From: Planctomycetales bacterium
GTDB taxonomy: Bacteria > Planctomycetota > Phycisphaerae > Sedimentisphaerales > Anaerohalosphaeraceae
Reading direction: 5' to 3'
DNA: 41,974 nucleotides
Assembly (NCBI GenBank): GCA_022615575.1
Contig: JAKEGM010000006.1
Span: 1-41,974, forward strand
Shown here: positions 1 through 41,974 of the stretch, one piece after another
How positions within the stretch are numbered: the first letter of the stretch is position 1
Layout: every line of letters starts with the position of its first letter
Notes under the pieces: generated by a model
What the model was told of the DNA's origin: nothing
The model's input: the letters and a program-made list of their open reading frames with translations, nothing else
The model's database searches: none
Program-made: the position numbers and the translations under genes

Positions 1-1
1 A

Positions 2-97
2 TTTGAAGACATTGTCCAGTGGAACGCAAATTGTCAAAGAGCTGGGGCGGCTGCTTATCGCCGCATAAAAACTATGAAAAAAAGTCAGTCAAGTTGA
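2..97 (+). CDS. C-terminal end of an unidentified protein, cut by the window edge
   Basis: A frame open from the left edge ends at TGA (95-97) and encodes about 31 residues beginning FEDIVQWNANCQRAGAAAYR. The composition looks like normal protein rather than a shadow frame. The stop overlaps a possible TTG start of the next gene (TTGA at 94-97), the usual geometry of translational coupling. The function cannot be told from so short a tail. The competing reading is that this stretch is the 5' part of the next gene read from a GTG at 19. Confidence 0.35.
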   Translation, partial: FEDIVQWNANCQRAGAAAYRRIKTMKKSQSS

Positions 98-369
98 GTA
101 AGATAGTTAATGTCATAACCCAACGGGTTATTGATCATTCTGGGAGCGAATTAGATAAAGATACAATTCTTTTATGGCGAGGCCGCATATACGAACATCA
201 GAAAAAATACACGGAAGCAGAAAATTATTATAATATTCTGCTGCAAGAAGACTCCTTCCTTTCACCTTCTGGCGGTCTTGGTCTGGCAAGATGCAAGAAA
301 TTTCAGGGTAAAGATTCCGAAGCCGAGAACATCAAAAAGCAATTAAAACAAAAATATCCATTGATTTAA
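94..369 (+). CDS. Small TPR-like protein
   Basis: The gene encodes about 91 residues from a TTG at 94; the frame is open back to a GTG at 19, which would add 25 residues. Neither start has a good Shine-Dalgarno site. I prefer 94 because it overlaps the preceding stop and because the 19-94 stretch reads better in the other frame. The middle (LLWRGRIYEHQKKYTEAENY, then GGLGLARCKKFQGKDSEAE) has the A/G/Y spacing of one to two tetratricopeptide repeats, so a protein-protein interaction role is likely. There is no signal peptide or membrane segment. Base composition is more A+T rich than the genes that follow, which may indicate a different origin. Confidence 0.5.
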   Translation: MSKIVNVITQRVIDHSGSELDKDTILLWRGRIYEHQKKYTEAENYYNILLQEDSFLSPSGGLGLARCKKFQGKDSEAENIKKQLKQKYPLI

Positions 370-434
370 ATTAATGGAAAGAGGGAGAGAACGAAAGATA
401 TGTTTTTAATTAAGATTAAGGGAAATTACAGATA

Positions 435-935
435 ATGGCGGATTGGGAAATTAAAAAGACGTTAGGGCAATGCTCCGGCACGGGGCGGGAATTTGCGGTG
501 GACGAAGAATACTTCGCGGCGCTGGTTGAAACGCCGGAAGGGTTTGTGCGGCAGGATTTCAGCGCGGCCTACTGGAACGAGCAGAAGCCGCCCGTTTATT
601 GCTTCTGGAAAACCAAAATGCCCAACCCGGAACAGAAAAAGCGGGTCTTTGTCGATGACGAGATGCTGATGAGCTTTTTTGAGCGGTTGGCCGAGGAAAC
701 CGACCCGGAGAAAATCAATTTCCGCTTTGTGCTGATGCTGATTCTGATGCGCAAACGCCGGCTCAAATATGATGGCTGCGCCCTTGAAGACGGCCGCGAG
801 GTCTGGACGGTCAAAGTCACCGGCCAGGACCGAATCGAAAAGGTCGCCAACCCCCACCTGACCGAAGACCGCATCGAGGGCCTGACGTCCCAGATGGGGC
901 AAATCCTCCAGATGGATTTTGAAGAAAGCGTATAA
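435..935 (+). CDS. Conserved hypothetical protein, 166 aa
   Basis: This soluble, acidic 166-residue protein starts MADWEIKKTLGQCSGTGREF, and I do not recognise a named domain. Visible features are an N-terminal C-x-G-T-G-R-E-F motif (residues 13-20), an aromatic, charged middle (SAAYWNEQKPPVYCFWKTKM) and a helical DDEMLMSFFERLAEETDPEK segment followed by FVLMLILMRKRRL. The C-terminal part is beta-like. There is no signal peptide and no convincing membrane helix. I have the impression that similar short proteins occur in planctomycetes, but no function follows from that. It stands alone between the A+T-rich small gene upstream and a strong terminator downstream, and converges on the fucI-family gene. 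An AAGGG lies about 11 nt before the ATG. Confidence 0.75.
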   Translation: MADWEIKKTLGQCSGTGREFAVDEEYFAALVETPEGFVRQDFSAAYWNEQKPPVYCFWKTKMPNPEQKKRVFVDDEMLMSFFERLAEETDPEKINFRFVLMLILMRKRRLKYDGCALEDGREVWTVKVTGQDRIEKVANPHLTEDRIEGLTSQMGQILQMDFEESV

Positions 936-943
936 GGCCAAAC

Positions 944-977
944 AAAAAGGGCCTTCCAACGGACGGCCCTTTTTTTA
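944..977. terminator. Bidirectional intrinsic terminator
   Basis: GGGCC (949-953) pairs with GGCCC (965-969), with an inner TCC/GGA pairing. The hairpin is flanked by an A-run on the left (944-948) and a T-run on the right (970-976), so it can serve both the hypothetical gene on the plus strand and the six-gene minus-strand operon that ends at 1003. Confidence 0.8.
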
Positions 978-1002
978 ATCACTCTTTATTTGCGGCAGTG
1001 TT

Positions 1003-2715
1003 TTACCGCAGTTTATACGCCGCCTCCCCTCCGTTGAGGTGATAAATCAGCGGCAGCGGGCGATCGGTGCCTTCGATAAACGCCGGACGGGCCGCCCAGG
1101 GAGCTGCACTCAGCACGCCCGTCAAGTCCATCCAATACTGCAATCGCGAAACCGGCAGATTCCACGTCATGTGGAAGTGGTTGGCCGGAGCATACTGCTT
1201 GTATTCGACCATGCTGGCATATCGCGGCACCACGAACGTATGCGGCCAGGTGGGGGTCGTCAGGTCGCACATGGCCTGGCCCAGTTTGGCCGGCACGCCG
1301 GTGGTATAGGCCTGGTCCCAGATCAAACTGAACTTGCCGTTCACTGCGCTGTAGGCCATCCGCCCGGCAATGCCTTCGATGCCTTCGGGCGTCATAAAGG
1401 TGACGCTGTTGCCGCCGCCGGGGAAATACCCTTCATCGGCCAGCGGCATGGCGATTCCCTTCATAATTTCCTTAACGCCGGCGCCGGGTTTGGCGGCCCA
1501 GTTAAACGCCGCGCTGCCGGAATTGTCGCCGTCCACCAGACCTTTGGCGATATAGTCCGCTTTGGGGTCAACCTTGACGCCCAGCTTATCGGCCAGCGCC
1601 TGTATCTCCCAGCCCTCCCAGACCTTGCGGAAGTCCATAAACAGCGGCGGATTTCCGCCGCTGAGCCATGTCATAAACAGCATCGTCAGCAGGCCCTGCA
1701 CATCCGCCTCGGTTGCATAGGGCAGCGGGGCCTTGGGGCCATTGTGGTCAAACGTGCTGTTGAACATCGATTCCATCGCATCGGCCACCGGCAGCGGCAG
1801 CCCCCGCCGGTCGCTGCCCCACTCAAGCTGGCTCATAAACCCGCCGCCGACGGCATTGAGGTCTGCCATCAGGTCGCGGTTAATCAGATACATCGCCAGC
1901 GACTGATTGAACCGTTCGCTGTCGGCCTCGGTTTTCAGTTCAAGCCGTTTGCCGACTGTGCGGTCAATCCAGCCGCGAAGGTCTTTTAACTCGTTTTGAC
2001 TGTAAGCCCCCTTGCGGAGCATATCGGCCAGCAGTTTCATATCCAGGCGGGTAATTTCCAGACCGAAGGTGTTGCGCGTCGGCAGGATATGTGCCAGCGC
2101 CGTTTCCATCCCCATCGAGTCATGGCCGAAAATCATCACGCGCCGGCCTTTCAGCGCCACCGCTGTGACCGCCGCGTAGCACCAGTCAACGAGCGCCGCC
2201 GCCGTCGGCTTGGTCATCACCGGGTTGGTCCCCGTATCCGGCCAGTTGCCGACATTCAGATGCACCATCTTGCCGTACTGGCTGATGGCTCCGGCCACCG
2301 CGTGCGCATAGACCACCCCCGGCTTGGGGCCGCTGTTGCCGCAGGTGATATTCAGCGGCGTGTCCTTGGGGAACTGCTGCAGAAGCGAAATGGTCGTCAA
2401 CTGCGGAAACGCCCAGGTGTCCGGCGCACAGACCAGGATATTGACGCCCGCTTTTCGAAACTGCTGGGCCACCACATCCGCCTGCGCTTCGCTGTCCACC
2501 AAGACACCCGAATACACCACGGGCACCGCCTGCTTGTCGGGCATGACCACCTGGCCGCTGATGGTATCGGCAACCATGGCAGTAATGTTCTGAGCACGCG
2601 TGCGGCTGGCCCGGTCAATCCGCGGATCGCACGGGGCAAAAACCCCGATGACGGGCATCCGGGGAGTCGCTTTTTTAATTCCGGGTAAACATTCCGCTTT
2701 TAATGCTTTTGCCAT
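1003..2715 (-). CDS. fucI: L-fucose isomerase family protein (FucI-like ketol isomerase)
   Basis: The 570-residue protein is close to the length of the well-studied family members (about 590). These cytoplasmic, Mn2+-dependent enzymes interconvert L-fucose/L-fuculose or D-arabinose/D-ribulose. The expected metal ligands fall almost exactly at the E. coli positions: Glu336 in YATEADVQG, Asp361 in PLFMDFRKVW and a His in NHFHMTW (513/515). The N-terminal domain keeps the IGVFAPCDPRID start and CGNSGPKPG loop expected of the fold. The ATG at 2715 has a GGAAAGGGA Shine-Dalgarno site. It is the last gene of the minus-strand operon, 57 bp after the MDR dehydrogenase, and ends against a terminator. 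Family membership is solid. The true sugar is not known: no fuculokinase or fuculose-phosphate aldolase accompanies it, so a 6-deoxy- or pentose substrate is an inference. Confidence 0.9.
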   Translation of the reverse strand: MAKALKAECLPGIKKATPRMPVIGVFAPCDPRIDRASRTRAQNITAMVADTISGQVVMPDKQAVPVVYSGVLVDSEAQADVVAQQFRKAGVNILVCAPDTWAFPQLTTISLLQQFPKDTPLNITCGNSGPKPGVVYAHAVAGAISQYGKMVHLNVGNWPDTGTNPVMTKPTAAALVDWCYAAVTAVALKGRRVMIFGHDSMGMETALAHILPTRNTFGLEITRLDMKLLADMLRKGAYSQNELKDLRGWIDRTVGKRLELKTEADSERFNQSLAMYLINRDLMADLNAVGGGFMSQLEWGSDRRGLPLPVADAMESMFNSTFDHNGPKAPLPYATEADVQGLLTMLFMTWLSGGNPPLFMDFRKVWEGWEIQALADKLGVKVDPKADYIAKGLVDGDNSGSAAFNWAAKPGAGVKEIMKGIAMPLADEGYFPGGGNSVTFMTPEGIEGIAGRMAYSAVNGKFSLIWDQAYTTGVPAKLGQAMCDLTTPTWPHTFVVPRYASMVEYKQYAPANHFHMTWNLPVSRLQYWMDLTGVLSAAPWAARPAFIEGTDRPLPLIYHLNGGEAAYKLR

Positions 2716-2772
2716 GATTATTCCCTTTCCGATAGATGGTTATTTGGTTGGCTTCATTATAAGCCCCCTGAC

Positions 2773-4479
2773 TTAGCGTGCAACACAAAAAAGCTCCTCT
2801 TCGGCGCTTTTTGTCCAGTTGCCGTTGTGCAGTTTTTCGGTAACGGATGGATACCGCTCGCCCAGCGCTGACAGCGGAATCAGCGGCATTGTTTCAAGGG
2901 CAGGATAAACAATGATTTTGCCCGCCAGCGTGCGGTTTTCGACCGCCCGAATCCCGTCAATCGCCCCGGCCATCCCACTGACGGCCCCAACGGATGTGTT
3001 GGTATCCAATTGCCCTGACAGCACTTTTTCCAATACGATTTTCATATCGGACAAGCGCGACCCGCTCGTACCAAAAATAAAGCACCGATTGGCGATATAG
3101 GTATCCAGGTCGATCTCTTGCCGGACGGACGCGGGAATGCCGGCAAACACATTAATCAGCGCACTGTCGCTGCTGTCTTTAACCGCCTGCGCCACCAATG
3201 CCCCCACCGGCGCCATGACGACAAAATAACTGAACGGGCCTTTGGCCGGCTGTTTTTGCGGATTGACCAGAGACAGCTTGACCCCCCGCTGCCGCGCTAA
3301 AGGGGCGGCCTTGTGTTCCAGTTCCCGCAGCCGCCGGTCATCGAAATCCGTACCCGTTATCGAAAGATTCTCCATACCCGAACACACCAGGCGAATCGTG
3401 TGCATCTGCCCCATCGGGCCGGCGGCCCCCACAATCAGCACGTTGTCGCCCTTGCGGACTTCGCCGGCGGCGGGAATATGCGCATAGCTTTCCGCCGCAT
3501 TGTCGCCCGTCGTCCCGATCCAGCGGGTCATGCCGTAATGTGTCCGGCCCACGCCAACCGACACCTCCTGGCCGATCCGATGACCGCCCAGCACAATGTT
3601 GATAATGCCCCTGGCCGCCAGTTTGTCATTCAAGATTTCGAGCGTCTCTTTATTGGACCCGAAATAGACAATGTCGTCGAACGCTTCATTGGGCAAATCC
3701 GTCAGGGTGTCGGTCTTTATCAGTTTAATTCTCAGCCCCGCCAGCATCTCGTATTGACCTTTGTCGGCACAAACGGCCGTAATGGAAGCAGGCCTGCCCT
3801 GCGGCGAAAAACTCTTTCTGATTCCCTCGATCGCTCTGCCCGCATCGGCCGCAACCAGCAATTCCCCGCGCGGCAATAGTGTATTCCGTTCCTCCGTTGC
3901 ATACGAGCTTTCCACGCAAGCCCACGGTTCCACCAGCGCAACCGCCGATGCGCTTATGTTTTTCTCCACCGGAATCAAAACGCCTTCGTTGGTCCGGGGA
4001 TCCACGATGACCCGTTCATCCATCAGAACATACTGCTGCAGCGCCCCTTCAAAGTTATAGCCAAACGCGGCGTTGGAATCGGCGGTCCTGAGCCAGCGAT
4101 AGTCGGTCTGCACCAGCACCCGCTGGCCGACGCGATACCGCCGGATGTTGTCCCCGACAGCCACAATCGTGCAAAAGGTCTCATGGCCAGGCACTGTCGG
4201 CGCCGCGCCGGGCTTATAGCTGGGAATGCCGGGCAGGATGTCTGCATTGACGCCGGCAATGACCGCGCTTTTCCGCACATGCCTGTCAAACTGTTTGAGC
4301 AGCTTCAAATCCGAAAAACACAGGCCTACCGCTTCCACCCGCGCCAGAATCTGATGCGGTCCAGGCCTGTCAACCGGTTTATCCGAATTCAGTGCCAGCT
4401 TGTCCGGCCCGACCAGCTGAACCGCCGTCTGCTTTTCAGGGATACGATCCGCCATCGTCTTGTCTTTCTTTTTTGCCAT
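2773..4479 (-). CDS. Large zinc-dependent MDR dehydrogenase with two Rossmann-like domains
   Basis: From the ATG at 4479 this is 568 residues, against about 350-410 for ordinary medium-chain polyol or sorbose-phosphate dehydrogenases. The N-terminal GroES-like domain carries catalytic-zinc ligands: Cys54 in GLCFSDLK, His99-Glu100 in VPGHETF, and Glu184 in ALVEPWACV, the sorbitol-dehydrogenase pattern. The four structural-zinc cysteines are absent. The NAD(P)-binding motif VGAAGPMGQMH (351-361) resembles sorbose-1-phosphate reductase relatives. Between them (about 204-300) is an extra alpha/beta segment that repeats the Rossmann plan without a GxGxxG loop. A TTG at 4515 and an ATG at 4455 are alternative starts; none has a good Shine-Dalgarno site, so translation may be coupled to the SDR gene. 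The likely role is oxidation of a sugar or polyol hydroxyl in the operon pathway; the substrate is unknown. Confidence 0.8.
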   Translation of the reverse strand: MAKKKDKTMADRIPEKQTAVQLVGPDKLALNSDKPVDRPGPHQILARVEAVGLCFSDLKLLKQFDRHVRKSAVIAGVNADILPGIPSYKPGAAPTVPGHETFCTIVAVGDNIRRYRVGQRVLVQTDYRWLRTADSNAAFGYNFEGALQQYVLMDERVIVDPRTNEGVLIPVEKNISASAVALVEPWACVESSYATEERNTLLPRGELLVAADAGRAIEGIRKSFSPQGRPASITAVCADKGQYEMLAGLRIKLIKTDTLTDLPNEAFDDIVYFGSNKETLEILNDKLAARGIINIVLGGHRIGQEVSVGVGRTHYGMTRWIGTTGDNAAESYAHIPAAGEVRKGDNVLIVGAAGPMGQMHTIRLVCSGMENLSITGTDFDDRRLRELEHKAAPLARQRGVKLSLVNPQKQPAKGPFSYFVVMAPVGALVAQAVKDSSDSALINVFAGIPASVRQEIDLDTYIANRCFIFGTSGSRLSDMKIVLEKVLSGQLDTNTSVGAVSGMAGAIDGIRAVENRTLAGKIIVYPALETMPLIPLSALGERYPSVTEKLHNGNWTKSAEEELFCVAR

Positions 4480-4500
4480 AAGGGCACAGGGTTCATCTTG

Positions 4501-4516
4501 ATTGACGACTGTCAAT
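4501..4516. repeat. Small inverted repeat between the SDR and MDR genes
   Basis: ATTGAC-GACT-GTCAAT is a perfect 6-bp stem with a 4-nt loop located just after the SDR stop codon and across the most upstream possible MDR start. It could stabilise or attenuate the polycistronic message. With no long T-run on the minus strand it is not a normal terminator. Confidence 0.4.
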
Positions 4517-4518
4517 TT

Positions 4519-5616
4519 TTAATGCAGCATGACCTGGCCGCCGGTAACGGGAACGGCCTGGCCGGTTTCGTATTTTTGTTCAATCAAATAATACACGGCC
4601 GCCATGACATCCGCTGTCGTGCAGCCGCGTTTCATCGGCACCTTCTGCTCATAGGCCCGCCTGACATCTTCGAGCGTTTTGGCGCCGGGGATTTTGCCGG
4701 TTCGCAGATACTGCACGAACAGGCCGTTTTCCGGATCGGACCAGAGCGGCCCGTCAAAGAAATTGCCCGGGCAGACGGCGTTGACCTTGATGCCGTCTTC
4801 GACCAGTTCGAGGGCAAACGACTGGGTCAGCCCGACGCCGCCGAATTTGCTGCCGGCATAGGCCCCGTTGCGGTTGGAGCCGACCAGTCCCGACTTGGAA
4901 TTGATCTGGATAATATCGCTTCTGTAATCGCCGCGTACCTGATGCTCCAGCGCCAGTACCTTTGACACCGCCTGCACGCAGTAAAAATACCCCTTGTAAT
5001 TCACATCGGTCACAAAATCGAAGTCCTTTTTCGATTGCGTCTTGACGCTTTCGGCCTTCAGGACCCCCGCATTGGAAATAAACACATCCAATCCGCCATA
5101 CGTTCGAATAACCTGGCTGACCGCATTGTGAATCAACTCGGGATCGGTAACATTCATTGATACGGCCATTGCCCGATGCGCACCCAGGCTGTCGGCCAGC
5201 GTCCGGGCCTCTTTCTGCGCAGCGGCAAGGTTAATATCCGCCAGCGCCACGCAGGCCCCCTGCTTTGCCATATCCCGGGCGATCTCCAACCCAAACCCCT
5301 GTGCCGCTCCCGTAACAACGACAACCTTTCCGGCAATTCTTCCGCCGAGGTTTTTATCCGGAGGCACAATCTCAAAACAGCCGACCCCTTCAACGCACAC
5401 CGCCCTGACCGTCTCCGCCCGCGGCCCAATCGCCTTACGCAAAAGGTTTACCGCCTCCGCTTCCCGGGCATTGTCGGGCAAAGACACCTTAACGCCGACG
5501 GCCTCGCCGCCGACAGCGCCGGCAAAACGGACGATTGGAAGCCGGTCGTCCGTTGCCAGCAGCATCCGCAGAATCGGAGCAACCAAATTTATTTTTTCCA
5601 TCATCTTTTTATCCAT
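4519..5616 (-). CDS. SDR dehydrogenase, sorbitol-6-phosphate-dehydrogenase-like, with an N-terminal extension
   Basis: This is 365 residues from the ATG at 5616. The classical SDR core occupies about 95-365: TGAAQGFG cofactor loop (102-109), SNAG (181-184), the serine in INSKSG (about 240-242) and YAGSK (Tyr253, Lys257). The INSKSGLVGS, KFGGVGLTQS and terminal TGGQVM stretches resemble sorbitol-6-phosphate 2-dehydrogenase (SrlD). Residues 1-95 are not part of an SDR. Their end (VRAVCVEGVGCFEIVP) recalls the last strand of class II aldolases in aldolase-SDR fusions, so they may be a relic; this is inference. The ATG at 5640 is in frame, but an AAGGAG lies between the two ATGs, which favours 5616. 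The enzyme probably interconverts a ketose and a polyol, or oxidises a sugar carbon, in this operon's pathway. Confidence 0.82.
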   Translation of the reverse strand: MDKKMMEKINLVAPILRMLLATDDRLPIVRFAGAVGGEAVGVKVSLPDNAREAEAVNLLRKAIGPRAETVRAVCVEGVGCFEIVPPDKNLGGRIAGKVVVVTGAAQGFGLEIARDMAKQGACVALADINLAAAQKEARTLADSLGAHRAMAVSMNVTDPELIHNAVSQVIRTYGGLDVFISNAGVLKAESVKTQSKKDFDFVTDVNYKGYFYCVQAVSKVLALEHQVRGDYRSDIIQINSKSGLVGSNRNGAYAGSKFGGVGLTQSFALELVEDGIKVNAVCPGNFFDGPLWSDPENGLFVQYLRTGKIPGAKTLEDVRRAYEQKVPMKRGCTTADVMAAVYYLIEQKYETGQAVPVTGGQVMLH

Positions 5617-5682
5617 CTCAATTCCATCGCTCCTTATCATACAGAGTATCCGCAGGATAACGCCTTAACTAAAAACAGCGAA

Positions 5683-6948
5683 CTATGAACTTGTATCGAA
5701 ATAGCGATTCAAAACCGCAATACCAATCTTTCGAAACGCATCGATGCGTTCCTCGGCCGGACCGCCCGCATCCGCAAAGCCCGTTTCTCCATGGGCACAC
5801 AGAAACTGATGCGCCGCCAGAACGCATGCCCCCTCCCGGAAAATTGCCTTGACCGGTTCGGGTATCGGCCGGCCTTTGACGCAGGCCGGCTCCATCGGCA
5901 GGACATCCGGCGTATTGTGCTCCGTTCCGGCCACGACCGCAATCCCCGCCCGGCGAATCGCCGTAACATACTCGCTCAAGACCTCCGGCTGGTTTCGCAC
6001 GGGAATCAATTCAGCCGCCGTGTAGCCGTCGGCGTTGAGCGCTTCAATCAGCGTCTTAACAGGCGTTTCATATTCACACCGCTGCCCGGCCCCATCGGCC
6101 AGAACCGGATAACAGGAAATCCCGCCCAAGTCGGCAATCAGCTCCCTGGCCTGAACCGGACTCACAAAACGCTCCGATACAAAACACACCCTGCCGGCTT
6201 TCATCAGGGCCGAGCGGATTTCATTTTGAATCCCCACCGCATCTTCGACATCCGCCTTTGGCGCCACTCCGAAAAGTGCGGATAATTTGTCGCGACGCTG
6301 CCCGCTGCCGACCTTCTCAAAAAAGACCTCCTGAAACGCCTGGCAGAGGTGCCGCTCCTGCAGGACAACCGTTTTGGGATCGCACCCATGGCGGCGGACA
6401 ACGCGGGCAATGATCGCCCCTTCATTCAGCCCGGTCTCCACGCCGCAGCGGCTGAAGGCCTCCGCCAGTTTGGCCGTCATTTGACGCATCCGCAGGGCGT
6501 CGTTTCGGCAAATGGCATTCATCCGTTCGGCCGCCCGTTTCGAAAAACGCTCGAACCGGCTGATTCCCTTGCCGCAGATATAGTATTTGCCCGGGTTGCC
6601 GGGGTCATTGACGCGAATCCCCCGCTGCTGGAGGTCCGTATCAAGGGCGATAATCTCCGTGCCGAACAAGGGGAAAATCCCCCTGCTGCGGGCGGCCTGC
6701 ACAAACGCCTGATAGACGGAAAAATCATAATAGTTCCCGACACCCAGAATCGTAACGCCCTGCCGGGCGGCAAGATCAACGGCCTGCTGAACCGTTTCAA
6801 ACGCCGAAAAGTTCGGCGGCAGATGAATATGACTGTTAAAAACGATCGGCCGCTGCGGCTGCGGGTCTTCTTGTGCCCGGCGCTTGATCTGCTCAACCGT
6901 GCCTAATTTCAATAAAAATTCCGTGGCCGATGCGGCTTTTATCTGCAT
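5683..6948 (-). CDS. PHP-domain metal-dependent hydrolase
   Basis: The 421-residue cytoplasmic protein has PHP-fold landmarks: FNSHIHLPPN (His40, His42), LGVGNYYDF (about 68-76), FGTEIIA (Glu98), and GTEHNTPD (Glu343, His344). The middle (130-250) is helical and rich in Arg and Lys. The PHP family includes histidinol-phosphate phosphatase and trinuclear-metal phosphoesterases. This one is much longer than HisK and lacks polymerase domains. It starts 11 bp after the E3 stop, with only a weak ribosome site, suggesting translational coupling. Its place among sugar isomerase and dehydrogenase genes suggests that it acts on a pathway intermediate, as a phosphatase, lactonase-like hydrolase or even C-C lyase. 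None of these can be decided from sequence. Confidence 0.78.
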   Translation of the reverse strand: MQIKAASATEFLLKLGTVEQIKRRAQEDPQPQRPIVFNSHIHLPPNFSAFETVQQAVDLAARQGVTILGVGNYYDFSVYQAFVQAARSRGIFPLFGTEIIALDTDLQQRGIRVNDPGNPGKYYICGKGISRFERFSKRAAERMNAICRNDALRMRQMTAKLAEAFSRCGVETGLNEGAIIARVVRRHGCDPKTVVLQERHLCQAFQEVFFEKVGSGQRRDKLSALFGVAPKADVEDAVGIQNEIRSALMKAGRVCFVSERFVSPVQARELIADLGGISCYPVLADGAGQRCEYETPVKTLIEALNADGYTAAELIPVRNQPEVLSEYVTAIRRAGIAVVAGTEHNTPDVLPMEPACVKGRPIPEPVKAIFREGACVLAAHQFLCAHGETGFADAGGPAEERIDAFRKIGIAVLNRYFDTSS

Positions 6949-6959
6949 AGGTCGATTCG

Positions 6960-8390
6960 TTAATGAATTTCTTCCGTTTCCGCAGCCATGCGCATCACCT
7001 TGCGGGGCGGCAGATGCAGGGCGCTGCCAAACGCATCTTCGGCGGCTTCCTTGACCGCTTCAGACAGCGTCGGATGCGCAAAAATCATCGCCGCCAGCTC
7101 CCTGGCGCCGGCCTTCAGCGACAGCATCGCCGCTGCGCTTTCAATAATCTCCGTCGCGTTGTGCCCGACAAGATGCACACCGAGGAGTGTTTCATTGTCA
7201 AAATGCCGAATCACCCGCACGAAGCCGAATTCCTCGCCGACCGCCATCGCCTTGCCCAGATGGCCGATGGGAAATTCGCCGACTCGAATAGGAATGCCCT
7301 GCTGCTGTGCCTGTTTGGCCGTCAGACCGACCGAGGCGATTTCCGGGAAGGTATAAACGGCGCTGGGCACCGGCAGCGTTTGCTGCCGGGTGTGTCCCAA
7401 CGCATTTTCAACCGCCGTTTCGCCCTGGGCGCTGGCAGCGTGGGCCAGCAGACAGCGGCCGTTGGCGTCGCCGATGCAGTAATAGTTTTTCACCGGTGTT
7501 TCCATTCGGTCATTGACGCGGATGAACCCTCTGTCGGTTTGCAGGCCGACGGTTTCCAGCCCCAGGTCCTGTGTGGCAGGCCGGCGGCCGGTTGCGACCA
7601 GCACCTTATCAACCTGCACGGTCTGGCCGCCGGAGAGCGCCGCTTCAACCTGGCCGCCCCCGACCTGAAGATTTTCAACCCGGGTACCCGTATGAATTTT
7701 TATGCCGCGTTTGGCAAAAACGCCCGACAGGGCCTGCCCCAGCGCCGTTTCCATTTCCGGCAGCAGGGAGTCCAGCATTTCGACGACCGTAACCTGGACG
7801 CCGTATTCATGCATCATGCAGGCGAACTCACAGCCGATGACGCCGCCGCCGACAATCAAAAGCCGTTTGGGCAGTTCTTTCCAATGCAGGGCTTCATCGG
7901 ACGTGCAGATGACATTCGGGTCTGTCGGCCAGCCGGGGATACGCGCCGGCACAGAGCCGCTGGCCAGGATAACGGTATCCGCCGTAAAAGAGCTGATGCC
8001 CCCTTTCTCGTCGGTCACATTGATTTTGCCCGGCCCATCCAGAACGGCCTTGCCCGAATACAGCGTTACGCCGCGCGCGCCGAAAAGCCCCTTGACGCCG
8101 CCTCGCAGCTTCATCAGGACTTTATCTTTTCGCTTCTGGATGGCAGACCAGTCAAAACCGACTGTCCCGTTGACGGAAACACCCAATGAGGCACAGCCGC
8201 GAATGCGGTGAAGCAATTCCGCCGATGCCAGCAGGGCCTTGGAGGGGATGCACCCGTAATTGAGGCATGTGCCGCCGAGATGATGTTTTTCGACAACGGC
8301 TGTCGTGGCCCCCATCTGGGCGGCTTTTAACGCCGCGACATACCCGCCGGGGCCTGCCCCGATGACTGCGATATGATAATGTTCCGCCAT
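6960..8390 (-). CDS. lpdA: Dihydrolipoamide dehydrogenase (E3)
   Basis: The 476-residue flavoprotein reoxidises the lipoyl group of E2 and passes electrons to NAD+. It has the N-terminal FAD loop VIGAGPGG (9-16), the redox-active disulfide GGTCLNYGCIPS (Cys42, Cys47), a central NAD loop in IVGGGVIGCE, the ATGRRP segment and the C-terminal active-site AHPTLSE histidine. A GTG at 8411 would add seven residues, but it lies in a hairpin, and the ATG at 8390 is preceded by AAGGATAGGA and gives the normal family start. It lies between E2 (66 bp upstream) and the PHP gene and is clearly dedicated to this operon. Genomes usually also carry a housekeeping lpd elsewhere. Confidence 0.95.
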   Translation of the reverse strand: MAEHYHIAVIGAGPGGYVAALKAAQMGATTAVVEKHHLGGTCLNYGCIPSKALLASAELLHRIRGCASLGVSVNGTVGFDWSAIQKRKDKVLMKLRGGVKGLFGARGVTLYSGKAVLDGPGKINVTDEKGGISSFTADTVILASGSVPARIPGWPTDPNVICTSDEALHWKELPKRLLIVGGGVIGCEFACMMHEYGVQVTVVEMLDSLLPEMETALGQALSGVFAKRGIKIHTGTRVENLQVGGGQVEAALSGGQTVQVDKVLVATGRRPATQDLGLETVGLQTDRGFIRVNDRMETPVKNYYCIGDANGRCLLAHAASAQGETAVENALGHTRQQTLPVPSAVYTFPEIASVGLTAKQAQQQGIPIRVGEFPIGHLGKAMAVGEEFGFVRVIRHFDNETLLGVHLVGHNATEIIESAAAMLSLKAGARELAAMIFAHPTLSEAVKEAAEDAFGSALHLPPRKVMRMAAETEEIH

Positions 8391-8410
8391 AATCCTATCC
8401 TTAAGTAACA

Positions 8411-8425
8411 CCGGCTTCCAGCCGG
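8411..8425. repeat. Short GC-rich palindrome between the E2 and E3 genes
   Basis: CCGGCT-TCC-AGCCGG is a perfect 6-bp stem. It has the look of the small dispersed hairpin repeats seen in many planctomycete and other genomes, and may stabilise the upstream part of the transcript. No T-run follows. Confidence 0.55.
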
Positions 8426-8456
8426 CAATCTTCTTTCTTACCTTTTCACGCGTGTA

Positions 8457-10082
8457 TTATCCAACCAACTGCTGGGGTTTTTCAAGAAGTTCTTTGAGCG
8501 TTTGCAGAAATTGCGCAGCCATCACGCCGTCAATCACCCGGTGATCCACGCTGAGCGTAACCGTCATCAGCCGCGTCGCACGCAGGACCCCGTTTTCGAC
8601 GGCCGCGCCTTCACGGACAGCGCCAACGGCCAGAATCGCCGATTCCGGCGGATTAATAATCGCCGAAAACTCTTCCACACCGAACATCCCCAGATTGGTA
8701 ATCGTGAAAACCCCCTGCCCGATGCCTTCGAGCTTGCCGCTGCGGGCGGCTTCGACCACCTGGCGGCTGCGCGCCGCCAGCTGCTCCAGGCTCATCCGGT
8801 CGGCATTGAGCACCACCGGTACGGTCAGACCGTTTTCGGTTCCGACGGCGATTCCGATATTGACGGCGGGATTTTCCACCATCTGGGCGTTCTGGTACTG
8901 GCTTCGAAATGCCGGGTACCGGCGAATCGCCTTAGCGCACGCCCGCGTTACGAAATCATTGACGCTGCACTTGAATTGCTCCTTTGTCTGGCGATAGACC
9001 GCAAACAACGCGCCCGCATCAATCGTTACTTTGGCGTAAAAATGCGGGATATTCTGTTTGGAATACAGCAGGTTATTGGCTATCGCCCGCCGCATTTTGC
9101 TGACGGCGTGAACCTGCGTTCCGGACGGCATACCCTCGGCGTTTTGAACATCCGCCGAAAGGATGCGTCCGCCCGGGCCGGAGCCGGCGCCAATGGCCGC
9201 AAGTTCTATGCCCTTGTCCGCAGCGGCTTTCCGTGCCGCCGGTGAGGCCTTGACGCGTCCGCTTTCGCTGACAGACGCCGCCGTCTTTGGAGCGGTTGAC
9301 GCTTTCGGTGCGGCAGCGGCAGCAGACGGGACACTTGCAGCCGGCAGGGGAGCATGGGGCGACGGCCCTGCCGACGCCAGACAGGCATCGATATCAACCC
9401 CCTCCGGGGCTAAATAGGCCACCGGCATCTTGACCCCGACAATTTCGCCTTCCCGTGAAACAATCTTCGCGACCCGTCCGGCATCCACCGCCTCGACTTC
9501 CATCGTGGCTTTATCCGTCTCGATATCCATAATCACCTGGCCAACTTCAACGCGGTCGCCCTCCTTAACCTTCCACGACAAAATCGTGCCTTCTTCCATG
9601 CTCTGGCCGGCTTGCGGCATCAAGATGGGGACCACTCCCTGTGAACCGACGGCCTGCTGGACGGGCTGCTGGGATGTCATAAATTCCTCTTTCTTTGGGA
9701 ATGCGGGCGTCTGACCCGCATTTTGTTTCACTTTCTCCGGCTTAACGGCTTTGACGCCCGCCGGAACCTCTCCTTTGGGGGAACACTGAACACAGGGAAC
9801 TGGTTTTGGAGGGGTCAGTTGTGCAAGAATACCCGAAATATCCTCGCCCGGCTGACCAATAATGGCCAGAGCATCCCCCGACTTGAGCGGTGTGCCAGTG
9901 CCGGCCAGTTCCTTTCGTATTGTCCCCTCAATGGCGGTTTCCACCTGCACGGCTGCCCCTGCGGCCTCAATTTCAACCAGCAAATCCCCCTTTTTGACAG
10001 CATTTCCCTCTTTGACCGCCCATGCGGTAACAACACCTTCCGGGGGTACCCCGCCTCGGGGGCGGTATTTTATGATATACAT
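8457..10082 (-). CDS. Dihydrolipoyl acyltransferase (E2) with a degenerate extra lipoyl domain
   Basis: The 541-residue E2 has four parts. Residues 1-76 form a biotinyl/lipoyl-like domain in which the acceptor lysine is replaced (IEAAGAAVQVE, Gly42 where Lys is expected). Residues 148-230 form a normal lipoyl domain with IETDKATMEVE (Lys191). A Pro/Ala-rich linker leads to a peripheral-subunit-binding domain (about 277-314, ASPAARKAA...GPGGRI). The catalytic domain spans 320-541, with the SVDHRVIDG motif (His514, Asp518). E2 forms the core of a 2-oxoacid or acetoin dehydrogenase complex and transfers the acyl group to CoA. The ATG at 10082 has GGAGA 8 nt upstream and is the first gene of the operon. 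An internal ATG at 9680 (residue 135) has its own AGAGGA site, so a shorter E2 lacking the first domain could also be made. The acyl substrate is unknown. Confidence 0.93.
   Translation of the reverse strand: MYIIKYRPRGGVPPEGVVTAWAVKEGNAVKKGDLLVEIEAAGAAVQVETAIEGTIRKELAGTGTPLKSGDALAIIGQPGEDISGILAQLTPPKPVPCVQCSPKGEVPAGVKAVKPEKVKQNAGQTPAFPKKEEFMTSQQPVQQAVGSQGVVPILMPQAGQSMEEGTILSWKVKEGDRVEVGQVIMDIETDKATMEVEAVDAGRVAKIVSREGEIVGVKMPVAYLAPEGVDIDACLASAGPSPHAPLPAASVPSAAAAAPKASTAPKTAASVSESGRVKASPAARKAAADKGIELAAIGAGSGPGGRILSADVQNAEGMPSGTQVHAVSKMRRAIANNLLYSKQNIPHFYAKVTIDAGALFAVYRQTKEQFKCSVNDFVTRACAKAIRRYPAFRSQYQNAQMVENPAVNIGIAVGTENGLTVPVVLNADRMSLEQLAARSRQVVEAARSGKLEGIGQGVFTITNLGMFGVEEFSAIINPPESAILAVGAVREGAAVENGVLRATRLMTVTLSVDHRVIDGVMAAQFLQTLKELLEKPQQLVG
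9685..9690 (-). promoter_or_regulatory. Internal ribosome-binding site before Met135 of E2
   Basis: On the minus strand AGAGGA stands 4 nt before an in-frame ATG (9680-9678), directly ahead of the functional lipoyl domain. It would give a 407-residue E2 of conventional layout. It may be a real second start or an ancestral start that was later fused to an upstream domain. Confidence 0.45.
9700..9722. repeat. Perfect inverted repeat inside the E2 linker
   Basis: AATGCGGG-CGTCTGA-CCCGCATT has an 8-bp stem and a 7-nt loop. It lies within coding sequence for the linker (residues about 121-128), 10 bp upstream of the internal ribosome site. It looks like a small mobile hairpin inserted in frame, and it may influence initiation at Met135. 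Confidence 0.6.
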
Positions 10083-10111
10083 AACATGTCTCCGTTAATA
10101 CGGTTAAAAAC

Positions 10112-10139
10112 TTACACTTCCAAAAATACACCATATAAT
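10112..10139 (+). promoter_or_regulatory. Sigma-70-type promoter for the DeoR-E1 transcript
   Basis: TTACAC (10112-10117), a 16-bp spacer and TATAAT (10134-10139) point to the plus strand and would start transcription near 10146, about 100 nt before the regulator ATG. Confidence 0.6.
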
Positions 10140-10151
10140 TTCATAAATCAA

Positions 10152-10168
10152 GCAAATTTTTGCAAATT
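10152..10168. promoter_or_regulatory. Candidate operator: GCAAATT direct repeats
   Basis: GCAAATT occurs at 10152 and again at 10162, one helical turn apart, and the same stretch contains AATTT-TTGC-AAATT as an inverted repeat. It lies just after the predicted plus-strand start site and upstream of the minus-strand E2 gene. It is therefore well placed for binding by the adjacent DeoR-family repressor. Binding is inferred, not shown. Confidence 0.4.
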
Positions 10169-10245
10169 AATGTTGTATTTTTGTTTTTTATGCTTTAATA
10201 TGCGCCATCGAATGACCTGTTTTTTACAAATTGAGGCCGATAATT

Positions 10246-11043
10246 ATGACATTCACAATCCAGCAGCGACGCCAAGCCGTCATGAGCCATGTTTACCAAC
10301 TTGGCCATGTTTCCGTCAGCCGGTTGGCTGAAGAGCTTAGTGTTTCCGAGGCCACTGTCCGGCGGGATTTGCACAGTTTGGCCACCGAAGGCCTGCTGGA
10401 ACTGGCACACGGCGGGGCCTCGGTCGTTCGCAACTCGGATTATTCCTTTATATCCAAATCGATGCGGAATATCGAAGCAAAACGCGCGATTGCCGCAATG
10501 GCAAGCGAATTGATTGCCGACGGCGAACAGATTTTTCTGGATTCCGGTACCACATGTTTTGAAATAACCCCTTTTTTACGCAAAAAACGCGGTTTATCCG
10601 TCATCGTCAATTCCATTCGCACGGCTCAGGAGCTTTATGCCCCAACGCTGAAGGTTCTCATCCTGGGGGGACAGTACCGCCCCGACCGAATGGACACTGT
10701 CGGCCCAATGGCGACCGAAGCGATGGACCGTCTTCGCGGTTATTGCGCATTTCTCGGCACGGACGGCCTGGGAATGGATTTCGGCCTGACCTCCATTGAT
10801 ATTGAAAGCGCTCATTTGTTCGGCCTGGCGGCCCGAAATGCCCGTCAGGTTATCCTGCTGGCCGACCACAGTAAATTCAGAAACCCTTCTCTTTATAAGA
10901 TAGCGGATTTTGACTGTCTCCGGGCTGTCATCACGGACCGCCAGCCATCGGAGCAATGGTGTGACTATCTGGCCCGAAAAAACATCACGATTGTCTTTCC
11001 GGGCGTCACCCCCGCCCAAAAACTGAAAATAACAGGATCGTAA
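10246..11043 (+). CDS. DeoR/GlpR-family transcriptional regulator
   Basis: The 265-residue protein has an N-terminal winged helix-turn-helix (RQAVMSHVYQLGHVSVSRLA, then EELSVSEATVRRDLHSL, about residues 9-42). A DeoR C-terminal sensor domain (about 70-250) follows, with the family landmarks DSGTTC, NSIRTA and LGTDGL and the ADHSKF segment. These domains are ISOCOT-like and usually bind phosphorylated sugars or polyol phosphates. The ATG at 10246 is chosen over a TTG at 10231 because a GAGG sits 9 nt before it. It is the first gene of the plus-strand arm, followed after 22 bp by fused E1, and divergent from the E2-to-fucI operon. It most likely represses both arms and its own gene until a pathway sugar phosphate accumulates. 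Confidence 0.9.
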   Translation: MTFTIQQRRQAVMSHVYQLGHVSVSRLAEELSVSEATVRRDLHSLATEGLLELAHGGASVVRNSDYSFISKSMRNIEAKRAIAAMASELIADGEQIFLDSGTTCFEITPFLRKKRGLSVIVNSIRTAQELYAPTLKVLILGGQYRPDRMDTVGPMATEAMDRLRGYCAFLGTDGLGMDFGLTSIDIESAHLFGLAARNARQVILLADHSKFRNPSLYKIADFDCLRAVITDRQPSEQWCDYLARKNITIVFPGVTPAQKLKITGS

Positions 11044-11065
11044 AATATAACCAGGAGTTACTAAA

Positions 11066-13537
11066 ATGCCGAAGTGCCAAACCGTCAATCCCGAACACGC
11101 ACGCGGGAGCGGAACCATCGAGTTTAAGCCGATTCCGGTCAATCAATACAAAAAAAACATCACGGATGAACTCACACGCTACAGCGCTGACGACATCCTC
11201 CGTATTCAGCGCGACATGGTCATCCTCCGCACGTTTGAGACCATGCTCAATGAGATCAAACTCCGCGGCTCCTATATGGGCATCGCGTATATGCATAACG
11301 GCCCCGCCCACCTGTCTATCGGTCAGGAAGCGGCGGCCGTCGGCCAGGCGTATCATCTGGGCATCGACGATCACATTTACGGCAGTCACCGAAGCCACGG
11401 CGAGATTCTGGCCAAGGGCCTGTCGGCCATCGAAAAACTCGACGACAAAAAGCTGATGGAAATTATGGAAAACTATTTCGGCGGCCAGTGCCTGCGGATC
11501 GTCGAAAAAGACGCCGCCGGCACTGTCAAAGACCTGGCGATTGATTTTTTGATTTACGGCACGCTGGCCGAAATCTTCGGCCGCGAACCCGGCCTCAATA
11601 AAGGCATGGGCGGCTCGATGCACGCCTTCTTCCCGCCGTTCGGCGTCTATCCCAACAACGCCATCGTCGGCGGCTCGGGCGACATTTCCGTCGGCGCAGC
11701 CCTTTACAAGAAGGTGAATCAAAAACCCGGCATCGTCATCGGCAACATCGGCGACGCCTCGTCTTCCTGCGGGCCGGTCTGGGAAGGCCTGTGCTTTGCC
11801 GCGATGGATCAATTCAAAAAACTCTGGGACAAGCCGCATCGCGGCGGTTTGCCCCTGATTATCAATTTCTACAACAACTTCTACGGCATGGGCGGCCAGC
11901 CGGAAGGCGAAACGATGGGCTTCGGCATGCTGGCCCGATTGGGCGCAGGTCTCAATCCCGAACAGATGCACGCCGAACGCATCGACGGCTACAATCCGTT
12001 GGCCGTAGCCGACGCCATTCTTCGCAAACGGGAACTTCTCAAAAAAGGCGACGGCCCCGTCCTGCTGGACACCGTAACCTACCGCTACAGCGGCCATTCG
12101 CCGTCCGACCAGAGCAGTTACCGTGAAAAAAGCGAGGTTGAGGCCTGGCAGGAACACGACCCGACCGTTCATTTTGCCAATGAACTGATCAAGACGGGCA
12201 TCTGCGACGCCAGCAAGATCGAAGCGATCCAGACCTATGCCGAGCAGCTCATCGTCAAGGCATGCCGAAAGGCCGTAGAAAAGTCCATTTCGCCGCGCGC
12301 CGACCTGAAAACGCCAAACGGCCTGCTAGAACGGACGATGTATTCGAATCATAAAATCGAGTCGATGGAGCCGGGCAGAAAGCCGGATGTTTTGCTGTCG
12401 AAGGAAGAAAACCCCCGCGTGCAGGGGCTGGCCTCCCGAAGCCGGTCGGCCTTTGATGAAACCGGCCAGCGGCTCAAGGACACCCGCTGCATCGGCGTCC
12501 GGGACGCCCTCTTTGAAGCTATTTTCGACCGGTTTTACGCCGATCCGACGCTGGTTGCCTACGGCGAGGAAAACCGCGACTGGGGCGGGGCGTTTGCCGT
12601 CTATCGCGGCCTGACCGAGGCGCTGCCGTATCACCGGCTCTTTAACGCGCCCATTGCCGAAGGAGCGATTGTGGGAACCGCCGTCGGATACGCGCTGGAA
12701 GGCGGCCGGGCGCTGGTCGAGCTGATGTATTGCGACTTCCTCGGACGGGCGGGCGATGAAATCTTCAACCAGTTGTGCAAATGGCAATCCATGAGCGGCG
12801 GTCTTTTGAAAATGCCGGTCGTCGTCCGTGTTTCGGTGGGCAGCAAGTACGGCGCCCAGCACAGCCAGGACTGGACTTCGCTCTGTACCCATATTCCCGG
12901 CTTGAAAGTCGTTTTCCCCGCAACACCCTACGACGCCAAGGGATTGATGTACTCGGCGCTGGTCGGCACCGACCCGGTCATCTTCTTTGAAAGCCAGCGT
13001 TTGTACGGCACGGCGGAGGAATTCGTTAAAGGCGGCGTACCGACGGGGTATTACGAAGTGCCGTTCGGCGAGCCGGCCATCCGCAAGGAAGGCGGGGATT
13101 TAACCATCCTGACCATCGGCGCTACGCTCTACCGGGCGATTGAGGCGGCCCAGCAATTGGAGCAGCAGTACGGCATACGCTGCGAAATCATCGACGCCCG
13201 AACGCTGGTTCCGTTCAATTACGAAAAGGTCCTCGAATCCGTCAAAAAGACCCGCAAGATACTGCTGGCCTCGGACGCTTGCGAGCGCGGCTCTTTCCTG
13301 CATACGATGGCCTCGACCATCAACCTGCTGGCGTTTGACGAACTGGACGCCCCGCCGGTCGTGCTGGGCGCCCGCAACTGGATCACCCCGCCGGACGAGG
13401 TTGAGGACGCCTTCTTCCCGTACCCCTCTGATTTTCTGGATATGGTCCACGAGCATATTATGCCGCTCAAGGGCTACCAGGTCAAACGCGACTGCTCCGC
13501 AGCGGAGCTGCTCCGAAGGAACAAGGCCGCTCTGTAA
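11066..13537 (+). CDS. Fused alpha/beta E1 of a 2-oxoacid or acetoin-type dehydrogenase
   Basis: The 823-residue thiamine-diphosphate enzyme has an alpha-type half (about 40-420) and a beta-type half (about 475-820) in one chain. The alpha half has [33 protein letters not shown] and the ThDP motif running from IGDAS (Gly229-Asp230) to YNN (Asn270-Asn271). The beta half has [24 protein letters not shown] and [11 protein letters not shown] segment of about 45 residues (120-165) is inserted between the LAKG and [12 protein letters not shown] motifs compared with usual alpha chains. E1 decarboxylates a 2-oxoacid, or cleaves a hydroxyketone, and passes the acyl group to lipoyl E2. AGGAG lies 9 nt before the ATG. 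It is separated from its E2/E3 partners by the regulator gene but is surely part of the same unit. Substrate class is undecided. Confidence 0.92.
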
Positions 13538-13630
13538 CCGAACCAGACAGGATAAATCTGTCCACCGGGCCTCTCCCAAACGAACACCCTTGGGGGATGC
13601 GCTTACAGTCCTGCGCACTTTGCGGCTTTG

Positions 13631-13644
13631 GGATTTATAAATCC
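13631..13644. promoter_or_regulatory. Perfect 14-bp palindrome beside the hemC promoter
   Basis: GGATTTATAAATCC ends directly at the -35 element. Perfect dyad symmetry at this place suggests a dimeric regulator site. No regulator can be named. Confidence 0.45.
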
Positions 13645-13673
13645 TTGAAATCGTCCGTTTTTGTGCCTACAAT
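13645..13673 (+). promoter_or_regulatory. Near-consensus promoter of hemC-hemB
   Basis: TTGAAA (13645-13650), exactly 17 bp, then TACAAT (13668-13673). The transcript would begin near 13680, about 29 nt before the hemC start. Confidence 0.75.
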
Positions 13674-13708
13674 AGCAGAAATTAACCGTACCCGATGAGG
13701 TCTGTAAT

Positions 13709-14647
13709 TTGAAACGGCACTTAAAAATCGCAACCCGCGCCAGCCGGCTGGCTGTAGCCCAGGCCGAACTGGTAAGGCAGATGCTTGTGAAACTGCTGCC
13801 GGACTGTTCCATCGCCTTCGAGGAGGTTTCCACAAAAGGCGACCGGGACCGCTCCGATTTCCTGTATAAGTCCGAATCCGTCGGCTTTTTCACCTCGGAA
13901 GTCGAACAGACCCTGCTGGGCGGCAACGCGGACATCGCCGTCCACTCGCTCAAGGACCTGCCCACCGCCCCGACAAAAGGGCTGCTGATTGCCGCCATTC
14001 CGCCGCGGGAGCCGGTCAATGACGTTATCGTCGCTCCGACAAAACTGGCCTCGCTCGATGATTTGCCCAAAGGCGCCGTCGTCGGGACCTCCAGTATTCG
14101 GCGGATTGCGCAGCTCAAAGCGCTTCGGCCGGACCTCGATTGCCAGCCGCTGCGGGGCAATATCGAAACACGGCTCAAAAAAGTATCGTCCGGCCGGTTC
14201 TTTGCCGTCGTTATCGCACAGGCCGGCCTCAACCGGCTGGGGTTGTCCGATGCGGTTTCGTACGCCCTGCCGCCGGAGATGTTCCTGCCCGCCCCGGGAC
14301 AAGGGGCGTTGGCGATACAGATTCGTGACGATGACCGCCGCCTGATGGATATTGTTTCCCGGCTGGACGATCCCGGCGCACGAATCGCAACCCAGACGGA
14401 ACGGCGCATCCTGGCGGGCCTGCACGGCGGATGCAGCATCCCGCTGGGTGTCTTCTGCTCGATTGACGCCGGCCGCATCCGCATCTGCGCCGCTTTGTTA
14501 AACACGGCGGGAACATGCGCCATCCGGAAGGGACGGACATGCCCCGTCAGCGACGCCCCCGATGCCGCCGACGAAATAACCCGGCAGATTCTGGACGAAG
14601 GCGGAAAGACGATTCTCGATGAACTCCGCAAGGAAAAAAAGAATTGA
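13709..14647 (+). CDS. hemC: Porphobilinogen deaminase (hydroxymethylbilane synthase)
   Basis: The 312-residue cytoplasmic enzyme joins four porphobilinogens into hydroxymethylbilane in haem synthesis. It has IATRASRLAVAQ at the N-terminus, the DIAVHSLKDLPT aspartate loop (75-86), GTSSIRR (126-132), LRGNIETRL (148-156) and APGQGALAIQ. The dipyrromethane-cofactor cysteine is in LHGGCSIPLG at Cys242, the same number as in E. coli. The start is TTG, supported by GAGG 9 nt upstream and by the length. It is followed by hemB 33 bp downstream and driven by the promoter at 13645. Confidence 0.97.
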   Translation: MKRHLKIATRASRLAVAQAELVRQMLVKLLPDCSIAFEEVSTKGDRDRSDFLYKSESVGFFTSEVEQTLLGGNADIAVHSLKDLPTAPTKGLLIAAIPPREPVNDVIVAPTKLASLDDLPKGAVVGTSSIRRIAQLKALRPDLDCQPLRGNIETRLKKVSSGRFFAVVIAQAGLNRLGLSDAVSYALPPEMFLPAPGQGALAIQIRDDDRRLMDIVSRLDDPGARIATQTERRILAGLHGGCSIPLGVFCSIDAGRIRICAALLNTAGTCAIRKGRTCPVSDAPDAADEITRQILDEGGKTILDELRKEKKN

Positions 14648-14680
14648 TGCCGCTGTCGGCATAGAAAGGAAGGCGATAAA

Positions 14681-15658
14681 ATGAGCTATCCGGCAACACG
14701 ACTTCGACGGCTTCGAACCAGTCCGGCCATGCGGCGGCTTGTCCGCGAAACGGCACTCACCGCCGGTCATCTGGTTTACCCGCTGTTTGTGCGCCCGGGC
14801 AAAAACATTAAAATTCCCATTCCGTCAATGACGGATTGTTTTCATCTGTCGCCGGAAAACGCCGCACAGGAGGCCAAAGAGGCCGCCAAGCTCGGCATCG
14901 GCGCCGTCCTGCTCTTCGGTCTTCCCGATAAAAAAGATTCTGCCGGCTCCGAGGCGTACAGCCCCGACAGCGCCGTCGCCGAAGCCGTCAAACGCATCAA
15001 GGACGCCGCCGGCGAGCTGGTCGTCTGCACGGATGTCTGCCTGTGCGCTTATACCGATCACGGCCATTGCGGCCTGATTGAAGACGGCAAAATCCAAAAC
15101 GACAAGACCTGCCGGCTTCTGGGCCAGATGGCCCTTGTTCACGCAAAAGCCGGGGCCGATGTTGTCGCTCCCTCGGATATGATGGACGGCCGCGTCAGCG
15201 TCATCCGCAAAATGCTGGACGCCGACGGCCTGACCGACACCGCCATCATGGCCTACTCGGCCAAGTATGCCTCGGCCTACTACGGGCCGTTCCGCGAGGC
15301 CGCCGGCAGCGCACCGGCCCAGGGCGACCGCAAAAGCTACCAGATGGACCCGGCCAACACGCGTCAGGCGATGCGGGAAATTCAACTCGATATCGAGGAA
15401 GGGGCCGACATCGTCATGGTCAAGCCCGCGCTGGCGTATCTGGACGTGGTTCGCATGGCCAGGGACCGCTTTGATGTGCCCATCGCGGCCTACAACGTCT
15501 CCGGCGAATACATGATGCTCAACGCCGCCGCCGACGCCGGACTGCTCGACCGCACGCAGGCCATGCTCGAAATCCTGACCGCTTTCAAACGCGCCGGCGC
15601 CGACATCATCATCACCTACTTTGCCAAATCCGCCGCCGCGGCGCTGAGTAAAATATAA
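14681..15658 (+). CDS. hemB: Delta-aminolevulinic acid dehydratase (porphobilinogen synthase)
   Basis: The 325-residue enzyme condenses two 5-aminolevulinates to porphobilinogen, the step just before HemC. It is the zinc-cysteine type: Cys120, Cys122 and Cys130 in DVCLCAYTDHGHCG. The two Schiff-base lysines are Lys195 (AYSAKYAS) and Lys248 (VMVKPALAYLD). VAPSDMMDGRV and the C-terminal TYFAK are also present. AAGGAAGG precedes the ATG. It is co-transcribed with hemC. No terminator is apparent before the next gene, 43 bp away. Confidence 0.97.
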   Translation: MSYPATRLRRLRTSPAMRRLVRETALTAGHLVYPLFVRPGKNIKIPIPSMTDCFHLSPENAAQEAKEAAKLGIGAVLLFGLPDKKDSAGSEAYSPDSAVAEAVKRIKDAAGELVVCTDVCLCAYTDHGHCGLIEDGKIQNDKTCRLLGQMALVHAKAGADVVAPSDMMDGRVSVIRKMLDADGLTDTAIMAYSAKYASAYYGPFREAAGSAPAQGDRKSYQMDPANTRQAMREIQLDIEEGADIVMVKPALAYLDVVRMARDRFDVPIAAYNVSGEYMMLNAAADAGLLDRTQAMLEILTAFKRAGADIIITYFAKSAAAALSKI

Positions 15659-15701
15659 CGGCTTATCCTGACCGGCCTATACAGTACCTTAAAGAAAGCG
15701 A

Positions 15702-16766
15702 ATGAATTTTATGTTCGGGAAAAACCACAAAAAACGGCATCGCGCTGATTTGTGTCTGGCAGCATTTGTAATTGTGATATGCCAAGGATGCGGCTTAGTA
15801 AAAAATGCCTCGCCGGAAACCGAACTCTACAATAATCTATTGCCGGCTTGCGTGGAAATTTTAGCTGACGGCCAAATAGCCGGCAGCGGCGCATTTGTAT
15901 CCGCAGACGGATATGTCCTGACGGCCGGTCATTGTATCACCCGCCCGGACATACCGTTGGAGGTTCTGTCCACCGCACACGGCCGCAGACCCGCTGCATT
16001 GGTCGCCGTTGACAAGGGACACGACCTGGCCCTGCTCAAAATCCAGACTTCCAGAGACCTCCCCTTTCTGACCGTTTCCAAACAAAGCCCGCGGGCAGGA
16101 GATACCATTTATGTGGTCGGTTCTCCGCTGTATCGGCACGGCCTGCTTCTGCGCGGCCTGATCGCCTCCTCCAACCCGGATTACGAATACCTTACCGAGG
16201 CGCAAATCCGTTACTATGTCCAGGTACGGTATATCACGACAATGACGCAACGGGGACTTTCCGGCGGCAACTGGGTTAATGGGCGGGGGGAAATTATCGG
16301 GGTTCAGTCCGGCTGGATTGACGAAAAAGTTGCCGAAGCCGAAGGAAAAACCAATTCCGGTATCGCGTTTTTAGCCCCCCAAGAGGCAATTTACCGCCTT
16401 GTTACAACAAAAGAACACGCCGACACCCCCGCTATCGGCGGAATCGTGGAAGAACTATGGACACAGTCGCCCGATTTCCAGAAGCGTTTCGAGAAAGGCG
16501 CTGAGGGGCTTGTGATTCACCGCGTTGAGCCGAATGGTTCTTTGGAAAAGGCCGGTTTGGCTCATGAGGATTTAATTGTGGCGGCAGATGGCAAAAAGGT
16601 CCGCTATCGCAAGGAATTTTTAGATGTCGTTTGCGGCAAAAAAATCGGCGGCAAACTGGAGATTGACTTTATCAAGCCGGACAATAAAGGGTTTGGAAAA
16701 TGCACGGTTATCCTGGATGGCCTGGAGCAAAACTGGCTCAAGCAAAACAGGAACGGGCCGGAATAG
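15702..16766 (+). CDS. Lipoprotein trypsin-like serine protease with PDZ domain
   Basis: The 354-residue protein has an N-terminal export segment ending in VICQGC, so Cys30 is the probable lipidation site. The S1C-type catalytic triad is visible: His77 in LTAGHC, Asp108 in GHDLALL and Ser187 in QRGLSGG. A PDZ domain follows (about 260-340, LVIHRVEPNGSLEKAGLAHE then DLIVAADGKKV). This is the HtrA/Deg layout, so a role in envelope protein quality control or regulated proteolysis is likely. The chain is shorter than DegP, with a single PDZ. Starts at 15702 and 15711 are both possible; the ribosome site is weak (AAAGAAAG). It lies downstream of hemB and converges on the phosphatase gene. A read-through transcript with hem is possible but carries no functional meaning. 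Confidence 0.85.
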   Translation: MNFMFGKNHKKRHRADLCLAAFVIVICQGCGLVKNASPETELYNNLLPACVEILADGQIAGSGAFVSADGYVLTAGHCITRPDIPLEVLSTAHGRRPAALVAVDKGHDLALLKIQTSRDLPFLTVSKQSPRAGDTIYVVGSPLYRHGLLLRGLIASSNPDYEYLTEAQIRYYVQVRYITTMTQRGLSGGNWVNGRGEIIGVQSGWIDEKVAEAEGKTNSGIAFLAPQEAIYRLVTTKEHADTPAIGGIVEELWTQSPDFQKRFEKGAEGLVIHRVEPNGSLEKAGLAHEDLIVAADGKKVRYRKEFLDVVCGKKIGGKLEIDFIKPDNKGFGKCTVILDGLEQNWLKQNRNGPE

Positions 16767-16798
16767 CTCTCCGCGAAAGATAAGTCCCGCACCGGATT

Positions 16799-18034
16799 TT
16801 ACCGCCCCATCTCTTTTTTTATCTCTGTCAGCAAACGCTTGGCTTCCAGCGGCGTCATCTTATCCACATCCGTTTCTTTGAGTTGCTCCAATGCCGTCTG
16901 TTCGCCCTTGGAGGCAGCGGATTCTTCGGCCGTATTCTCAGCCGCCAAACGCCGCGGAGGCGGCGGGAGCGGTCTGCGAATATTGGGATTTCTCGCAGGA
17001 GCCACTTTTCGCGCAGCCGGTTCGTCCAGCGGTTTTCCGCTCAGCGCCGGTTTGATTGCGGCCAAATCCATCCCGTAGCGTTTCAATATCGTCGGGGCAA
17101 TATCCATCCGGTCGCCGTCGCGGATAATCGTCGAATCATTGGTTCCCAAGAACACATAGGGGGCATAATTGTGCCCTTTTTTGTCTTCATCAAAACCGTG
17201 ATCAACAACGACATAAACCAGCGTTTTATCATACAGCCCCAGTTCCTTCAGTTTGGCCGTAATCTTGCCCGTCCAGGCGTCGTCATCCCGGATGGCATCG
17301 CTGTATGCCTGAGAGTTTTCGCCGCGTTTGTGGCCCGCGTGATCCGGGTTTGCAAAATGAACAAATAGAAAAAACCGGCTTTCTTTGTGTGCGGCCAGTT
17401 CGGCCATTGCCCGCAGAGCGACCCTTTCATTTGTGTCCAGTCCGTTGACAAACAGGTCCATATTCCGGCTGGCGAAGTACCAGGGTTTGCCGGGGGTGTC
17501 CACATACTTCTTGCCGTTCTCCTCAATGATTCGACCCCCTCGAAGATTGCCAAGCCCCGGCCGCTGCAAGTCGATTTTTCCCTGCTTCTGCTCGTTGGCC
17601 AGCCATGTATCATACTCCATCCGCCGGGGAGCGTCGTTGTCAACATGATCCTTTTTGCCGATGACCGCCAAGGTAACAATGTTCTGGGGCCCGAAGAAGG
17701 ATTCAAGACGTTCAAAAACCGAATATCCCTCGGGGATCGGCTGATACCGGCTGTTGCGGTAAACGCCTGTAATGTCGCTGCGGTAGCCGGTTAAAATCTG
17801 GCTCCACCCCGCCTTGGTATCCGTCATCCCATCGGTCACATCAATATCAATCAGCTTGCCCTCTTTACAAAGAGCCATCAGATTGGGTAGTTCATTCCCG
17901 GCAATCATCTCTTTGACATGATCACGCTGCGCACCATCCCAGCCGATAACCACGATATTGGTCGGCGGTTCCGCAAAAACCGTTGACAACCCCGCGCAAA
18001 CACATATCACCCACAATCTAATTTGCCTGAACAT
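16799..18034 (-). CDS. Secreted alkaline-phosphatase-superfamily hydrolase
   Basis: The 411-residue protein has a Sec signal peptide (residues 1-21, ending VFA before EPP). The core is that of the sulfatase/phosphodiesterase/phosphatase superfamily: Asp33 in VIGWDG, probable nucleophile Thr73 in DTKAGWSQILTG, metal ligands in NPDHAGH and VVDHGFD, and a GHN downstream. The nucleophile is Thr, not Cys or Ser, which argues for a phosphodiesterase or phosphatase rather than a sulfatase. The C-terminal 80 residues are a Pro/Arg-rich linker (RRPLPPPPRR) and a charged helix, perhaps a cell-wall or membrane-contact region. AAGGA stands 8 nt before the ATG. It is a single gene transcribed leftwards. 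The substrate is unknown. Confidence 0.8.
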   Translation of the reverse strand: MFRQIRLWVICVCAGLSTVFAEPPTNIVVIGWDGAQRDHVKEMIAGNELPNLMALCKEGKLIDIDVTDGMTDTKAGWSQILTGYRSDITGVYRNSRYQPIPEGYSVFERLESFFGPQNIVTLAVIGKKDHVDNDAPRRMEYDTWLANEQKQGKIDLQRPGLGNLRGGRIIEENGKKYVDTPGKPWYFASRNMDLFVNGLDTNERVALRAMAELAAHKESRFFLFVHFANPDHAGHKRGENSQAYSDAIRDDDAWTGKITAKLKELGLYDKTLVYVVVDHGFDEDKKGHNYAPYVFLGTNDSTIIRDGDRMDIAPTILKRYGMDLAAIKPALSGKPLDEPAARKVAPARNPNIRRPLPPPPRRLAAENTAEESAASKGEQTALEQLKETDVDKMTPLEAKRLLTEIKKEMGR

Positions 18035-18477
18035 ATCGATTTCCTTAAAACTATTGAGCTACGGTAATAAACGAAGTTATCAGGAACTTTTATTGCACCA
18101 GCCAACAGGGAATTCAATACTTGATATTTTAACTCATTTGTATCAATAGTGTCCCAAATCTGATACAAAAAAATTCAGACCCGAAAATCCTGTTCGGGCA
18201 GATAAATTTTGATTTTATTTTTTACCCCTAACTTTCTTCTTGGCCGCCGGTTATTGGGGGGACGGTCTGAAAGCGGACCTTGTTTTTGAAAATCTGTTCG
18301 GTTTTTGTTTGGGTTTTCGGGGGCGGTTTGCCGATAGAAGCTACCGCGGGATGTTTTAACCGCCAAGGAACGCGAATAAAATACGAGTTATTTATGCAAC
18401 CTCTTTTTTTATAAGATATTATGAAAAACTGACCTGCGAAACGGGCAGAGAAACAGAACATCACAAGGATGATAATC
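18035..18477. other. 443-bp intergenic region between divergent phosphatase and lexA-side genes
   Basis: No gene is seen. The region is A+T rich and holds the phosphatase leader, a TTTGTATCA/TGATACAAA inverted repeat, a small CCCGAA-TTCGGG hairpin (18180-18198) followed by T-rich sequence, and a degenerate AACCGCCAAGGAACGCGAA word (18357-18377). A LexA box of a known type was not recognised. An AAGGA at 18470-18474 serves the frame starting at 18478. Confidence 0.6.
18137..18169. repeat. Perfect 9-bp inverted repeat TTTGTATCA / TGATACAAA
   Basis: The arms are 18137-18145 and 18161-18169 with a 15-bp spacer, centred about 120 bp upstream of the phosphatase start. The spacing suits an operator or a hairpin. 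No T-run of terminator strength follows on either strand. Confidence 0.5.
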
Positions 18478-18996
18478 ATGGATCGGTTTGGAAACAGAAA
18501 ACAGGACATTCCGTTGTGCAAATTCGGGCCGGGGGGCGATTATGTCAATTCGTGGAGCACCGCCCTGCCGCTGACGCCGCCGGCAGACCTGTCGCCGCTG
18601 GGAAAGGTCTTGAATGTCATCGCCGAAATCATCGGCGCGACAGTCCAGCCGGAGATATTGACGGAAATCGCCTGCGCCCTGCCGCCGGAACCGGCAGCCG
18701 GACCGTTGACTTCACATAAACCGCATCGGGAGAAAACAGAGGATGGTTCAAACCATGCAGATCACGCCAAAGCAGCTCCAAACGCTGCGCCGGGTCGAAC
18801 ACTTTGTTCAGAAGCAATGCTATTCGGCGACGATTGGGGAGCTGGCCGACAGCTTAAATATCAGCCGGGCCACCGCATTCGAACATGTCGCAGGACTTCG
18901 CGAAAAAGGGCTGCTGACACACTCCACGGGCAAGGCACGCTGTTTGACGCTCACCCCGGCCGGCGAAGCGCTGCTCGAAGCGGCTCGGCGGCCTGA
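18478..18996 (+). CDS. Unidentified small protein whose frame runs into lexA
   Basis: From the ATG at 18478 (AAGGA 8 nt before) the frame encodes 172 residues. The first 75 or so look like a real protein: DRFGNRKQDIPLCKFG, then LTPPADLSPLGKVLNVIAEI and a Pro-rich end. After about residue 80 the sequence becomes basic and shapeless and lies in another frame of lexA for 254 bp. A short real gene whose original stop was lost by frameshift or mutation, or a sequencing error near 18700-18740, would explain this. No domain was recognised. The position directly upstream of lexA, on the same strand, suggests co-transcription and perhaps a DNA-damage link, but this is inference. Confidence 0.4.
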   Translation: MDRFGNRKQDIPLCKFGPGGDYVNSWSTALPLTPPADLSPLGKVLNVIAEIIGATVQPEILTEIACALPPEPAAGPLTSHKPHREKTEDGSNHADHAKAAPNAAPGRTLCSEAMLFGDDWGAGRQLKYQPGHRIRTCRRTSRKRAADTLHGQGTLFDAHPGRRSAARSGSAA

Positions 18997-19420
18997 CACC
19001 CGCGCGTTTGACGACGCCGCTTCGGACAGGGCGGCCGGCAGCGCTTCGAAGGGAATCCTCCTCCGGGGCCGCGTGTCTGCCGGGTACGGGATTGACGCGA
19101 TAGAGCACACGGAGCCGTTTTCGCTGCAGGAGGTCTTCGGCCATCGGCAGGAACTGTTCGTCCTGCAGGTCTGCGGGCAGAGCATGACAGGCGCCGGCAT
19201 CCATGACGGGGATTATGTCGTTTGCAGAAGCGCCCAGACCGCCGAGAACGGCCAGCTTGTGGTTGCCCTGCTGGACGAAGAAACCGCCACTCTCAAACGG
19301 TTTTTCCGGGATCGTAAAGCGGCACGGCTGATGCCCGCCAACGATGCCTTTGAGCCGATTTATTCGGATACGTGCCGGATTCAGGCCGTCGCTGTCGGCG
19401 TTATCCGCCGCCTTTACTGA
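18743..19420 (+). CDS. lexA: LexA-family SOS repressor
   Basis: The 225-residue protein has an N-terminal winged-helix DNA-binding domain (QITPKQLQTLRRVEHFVQKQ, then SATIGELADSLNISRATAFEHV) and a C-terminal S24 peptidase domain. The self-cleavage bond is Ala113-Gly114 (RVSAGYG), the catalytic serine is Ser147 in CGQSMTGAGIHDGD, and the lysine is Lys185 in TATLKRF. It would repress DNA-damage genes until RecA filaments trigger cleavage. The recognition helix (NISRATAFEHV) differs from the E. coli type, so the operator is probably different too. The ATG at 18743 has GGAG about 10 nt upstream; the ATG at 18755 is an alternative. It converges on the DUF2617-like gene with a 7-bp overlap. Confidence 0.9.
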   Translation: MVQTMQITPKQLQTLRRVEHFVQKQCYSATIGELADSLNISRATAFEHVAGLREKGLLTHSTGKARCLTLTPAGEALLEAARRPDTRAFDDAASDRAAGSASKGILLRGRVSAGYGIDAIEHTEPFSLQEVFGHRQELFVLQVCGQSMTGAGIHDGDYVVCRSAQTAENGQLVVALLDEETATLKRFFRDRKAARLMPANDAFEPIYSDTCRIQAVAVGVIRRLY

Positions 19421-19962
19421 TGCAGGTCAAACAGGGACTGGGTCTTGACAATGGTCACCTGGTCGGGAAACGCATGAAACGCGTGAATATGCAGTTCGTC
19501 CCGCCGGGCCTCAAAATCAATATAGCTGAAGGGTTCCAAACCGCCGACCGCCAGTTCGGACTGGGGAACAAAAATGCCCCGGTTCCGGGCAAACCGCTCC
19601 AGGTCAAAATGGCTTTGCCGATAGAGATTGGCACTCATTTTTTCCACCTGGAAATCGGTCATATAGCTCAGTCCCCGGCTCAGGGTGCATTTGTGGCTGC
19701 GCTGACCGCGAAACTGGAACCGCTCAATCAGTCCGCGTTTGGGCAAAAACTGGTCAGGGGTGCTGATCAGTTCCGTCAGGCAGACCCCCGCCGTCATCAG
19801 GGTGACCACATGGGATCCGCCCGTTGCCCAGATCATTGTCTCATACTGTTCGGTCTTGATACGCCGCTGGGCATAGATGGTGAACAGCTCCGGATGCAGC
19901 GGACGCTGGAACAGAGAGAAATTCAACTCGCTGACAGCTAAATGGCTTTTGGGCGTTTCCAT
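19414..19962 (-). CDS. DUF2617-like conserved protein
   Basis: The 182-residue soluble protein contains ELNFSLFQRPLHPELFTIYA (13-32), an RPLHPELF signature that I associate with the planctomycete/actinobacterial DUF2617 family. A GSHVVTL segment and an acidic, aromatic C-terminus follow. There is no signal peptide, membrane helix or catalytic motif that I can name. Function is unknown. The ATG at 19962 is preferred to the one at 19983 because GAGAAG stands just before it. It has its own promoter (20008-20037). Confidence 0.72.
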   Translation of the reverse strand: METPKSHLAVSELNFSLFQRPLHPELFTIYAQRRIKTEQYETMIWATGGSHVVTLMTAGVCLTELISTPDQFLPKRGLIERFQFRGQRSHKCTLSRGLSYMTDFQVEKMSANLYRQSHFDLERFARNRGIFVPQSELAVGGLEPFSYIDFEARRDELHIHAFHAFPDQVTIVKTQSLFDLHQ

Positions 19963-20007
19963 CGGTCTTCTCATTATAGACATTGTTGCGGTCTTATCGC
20001 TGTCTGC

Positions 20008-20037
20008 ATTATACTAAAAACCACACCCCCAAATCAA
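20008..20037 (-). promoter_or_regulatory. Promoter of the DUF2617-like gene
   Basis: On the minus strand TTGATT (20037-20032), an 18-bp spacer and TATAAT (20013-20008) place the transcript start about 40 nt before the ATG at 19962. Confidence 0.6.
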
Positions 20038-20140
20038 CCCCCCTGCCAGTACTGATAAGCCGGTTTGGTGCGGCTTATCGGACGATTATTTTGCAAGTGC
20101 ACAACATTAAAGACATTAGCACATTGAAAATTTTTTTAAA

Positions 20141-21001
20141 TTATTCCGGCTGAATCACAAAAATCAGGGTTCGCACCAGGGCCGCCAGAACATTATAGAC
20201 CGCGTGGGTTCCCGCCGTGATGCCAAAGCCCCGCACCGCATACAGCACCGCAAAATAAATCCCCGCCATCGCCCGAAAAACAAACTTGCCCAGCGTGAAC
20301 GTATCCCCCTGATAAAACCGGCCGTTGGCATAAAAGAAATGATGGTGAATACTGAACAGCACCGCGGAAATCACCACCGACAGTACAATCGACGGTTTTT
20401 TTTCCAGTCGGAATATATCCTGAAACATCAGCATCAGCAGGCAGATCAGAACCAGGCGGAAAATCAGTTCTTCATAAATCCCCGCCCCGATGCCGGTCAC
20501 CATATCCACCAGAAGCTGGTTTCCGGCGGCGGCAGAAAGACCGGCCACGGCAGCGTTGGCCTGCGGCCCGCTGCGGTTGAGCAGTAAACTGAGGACAATC
20601 AGCGGAATGGAAAGCAGGAGACACTCGCCGGCCATCAGCAAAAAATCGGCCGGCTTGACCCGCCACGGGGTTTTCGAGGTTGTCTGCAGCGCCGCGAGGA
20701 TAACCACCACCACCAGCGGGGTGGCAATCAGAGCGGCGCGTGTCGAAAAACCGAGGTACTCCATAATGTTCTGGACCCAGAGAAAGGCCACAACCCGCAC
20801 CTGCGGCTCGGCCAGCGACTGCGACAGCGTCGCCGGTTGAATCAAAAATGTCCCGACGAGAAAAATCAGCAAAAATCCCAGCAGATAGACCAGCGCATAG
20901 ACCGGCCGGCTGGTTCGTTCCGCATACGAATTCGGAACAAACGAAACCAGTTGTCCGGAAACCGCCCGCCGGTCATTGTATCGTGCCACAAAAACTCCCA
21001 A
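20141..21001 (-). CDS. CPBP-family intramembrane metalloprotease
   Basis: The 286-residue protein has about seven hydrophobic helices. It has the three CAAX-processing/bacteriocin-protection (CPBP, Abi) motifs: EExxxR as Glu177-Glu178-x3-Arg182 (GIYEELIFR), a histidine motif in FSIHHHF (His219/220) and a final THAVYN (His266, Asn270). Relatives cleave membrane proteins or peptides inside the bilayer; bacterial substrates are mostly unknown. It is divergent from the DNA glycosylase gene with 92 bp between. Nothing in the neighbourhood suggests a bacteriocin locus. Confidence 0.88.
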   Translation of the reverse strand: MGVFVARYNDRRAVSGQLVSFVPNSYAERTSRPVYALVYLLGFLLIFLVGTFLIQPATLSQSLAEPQVRVVAFLWVQNIMEYLGFSTRAALIATPLVVVVILAALQTTSKTPWRVKPADFLLMAGECLLLSIPLIVLSLLLNRSGPQANAAVAGLSAAAGNQLLVDMVTGIGAGIYEELIFRLVLICLLMLMFQDIFRLEKKPSIVLSVVISAVLFSIHHHFFYANGRFYQGDTFTLGKFVFRAMAGIYFAVLYAVRGFGITAGTHAVYNVLAALVRTLIFVIQPE

Positions 21002-21011
21002 AAGTATCGGT

Positions 21012-21039
21012 TGCTTTCAAAAACGCCACAAGTATAATC
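21012..21039 (+). promoter_or_regulatory. Promoter of the DNA glycosylase gene
   Basis: TTGCTT (21012-21017), 16 bp, TATAAT (21034-21039). Transcription would begin near 21046, which excludes the longer open frame upstream and supports the ATG at 21094. Confidence 0.6.
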
Positions 21040-21093
21040 AAACGGCCTGAAAGTAAAAGAAAAATCGCGCGCAAATTCAAAACAGGAACCTTC

Positions 21094-21759
21094 ATGGGCC
21101 GTCCGTCGCTTGTGGATATTTACAACCGACTTTATGACCGTTACGGGCCGCAGCACTGGTGGCCCGGCGAAACGCCGTTTGAAATCATCGTCGGGGCCAT
21201 CCTGACCCAGAACACTGCCTGGAGCAATGTCGAAAAGGCCATCGGAAACCTTAATAAGGCCGACCGGCTGACGCCGGAAAAACTGCACCGGCTGTCGGTT
21301 GAGCAGCTGGCCGGGTATATCCGCCCGGCGGGGTATTTTAATATCAAGGCCGACCGGCTGAAGCATTTTCTCGATTGGCTGTTCGAAAAACACGGCGGCT
21401 CGCTGGAACATCTCAAGGCCCTTTCGCCGCTGACGCTTCGGGAACAACTGCTAGCCATCAAGGGCATCGGCCCTGAAACCGCCGATTCAATATGCCTGTA
21501 CGCCTTCAGCAAACCGATCTTTGTGGTGGATGCTTATACCGCCCGCATCTTCGGGCGTCACGGAATGGTCGAACCCGGCAGCGGATATGAACAGGTACAG
21601 GATCTATTTCACGGCGGACTTGACAAGGACATTGCGCTTTACAATGAATATCACGCCCTGATCGTTCGAGCCGGCAAGGAACACTGCAAACCCAAACCCC
21701 GCTGCAGCGGCTGCCCGCTGGAAGACCTGCCCCATCAGATTGAAGCGGACGTCTGTTAG
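21094..21759 (+). CDS. Endonuclease III-like HhH-GPD DNA glycosylase (probably monofunctional)
   Basis: The 221-residue protein has ILTQNTAWSNVEKA (36-49), a helix-hairpin-helix IKGIGPETADS (122-132) and the catalytic aspartate Asp146 in FVVDAYTAR. In true endonuclease III a lysine lies in the GxGxKTA hairpin and gives AP-lyase activity. Here that position is Glu128, so the enzyme should remove bases without cutting the strand, as in the MagIII 3-methyladenine group. The C-terminal cysteines (CKPKPRCSGC...C) are spaced C-x5-C-x2-C-x13-C, unlike the classical iron-sulfur loop, so a [4Fe-4S] cluster is possible but not certain. AGGAA stands 7 nt before the ATG. It overlaps by 4 bp, stop to stop, with the second secretin gene. 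Confidence 0.86.
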   Translation: MGRPSLVDIYNRLYDRYGPQHWWPGETPFEIIVGAILTQNTAWSNVEKAIGNLNKADRLTPEKLHRLSVEQLAGYIRPAGYFNIKADRLKHFLDWLFEKHGGSLEHLKALSPLTLREQLLAIKGIGPETADSICLYAFSKPIFVVDAYTARIFGRHGMVEPGSGYEQVQDLFHGGLDKDIALYNEYHALIVRAGKEHCKPKPRCSGCPLEDLPHQIEADVC

Positions 21760-23543
21760 GATTCAGACGGAGCGGGGAGAGATTGCGCCGGCGCCCCCCC
21801 GGCTTCGGGGGCTGACTCGGAAAGCGGCTCCTGGCCCTCAGGGGCCTGCTGTTCCGTCTCGGCGGGTTCGGCAGCAAGCCGCTTGCGGGCTTCCTGCGCC
21901 TGCTGTTCCGCCTCGGCGGCCTTCTGCCGGGCATCCTGCGCTTCCCGACCAAGCCGCTCGGCCTCCTGAAGCGTTTGTTGTATCTGGGCATACAACTGCT
22001 GGCGCTCGGCCTCGAGTTCCTCCACCTTCCGCATATCCGTTTGAATCTGGGTTCGGGTACTCCACGTTTCGGCGGCGATGGCATCCGCTTCCGCCTGTGC
22101 CTGCAGCGCCTGCTGCTGCAATTGGGTCGCCGCTTCACGAAGTTTCCGGGCCTGGGCCTCGGCACCATCAGCGTGATCTTTTTCTGTTTTCGCCCGCACG
22201 AGGGCCTGTTCCAAATCCACCTCGGCCTGAACCCGCCCCATTTCCGCTTCGGTCGCTTTCTTCTCGGCAATCTGCGTATAGGTATCGGTAAAGGGACCGG
22301 TTACCACATCGGTTAGGTCTTTTTCATATTCCGGAGCGCGGTATTTTTTGCGAATGTCTTCAACCATCTTGATATTTTCCTGACCGCCGGAGGAAATACT
22401 CGGCGTCAGGATAAAGATAATTTCCGTCCCCTTTTCTTCGAAATCCTTGCTGGAGAATAAAATTCCCAATAGCGGCAAGTCTTTGAAGAATGGAACCCCT
22501 CTCACCACCGACCGCCGCTCGCTCTTCCGCATCCCGCCGATAATTAAACTCTTGCCCGGTTCTATCCGGTTTTCTTCCACATTGATCGAACGTTCCGTAA
22601 TAATCGGGGCCTGGACAACTCCTTCGGGCTTGGAACGCGATCCAACCTTGATATCGGTTTTCAGCCCGATCGAGCCATCTGAATAGGCATACGGTGTTAC
22701 CATCAGTGTGTTTTCAACCCATACATACTTGGTAATGTTATAGACGCTGCTGACGCCGGCGGCGCCGGTCTTGACTTCTTCAATAGGCGAATAGTCCTTG
22801 ATGGTCACGGTTGCCTGCTGCCCATTGACGGTTTCCAGTTGAGGATTCAAAAGAATCTTCAGATAGCCGCGGGAGACCAGCATGTCCACGACTGCACGAA
22901 CCTGATGCCCGTCAATACCCTGATTATGCCAATAGCCAACGTCCAGGCCGAAATTGGCGCGCTCGACTTCCCTTAGTGAGGCGCCGGGGAACACCGGATT
23001 GGGGTATTTTGTTTCGCCCAGAGTAACCTGTTCACCCAGCAGATTTTCAACCAGTAATGTTGTCTCCCAGTCCATCGTGACATCGCCAAACCGTTCAAGG
23101 ATCAAACAGTCCACATTGATCTGAACAGGCGTTACATCGATCAACTCCAGATATTGCTGTACCGCATCGGCCTGCGGCTGGTCTTTGCAATACGCCACAA
23201 TCTGGTTTGTTGCAGGGTTGATGGCTGAAGAGATATCCAGCTGCTGCTGAACCAGTCCGGCCAGGTCCTTCGCCGGATGATGTTTGGTAAAATAAAACAG
23301 CTTGATTCCGTCTTTGATGGCCAGACGCGAGGGCGGCTGAAGATAGGCCTGGGGAAGCTCGGCGGATTTTGGACTTTCACGAACCTGGCTCAATTCACTC
23401 AGAATCTCCATGGACTCTATTTCAGTGGGTTTCTTGGCAAAAAAATCACCGCACCCGCTGAACACGGCTATGAAGCCCAGCAGTAGAATCCATTCAATCA
23501 ATCCCGATTTTATTTTATCGCTTGTCACCCTGACTGCTTTCAT
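21756..23543 (-). CDS. Lipoprotein secretin-like protein with C-terminal coiled coil, copy 2
   Basis: The 595-residue protein is paralogous to the gene just upstream. A signal segment ends in AVFSGC (lipidation at Cys31), followed by CGDFFAKKPTE, identical in both copies. Residues about 120-380 contain an N1-like subdomain (NQIVAYCKDQPQADAVQQYL) and a secretin core ending in IEPGKSLIIGGM, GVPFFKDLPLLGILF and EIIFILTP, the outer-membrane beta-barrel signature. The last 190 residues are an Ala/Glu/Gln coiled coil and a Pro/Glu tail. Secretins form large outer-membrane pores for type II secretion or type IV pili. No other secretion gene is present here. Its ATG overlaps the upstream stop by 4 bp (ATGA), so translation is coupled. 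Confidence 0.82.
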   Translation of the reverse strand: MKAVRVTSDKIKSGLIEWILLLGFIAVFSGCGDFFAKKPTEIESMEILSELSQVRESPKSAELPQAYLQPPSRLAIKDGIKLFYFTKHHPAKDLAGLVQQQLDISSAINPATNQIVAYCKDQPQADAVQQYLELIDVTPVQINVDCLILERFGDVTMDWETTLLVENLLGEQVTLGETKYPNPVFPGASLREVERANFGLDVGYWHNQGIDGHQVRAVVDMLVSRGYLKILLNPQLETVNGQQATVTIKDYSPIEEVKTGAAGVSSVYNITKYVWVENTLMVTPYAYSDGSIGLKTDIKVGSRSKPEGVVQAPIITERSINVEENRIEPGKSLIIGGMRKSERRSVVRGVPFFKDLPLLGILFSSKDFEEKGTEIIFILTPSISSGGQENIKMVEDIRKKYRAPEYEKDLTDVVTGPFTDTYTQIAEKKATEAEMGRVQAEVDLEQALVRAKTEKDHADGAEAQARKLREAATQLQQQALQAQAEADAIAAETWSTRTQIQTDMRKVEELEAERQQLYAQIQQTLQEAERLGREAQDARQKAAEAEQQAQEARKRLAAEPAETEQQAPEGQEPLSESAPEAGGAPAQSLPAPSES

Positions 23544-25384
23544 TGCGGCGTTACCGGTTCGACAGGCATCTGCGGCAGGGTTTCACTTTGCGCAGGTGCC
23601 GCAGCATCAGGCGCCGTCTGAGGCGGGTCTTGGTCGGATGGAATTTGGGCCGCTTCCTGTTTTTCCAGTTCTTCAAGTTTCTGTTGAATCTTCTGGGCTT
23701 CCTGATGGGCTTTTTGGGCCTCTTGCGAAAACCGCTGAACTTTTTGCTGGGCCTGCTCAAGGGCGGCCTTGGCCTCCTGAGCCGTCTGACGGGCACGCTG
23801 CGCTTCGGCCTGGACCTGCTCAACAGCCGCCTGCGTCTGCGTCATCCGGCCCTGCTGCGCCGCGGCCTCTTTAACGGCGGCCTCCTGCTCGGCCTGGGCG
23901 GCCGCTTTTTGAGCCAGCGATATCTCGATCCCCGCCGCCGACTTGCCGGCCAGTACTTCCATTTCTTTGGCCTCGGCCGCCGCTTTTTCGGCGCGCAGCC
24001 GAGCGGCCTGGGCCTGCCGTTCGGCCTTGGCAGTCTGTATCTGCAGGCGAATCATCTCCGACTCGGCTTGTTCGGCCCGTTCCTGAACGACCTGGGAGTA
24101 CTCTGTGGAACCCAGCGGATCGGTCATGGCCGCATCCAAATCCGACTCGTAATCCGGCGTTTGGAATTTCTGACGGATCATATCCGCCGTTTGCTTGTAT
24201 TCCACCCCGCCGGAGGAGATCGTGGGAGTCAGGATAAAAATAACCTCGGTGGCATTTTCCTCGAAATCCTTGCTCGAAAACAAAATCCCTATGATGGGAA
24301 TATCCTTAAAAAACGGGACCCCGCGAATCACGGAACGGTTCTCACTCTTGCGCATTCCGCCGATAACAAGGGACTTGCCCGGCTGAATCCGATTTTCGGC
24401 CACCCGGATCGACCGTTCCGTAATAATAGGCGTTTGCACAACGCCTTCCGGCTTGGATTTGGACCCAAATGTAATGTTCGTATTAAGACCGATAGAACTG
24501 TCCGCATAAACATACGGAGTAACGGACAAGGTGTCCGCAACCCATTGGTAATCCGTAACATAATAGGGCTCCCGCCCGGCTTCCGTAACCGTCAATTGAA
24601 TTGGAGTATTATCACGAATCTGCACCTGTGCAGATTTGCCGTTGATGGTGTCCAGGGTCGGATTCAAAAGAATTTTAAGATAGCCGCGCGATTCCAGAAC
24701 ATCAACCAGCAGCCGGACCTGATGTCCCTCAACCCCCTCGTTCATCCAATAGCCGAAGTCCAGGCCGAAGGTGGAACGCTGCTCTTCCCGAAGCGAGGCC
24801 CCCGGAAAGGCCGGATTGGGGTACTTGCCCTCGCCCATGGTAATCCCTTCCCCAAAAAGATTCTCAATCAGCAGGGTGGTCTCCCAGTCCTTGGTCACAT
24901 CGCCAAACCGTTCCAGAATCAGGCAATCGATATGCACCTGAATCGGCGGCACATCGGTCTTTTCAAGATACGTCAGCACCTGATCACATTCTTCGTCCGT
25001 GGCGCAATGGACAACAAGCTGATTTGTCGTCGGGTTCGTGCTGACCTTGAACCCAAGGTCGCGAATCGTCCCGCCGTAGCCGTGAACCTGTTTTGCACGG
25101 GCGGGGTCTTTCTCGGAAAAGGTCAAATCGCCAACCGGCTGATACTTCGTGAAATAAAACAATTTGACGCCGTCATCTACTTTCAGCCGTTTGGGACCTT
25201 CTCGATAGACCTCTGGCAGCGGATTGCCGACATACGGATTCTCCTGTACTCGCGCAATATCCCGGATAACTGCCTTGGACTCCAACTCTGTCGGCTTTTT
25301 GGCAAAAAAATCGCCGCAGCCGGCCAAACCCAGCGCCAATCCAAGACCTAAAACAGAGGTTGTTAATCGTGCCACTTTGGACAT
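23540..25384 (-). CDS. Lipoprotein secretin-like protein with C-terminal coiled coil, copy 1
   Basis: The 614-residue protein has a signal segment with lipobox LAGC (Cys23), then GDFFAKKPTELES. N-terminal beta-rich parts (70-145) include TNPTTNQLVVHCATDEE, a short secretin N-domain. The core (150-388) ends with IQPGKSLVIGGM, GVPFFKDIPIIGILF and EVIFILTPTISSGG. Residues 430-580 form a long Ala/Gln/Glu/Arg coiled coil and the end is Pro-rich. The coiled coil after the barrel segment is unusual for a secretin; in known systems this end is a short S-domain that binds a pilotin. Lipidation of the secretin itself may replace a pilotin. The start at 25384 has no strong ribosome site; an ATG 4 nt upstream is out of frame. 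The two copies probably form mixed rings or serve two substrates; that is inference. Confidence 0.83.
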   Translation of the reverse strand: MSKVARLTTSVLGLGLALGLAGCGDFFAKKPTELESKAVIRDIARVQENPYVGNPLPEVYREGPKRLKVDDGVKLFYFTKYQPVGDLTFSEKDPARAKQVHGYGGTIRDLGFKVSTNPTTNQLVVHCATDEECDQVLTYLEKTDVPPIQVHIDCLILERFGDVTKDWETTLLIENLFGEGITMGEGKYPNPAFPGASLREEQRSTFGLDFGYWMNEGVEGHQVRLLVDVLESRGYLKILLNPTLDTINGKSAQVQIRDNTPIQLTVTEAGREPYYVTDYQWVADTLSVTPYVYADSSIGLNTNITFGSKSKPEGVVQTPIITERSIRVAENRIQPGKSLVIGGMRKSENRSVIRGVPFFKDIPIIGILFSSKDFEENATEVIFILTPTISSGGVEYKQTADMIRQKFQTPDYESDLDAAMTDPLGSTEYSQVVQERAEQAESEMIRLQIQTAKAERQAQAARLRAEKAAAEAKEMEVLAGKSAAGIEISLAQKAAAQAEQEAAVKEAAAQQGRMTQTQAAVEQVQAEAQRARQTAQEAKAALEQAQQKVQRFSQEAQKAHQEAQKIQQKLEELEKQEAAQIPSDQDPPQTAPDAAAPAQSETLPQMPVEPVTPQ

Positions 25385-25673
25385 TCATCACGCAAAAAAA
25401 TACGTTCAGTTTCCTTGTCCCTGCTGTGCAGGCGCTAGCTCTTTTCACTCGTGTTCCATCGATTCACGGTACGCTCCCCCTAAAATCAGTTCGGCGGTGA
25501 AAAAATGCAGGCCGAATTCCATTTTACAGGCATCCTGATTTGCCCTTTTCCTGCTAAAACGAATTTGTTCGGGACTCTATTGCATATCAATGGGAGAATT
25601 TCTCATCACAACTGACCCAAAATCTTACAAATCAATGGATTTTTACGGCATTATGTGTTATTTTTTCTGCCCA

Positions 25674-27026
25674 ATGGGTCAAAAACGCCAAAAATATGTT
25701 TCCGTGGGCTTTGTCGCTCTGGGATGTCCCAAAAACATCGTGGACAGCGAGGTCATGCTTGCGCAAATCGGTCAGGCGGGCTTTGTGCTCAGTTCCGACC
25801 CGGATTCGGCCGATGTGGTCGTCATCAACACCTGCGGCTTCATCGAACCGGCCAAACTGGAGGCGCTGGATGCCATCCGGCAGGCCGTCCGCCAAAAGAA
25901 AAAGGGCCGCATCCGAAAGGTTATCGTTGCGGGATGTCTTTCCGAGCGTATGGGCCAGGCACTGGCTGACGAGGTCAAAGGCATTGACGCTGTTATCGGT
26001 CTTTCTCAGCGGGACCAGGTCGCCGCGATTATTCAAAACTGCCTGGCGGAAAGCAGCCCCCATCCGGCGGAGATTTATGTCGAGCCGTCGGGGGTCGGCA
26101 TCCACGACGACCGCGGGCGCCTCTTGATTACGCCGGGGCACTGGGCTTACCTGCGCATCAGCGAAGGGTGCAGCCGCAAATGCTCCTTCTGCACCATCCC
26201 GGCCATTCGCGGAAAATTCCGCAGCAAGCCGATGGAAATAGTGCTGGATGAGGCCCGCGAACTGGTTTCCAGCGGGGCCGTGGAGCTGAGCGTCATCGCC
26301 CAGGACAGCAATTTTTACGGCCGGGATATGGGCCTCAAGGACGGCCTGATTCAACTGATTGGCCAACTGGAAAAGATAGAACCGCTGCGGTGGCTGCGGC
26401 TGATGTACCTGTATCCGGCGGGTGTGGACGACGCTCTCATCCAGGCCGTCGCCCAAAGCAAAAAGATTGTCCATTACATCGATATGCCCATCCAGCATAT
26501 CAACAATGATATCCTCCATTCAATGCGGCGGGCCGACAGCAAAGAGCACACTATCGAACTGGTCGAAAAGGCGCGAACAGCCATGCCCAATGTCGCCCTG
26601 CGGACGACCGTTATCGCGGGCTATCCCGGCGAGACCGAGGCGCAATTCGAAGAACTGCTGGAGTTTGTCCGGTGGGCCGGGTTTGATGCCCTGGGCTGTT
26701 TTCCATTCTATGCCGAAGCGGGCACGGCGGCCGCCGAACTGCCCGGCCAGATTCCCAACGACACCAAGAATCAGCGAGTCGATGCGTTAATGGGCGTCCA
26801 GCAGAGTATCGTCTTTGCGAAGATGGACGCCCGAATCGGCGCCGAATGGACGGTCCTGGTCGATGAGGTCTTCAAAGATGAGGCCGTCGGGCGGTATTAC
26901 GGCCAGGCCCCGCATATCGACAGCGTCTGTAAAATTCAAAACGCCCGCGCCCAGGCAGGCCAATCCATTCAGATCCGCGTTATCGGCCGCGACGGGTATG
27001 ATTTTATTGTTGAACAAATCGATTAA
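25674..27026 (+). CDS. rimO: Ribosomal protein S12 methylthiotransferase RimO
   Basis: The radical-SAM enzyme adds a methylthio group to the conserved Asp of ribosomal protein S12. It is 450 residues from the ATG at 25674. The RimO-type N-terminus VGFVALGCPKNIVDSEVM, NTCGF and VAGCLSERMG carry the auxiliary-cluster cysteines. The radical-SAM motif is GCSRKCSFCTIPAIRGKFRS (CxxxCxxC), and SVIAQDSNFYG follows. A C-terminal TRAM-like domain begins near 380. In-frame ATGs at 25590, 25635 and 25653 are open upstream, but none has a Shine-Dalgarno site. The one at 25674 best matches family length. It stands divergent from the secretin pair. Confidence 0.94.
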   Translation: MGQKRQKYVSVGFVALGCPKNIVDSEVMLAQIGQAGFVLSSDPDSADVVVINTCGFIEPAKLEALDAIRQAVRQKKKGRIRKVIVAGCLSERMGQALADEVKGIDAVIGLSQRDQVAAIIQNCLAESSPHPAEIYVEPSGVGIHDDRGRLLITPGHWAYLRISEGCSRKCSFCTIPAIRGKFRSKPMEIVLDEARELVSSGAVELSVIAQDSNFYGRDMGLKDGLIQLIGQLEKIEPLRWLRLMYLYPAGVDDALIQAVAQSKKIVHYIDMPIQHINNDILHSMRRADSKEHTIELVEKARTAMPNVALRTTVIAGYPGETEAQFEELLEFVRWAGFDALGCFPFYAEAGTAAAELPGQIPNDTKNQRVDALMGVQQSIVFAKMDARIGAEWTVLVDEVFKDEAVGRYYGQAPHIDSVCKIQNARAQAGQSIQIRVIGRDGYDFIVEQID

Positions 27027-27049
27027 TAATTGCCTGCGCAGAAGCCGTC

Positions 27050-27079
27050 CATCGCTTTCGGCTGCGCCGAGAAGCGATG
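27050..27079. repeat. Strong hairpin downstream of rimO
   Basis: CATCGCTT (27050-27057) pairs with AAGCGATG (27072-27079), with an inner TCGG/CCGA stem. It has no T-run, so it is better read as a dispersed hairpin repeat or an mRNA 3'-end stabiliser than as an intrinsic terminator. Confidence 0.55.
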
Positions 27080-27115
27080 CCGCCCCACCCCTATCATCAA
27101 TCCCTCAATTTACAA

Positions 27116-27144
27116 TTTACAATGTACAATTTTACCGGTATAAT
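27116..27144 (+). promoter_or_regulatory. Near-consensus promoter directly against pgsA
   Basis: TTTACA (27116-27121), 17 bp, TATAAT (27139-27144). The expected start of transcription is 27150-27153, at or next to the pgsA ATG at 27153. The region upstream has short CAATTTA/CAATGTA tandem words. Confidence 0.7.
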
Positions 27145-27152
27145 CCTGTCCA

Positions 27153-27776
27153 ATGACGGCAAAACAAAAAAAAGGCATCATTCGCCACATTCCCAACGCC
27201 CTGACGGTTGGCCGGCTGGTTCTGACGGTCGTGTTTCTGGGGCTGATTGTCTATGCGCCAAGGACCGGGCAGGCCAAACCCGCCAACCTGCTGCTGGGGG
27301 CGTTTGTCCTGTTTGTCGTCACCGGATTGACAGATATCGTCGATGGGTATTTGGCACGCAAGTTTGAGGCGACCAGCAAGTTCGGCAGAACCGTCGATCC
27401 CTTAGCCGATAAATTCCTCGTCTGCGGGGCGTTTTTCTGCTTTGCCTGGGTCAATCAGCCGCTGATGGCCTGCTTTGACTTTTCGGAAATAACACTCGAC
27501 ATTATCCGCTGGGGGACGGCCATCATTATTTTTGCCCGCGAAGTCATCGTCCAGACGCTCCGGCACATCGCTGAAAATCGCGGCGTGCAGTTCGGGGCCA
27601 TCTGGTCGGGCAAACTCAAGATGTTCCTGCAGTCCTTCGGCATCGGAACCGTCATCATCGGCTGGGCGTATGTCTCCCGCCCGTGGGGCGACTGGGTCAC
27701 GCTCATCGCCTACACTCTGATGGTGCTGGTAACCATCCTGTCCGGCATCCAGTCTCTGACCCGGCGAATAAAATAA
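27153..27776 (+). CDS. pgsA: CDP-diacylglycerol-glycerol-3-phosphate 3-phosphatidyltransferase
   Basis: The 207-residue inner-membrane enzyme has about five hydrophobic helices and makes phosphatidylglycerol phosphate. The CDP-alcohol phosphotransferase motif is complete: DIVDGYLAR (Asp61, Asp64, Gly65, Ala68, Arg69), Gly78, Asp82 and Asp86 in GRTVDPLADK. The N-terminus IPNALTVGRL is typical of PgsA. No Shine-Dalgarno site exists and the promoter lies only 8 nt upstream, so the mRNA is probably leaderless. Other CDP-alcohol transferases (cardiolipin synthase, phosphatidylserine synthase) are possible but fit less well. Confidence 0.88.
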   Translation: MTAKQKKGIIRHIPNALTVGRLVLTVVFLGLIVYAPRTGQAKPANLLLGAFVLFVVTGLTDIVDGYLARKFEATSKFGRTVDPLADKFLVCGAFFCFAWVNQPLMACFDFSEITLDIIRWGTAIIIFAREVIVQTLRHIAENRGVQFGAIWSGKLKMFLQSFGIGTVIIGWAYVSRPWGDWVTLIAYTLMVLVTILSGIQSLTRRIK

Positions 27777-27802
27777 CAAAAAAAACTTAGGAACTACCTG
27801 AT

Positions 27803-29476
27803 ATGCCTCCCCAATTTGTATTTGAAATGACCAACGTCTCCAAACGCTACGGCGACAAAGAAGTCCTGCGCGATATTTCGCTGTCGTTCTATTACGGCGC
27901 CAAGATCGGCGTTGTCGGCGAAAACGGTTCCGGCAAGAGCACCCTGCTCAAGATTATGGCCGGGCTGGACACCGATTTTCACGGTCAGACCAAGCTGGCG
28001 CCGAAGATGAAAATCCGCTATGTTGCGCAGGAACCTCTGCTTGACCTGGATAAGACCGTGCGGGACCACCTGCGGATGGCCATCAAGCCGACGCGGGATA
28101 TGGTCGAACGATTCCACGTGATTTCGGAAAAGCTCGGCGACCCCGGCCCCGGCGACGACATGGACAAGCTGCTTGAGGAAATGGGGCAGCTTCAGGACAA
28201 AATCGACGCCTGCGAGGGCTGGGAAACCGACCGGCTGATGGATATTGTCTCCGATGCGATGGTTCTGCCGCCGGATGATGCGCCGATTCGCCAGCTTTCC
28301 GGCGGGGAACGGCGGCGCGTCGCGCTGTGCATGGCTCTATTGGAAAAGCCGGACCTGCTGATCCTGGATGAGCCGACCAACCACCTGGACGCCGAAACCA
28401 TCCAGTGGTTGGAGAACGCCCTGCGCGAATACCACGGCACGGTCATCATCGTCACCCACGACCGGTATTTTCTGGACAATATCACCAAATGGATTCTGGA
28501 ACTGGACAACGGCCGCGGCCTGCCGTTTGAGGGCAATTATTCCTCGTGGCTGGCGCAGAAGGCCGAACTGCTGCGCATCATCGAGAAAAAGGAAACACAG
28601 CGGCAAAAGACGCTGGTCCGCGAACTGGAGTGGATCAATACCTCGGTCAAAGGCCGCAACCAGAAAAACCAGGCCCGCATCAATGCCTACGAAGAACTGG
28701 CCGCCCGCGCCGCCGAAGCCGCTCGCAGCGATGTGCTGATACAAATCCCCTCGGGCCAGCGGCTGGGGCAGAAGGTTTTGGACTTTCACAATGTCAGCAA
28801 GGCGTTCGGTCCCGAGCCGCTGATTCTGGACTGCTCGTTTGAACTTCCGCCCAACGCCATTGTCGGCGTCATCGGCCCCAACGGCATCGGCAAGACCACA
28901 CTGTTTCGCCTGATCACCGGACAGGAAAAGCCCGACAGCGGCACGATTGAGACCGGCCCGTCGGTATCCATCGGCTATGTGGACCAGCATCGCGATGCGA
29001 TCGACGGCCGTCGCACCATCTTCGAGGAGGTGACCGAGGTCAAGGATGTGATCGATGTCGGCGGCAGGGAGGTCAATTCGCGGGCGTATGTGGCCAAGTT
29101 CAATTTTCGCGGCGCCCAGCAGCAGAAAAAAACCTCCGAGTGTTCCGGCGGCGAGCGAAACCGCATCCACCTGGCCAAGATGCTCCGCCGGGGCGGAAAC
29201 CTGCTTTTGCTGGATGAACCCACCAATGACCTGGATGTCAATACGATGCGGGTGCTGGAGCAGTCGATCATCGATTTTCAGGGGTCGGCGATGGTCATCA
29301 GCCATGACCGGTTTTTCCTGGACCGCATCTGCACGCACCTGCTGATTTTTGAAGGCGGCGGCAGGACGCAGTGGTTTGTGGGCAACTTCGCGGCGTATGA
29401 GGAAAAGGTGCTGGCCGAAAACCCCGACCGTATCGCCCACCGCCGCAGCAAATACAAAAAACTCAAGCTGCGGTGA
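27803..29476 (+). CDS. ettA: ABC-F ATPase EttA, translational throttle
   Basis: The 557-residue soluble protein has two ABC domains and no membrane part. Domain 1 has GENGSGKST (39-47), LSGGERRRVAL and LILDEPTNHLD, with the arm insertion expected of EttA (about 90-160). The linker (about 250-330) is basic and helical. Domain 2 has GPNGIGKTT and CSGGERNRIHLAK with LLLDEPTNDLD. In family members EttA binds the ribosomal E site and gates the first peptide bond according to ATP/ADP ratio. Two motif changes in domain 2 are visible: Ile in the Walker A loop and Cys for Leu in the signature. It lies 26 bp downstream of pgsA, probably in the same transcript. Confidence 0.94.
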   Translation: MPPQFVFEMTNVSKRYGDKEVLRDISLSFYYGAKIGVVGENGSGKSTLLKIMAGLDTDFHGQTKLAPKMKIRYVAQEPLLDLDKTVRDHLRMAIKPTRDMVERFHVISEKLGDPGPGDDMDKLLEEMGQLQDKIDACEGWETDRLMDIVSDAMVLPPDDAPIRQLSGGERRRVALCMALLEKPDLLILDEPTNHLDAETIQWLENALREYHGTVIIVTHDRYFLDNITKWILELDNGRGLPFEGNYSSWLAQKAELLRIIEKKETQRQKTLVRELEWINTSVKGRNQKNQARINAYEELAARAAEAARSDVLIQIPSGQRLGQKVLDFHNVSKAFGPEPLILDCSFELPPNAIVGVIGPNGIGKTTLFRLITGQEKPDSGTIETGPSVSIGYVDQHRDAIDGRRTIFEEVTEVKDVIDVGGREVNSRAYVAKFNFRGAQQQKKTSECSGGERNRIHLAKMLRRGGNLLLLDEPTNDLDVNTMRVLEQSIIDFQGSAMVISHDRFFLDRICTHLLIFEGGGRTQWFVGNFAAYEEKVLAENPDRIAHRRSKYKKLKLR

Positions 29477-29553
29477 TTGCCTCGCCGCGATTGAACGCGC
29501 ATAAATAAGGAGAAACGAATCCCCCTTGCGTCCTACGGGCCTGGCACCTGTGC

Positions 29554-29591
29554 GTTTCCTCATCCTCCCCATTCTTGAGGGCAGAGGAAAC
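29554..29591. repeat. Inverted repeat between ettA and the lipid-transport operon
   Basis: GTTTCCTC (29554-29561) pairs with GAGGAAAC (29584-29591) around a 22-nt loop that itself has CCTC/GAGG words. It lies just upstream of the next promoter, so it may end the ettA transcript or act as a regulatory site. Confidence 0.4.
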
Positions 29592-29595
29592 ACGC

Positions 29596-29624
29596 TTGAC
29601 AGGTATCGGCGGGTCGGGTACAAG
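29596..29624 (+). promoter_or_regulatory. Promoter of the Mla-like operon
   Basis: TTGACA (29596-29601), 17 bp, TACAAG (29619-29624). Transcription near 29631 rules out the longer open frame beginning at 29526 and supports the ATG at 29670. Confidence 0.7.
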
Positions 29625-29669
29625 TTTCGGACAGAATATGTAACGTATCCGGCAAGGACAGTGCAGGCA

Positions 29670-30815
29670 ATGAAACAGGCATCCAACAACACTCCGGAGG
29701 CCGCGGCGTTTGCGGTAACGCGCAGCGATGGGAGGCAGGTTCGCCTCGAGCTGGCCGGCCCGCTGACATACGCCTCGCTGGGGCCTGTGTGGAACGCCTG
29801 CATCCACGCCGTCCGACGTGCCCAGCCTAAGACGCTTGTCATTGACGCCCGGCAGGTAACGACCTGCGACGGGGCGGGCATCGGGTTTTTGTCCTTCTTG
29901 CTGGCGCGGGTGAAAAAAAAGAAATTCTCCGCCGAAATCGTCGGCCTTCGCCCCGAATTGCAGGCGATGCTGGAGCGGTTTGGCCAGCCCAGTGCACCGG
30001 AACCCCCCGCCCCGCCCGCCGGATTGGGGGCGATCGCGGCGCTGGGCAAGGCGTCTGCCGAGTTTTTTGCCGATGTGCATTCCCAGATCGCTTTTTTCGC
30101 CCGCATCCTGCTGACCGGCGCGCGGATGGCAGCCCATCCGTGGCGTTTCCGCTGGAAGGACTTTTTCGTCATTGCTGAATTGGCCGGCTTCCGCGCCCTG
30201 GAAATCGTCTCGCTGCTGGGCTTTCTGTTCGGGCTGATTATCGCGTTCAGTTCGGCGATGCCGTTGCGGCAGTTCGGCGTGGAAATCTACGTCGCCGACC
30301 TGGTGGCCATCGCGCTGGTGCGGGTGCTGGGGCCGTTTATCACCGCCGTCATCGTCGCCGGACGCACCGGCTCGGCGTACGCGGCGGAAATCGGCACGAT
30401 GAAAATCAACAACGAAATCGACGCCCTCGAAGTAATGAACATGGACCCGGTGTCGTTTCTGGTGCTGCCGCGTGTTTTGGCCGCCCTGCTGGTTACGCCG
30501 CTGCTGACGGTGATGGCCAACCTGTGGGGCCTGATTGGTTCCGGGCTGGTGATTCGTTCGCTGGGGTATCCGCTGGTCATCTACCTGTCGCACGTTCAAT
30601 CCATCCTGTCGATGACCGATGTGCTGGTCGGGCTGGTCAAGGCGGTGATCTTCGGCGGGCTGGTGGGCATGGTGGGCTGTCTTCGCGGCCTGCAAACGCA
30701 ACTGGGAGCCGGGGCGGTCGGCATCGCCACCACGCGGGCGGTTGTTACGGCCATTATTCTGCTGGTGCTGACCGAGGGCGTCTTTTCCGTTCTGCTGCAC
30801 TTTTTGGAAATCTAA
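29670..30815 (+). CDS. mlaE: MlaE-family ABC permease with fused STAS domain
   Basis: The 381-residue protein has an N-terminal STAS-like domain (about 15-110, with VIDARQVTTCDGAGIGFLSF) corresponding to MlaB. A permease of five or six helices follows (about 150-381), with the family stretches VLGPFITAVIVAGRTGSAYA and EIDALEVMNMDP. Fusing MlaB to MlaE is common outside enterobacteria. The complex moves phospholipids between inner and outer membrane leaflets. AAGGA stands 11 nt before the ATG. It is the first gene of a four-gene operon with intervals of 3 bp, 27 bp and a 4-bp overlap. Confidence 0.92.
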   Translation: MKQASNNTPEAAAFAVTRSDGRQVRLELAGPLTYASLGPVWNACIHAVRRAQPKTLVIDARQVTTCDGAGIGFLSFLLARVKKKKFSAEIVGLRPELQAMLERFGQPSAPEPPAPPAGLGAIAALGKASAEFFADVHSQIAFFARILLTGARMAAHPWRFRWKDFFVIAELAGFRALEIVSLLGFLFGLIIAFSSAMPLRQFGVEIYVADLVAIALVRVLGPFITAVIVAGRTGSAYAAEIGTMKINNEIDALEVMNMDPVSFLVLPRVLAALLVTPLLTVMANLWGLIGSGLVIRSLGYPLVIYLSHVQSILSMTDVLVGLVKAVIFGGLVGMVGCLRGLQTQLGAGAVGIATTRAVVTAIILLVLTEGVFSVLLHFLEI

Positions 30816-30818
30816 CCC

Positions 30819-31580
30819 ATGCGTAAGCCGATTATACAAGTGGACAATCTGACATGCGGCTACGGCGACACCCTTATTCTGGAAAAGGTGTCGTTTGACG
30901 TGCGGCAAGGGGAGATTTTCGTCATTCTCGGCGGTTCCGGCTGCGGCAAAAGCACCCTGCTGCGTCACCTGATCGGGCTGCAGTCCCCCCTGACCGGAAC
31001 CATCCGTATTCTCGGCCGGGATATCACGGCCGCCGAAGGGAATCAGCGGAAGCAAATCCTTTCCTCGTTTGGGGTCTCCTTTCAGGGCGGTGCCTTATTG
31101 GGGTCGATGACCGCGGTTGAAAACGTCATGCTTCCCCTGCGCGAACACACCGCCCTGCCGGCCGATGCCGTCGGATGGATCGCCCGGCAAAAGCTCCGAT
31201 TGGTCGGCCTGCAGGGGTACGAGGACTACAAGCCCGCACAACTCAGCGGCGGGATGCAGAAACGCACCGCCCTGGCCCGGGCGATGGCGCTGGACCCGCA
31301 AATCCTGTTCCTGGATGAACCCTCGGCGGGGCTGGACCCCATTACGGCGGCCCAGCTGGATGAGCTGATACTGCAGTTGTCGCAGATGATGGGGATTACC
31401 TTCGTCATTGTAACCCATGAGCTGCAAAGCATTTTTGCCCTGGCCAGCCGGGCCATCCTGCTGGAGAAAAACGCCAGGGGCATCATCGCCGAGGGCAACC
31501 CCAATGACCTCAAGAACGATCAGACAAATCCGGCCGTCTGGCGATTTTTCAATCGAATGCCGGCCGCGGCTTCGGTATAA
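30819..31580 (+). CDS. mlaF: MlaF-family ABC transporter ATPase
   Basis: The 253-residue cytoplasmic ATPase has Walker A GGSGCGKST (38-46), the Q-loop in VSFQGGALLGSMTAVENV, signature LSGGMQKRTALARA, Walker B ILFLDEPSAGLDP and the H-loop in IVTHELQS. The GGALLGSMTAVENV and SGGMQKR details are typical of MCE-associated ATPases rather than importers. It powers the adjacent permease. The start ATG follows the permease stop by 3 bp, so translation is coupled. Confidence 0.94.
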   Translation: MRKPIIQVDNLTCGYGDTLILEKVSFDVRQGEIFVILGGSGCGKSTLLRHLIGLQSPLTGTIRILGRDITAAEGNQRKQILSSFGVSFQGGALLGSMTAVENVMLPLREHTALPADAVGWIARQKLRLVGLQGYEDYKPAQLSGGMQKRTALARAMALDPQILFLDEPSAGLDPITAAQLDELILQLSQMMGITFVIVTHELQSIFALASRAILLEKNARGIIAEGNPNDLKNDQTNPAVWRFFNRMPAAASV

Positions 31581-31607
31581 TCAGCGGCACAACAGGGAAA
31601 AAACACG

Positions 31608-32558
31608 ATGAAACAAGATGGAACCTATTTTAAGATCGGGATTTTTGTGCTGGGCTGCCTGGCGGTGCTTTTGGCTGGGCTGGCCTGGCTGAGCAGCAGC
31701 GCGTTTCGGGGCAACCCGGTTCTCATCGAGACCTACATCAATGAATCCGTCCAGGGCCTCAGCGTCGGTTCCGCCGTCATGCATCGCGGGGTGGAAATCG
31801 GCCGCGTCAAGACCATCACCTTCGTTCCCCTGCTGTACCCCCTCACGCCCAACACGCCGGACTATGAAACATACGATCGCTATGTGGTCGTCATTATGGA
31901 AATCAACAGCCGGACTTTTTTGGGCGTGGATTATGACCCGGCACAGGTTAAAACCCTGCTGGCCGACAAAGTCAAACTCGGTCTGCGGTTTAAGCTCAGC
32001 TATCAGGGAATCACGGGGCTGGCGTTTATGGAAGCGGATTATTTTGACAATGAGAAAACGCCGCCGCTTACGGCCGTACCCTGGGCATCCAGAAACATCT
32101 ATGTCCCCTCGACCCTCAGCTTCATCACCAGCTTTACCCAGGCCCTGGAAAATATTTACTACCGCCTCAAAGAGATGCCGATTGAGGAAACGCTCGAAAA
32201 AATGCAGACCACGTTAGGCACCATCGATCAGGCCATTCGGGATGCGCAATTAGGCCAGGTCAGCCAATCCGTCGTTGCGCTGGCCGATGATTTGCGCAAG
32301 ACAAACCTCCAGCTGCAGGACTTACTCGCCTCCGCCCAGAATCTGCCGGACGACGTCGATGCGGCGGCCCGGCAGCTGCGCACCACCCTGTCAAAAGTCG
32401 AGCAGCTCATCGATCGCAATGAACCGGACGTGGAAGCCATCCTCAACGCGCTGAAAACCCTGTCGCAAAACCTGCGGCAGCTCACGGAAAATCTCAAGGC
32501 CGACCCGGCCCAGCTTTTCTGGTCAACTCCTCCCTCTCGTTCGGAGCATGTTAAATGA
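31608..32558 (+). CDS. mlaD: MlaD/MCE-domain protein
   Basis: The 316-residue protein has one N-terminal membrane helix (about 9-30, FKIGIFVLGCLAVLLAGLAW), then an MCE domain (about 40-145, VQGLSVGSAVMHRGVEIGRV and LSYQGITGLAFME). A C-terminal helical region (about 180-300) predicts coiled coils. The Pqi/Mla family forms hexameric rings in the periplasm that guide lipid across the envelope. The long C-terminal helices suggest a tube or needle extension as in PqiB/YebT-like proteins, but only one MCE domain is present. It overlaps by 4 bp with the following lipoprotein gene. Confidence 0.92.
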   Translation: MKQDGTYFKIGIFVLGCLAVLLAGLAWLSSSAFRGNPVLIETYINESVQGLSVGSAVMHRGVEIGRVKTITFVPLLYPLTPNTPDYETYDRYVVVIMEINSRTFLGVDYDPAQVKTLLADKVKLGLRFKLSYQGITGLAFMEADYFDNEKTPPLTAVPWASRNIYVPSTLSFITSFTQALENIYYRLKEMPIEETLEKMQTTLGTIDQAIRDAQLGQVSQSVVALADDLRKTNLQLQDLLASAQNLPDDVDAAARQLRTTLSKVEQLIDRNEPDVEAILNALKTLSQNLRQLTENLKADPAQLFWSTPPSRSEHVK

Positions 32559-33178
32559 AATCAAAGACCCTTTTAACCATCGGCGCATGTTTTCTGGCGG
32601 GCACCGTACTGACCGGCTGCCGGAAACCCCTGCAAAAACAAACCTTTCTCCTGGAAGTCCGGCGTCCGGAAACCGCCGCCGTGCAATCCATCGCGGCCTG
32701 CCTGGACATCCGTCCCTGTCAGGCGGCATCGGGCTTTTCGGGAAGCCAACTGATTTATCGAACAAGCCAGGTCGCCTATGATCAGGATTACTACCATGCC
32801 TTCCTGGTCAGTCCCGAAGACCAGATAACCGAACACCTGACCCAGTGGTGCCACAGCAGCGGGCTGTTTGCCTGCCCGCCGAACGCTGAAACCGTAACGC
32901 TGGAGCCGTATCTGGAAGCCCTGTATGCGGATTTTCAGCAAAAAAACAGCCACGCCGCGGTTGCACGGTTCCACGTCCGGCTAACTCGCGTGGACAAAAG
33001 CTGTTCGTGTCCGGTCGTCCTGCTGAACAAAACTTATTCGGCCGCGACTCCCCTTTCTCCGGGTCCAGACGGGGCGGAGGTCGTGAATGGTCTAAGCGCC
33101 GCCCTGACCCAAATCCTGCAGGAATTGGAACACGACCTTGCTTTTTCCTCTCCCTCGCCCGGCTCGAAATCGGAATGA
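32555..33178 (+). CDS. ABC-transport auxiliary lipoprotein (PqiC-like)
   Basis: The 207-residue lipoprotein has lipobox LTGC (Cys22). The body follows the PqiC/YmbA pattern: QTFLLEVRRPE, LDIRPCQAASGFSGSQLIYR, and a helix after YHAFLVSPEDQITEHLTQW, SSGLF, LEPYLEALYADF. Such proteins sit in the outer membrane and dock the MCE tube. Presence here instead of a periplasmic MlaC shows that this operon follows the PqiABC-type plan for the outer-membrane end while using MlaE/F at the inner membrane. It is last in the operon (ATGA overlap with the MCE gene). Confidence 0.82.
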   Translation: MKSKTLLTIGACFLAGTVLTGCRKPLQKQTFLLEVRRPETAAVQSIAACLDIRPCQAASGFSGSQLIYRTSQVAYDQDYYHAFLVSPEDQITEHLTQWCHSSGLFACPPNAETVTLEPYLEALYADFQQKNSHAAVARFHVRLTRVDKSCSCPVVLLNKTYSAATPLSPGPDGAEVVNGLSAALTQILQELEHDLAFSSPSPGSKSE

Positions 33179-33243
33179 CGGCGAGGGCAGGCTTGGAATA
33201 ATAACACAAAACCGGGTCCCTTTTGGCCCCTTAAAAATCTCTG

Positions 33244-33272
33244 TTGAAATTCATCCCTCTGACCGGTATAGT
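33244..33272 (+). promoter_or_regulatory. Near-consensus promoter of asd
   Basis: TTGAAA (33244-33249), 17 bp, TATAGT (33267-33272). The transcript would begin near 33280, giving a leader of about 47 nt that contains an AGGAG before the ATG. Confidence 0.75.
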
Positions 33273-33326
33273 GTCCGTCTTTACGGGTATGTACAGAAAC
33301 CTTAATCGATTCAGGAGTAACAAAGT

Positions 33327-34328
33327 ATGGGCAATCATATTGCCATCGCCGGAGTAACCGGAGCCGTCGGACAGGAATTTTTGAATATCCTCGAGGAACG
33401 CAGGTTCCCGTTTGATTCGCTGAAAATGCTGGCCAGTTCCCGCTCAGCCGGCAAAAAAATTGAATTCATGAAAAAAACCTACACCGTCGAGGAACTGACG
33501 GCCAACAGCTTTAAGGGGGTTACTATCGCCCTGTTCTCGGCCGGCGGCGCCCGCAGCAAGGAATTCGCCCCCGCCGCCGTCAAGGCCGGCGCGGTCGTGG
33601 TCGATAACTCCTCGGCGTTTCGGATGGACCCCCAGATACCGCTGGTGGTGCCGGAAATCAATCCCGAAGCAATCAAACAGCACAAGGGCATCATTGCCAA
33701 TCCGAACTGTTCGACGATTATCGCCAATGTGCCGGTCTGGCCGCTGCACAAGGCCAACCCGATCCGGCGCATGGTTGTCAGCACCTATCAGGCCGCCAGC
33801 GGCGCAGGCCAATCGGCCATGCTGGAGATGATTCAGCAGGCCCGGGAAGTGCTCGACGGCAAGCCCGTGACCTGCAAGACGCTCAAATACCAGCTGGCGT
33901 TCAACCTGTACTGTCACGACTCGAAGATCGGCCCCAACGGCTACAACGAAGAAGAGATGAAGATGGTCAAGGAAACGCACAAGATATTCAGCTGCCCGGA
34001 CATCGCCATCACCTGCACCTGCGTGCGCGTGCCAGTGATGCGGACGCACTGCGAGAGCATCAATCTGGAGTTTGCCCACCCGATCACGCCCGACCAGGTG
34101 CGCGACCTGCTCTGCACGGCGCCAGGCGTCAGCATTATCGACGACCGGGAGAATAACCGCTTTCCGATGCCCCTCGATGCCAGCGGCAAAGACGATATCT
34201 ATGTCGGCCGCATCCGGCAGGATGAATCCATCCCCGACAATCGCGGCATCAACCTGTGGGTCGCCGGCGACCAGATACGCAAAGGCGCTGCGCTGAACGC
34301 CGTTCAGATTGCGGAAAAACTGCTGTAA
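33327..34328 (+). CDS. asd: Aspartate-semialdehyde dehydrogenase
   Basis: The 333-residue NADPH enzyme reduces aspartyl phosphate to the semialdehyde for lysine/DAP, threonine and methionine. It has the Rossmann start IAGVTGAVGQE (7-17), SAGGARSKEFAP, NSSAFRMDP, the catalytic cysteine in NPNCSTI (Cys128) and the active-site RVPVMRTHCE (His241). AGGAG stands 10 nt before the ATG. It has its own promoter and is followed after a repeat-rich spacer by truA. dapF in the same window works later in the DAP branch, but the two genes are far apart and not co-transcribed. Confidence 0.97.
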   Translation: MGNHIAIAGVTGAVGQEFLNILEERRFPFDSLKMLASSRSAGKKIEFMKKTYTVEELTANSFKGVTIALFSAGGARSKEFAPAAVKAGAVVVDNSSAFRMDPQIPLVVPEINPEAIKQHKGIIANPNCSTIIANVPVWPLHKANPIRRMVVSTYQAASGAGQSAMLEMIQQAREVLDGKPVTCKTLKYQLAFNLYCHDSKIGPNGYNEEEMKMVKETHKIFSCPDIAITCTCVRVPVMRTHCESINLEFAHPITPDQVRDLLCTAPGVSIIDDRENNRFPMPLDASGKDDIYVGRIRQDESIPDNRGINLWVAGDQIRKGAALNAVQIAEKLL

Positions 34329-34362
34329 AAAGAAACCACAGATTTTCGCGGATTTATTTAAA

Positions 34363-34434
34363 ACCACGAAGGGCGCCAGGGACACGAAGTTTTTTTTTCT
34401 TTTTTCTCTTCGTGAGCTTCGTGTCCTTCGTGGT
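34363..34434. repeat. Inverted-repeat element built of CACGAAG words
   Basis: ACCACGAAGG and GACACGAAG on the left (34363-34372, 34381-34389) face CTTCGTGTC and CCTTCGTGGT on the right (34417-34425, 34425-34434), around a T-rich loop. A further CACAGATTTTCGCGGATTT word lies just before it. This is a dispersed intergenic repeat type; the T-rich loop may also terminate asd transcripts. Confidence 0.65.
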
Positions 34435-34451
34435 AAAATTTTATCGTGGGC

Positions 34452-35186
34452 ATGCGCAGAATCAAACTTGTTATCCACTATGACGGCACCGGTTATCACG
34501 GCTGGCAGCGGCAGCCGGACCATGTGACGATTCAGGAAACAATCGAAGCCGCGATGGAGCGTCTCTGCGGCGGCAGGATTGAACTCCTCGGCTCCTCCCG
34601 CACGGATGCGGGCGTTCACGCCGTCGGGCAGGTTGCGCATTGCGATCTTGAGAGTCCCATCCCCGCGTGCAATCTCGCCCAGGCGCTGAACAACCTGCTG
34701 CCGGAGGATATCGTCATTGCCGAAGCCGCCGACGCTGACGCTGCCTTTGACGCTATCGGGGATACCAAGAGCAAGTGGTACCGCTACACGATTTGCACCG
34801 AACCGGTACGGCCTGTGCTGGCTATCCGTCATTGCTGGCATCGGCCGGGCGCCTTGGATGTTGAAAAAATGCGGGAGGCGGCCGCCAAACTGGTCGGTCA
34901 AAAGGACTTTAAGTCGTTTGCCGCCGCCGCCGACCAGCGGCAAAGCTCAATTCGCACTATTTTAAAATGCAGTGTAGCGCGGGAAGATTCCTTTATTTAT
35001 ACGGATGTGGAAGCCGACGGATTTTTGTATAATATGGTGCGTAATATCGTCGGCACGCTGGTGGAAGTCGGCCGCGGCCGGTGGGAGCCGGACTATATCG
35101 ACCAAATTCTCGCAGCCAAAGACCGCAGCGCCGCCGGACCGATTGCCCCGGCGTGCGGATTGTGTTTGATGGAAATCCATTACTGA
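34452..35186 (+). CDS. truA: tRNA pseudouridine(38-40) synthase
   Basis: The 244-residue enzyme converts uridines 38-40 of tRNA anticodon arms to pseudouridine. It has IHYDGTGYHGWQRQ (8-21), the catalytic aspartate in SSRTDAGVHA (Asp52), a KWYRYTI strand and FLYNMVRNIVGTL near the C-terminus. A GTG at 34446 would add two residues. No Shine-Dalgarno site precedes either start, and a TAAAAT lies at 34434-34439, so a very short or absent leader is possible. Confidence 0.95.
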   Translation: MRRIKLVIHYDGTGYHGWQRQPDHVTIQETIEAAMERLCGGRIELLGSSRTDAGVHAVGQVAHCDLESPIPACNLAQALNNLLPEDIVIAEAADADAAFDAIGDTKSKWYRYTICTEPVRPVLAIRHCWHRPGALDVEKMREAAAKLVGQKDFKSFAAAADQRQSSIRTILKCSVAREDSFIYTDVEADGFLYNMVRNIVGTLVEVGRGRWEPDYIDQILAAKDRSAAGPIAPACGLCLMEIHY

Positions 35187-35230
35187 AACCGTAACAGCGG
35201 TTTTGGATGATTTCAAACAAGGAGAAAACA

Positions 35231-36118
35231 GTGCTGACAAAAACAAGCAACCGCAGGACCGTGCTTGCCGTCTGCCTGATTGTAATTGCAGGATGCACAG
35301 GGTTCTCCGTGGAGATGTCTGCAATGAAAAACAAGCAATCTGATGAATCGGCAATTCCTGAAATTGTGGCCCACCGCGGGTTTTCGTATGCCGCACCGGA
35401 GAACACAAAGGCCGCAATTGAGCTCGCCTGGCAAATCGGCTGTCCCGCGGCGGAGTGCGACGTCTATCTGACCAAAGACCTTCGCGTCATGCTGATGCAT
35501 GATGAATCCGCCAAACGCACCACTGGCGCGGATTTGAATATGACCCAGACTCCTTCGGTTAAACTGTGTACGCTGGACGCCGGCTCATGGAAAGACCCCC
35601 GTTACGCCGGCGAAAAAATCCCCTTCCTTGAGGAGGTTCTTGAAACCATCCCCGACCGAGGAACGCTTCTTATCGAAACCAAGTCCGGCCCGGAAATCCT
35701 GCCGTACCTTAAGGAATTGATCGATAAAAGCGGCAAAGCAGACCGCCTGTCTATTATCTGCTTTGATCTGGACACAATTGCTGCCGCTAAAAGAATGATG
35801 CCTTCCATTCCCGCTTATCTGCTGGTCGATACGCAGAAAGACAAGCTGACCGGCAAACCGATTCCTCACAGCGTCGAACTCATCCGGACAGCGAAAGACA
35901 ACGGGCTGGATGGGCTGGACGTACACTACGCCGGGATCACCGAAAAATTTGCCGAGGCGGTTCAAAAAAGCGGGCTGAAACTCTGTACCTGGACCGTCGA
36001 TGATGCGCAGGAAGCCCGGCGGCTTGAACGGCTGGGAGTCTGCAGCATTACGACCAATCGACCGGATTACATAATGGAAACGCTGCACTATCCTAAAAAC
36101 GAACAGGCAAACCCCTAA
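35231..36118 (+). CDS. Lipoprotein glycerophosphodiester phosphodiesterase
   Basis: The protein is 295 residues from a GTG at 35231 with AAGGAG 6 nt upstream; an ATG at 35207 is open but poorly placed. The export segment ends in VIAGC (lipidation at Cys22). GDPD residues are present: His48-Arg49 (VAHRGFS), PEN (57-58), Glu75 and Asp77 in AAECDVYLT, and His90 in MLMHDES. LIETKSG and TWTVDD follow. These enzymes release glycerol-3-phosphate from deacylated phospholipids, and Ca2+ or Mg2+ is bound by the acidic residues. It acts at the membrane or periplasm. It is placed 44 bp after truA and 20 bp before the glycosyltransferase. Confidence 0.9.
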   Translation: MLTKTSNRRTVLAVCLIVIAGCTGFSVEMSAMKNKQSDESAIPEIVAHRGFSYAAPENTKAAIELAWQIGCPAAECDVYLTKDLRVMLMHDESAKRTTGADLNMTQTPSVKLCTLDAGSWKDPRYAGEKIPFLEEVLETIPDRGTLLIETKSGPEILPYLKELIDKSGKADRLSIICFDLDTIAAAKRMMPSIPAYLLVDTQKDKLTGKPIPHSVELIRTAKDNGLDGLDVHYAGITEKFAEAVQKSGLKLCTWTVDDAQEARRLERLGVCSITTNRPDYIMETLHYPKNEQANP

Positions 36119-36138
36119 CTTGAAATGGCACAGACTTC

Positions 36139-37314
36139 ATGAAAATTGTTCATATTATAACGCGGCTGATTTTGGGCGGGGCGCAGGAAAACACGCTGAT
36201 TACGTGCAAGCTGCTGGCCGAACGCGGGCATGAGGTAACGCTCATTACCGGCCCGGCCGCCGGACCGGAAGGCGCCCTGTTTGAACAGACCAAAACCGGC
36301 GGCTATCAAACCCTTGTGGTGGATGAACTTCAGCGTCAAATCAGTCCGTCTGCGGATATCCCGGCGTACTTCAAGCTGAAAAAACTCCTGCGCCGGCTTG
36401 CACCAGACATTGTCCACACCCATTCGGCCAAGGCGGGCATCCTGGGCCGCTATGCGGGCTGGTCGCTGAAAAACCCAAACGACCTCAAACCCGCCGTCGT
36501 CCATACCATTCACGGCCTGGCGTTTCATCACTATCAAAATCCGCTGCTGAACCGGTTTTATATCGCCGTCGAAAAGGCCGCCGCTCAGCGCACCGATGCC
36601 TTCATCACGGTCGCCGATACGATGACAGAAAAATGCAGGGCCGCAGGCATCGGGCCGGACAAGCCCTTTACGACGGCCTGGTCGGCCATCGACGAGGACG
36701 CCTACATGACGCCCCCGCCGCAGGAAGCAATCGCGGCGTTCCGTCAAAAGCACAACATCCCCGCCGATGCGGTCGTGCTGGTCAAAATCGCCCGGCTGTT
36801 TGAACTCAAAGGCCACGACTACGTCATCGAATCGGCGCGGCGGCTGGCAGCCCAACACCCCCGCTGTATCTGGCTGTTCGTCGGCGACGGCATTTTGGCC
36901 GAGCCGCTCAAGAACCAGATTCAATTCGCCGGACTTGAAGACCGCTTCCGCTTTACCGGCCTTATGCCGCCCGAACGGATTCCGCTGGCCATTCATTCAT
37001 CGGATATCCTGGTGCATTGCTCATTGCGGGAGGGCCTGGCCCGCGTCCTGCCGCAGGCGATGCTGTGCGGCAAACCCGTCGTCAGCTTTGATATCGACGG
37101 CGCCAAAGAGGTCGTCAACGGAAACACCGGCTTTCTGGTCGAGCCGGAAAACATCGGCCAACTGACCGATGCCTGCGAAAAACTGATTGGCGACCCCGCC
37201 CTTCGGCAGCGCCTCGGTCGAGCCGGCCGGCAAGCCGTTACCGAAAAATTCGCCCCCCGCACTATGGTCGATACCATCGAAAAGGTCTATAACCAACTCA
37301 TCAGCGGGTACTAA
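36139..37314 (+). CDS. Glycosyltransferase family 4
   Basis: The 391-residue GT-B enzyme starts MKIVHIITRLILGGAQENT, the usual GT4 opening with a Gly-Gly acceptor-domain loop. HTHSAKAGILGR and VVHTIHG follow. The C-terminal donor-binding domain has FVGDGILAEPL, FTGLMPPERIP, SLREGLARVLPQAMLCGKPV (the E-x7-E type motif) and GFLVEPEN. It transfers a nucleotide-activated sugar with retention, most likely in exopolysaccharide, lipid or cell-surface synthesis. The sugar cannot be read from sequence. No other polysaccharide genes are near. There is no Shine-Dalgarno site at the ATG; coupling to the upstream gene is likely. Confidence 0.9.
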   Translation: MKIVHIITRLILGGAQENTLITCKLLAERGHEVTLITGPAAGPEGALFEQTKTGGYQTLVVDELQRQISPSADIPAYFKLKKLLRRLAPDIVHTHSAKAGILGRYAGWSLKNPNDLKPAVVHTIHGLAFHHYQNPLLNRFYIAVEKAAAQRTDAFITVADTMTEKCRAAGIGPDKPFTTAWSAIDEDAYMTPPPQEAIAAFRQKHNIPADAVVLVKIARLFELKGHDYVIESARRLAAQHPRCIWLFVGDGILAEPLKNQIQFAGLEDRFRFTGLMPPERIPLAIHSSDILVHCSLREGLARVLPQAMLCGKPVVSFDIDGAKEVVNGNTGFLVEPENIGQLTDACEKLIGDPALRQRLGRAGRQAVTEKFAPRTMVDTIEKVYNQLISGY

Positions 37315-37388
37315 AACGATTCTTTTCCTGAAAAGCAATTGACCACCGGGAAGGTCTGGTTATGCCATCTGATGGCCAATAGGGGACA

Positions 37389-37411
37389 TTTTATGTATAG
37401 AACACATAAAA
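37389..37411. repeat. Inverted repeat TTTTATGT / ACATAAAA
   Basis: The 8-bp arms at 37389-37396 and 37404-37411 lie 12 bp upstream of a TATAAT (37424-37429) in the leader of the MscS-like gene. An operator near a promoter is possible; no good -35 element is seen. Confidence 0.35.
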
Positions 37412-37562
37412 ATTCTTGAATTTTATAATAATTTCCGCAAGCAAGAGCCGATAATAAAACAGCGACTAACCCTTTGGACTTCGGACCCCTGCGTTGGCGG
37501 GAATATCAGACAAAATAAGTCGTGCAGAAACGTGAATTGCAAATTAATTGGGAGGTACAAAA

Positions 37563-38255
37563 ATGTTAGCTGCAATGGAATGGAACGAATTGGTTGTGGC
37601 GCCGGTGCGCGAAATGCTGACCAAAATAATGGCTTATCTTCCTGTTCTGCTGGGAGCGCTGGTCATTCTGATTGTCGGCTGGCTCGCGGCCAAGGCCATC
37701 CGGCAACTTGTGGACTGGCTGCTGAAGACCGTACGCTTTGATACGCTGGCAGATAAGGCGGGAATCTCCGAGGTCCTCCGAAAGGGCGACTTAAAAACAA
37801 ATGCCCGGGAAGTCGTCAGCGGCCTTGTGTACTGGCTGATTATGATTATGGTGTTCGTCATGGTCGTCAATGCCTTGGGACTGCCCAAGGCGTCGGACAT
37901 CCTGGCAAGCTTGTTCGCCTACATCCCCAAGGTCATTGGCGCCTTGTTTGTGCTGGTGGTGGCGATGTTCCTGGCAAACTTCGTGTCCGGCATCGTTCGC
38001 ACGGCCGCCGGCAACGCCAAATTGCCCAAACCGGACATCTTCGCCGGCATCAGCCGATGGGCCATCATCATTTTCGCCATCACCATCTCGCTGGGCGAGC
38101 TTGGAATCGGGACGCTTCTGGTAACCACCACCTTCAATATCATCCTGGGCGGCATTGTCCTGGCGCTGGCGATGGCCTTTGGACTGGGCGGCAAAGATGC
38201 CGCGGCAACGTGGATCAATAACTGCATAAAACGGCAGTGTGAGAAAAAAGAGTAG
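37563..38255 (+). CDS. Small conserved-TM-helix protein related to mechanosensitive channels
   Basis: The 230-residue membrane protein has about five hydrophobic helices (LPVLLGALVILIVGWLAAKA, VVSGLVYWLIMIMVFVMVVN, VIGALFVLVVAMFLANFVSG and others). The repeated P-x3-GAL-x-V pattern and the end GLGGKDAAATWINN match the conserved TM helix of MscS-related proteins. The cytosolic beta and vestibule domains of MscS are missing. A role in osmotic release or as a small membrane scaffold is likely. The ATG at 37563 has GGGAGG 7 nt upstream, so the earlier GTG-type start at 37548 is rejected. A terminator-like hairpin follows. Confidence 0.8.
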   Translation: MLAAMEWNELVVAPVREMLTKIMAYLPVLLGALVILIVGWLAAKAIRQLVDWLLKTVRFDTLADKAGISEVLRKGDLKTNAREVVSGLVYWLIMIMVFVMVVNALGLPKASDILASLFAYIPKVIGALFVLVVAMFLANFVSGIVRTAAGNAKLPKPDIFAGISRWAIIIFAITISLGELGIGTLLVTTTFNIILGGIVLALAMAFGLGGKDAAATWINNCIKRQCEKKE

Positions 38256-38649
38256 CAAGACCATAGATGATTGGCCGACGACGATGGACGATTGGGAATT
38301 GACCCTTTCGTCCATCGTCTTTTATCCGCCGTTTGGTTTCCCCTGTTGTTTGCCTTTCCCGTGTTTTTGCGCGCCGATGGGGCGCCGTGGGTATTCCCTT
38401 GCAATTTTACCCCCAAACCGGTCCAGCAGCCCTTCATGATTTAATGGAAAATACCGTTTCTTCTGATCATTGCATGGGCCCGGTCATGCCGGGAAGCGGC
38501 TCCTTAAATTACGGCAAACGCCCCACAGCGCCGATTGGGAAAAATTTCCCCTAAAAAACAACGTTCCTGAAATAGAATTCAAAGACAAGACGTCATAACC
38601 GGTGATTTAAGGTCCATGAAACCAATGTTTATTACGAAAGAGGTGCAAA
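38256..38649. other. 394-bp spacer with a terminator-like repeat, otherwise empty
   Basis: No gene is supported; short open frames on both strands have no ribosome site and no protein-like composition. The left part carries an inverted repeat of GACGATGGACG words. The right part holds the leader of the metalloprotease gene, with AGAGG at 38639-38643. Confidence 0.6.
38280..38323. terminator. Long-loop hairpin with T-run after the MscS-like gene
   Basis: GACGATGGACG (38280-38290) pairs perfectly with CGTCCATCGTC (38309-38319), followed by TTTTA. An inner GGG/CCC pairing may shorten the 18-nt loop. It may be both a terminator and a dispersed GAYGATTGG-type intergenic repeat. Confidence 0.6.
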
Positions 38650-40146
38650 ATGTCAAACATGTTTAATGCTGCAATGCGTTTTTTTGTCATGTCTGTCGGT
38701 TTATCTCTATCGATCTTTCCGTCCCTTGCGGGGAGTACGGCAACTGCCGCCGAAACGACGGACGCTGCGAAAAAACCCCCTCGAATCCACGCCGTCAGCC
38801 ATCTCGGCCACCAGTTCAGTTTTTACGCAGATGGTCGATTCCATCAGCAATATCTGCCCGGCCAACCCGCCGCGACAAACTGGGGAGAGATTTACAATTA
38901 TGATTTTTCAAATGCGAATATGCTGATCCTGCTGGGGTGTGAGCCCCAACTCCGCTATCTGCCCAGAGACCTTACAGCAATCAAAGCGCTCCTGCAGGAC
39001 GGCGGCGGCGTGGTGCTTTTCGGCCACGACGGGGAAAATCCCCAGAACAAACTGGTCGCGATGTTTGGCTGCAGGTTCAAGGGCGATGCGAAAAAACCGT
39101 TCAAGGCCGTTTCCGACGAAATCACCGGAACCATTGAGGGCCACGGGCAATGGATGGAGTTTGAGCAGAGCCAAACATGGGAGGTCCTGATCGCAGACGC
39201 CGACAACAAACCCATTCTGGCAAGGAGGAAAGCCGGAAAGGGGACCCTGCTGGTCAGTGCAAGGGGTCTGGCCGGCAGCCAACCCGACGCCAAAGACAAC
39301 ATCAACGCTGCCTGGTGGATTCCGCTGCTGGAAAAAGCCGTCCAGGGCAAAAGCGTCGATCCAGGCAAGCCCTTCCAGAGCCGCGGTCTTGGGCAGCTTG
39401 AGTACGCCGAAGAACTCGGCAGCATCACCCTGCGCTACAGCGAATACCTCAAACCCTACGCAAGTGCGATGGCCGACATTTATAAACGAACCAAACCCGT
39501 GATGCAGGAGCGATTGGGGGTGCCGCTGTCGGATGGCATGGCAAGCGAGATTGGTCTTTTGGCCACTGGCGGGGGGGGGTTCTCGTCAGGCAGGATGCTG
39601 GGGCTGGCCGTTTTCTGGGGCGGCTTTCCCGAACGCGAAGACGGCATGATCGAGTTCATCACGCATGAAACGGTTCATTCCTGGGTACTGCCTTTTGCCG
39701 AAATCTGGAACGAGCCGATCGCCACCTATATTGGGGACCTTGTCATGGCGGATATGGGCTATGAAGACGAGGGGATGCGGCGAATCAAGTCGCAGATCGA
39801 TAGCGCAAAGAGGATAGACCCAACAATGAAACGCTACGATCTGAGCGGAAAAAGCATGGAAAAAGATGTTGAACCGCTGACGGGCGGCCAGGCAAATACT
39901 ATGCATTGGGGCAAAACATTCTGGATTTTTGAGGAACTGCGAAAGGAAAACCCGGACTTTGTCGCGGACTACTTCATCGCCAAGCGCAAACTGGCAAAGC
40001 CCGGCGAGATAAAAAACTATGATGCCAACGCCACCGTCGCGGTTGTCAGTGCGGCCATGGACAAGGACATGTTCGGATGGTTCCGGGAGCACGGCTTTGA
40101 CGTTGACAGGGAGAAATCCGATATCCAGAATTTACAAACCCATTGA
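38650..40146 (+). CDS. Secreted HExxH metalloprotease of unrecognised family
   Basis: The 498-residue protein has a Sec signal peptide (cleavage near ATAA-ET, about residue 34). The N-terminal part (45-235) resembles a Rossmann or glutamine-amidotransferase-like fold (MLILLGCEPQLRYLP, DGGGVVLFGHDGEN). The C-terminal part has HETVH (His339, Glu340, His343) with Glu355 12 residues later in IWNEPIATYIGD, the gluzincin zinc site. MHWGKTFWIFEELRKENPDF then recalls M60/M1-like helices. It probably cleaves proteins or glycopeptides outside the cell. AGAGG stands 7 nt before the ATG. It has no related neighbours; the exact family is not known to me. Confidence 0.72.
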   Translation: MSNMFNAAMRFFVMSVGLSLSIFPSLAGSTATAAETTDAAKKPPRIHAVSHLGHQFSFYADGRFHQQYLPGQPAATNWGEIYNYDFSNANMLILLGCEPQLRYLPRDLTAIKALLQDGGGVVLFGHDGENPQNKLVAMFGCRFKGDAKKPFKAVSDEITGTIEGHGQWMEFEQSQTWEVLIADADNKPILARRKAGKGTLLVSARGLAGSQPDAKDNINAAWWIPLLEKAVQGKSVDPGKPFQSRGLGQLEYAEELGSITLRYSEYLKPYASAMADIYKRTKPVMQERLGVPLSDGMASEIGLLATGGGGFSSGRMLGLAVFWGGFPEREDGMIEFITHETVHSWVLPFAEIWNEPIATYIGDLVMADMGYEDEGMRRIKSQIDSAKRIDPTMKRYDLSGKSMEKDVEPLTGGQANTMHWGKTFWIFEELRKENPDFVADYFIAKRKLAKPGEIKNYDANATVAVVSAAMDKDMFGWFREHGFDVDREKSDIQNLQTH

Positions 40147-40201
40147 CACGGACTCCTGCCTGAAGATTAAACGTTCGAATTTTTCCGGACATTAATTCAT
40201 C

Positions 40202-40230
40202 TTGCATTGAGTAACACTTTTGTATAGTAT
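40202..40230 (+). promoter_or_regulatory. Promoter of dapF
   Basis: TTGCAT (40202-40207), 17 bp, TAGTAT (40225-40230); a TATAGT at 40223-40228 with a 15-bp spacer is the alternative -10. The leader is about 28 nt and contains GAGGG before the ATG. Confidence 0.55.
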
Positions 40231-40264
40231 CAAGCCCTGTGAACTCAAACACGAGGGCATACGT

Positions 40265-41143
40265 ATGGAATTTACGAAAATGCACGGGCTGGGCAATGAC
40301 TACGTGTATGTCAGCTGCTTCAGCCAGCATGTTGAAAATCCGGCGGAATTGGCCGTGCGGGTCAGCGACCGCCACTTCGGCATCGGCTCCGACGGACTGA
40401 TTCTGATCGGCCCTTCCGACATTGCCGATGCCAAAATGCGGATGTTCAATGCCGACGGTTCCGAGGCCCAGATGTGCGGCAACGGCATCCGCTGCGTCGC
40501 CAAGTATGTCTATGACCATCGGCTGGCGCGTACGCATACCGAGTTTTCCATTCCCGGATTGGGCACATTTGCGTCGTCGCTGCGGATTGAAACCCGCCGG
40601 GGCGTGCTGACCGTCGGGCTGGATATTGACGAACAGGACAAAGTCAGCCGGGTCTGTGTCAATATGGGACAACCGATTCTGGAGGCCGCCCGGATTCCCG
40701 TGGCGGTTGTGGCTGAAAGCATTATTGACCAGGAATTGGCGATTGAAGGCCAGACGCTTTCCATGACTTGCGTGTCGATGGGCAACCCGCATGCCGTCTT
40801 TTTCTGTGAGGACCTGCACACCATCGAACTGGCTCACATTGGCCCGCTTATTGAACATCACGAACTGTTTCCCGAACGGGTCAACGCGCATTTTGTCAAA
40901 TCCGTCAGCCCGAATGAGTTTATTATGGAAACATGGGAGCGCGGCAGCGGGATTACCCTGGCCTGCGGCACCGGCGCCTGCGCCTGCGCGGTAGCGGGCG
41001 TACTTACCGGCAGATGTCAGCGGCAGGTAACCGCTCATCTCCCCGGCGGCCAATTACAGCTTTACTGGTGCGAACGCGACAATTGCGTCTATATGACCGG
41101 CCCGGCCACCGAGGTCTTCACCGGCACTTGGCCAGAGTGTTAA
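40265..41143 (+). CDS. dapF: Diaminopimelate epimerase
   Basis: The 292-residue cytoplasmic enzyme interconverts LL- and meso-diaminopimelate for lysine and peptidoglycan. The two catalytic cysteines are Cys71 (MCGNGIRC) and Cys234 (LACGTGACA). MHGLGNDYV (6-14) and FNADGSEAQ are also diagnostic. The ATG at 40265 has GAGGG about 9 nt upstream; a TTG start at 40220 lies inside the promoter. It is convergent with the broken P-loop gene, 3 bp away. Its presence indicates that the organism makes DAP. Confidence 0.97.
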   Translation: MEFTKMHGLGNDYVYVSCFSQHVENPAELAVRVSDRHFGIGSDGLILIGPSDIADAKMRMFNADGSEAQMCGNGIRCVAKYVYDHRLARTHTEFSIPGLGTFASSLRIETRRGVLTVGLDIDEQDKVSRVCVNMGQPILEAARIPVAVVAESIIDQELAIEGQTLSMTCVSMGNPHAVFFCEDLHTIELAHIGPLIEHHELFPERVNAHFVKSVSPNEFIMETWERGSGITLACGTGACACAVAGVLTGRCQRQVTAHLPGGQLQLYWCERDNCVYMTGPATEVFTGTWPEC

Positions 41144-41146
41144 AAG

Positions 41147-41617
41147 TTATAACCATCCCCATTTTTTTCTGATTTTTGCTGCAAGAGCGTTTGCTGGTTC
41201 ACTTTTGGGGACAAAAGGTAACATCGCCAGCAATCCCGGGATTTCTTGTAAATCTGCTTCTATATTTGCTTGTTCTGTTACCCCAGCCAAAACAACAATT
41301 CCTTTAGGAATATGCCAGTCCTGATTCACAAAGTATTGGATATAGTCGCTGCCCCGATTGCCGTGATGCCCTCCCATATTGACTCGCAAAGCTAAAAGAA
41401 TATTTTTGTACTTTTTATGCCTTTTCACAAAATCATGAGCCGGAATATGCATTTCCTGCAAAGCATCACCGATCACACAGAATTTGATGTTGCCATCATC
41501 CAATGTTGCGATTTCCCATGCAACATCTTGACGAGAATTTCATTTTCCCGTTAACGCCCGTATGATTGTTGATTTCCCCGCTTTGGAATCTCCCATTACA
41601 ATGTAAACATTTGGCAT
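41147..41617 (-). pseudogene. P-loop nucleotide-binding protein interrupted by an in-frame TGA
   Basis: On the minus strand an ATG at 41617 with GGAGA just before it encodes MPNVYIVMGDSKAGKST, a clear Walker A, then IIRALTGK and a TGA (41542-41540). The same frame continues for 130 more codons (NSRQDVAWEIATLDDGNIKF and onward) to a TAA at 41147. The two halves read as one small ATPase/GTPase of about 155 residues with one nonsense codon. A mutation in a decaying gene is the simplest view; a sequencing error or recoding is possible. No tail motifs identify the family. It lies 20 bp downstream of the PEP-CTERM remnant on the same strand. Confidence 0.7.
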
Positions 41618-41637
41618 TTTTTGTCTCCTTTCGCTTT

Positions 41638-41883
41638 TTATGTTTTCTGTTTCCTACAAATTATTGCGCCCAAGCCCAAGAACAAAAGAGTGCAGGGTTC
41701 GGGAACTATCGGGGCAGTCGAAATTACCCTTGTAGGATCAGATGCTTCAATTGCAAATGAAGATCCCAGTGTCTCTTTGTTTTGATAATTGCTCAAATCA
41801 TAAACGTATTGGTTTTGCAAATCTTCATCGAAGTTAAAGTATCCAATCAGACCACTCTCGGTAGGACTCACTAATTTACTCAA
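41638..41883 (-). pseudogene. LamG-like PEP-CTERM protein, C-terminal remnant
   Basis: The frame encodes 81 residues (TTG start; an in-frame TAA lies 12 bp further upstream). The end VPEPCTLLFLGLGAIICRKQ is a PEP-CTERM sorting signal: Pro-Glu-Pro, a hydrophobic helix and a basic tail. The part before it (GLIGYFNFDEDLQNQYVYDL) looks like the closing strands of a LamG/concanavalin-like domain. No signal peptide is present, so it is a fragment, or the 5' part is in another frame beyond a frameshift near 41890. PEP-CTERM proteins are cut and anchored by exosortase in many planctomycetes. Confidence 0.6.
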
Positions 41884-41974
41884 GTTGACTGGCTTTTAGA
41901 ATGGGATTTTAAACGATGATGGTGATTTTTTCAATAAAAAACGGCACTCTCTTCGATAAAAGGGTTGTAAGACG

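What the first reader, a model, noticed from the sequence alone, without database searches (positions are those of the whole stretch)
21756..25384. Tandem lipidated secretins with long C-terminal coiled coils and no secretion partners
Two paralogues share CGDFFAKKPTE after the lipobox, a reduced N-domain set, a secretin core and then 150-190 residues of Ala/Gln/Glu coiled coil where a pilotin-binding tail is expected. They are coupled by ATGA. No pilus, type II or phage gene is nearby. They may form a hetero-oligomeric outer-membrane pore of a new type.
Basis: partly seen in the sequence, partly recalled or inferred. Interest (0 to 1): 0.65.

Follow-up and report, generated by a model that had tools for sequence, protein, structure and literature searches.

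The report
Order-specific orphan lipidated secretin pair
Two neighbouring genes encode lipid-anchored outer-membrane gate proteins (secretins) with a long coiled-coil tail, a family found only in one order of Planctomycetes and never beside the secretion or pilus machine that such gates normally serve, so they are either a shared exit port for a machine encoded elsewhere or a gate that works alone.

Summary
Both genes encode real secretins: lipobox, one KH-like N-domain, complete barrel, then a 136-150-residue helix with true heptad periodicity. They are members of an undescribed secretin subfamily confined to one order of Phycisphaerae. It matches no curated secretin equivalog (best 96 bits against a GspD cut-off of 351). 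In 35 loci with 393 neighbour genes there is no linked secretion, pilus or Tad machine, only one lone prepilin-like gene. The pair is cleanly missing from some relatives, one of the same genus. Tandem pairs formed or were homogenised at least five times (AU p 1.5e-38 against one origin). "No partners" needs a caveat: the genome holds seven T2SS/T4P/Tad-type machines, and two, C56 and C124, have no linked secretin. C124 is not an obligate partner. C56 is near-universal, but so is another orphan secretin, C21. Most likely it is a self-piloted accessory exit port, coupled in a non-canonical way because it lacks N0. A stand-alone gated pore remains open; hetero-oligomerisation is possible but untested. 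New variant of a known kind.

The parts
23540..25384 (-). SecA: lipidated secretin, 614 aa (upstream copy of the pair)
   Evidence: Pfam Secretin E 1.1e-28; model and VIA Z 13.8 to GspD 5w68
25316..25384 (-). SecA signal peptide and lipobox LAGC, lipidated Cys23, followed by GDFFAKKPTE
   Evidence: translation; Gly22-Cys23 at least 90% conserved
24944..25192 (-). SecA single KH-like N-domain (residues 65-147), matches the KH-type N-domains of XcpQ/GspD; no N0 fold before it
   Evidence: 5ngi Z 7.7, rmsd 1.7, 61 aligned; weak Secretin_N E 0.014
24218..24940 (-). SecA secretin barrel (residues 149-389)
23660..24109 (-). SecA C-terminal coiled-coil helix (residues 426-575)
   Evidence: model; heptad period 3.50, P 0.018
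21756..23543 (-). SecB: second lipidated secretin, 595 aa, start overlaps the SecA stop (ATGA)
   Evidence: Pfam Secretin E 3.3e-27; model
23127..23330 (-). SecB KH-like N-domain (residues 72-139)
   Evidence: pLDDT 92-96
22395..23123 (-). SecB secretin barrel (residues 141-383)
21876..22283 (-). SecB C-terminal coiled-coil helix (residues 421-556)
   Evidence: heptad period 3.52, 0 of 500 shuffles as high
25590..27026 (+). rimO, the conserved divergent neighbour (boundary of the insertion site; not a functional part)
   Evidence: NCBIfam TIGR01125 434 bits; rimO in 27 loci; empty sites
20848..21759 (+). endonuclease III-like DNA glycosylase (nth), the other boundary of the site; directly adjacent to rimO in same-genus G075, which lacks the pair

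Best explanation
SecA and SecB are self-piloted liposecretins of an order-specific subfamily. Steps: (1) export and lipidation at Cys23/Cys31 (shown in sequence); the lipid anchor carries them to the outer membrane without a pilotin (inferred from HxcQ). (2) The barrel domains assemble a ring of about 12-15 subunits, a gated pore (fold shown, ring inferred). (3) There is only one N-domain ring and no N0, the domain by which GspD binds GspC, so docking to an inner-membrane platform cannot be canonical (shown in the models). (4) The coil, about 22 nm if straight, hangs from the barrel's periplasmic side and may take over the spacing or docking role of the missing N-domain stack (inferred). (5) The pore most likely serves in trans as an accessory exit port for a T4P/T2SS-type pseudopilus machine encoded elsewhere, most plausibly the near-universal C56-type PilB-PilT-PilB-PilC-prepilin cluster, which has no linked secretin (inferred). 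(6) SecA and SecB are a duplicated pair specialised in their N-domains and tails (divergence shown, meaning inferred).
For: Secretin fold complete. Lipobox conserved. No linked machinery. In the window's genome five machines keep a linked secretin while C56 and C124 have none. In four single-contig genomes the C56-type GspF has no secretin within about 60 kb, and it is near-universal in the order. C56 resembles, by description only, the secretion-related locus Plim_0410-0401 highlighted in the P. limnophila essential-gene study (PMC10632474). Clean losses of the pair in genomes that keep C56 fit an accessory port.
Against: A second orphan secretin, the 1062-aa C21 type, occurs in 77 of 78 genomes and is the more parsimonious C56 partner. 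C56 is kept where the pair is absent, so dependence is at best partial. With no N0 there is no known docking site. No interaction, localisation or secretion data exist.
Confidence: 0.4

Rival explanations
1. Stand-alone gated outer-membrane pore: the secretin ring works without any inner-membrane assembly machine, the coiled-coil cage gating it or tying it to peptidoglycan. It passes solutes or periplasmic polymers, or shapes outer-membrane extensions.
For: No linked machine in 35 loci; no N0 domain; in f3 genomes C124 is absent and the one secretin-less machine (C56) already has a universal orphan secretin available. [quoted passage not shown]
Against: Every well-studied secretin works with an inner-membrane machine (general knowledge); several members have nearly no coil, so a coil-based mechanism cannot hold for the whole family.
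Confidence: 0.27
2. Dedicated outer-membrane channel of the C124-type type IV pilus (PilM,N,O, PilB, PilT, PilC, prepilins), which has no linked PilQ.
For: C124 lacks a linked secretin in the window's genome up to its contig end, and in complete G056 the nearest secretin is about 20 kb away beside another machine.
Against: C124 is absent from complete or near-complete genomes that have the pair or a single copy (G018, G063, G069, G105, G081, G259, G198) and present in many that lack the family; 24/31 against 10/19, Fisher p 0.12, no phylogenetic correction.
Confidence: 0.12
3. SecA and SecB form one obligate hetero-oligomeric ring.
For: ATGA coupling; A and B lineages stably kept across genera of the window's clade; barrel 70% identical between A and B, so mixed rings are sterically plausible.
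Against: Many family members are single genes; pairs do not share one origin; recurrent tandem duplicates also fit dosage or two separate homomeric rings.
Confidence: 0.25
4. Non-functional or decaying relic of a lost secretion system.
For: Clean loss in several genomes.
Against: Intact long frames, strongly conserved core (over 40 invariant columns across 36 sequences) and repeated duplication argue for selection.
Confidence: 0.03

Closest known systems
HxcQ-type liposecretins (T2SS of Pseudomonas aeruginosa)
   Same: Secretin with its own N-terminal lipid anchor, expected to be self-piloted through Lol (PMC4604470 citing Viarre et al. 2009)
   Different: HxcQ belongs to a linked T2SS; the window pair has one N-domain, no N0, a coiled-coil tail and no linked machine
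T2SS secretin GspD/PulD
   Same: Barrel fold and S-domain helices (VIA Z 13.8, 7.5 A over 300 residues, 5w68); best NCBIfam score
   Different: 95.8 bits against an equivalog cut-off of 351; N0-N1-N2 missing; no GspC/E/F/G linked
Filamentous phage pIV (f1/M13)
   Same: Short secretin of similar core; best PDB sequence hit 7ofh E 5e-12; PHROG 1012 E 7e-26; Z 13.0
   Different: No phage genes nearby, lipidated, coiled-coil tail, housekeeping chromosomal site, order-wide distribution
T4P secretin PilQ and Amuc_1098 (Akkermansia)
   Same: Secretin core (PilQ 81.5 bits; Amuc_1098 family 30.5 bits)
   Different: Far below cut-offs (284 and 750); no PilM/N/O/P linked; no AMIN or N0 domain found
Lone secretin-like complexes of Flavobacterium johnsoniae tubes (PMC8455137)
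   Same: Secretin seen without an inner-membrane partner
   Different: Identity of that protein unproven; different phylum; no sequence link tested

Membership tests
Secretin superfamily (PF00263) | Complete secretin domain / barrel strands | tested here: met
   Profile 2-167 of 169, E 1e-28 and 3e-27; all strands in both models; Z up to 13.8
T2SS GspD (TIGR02517) | Equivalog score cut-off 351 | tested here: not met
   95.8 and 78.3 bits
T2SS GspD (TIGR02517) | N0-N1-N2-N3 periplasmic domains | tested here: not met
   Only one KH-like domain predicted; residues 24-64 are helix and linker
T2SS GspD (TIGR02517) | Linked T2SS genes | tested here: not met
   No E/F/C/L/M genes in 35 loci; one lone prepilin-like gene
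T4P PilQ (TIGR02515) | Subfamily cut-off 284; linked PilMNOP | tested here: not met
   81.5 and 65.8 bits; none linked
T3SS SctC (TIGR02516) | Equivalog cut-off 238 | tested here: not met
   68.4 and 66.9 bits
MshL (TIGR02519), HofQ, Amuc_1098 | Equivalog cut-offs 250 / 554-598 / 750 | tested here: not met
   59-63 / 24-34 / 28-30 bits
Phage pIV (PHROG 1012) | Phage assembly genes nearby | tested here: not met
   Neighbours are rimO, pgsA, nth, rpsB-tsf-pyrH-frr
Liposecretin (works like HxcQ) | Lipobox at the N terminus | tested here: met
   LAGC-G / FSGC-G; Gly-Cys at least 90% conserved
Liposecretin (works like HxcQ) | Lol-dependent outer-membrane location and pilotin independence | not testable with these tools
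   Needs fractionation or mutagenesis; +2 residue is Gly, not Asp

The most novel reading that the evidence does not exclude
A secretin class that has dropped inner-membrane docking (no N0, no linked ATPase platform) and replaced the periplasmic N-domain stack with a ring of about 22-nm C-terminal coiled coils, giving a stand-alone, possibly two-subunit, gated outer-membrane conduit peculiar to one planctomycete order.
Probability: 0.2. Interest if true: 0.75.

Novelty: new variant of a known kind. Interest (0 to 1): 0.45.

Why it matters
Secretins are understood as the outer-membrane end of energised machines. A subfamily that is repeatedly duplicated and repeatedly lost, with no linked machine, no N0 docking domain and a long coiled-coil tail, is a natural test of whether a secretin can work alone. 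It also exposes a wider puzzle: in these genomes a near-universal pseudopilus machine (C56 type) has no linked secretin, while at least two orphan secretin families exist, so which gate serves which engine is an open and testable question.

Tried and rejected
(a) Homologues beside T2SS/T4P genes: not found. (b) A small partner downstream (c7, 126-175 aa, 10 loci): rejected, because it stays beside rpsB or rimO where the secretin is absent (G140, G146) and has no Pfam or NCBIfam family. (c) AsmA, YihY and rpsB-operon genes as partners: they belong to the translation operon, which in the window's genome lies on another contig (C116). (d) C124 T4P as obligate partner: not supported. (e) Single ancient duplication of all pairs: rejected, with the caveat that gene conversion could mimic this. 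(f) Phage origin: rejected by the neighbourhood. (g) genome-contig search with one protein gave only 2 loci, so I used the genome search. (i) Consensus promoter/terminator scan of the locus gave no more promoter-like sites than chance. (j) Literature: no paper found on these proteins; searches for orphan or hetero-oligomeric secretins gave nothing on point except PMC8455137.

Full report
OBSERVATION. Both have a signal peptide, a lipobox and then GDFFAKKPTE. Pfam Secretin covers profile positions 2-167 of 169 at E 1.1e-28 and 3.3e-27. AlphaFold2 models from 34-36 family sequences (mean pLDDT 70 and 73) show one KH-like N-domain (SecA 65-147; SecB 72-139), every barrel strand, two short S-domain-like helices and then one helix of 150 or 136 residues. 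Foldseek and VIA-align put secretins on top (GspD 5w68 Z 13.8, pIV 7ofh Z 13.0, PilQ 6ve2 Z 12.8); the N-domain alone matches the KH-type N-domains of XcpQ (5ngi Z 7.7, rmsd 1.7). No N0 fold precedes it. The tails peak at a hydrophobic period of 3.5 in 9 of 10 members, P 0.000-0.03 against composition-preserving shuffles. The tail is therefore a real coiled coil, though its sequence is poorly conserved and a few members have a very short tail.

FAMILY. A class-wide search found full-length relatives (E below 1e-80) in 37 genomes, all of the window's own order; outside it only generic secretin hits above 1e-21 appear. A phylum-wide profile search (392 genomes) found it only in that order. The first look of that tool can miss distant members, so 'order-restricted' holds at this sensitivity. 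In a tree with the window genome's other secretins the family is one clade (99/99), although the outside rows sit on long branches. Curated models place it in no known secretin equivalog: GspD 95.8 of 351 bits, PilQ 81.5 of 284, SctC 68 of 238, MshL 59 of 250, Amuc_1098 30 of 750. Invariant residues include Cys154, and Cys127 is nearly so, a possible N-domain disulfide (inference).

DUPLICATION. Many members are single genes. Tandem pairs occur in f1 and f3, but upstream copies are not one clade (AU p 1.5e-38; at least five changes forced by well-supported branches). Either duplication recurred or pairs were homogenised by conversion. ATGA-type 4-base overlaps in several lineages (gene coordinates) make conversion of one old pair a live alternative. 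In the window's own sub-clade A and B have stayed separate since before the genera split; A-B identity is 70% in the barrel, 46% in the N-domain and 26% in the coil, against 79, 65 and 37-39% within A or B. This suggests specialisation of the periplasmic parts on a common barrel. It allows, but does not show, a mixed ring.

NEIGHBOURHOOD. The site is housekeeping DNA: rimO divergent (present in 27 loci), pgsA beyond it, and on the other side nth plus a CPBP protease, or rpsB-tsf-pyrH-frr. Among 393 neighbour genes of 35 loci, comparison with the machine proteins of the window's genome found one lone prepilin-like gene and two weak cross-hits to a Tad-locus TPR-like protein. Relatives without the family show clean empty sites: same-genus G075 has nth directly beside rimO; G140 has rimO-c7-rpsB. 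The module is therefore dispensable and comes and goes as a unit.

PARTNERS ELSEWHERE. The window's genome has nine secretins. Five sit with their own machine: C26, C156, C67, C19 and the Tad locus C72. The others are the window pair and two orphans with TPR repeats, C21 (1062 aa) and C96 (570 aa). Two machines lack a linked secretin: C56 (PilB, PilT, PilB, PilC, about seven prepilin-like genes) and C124 (PilM, N, O, PilB, PilT, PilC, prepilins; the contig ends there). In four single-contig relatives the C56-type GspF again has no secretin nearby. C124 is missing from complete genomes that have the family and present in many that lack it (24/31 against 10/19, Fisher p 0.12), so it is not an obligate partner. 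C56 is near-universal; it resembles, by description only, the Plim_0410-0401 locus highlighted in the P. limnophila essential-gene study, four type II secretion genes followed by six planctomycete-specific ones (PMC10632474). I did not compare the sequences. The C21-type orphan secretin is in 77 of 78 genomes, so C21-C56 is the more parsimonious couple and the window family would be an additional port, or independent.

MECHANISM. Shown: lipoprotein secretin by sequence, complete barrel, single N-domain, coiled-coil tail, no linked machine, dispensable. Inferred: lipid anchor as self-pilot (as in HxcQ, PMC4604470); a ring of 12-15; coils of about 22 nm spanning or bracing the periplasm; a role as accessory exit port in trans. 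The missing N0 matters because N0 is what GspC binds in T2SS (PMC3169554): either docking is of a new kind or there is none. I put 0.4 on an exit port in trans and 0.27 on a stand-alone pore.

VERDICT. The 'new type of hetero-oligomeric pore' is partly supported: a new, order-specific secretin subfamily is real, the hetero-oligomer is untested, and the genome does hold two machines without a linked secretin. Novelty: new variant of a known kind.

Noticed in passing
window 29526-33178 (+): MlaE permease with STAS domain, ABC ATPase, MCE/MlaD protein and ABC_trans_aux-like lipoprotein: an Mla/PqiB-like lipid-transport operon.
   Followed up: partly
L081:2886-6074 (genome contig C21): 1062-aa TPR-plus-secretin orphan gene with no linked machine, detectable in 77 of 78 genomes of the order.
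   Followed up: partly
L096:5927-19009 (genome contig C56): PilB-PilT-PilB-PilC plus about seven prepilin-like genes, near-universal in the order, with no linked secretin or PilMNO.
   Followed up: partly
L084:6830-10471: 1213-aa fusion of a BlaR1/M56 metallopeptidase, an STN domain and a secretin in one relative.
   Followed up: no
L082:10896-12608 (genome contig C96): 570-aa protein with N-terminal TPR repeats and a C-terminal secretin, with no pilus or T2SS genes beside it.
   Followed up: no
L099:8345-9481, L100:10033-11169, L101:2743-3849: Lone PilT-like ATPase genes scattered in the window's genome.
   Followed up: no
L073 and L074: Two f4 genomes carry a second, dispersed copy of the window's secretin family away from rimO.
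   Followed up: no

Follow-up and report, generated by a model that had tools for sequence, protein, structure and literature searches.

A P-loop-like gene broken by one in-frame TGA behind its Walker A motif is probably a young nonsense pseudogene

Pseudogenes arise more often from transferred genes than from host genes, and recent ones carry few disablements, according to Liu et al. 2004 (PMC522871). Like the nonsense pseudogenes left by failed horizontal transfer in that paper, the locus described here shows foreign composition, patchy distribution and one disablement, and a single stop in an orphan gene that looks acquired, beside a truncated gene, fits the account given there (PMC522871). 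Unlike those pseudogenes, the disablement here has no intact homologue as a yardstick. A second class of genes with an in-frame TGA and a hairpin behind it is that of the bacterial selenoproteins. PMC1088965 places the bacterial SECIS immediately 3' of the UGA, its small apical loop carrying a guanosine, and demands Cys-containing homologues before a selenoprotein candidate is pursued.

The locus lies at the end of the window, by which we mean the whole stretch of 41,974 nucleotides that was analysed. Its features are as follows.

40265..41143, plus strand: dapF, an intact neighbour (TIGR00652, E 1.4e-88)
41147..41617, minus strand: interrupted P-loop-like ORF (ATG 41617-41615, 25 codons, TGA, 130 codons, TAA 41149-41147)
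41502..41527, minus strand: hairpin, SECIS-like in outline, not above chance
41540..41542, minus strand: in-frame TGA, codon 26 of the P-loop-like ORF (TCA at 41540-41542 on the plus strand)
41570..41593, minus strand: Walker A motif GDSKAGKS, residues 9-16 (from the translation and the motif pattern)
41625..41632, minus strand: Shine-Dalgarno-like GAAAGGAG, 7 bases ahead of the ATG at 41617-41615 (from the sequence)
41638..41876, minus strand: 3' end of a truncated upstream gene, with a PEP-CTERM-like tail (Pfam PF07589, E 0.013, 16 bits, cut-off 20.7)
41877..41974, plus strand: 98-base repeat, of which an identical, likewise oriented copy lies 3 bases before contig C147 (L094) ends

The original prediction of an in-frame TGA at 41540-41542 was confirmed on the minus strand, in frame with the ATG at 41617-41615. 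The ribosome site, Walker A motif and downstream frame that it called intact are all present, as GAAAGGAG, GDSKAGKS and 130 open codons. It had singled out base 41541 for checking; the TGA codon stands, but any one of its three bases could be the altered one. In translation, the 25 residues before the TGA end in ...GKSTIIRALTGK, and the 130 sense codons after it run uninterrupted up to the TAA, so that the whole product would have 156 residues. Among 20,000 first-order Markov sequences with the composition of the downstream part, 0.2% stayed open for 130 codons, and the mean number of stops was 6.1. Each of the other five frames of the region holds 5 to 8 stops. The frame 3' of the TGA is therefore most likely real coding sequence. 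The G+C content of the interrupted ORF is 51% at the first codon position and 36% at the second and third. The gene has one disablement in 156 codons, a premature in-frame stop within an otherwise coding frame, as in a nonsense pseudogene.

Like P-loop NTPases, the predicted protein has an N-terminal Walker A motif, GDSKAGKS at residues 9-16, which we assign by the pattern G-x4-G-K-S/T. Unlike them, it matches no family model at cut-off, and neither a Walker B motif nor a family was identified. The best Pfam match, MMR_HSR1 at residues 6-28, scored 17.4 bits against a cut-off of 21.9, and no P-loop family model reached its cut-off in Pfam or in NCBIfam, where the scores were far under. The best PADLOC match (E 0.007) and the best PHROGs match (E 0.032) were both weak. 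These weak family matches mostly fall in the N-terminal region around Walker A. Since no family model was reached at cut-off, we term the gene P-loop-like only. A single-sequence structure model of the read-through protein had a mean pLDDT of 41.2, too low for a fold search; the sole match to a solved structure (E 0.93) was dismissed as chance. Rfam models matched nothing in 41000-41974, even at E values up to 1.

Protein searches recovered no relatives elsewhere in the gene's own genome, in 97 other related genomes (98 with its own) or, among accepted matches, in 391 other genomes of the phylum (392 with its own; this set overlaps the 97), with the proviso that single-query protein searches can overlook distant relatives. 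Besides the gene itself, the phylum search gave three weak matches (E 0.005-0.009). We read two of them (L004 and L006) as ABC-transporter proteins with a P-loop, and the frame matched in the third (L005) contains five stops; all three were dismissed. Nor was a relative found in 9 genomes reached through loci or in 369 genomes of the class of G479, neither set holding a genome known to match. Six exact 8-residue peptides matched 14 stretches in the genome contigs, none of them a relative. A pattern search of viral contigs matched 51 stretches and yielded no relative; the one that was confirmed (L034), presumably an SbcC/Rad50-like phage protein, shares only the Walker A region and was set aside. 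The C-terminal motif, which we assume to be a family mark, was found as a pattern in the 392 genomes in the gene itself only, and its three viral matches were attributed to chance. Comparison with phages by tblastn gave no match; with plasmids it gave one (E 0.7), under a gcvP gene and taken as chance, and blastn of 41144-41974 against plasmids gave none. Thus no homologue with a sense codon at the TGA position was found in the genome, viral, plasmid and phage searches, and in the genomes searched nothing appears related to this uncharacterised protein, which may merit attention if intact copies appear.

The gene also stands apart in composition. Its GC content is 41%, compared with 52.5-62.0% in 32 ORFs of the window hand-picked as likely genes, and a composition profile marks the segment that carries it as compositionally foreign. 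All 9 other genomes of the genus have the neighbouring dapF, at 82-87% identity. In none of the nine do the 1,500 bases behind it contain such a P-loop gene, as judged from ORFs of at least 100 residues, and the protein search was likewise empty in these genomes. Low GC and absence in relatives suggest that the P-loop-like gene was acquired by transfer. The region behind dapF varies in gene content among the nine genus relatives (L024-L032) and seems to be a variable spot.

On its other side, the P-loop-like gene follows a truncated gene in the same direction, whose remnant (41638..41876) ends 20 bases before the ATG and which NCBIfam PEP-CTERM families also match weakly. The 5' part of this gene is missing from 41877, where the 98-base repeat starts. 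The first 21 bases of the repeat agree with the reverse complement of window positions 80-100 at 19 of 21 bases (90%, E 0.045), so both contig ends carry related sequences of about 21 bases that point outward. Because such related inverted sequences face outward at both contig ends, we take 41877..41974 and 80-100 to be probable insertion-sequence ends; together with the end of C147 they probably represent a single multi-copy insertion sequence where the assembly stops, an element known from these probable ends alone. A search with the repeat end gave a single 26-base hit, in a Proteus mirabilis record (E 0.07), which was not informative. We read the locus as acquired DNA of low GC that a mobile element has disturbed.

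Of the options that the original prediction left open, namely a fresh pseudogene, a sequence error or programmed read-through, the context favours the first: the P-loop-like gene is most likely a young nonsense pseudogene. The feature is real and its explanation ordinary. If the TGA were an error of base calling or assembly, or belonged to a minor strain in a mixed draft assembly, the gene would be intact in the organism; we hold this to be unlikely, though not negligibly so. The draft consists of 160 contigs, is 89.62% complete and has 2.07% contamination, the TGA is the sole disablement, and the contig breaks off in a repeat less than 0.9 kb from the gene. However, the TGA is 432 bases from the contig end and not within the repeat, decay is plausible in so disturbed a neighbourhood, and consensus sequences seldom carry single substitution errors. 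The lack of a second disablement also fits a base-call error, or a read-through gene in use. It is the foreign composition and the truncated neighbour, together with the single disablement, that make us favour a young pseudogene over an error.

As a young pseudogene, the locus may have formed as follows. A low-GC segment with a small P-loop-like gene, of 156 residues if whole, would have arrived beside dapF, and one change would then have turned codon 26 into TGA. The ribosome would start at the good start site, make a Walker A peptide of 25 residues and halt, and starts 3' of the TGA would yield products that lack Walker A; no working protein is expected. The probable insertion element in the co-directional upstream gene may also have separated the gene from its promoter and relaxed selection. 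The sequence itself shows the frame with its TGA, the low GC, the repeat and the truncated neighbour; the rest of this account, from the transfer and the mutation to the insertion element, the sequence of steps and the loss of function, is inferred. In annotation, the fitting label is probable pseudogene, not recoded gene; the finding means little beyond this.

Some pseudogenes still yield products, as the review PMC11078800 describes, and residual read-through of the P-loop-like gene is on that ground conceivable; nothing at this locus points to it. Programmed or leaky read-through of the TGA, giving some full-length protein, would agree with the intact start site and the intact coding signal downstream, but we consider it improbable. 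The 42 tRNA matches in the genome (89.62% complete), all named by ARAGORN, include no UGA-reading anticodon TCA, an absence to be read with the incompleteness of the draft. The fold downstream of the TGA is weak: over the first 43 bases, counted from the TGA, it has -8.3 kcal/mol (z -1.0), a value that 32 of 200 shuffles matched or bettered, and over three longer stretches z is -1.0 to -1.6, matched or bettered by 13 to 28 of 200 shuffles. There is very little to commend a special form of this explanation, in which a small P-loop-like family would use a TGA behind the Walker A helix as a conserved, conditional read-through switch that needs no selenocysteine machinery. In this form the ribosome would normally halt after the 25-residue Walker A peptide and read through only under some condition. 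tRNA-His and tRNA-Asp were also absent from the 42 tRNA matches, in keeping with an incomplete draft.

If TGA were reassigned, either here or in the organism that donated the segment, the codon would be a sense codon. The segment is compositionally foreign and its donor may differ in code, yet we regard this as highly improbable. The original doubt about a reassigned code is upheld by the use of TGA as stop in 8 of the 32 ORFs of the window. Four of these TGA-ended ORFs were scanned, and three have strong Pfam matches (porphobilinogen deaminase, tRNA pseudouridine synthase and ABC transporter), while the fourth, 38650-40146, had no Pfam match. Further, the gene has a single TGA, and the tRNA-Trp found has the anticodon CCA.

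We give almost no credence to the remaining possibility, that the TGA is a selenocysteine codon with a SECIS hairpin directly downstream. Like bacterial selenoprotein genes, the locus has an in-frame TGA with a hairpin behind it; unlike them, its draft genome yielded no selenocysteine machinery, its hairpin is at chance level and the searches gave no homologues, and so none with Cys at the TGA position. The predicted protein also has no apparent redox site. The tRNA-Sec model reached its cut-off nowhere in the draft (89.62% complete; best 45 bits against 47), and neither did selB (best 196.2 bits against 242.25). All ten matches to the tRNA-Sec model are ordinary tRNA-Ser, Leu, Trp, Cys, Tyr and Arg by ARAGORN, and the best selB match, a protein of 405 residues, reads as EF-Tu. 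Of 14 control genomes, 5 gave a tRNA-Sec score over the cut-off but only 2 a selB score; the selB search may therefore overlook some genuine cases.

The SECIS-like hairpin whose presence the original prediction made a point to check does exist, but it does not exceed chance. It has the loop GGGAA, 22 bases behind the TGA, and it passes a loose rule that we presume to describe a SECIS: a stem of at least 6 pairs with small bulges, a loop of 3-12 bases with a G in its first two, a distance of 16-37 bases from the codon and -5 kcal/mol or better. The same rule accepted 29 of the 156 codons of this gene, 1,242 of 6,283 codons in 14 ORFs of the window (counted over overlapping stretches) and 224 of 2,000 codon shuffles. 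As ordinary codons and shuffles pass it too, the hairpin does not speak for selenocysteine. A TGA followed by a SECIS-like hairpin thus means little unless the machinery accompanies it, the loose rule taking about one fifth of ordinary codons.
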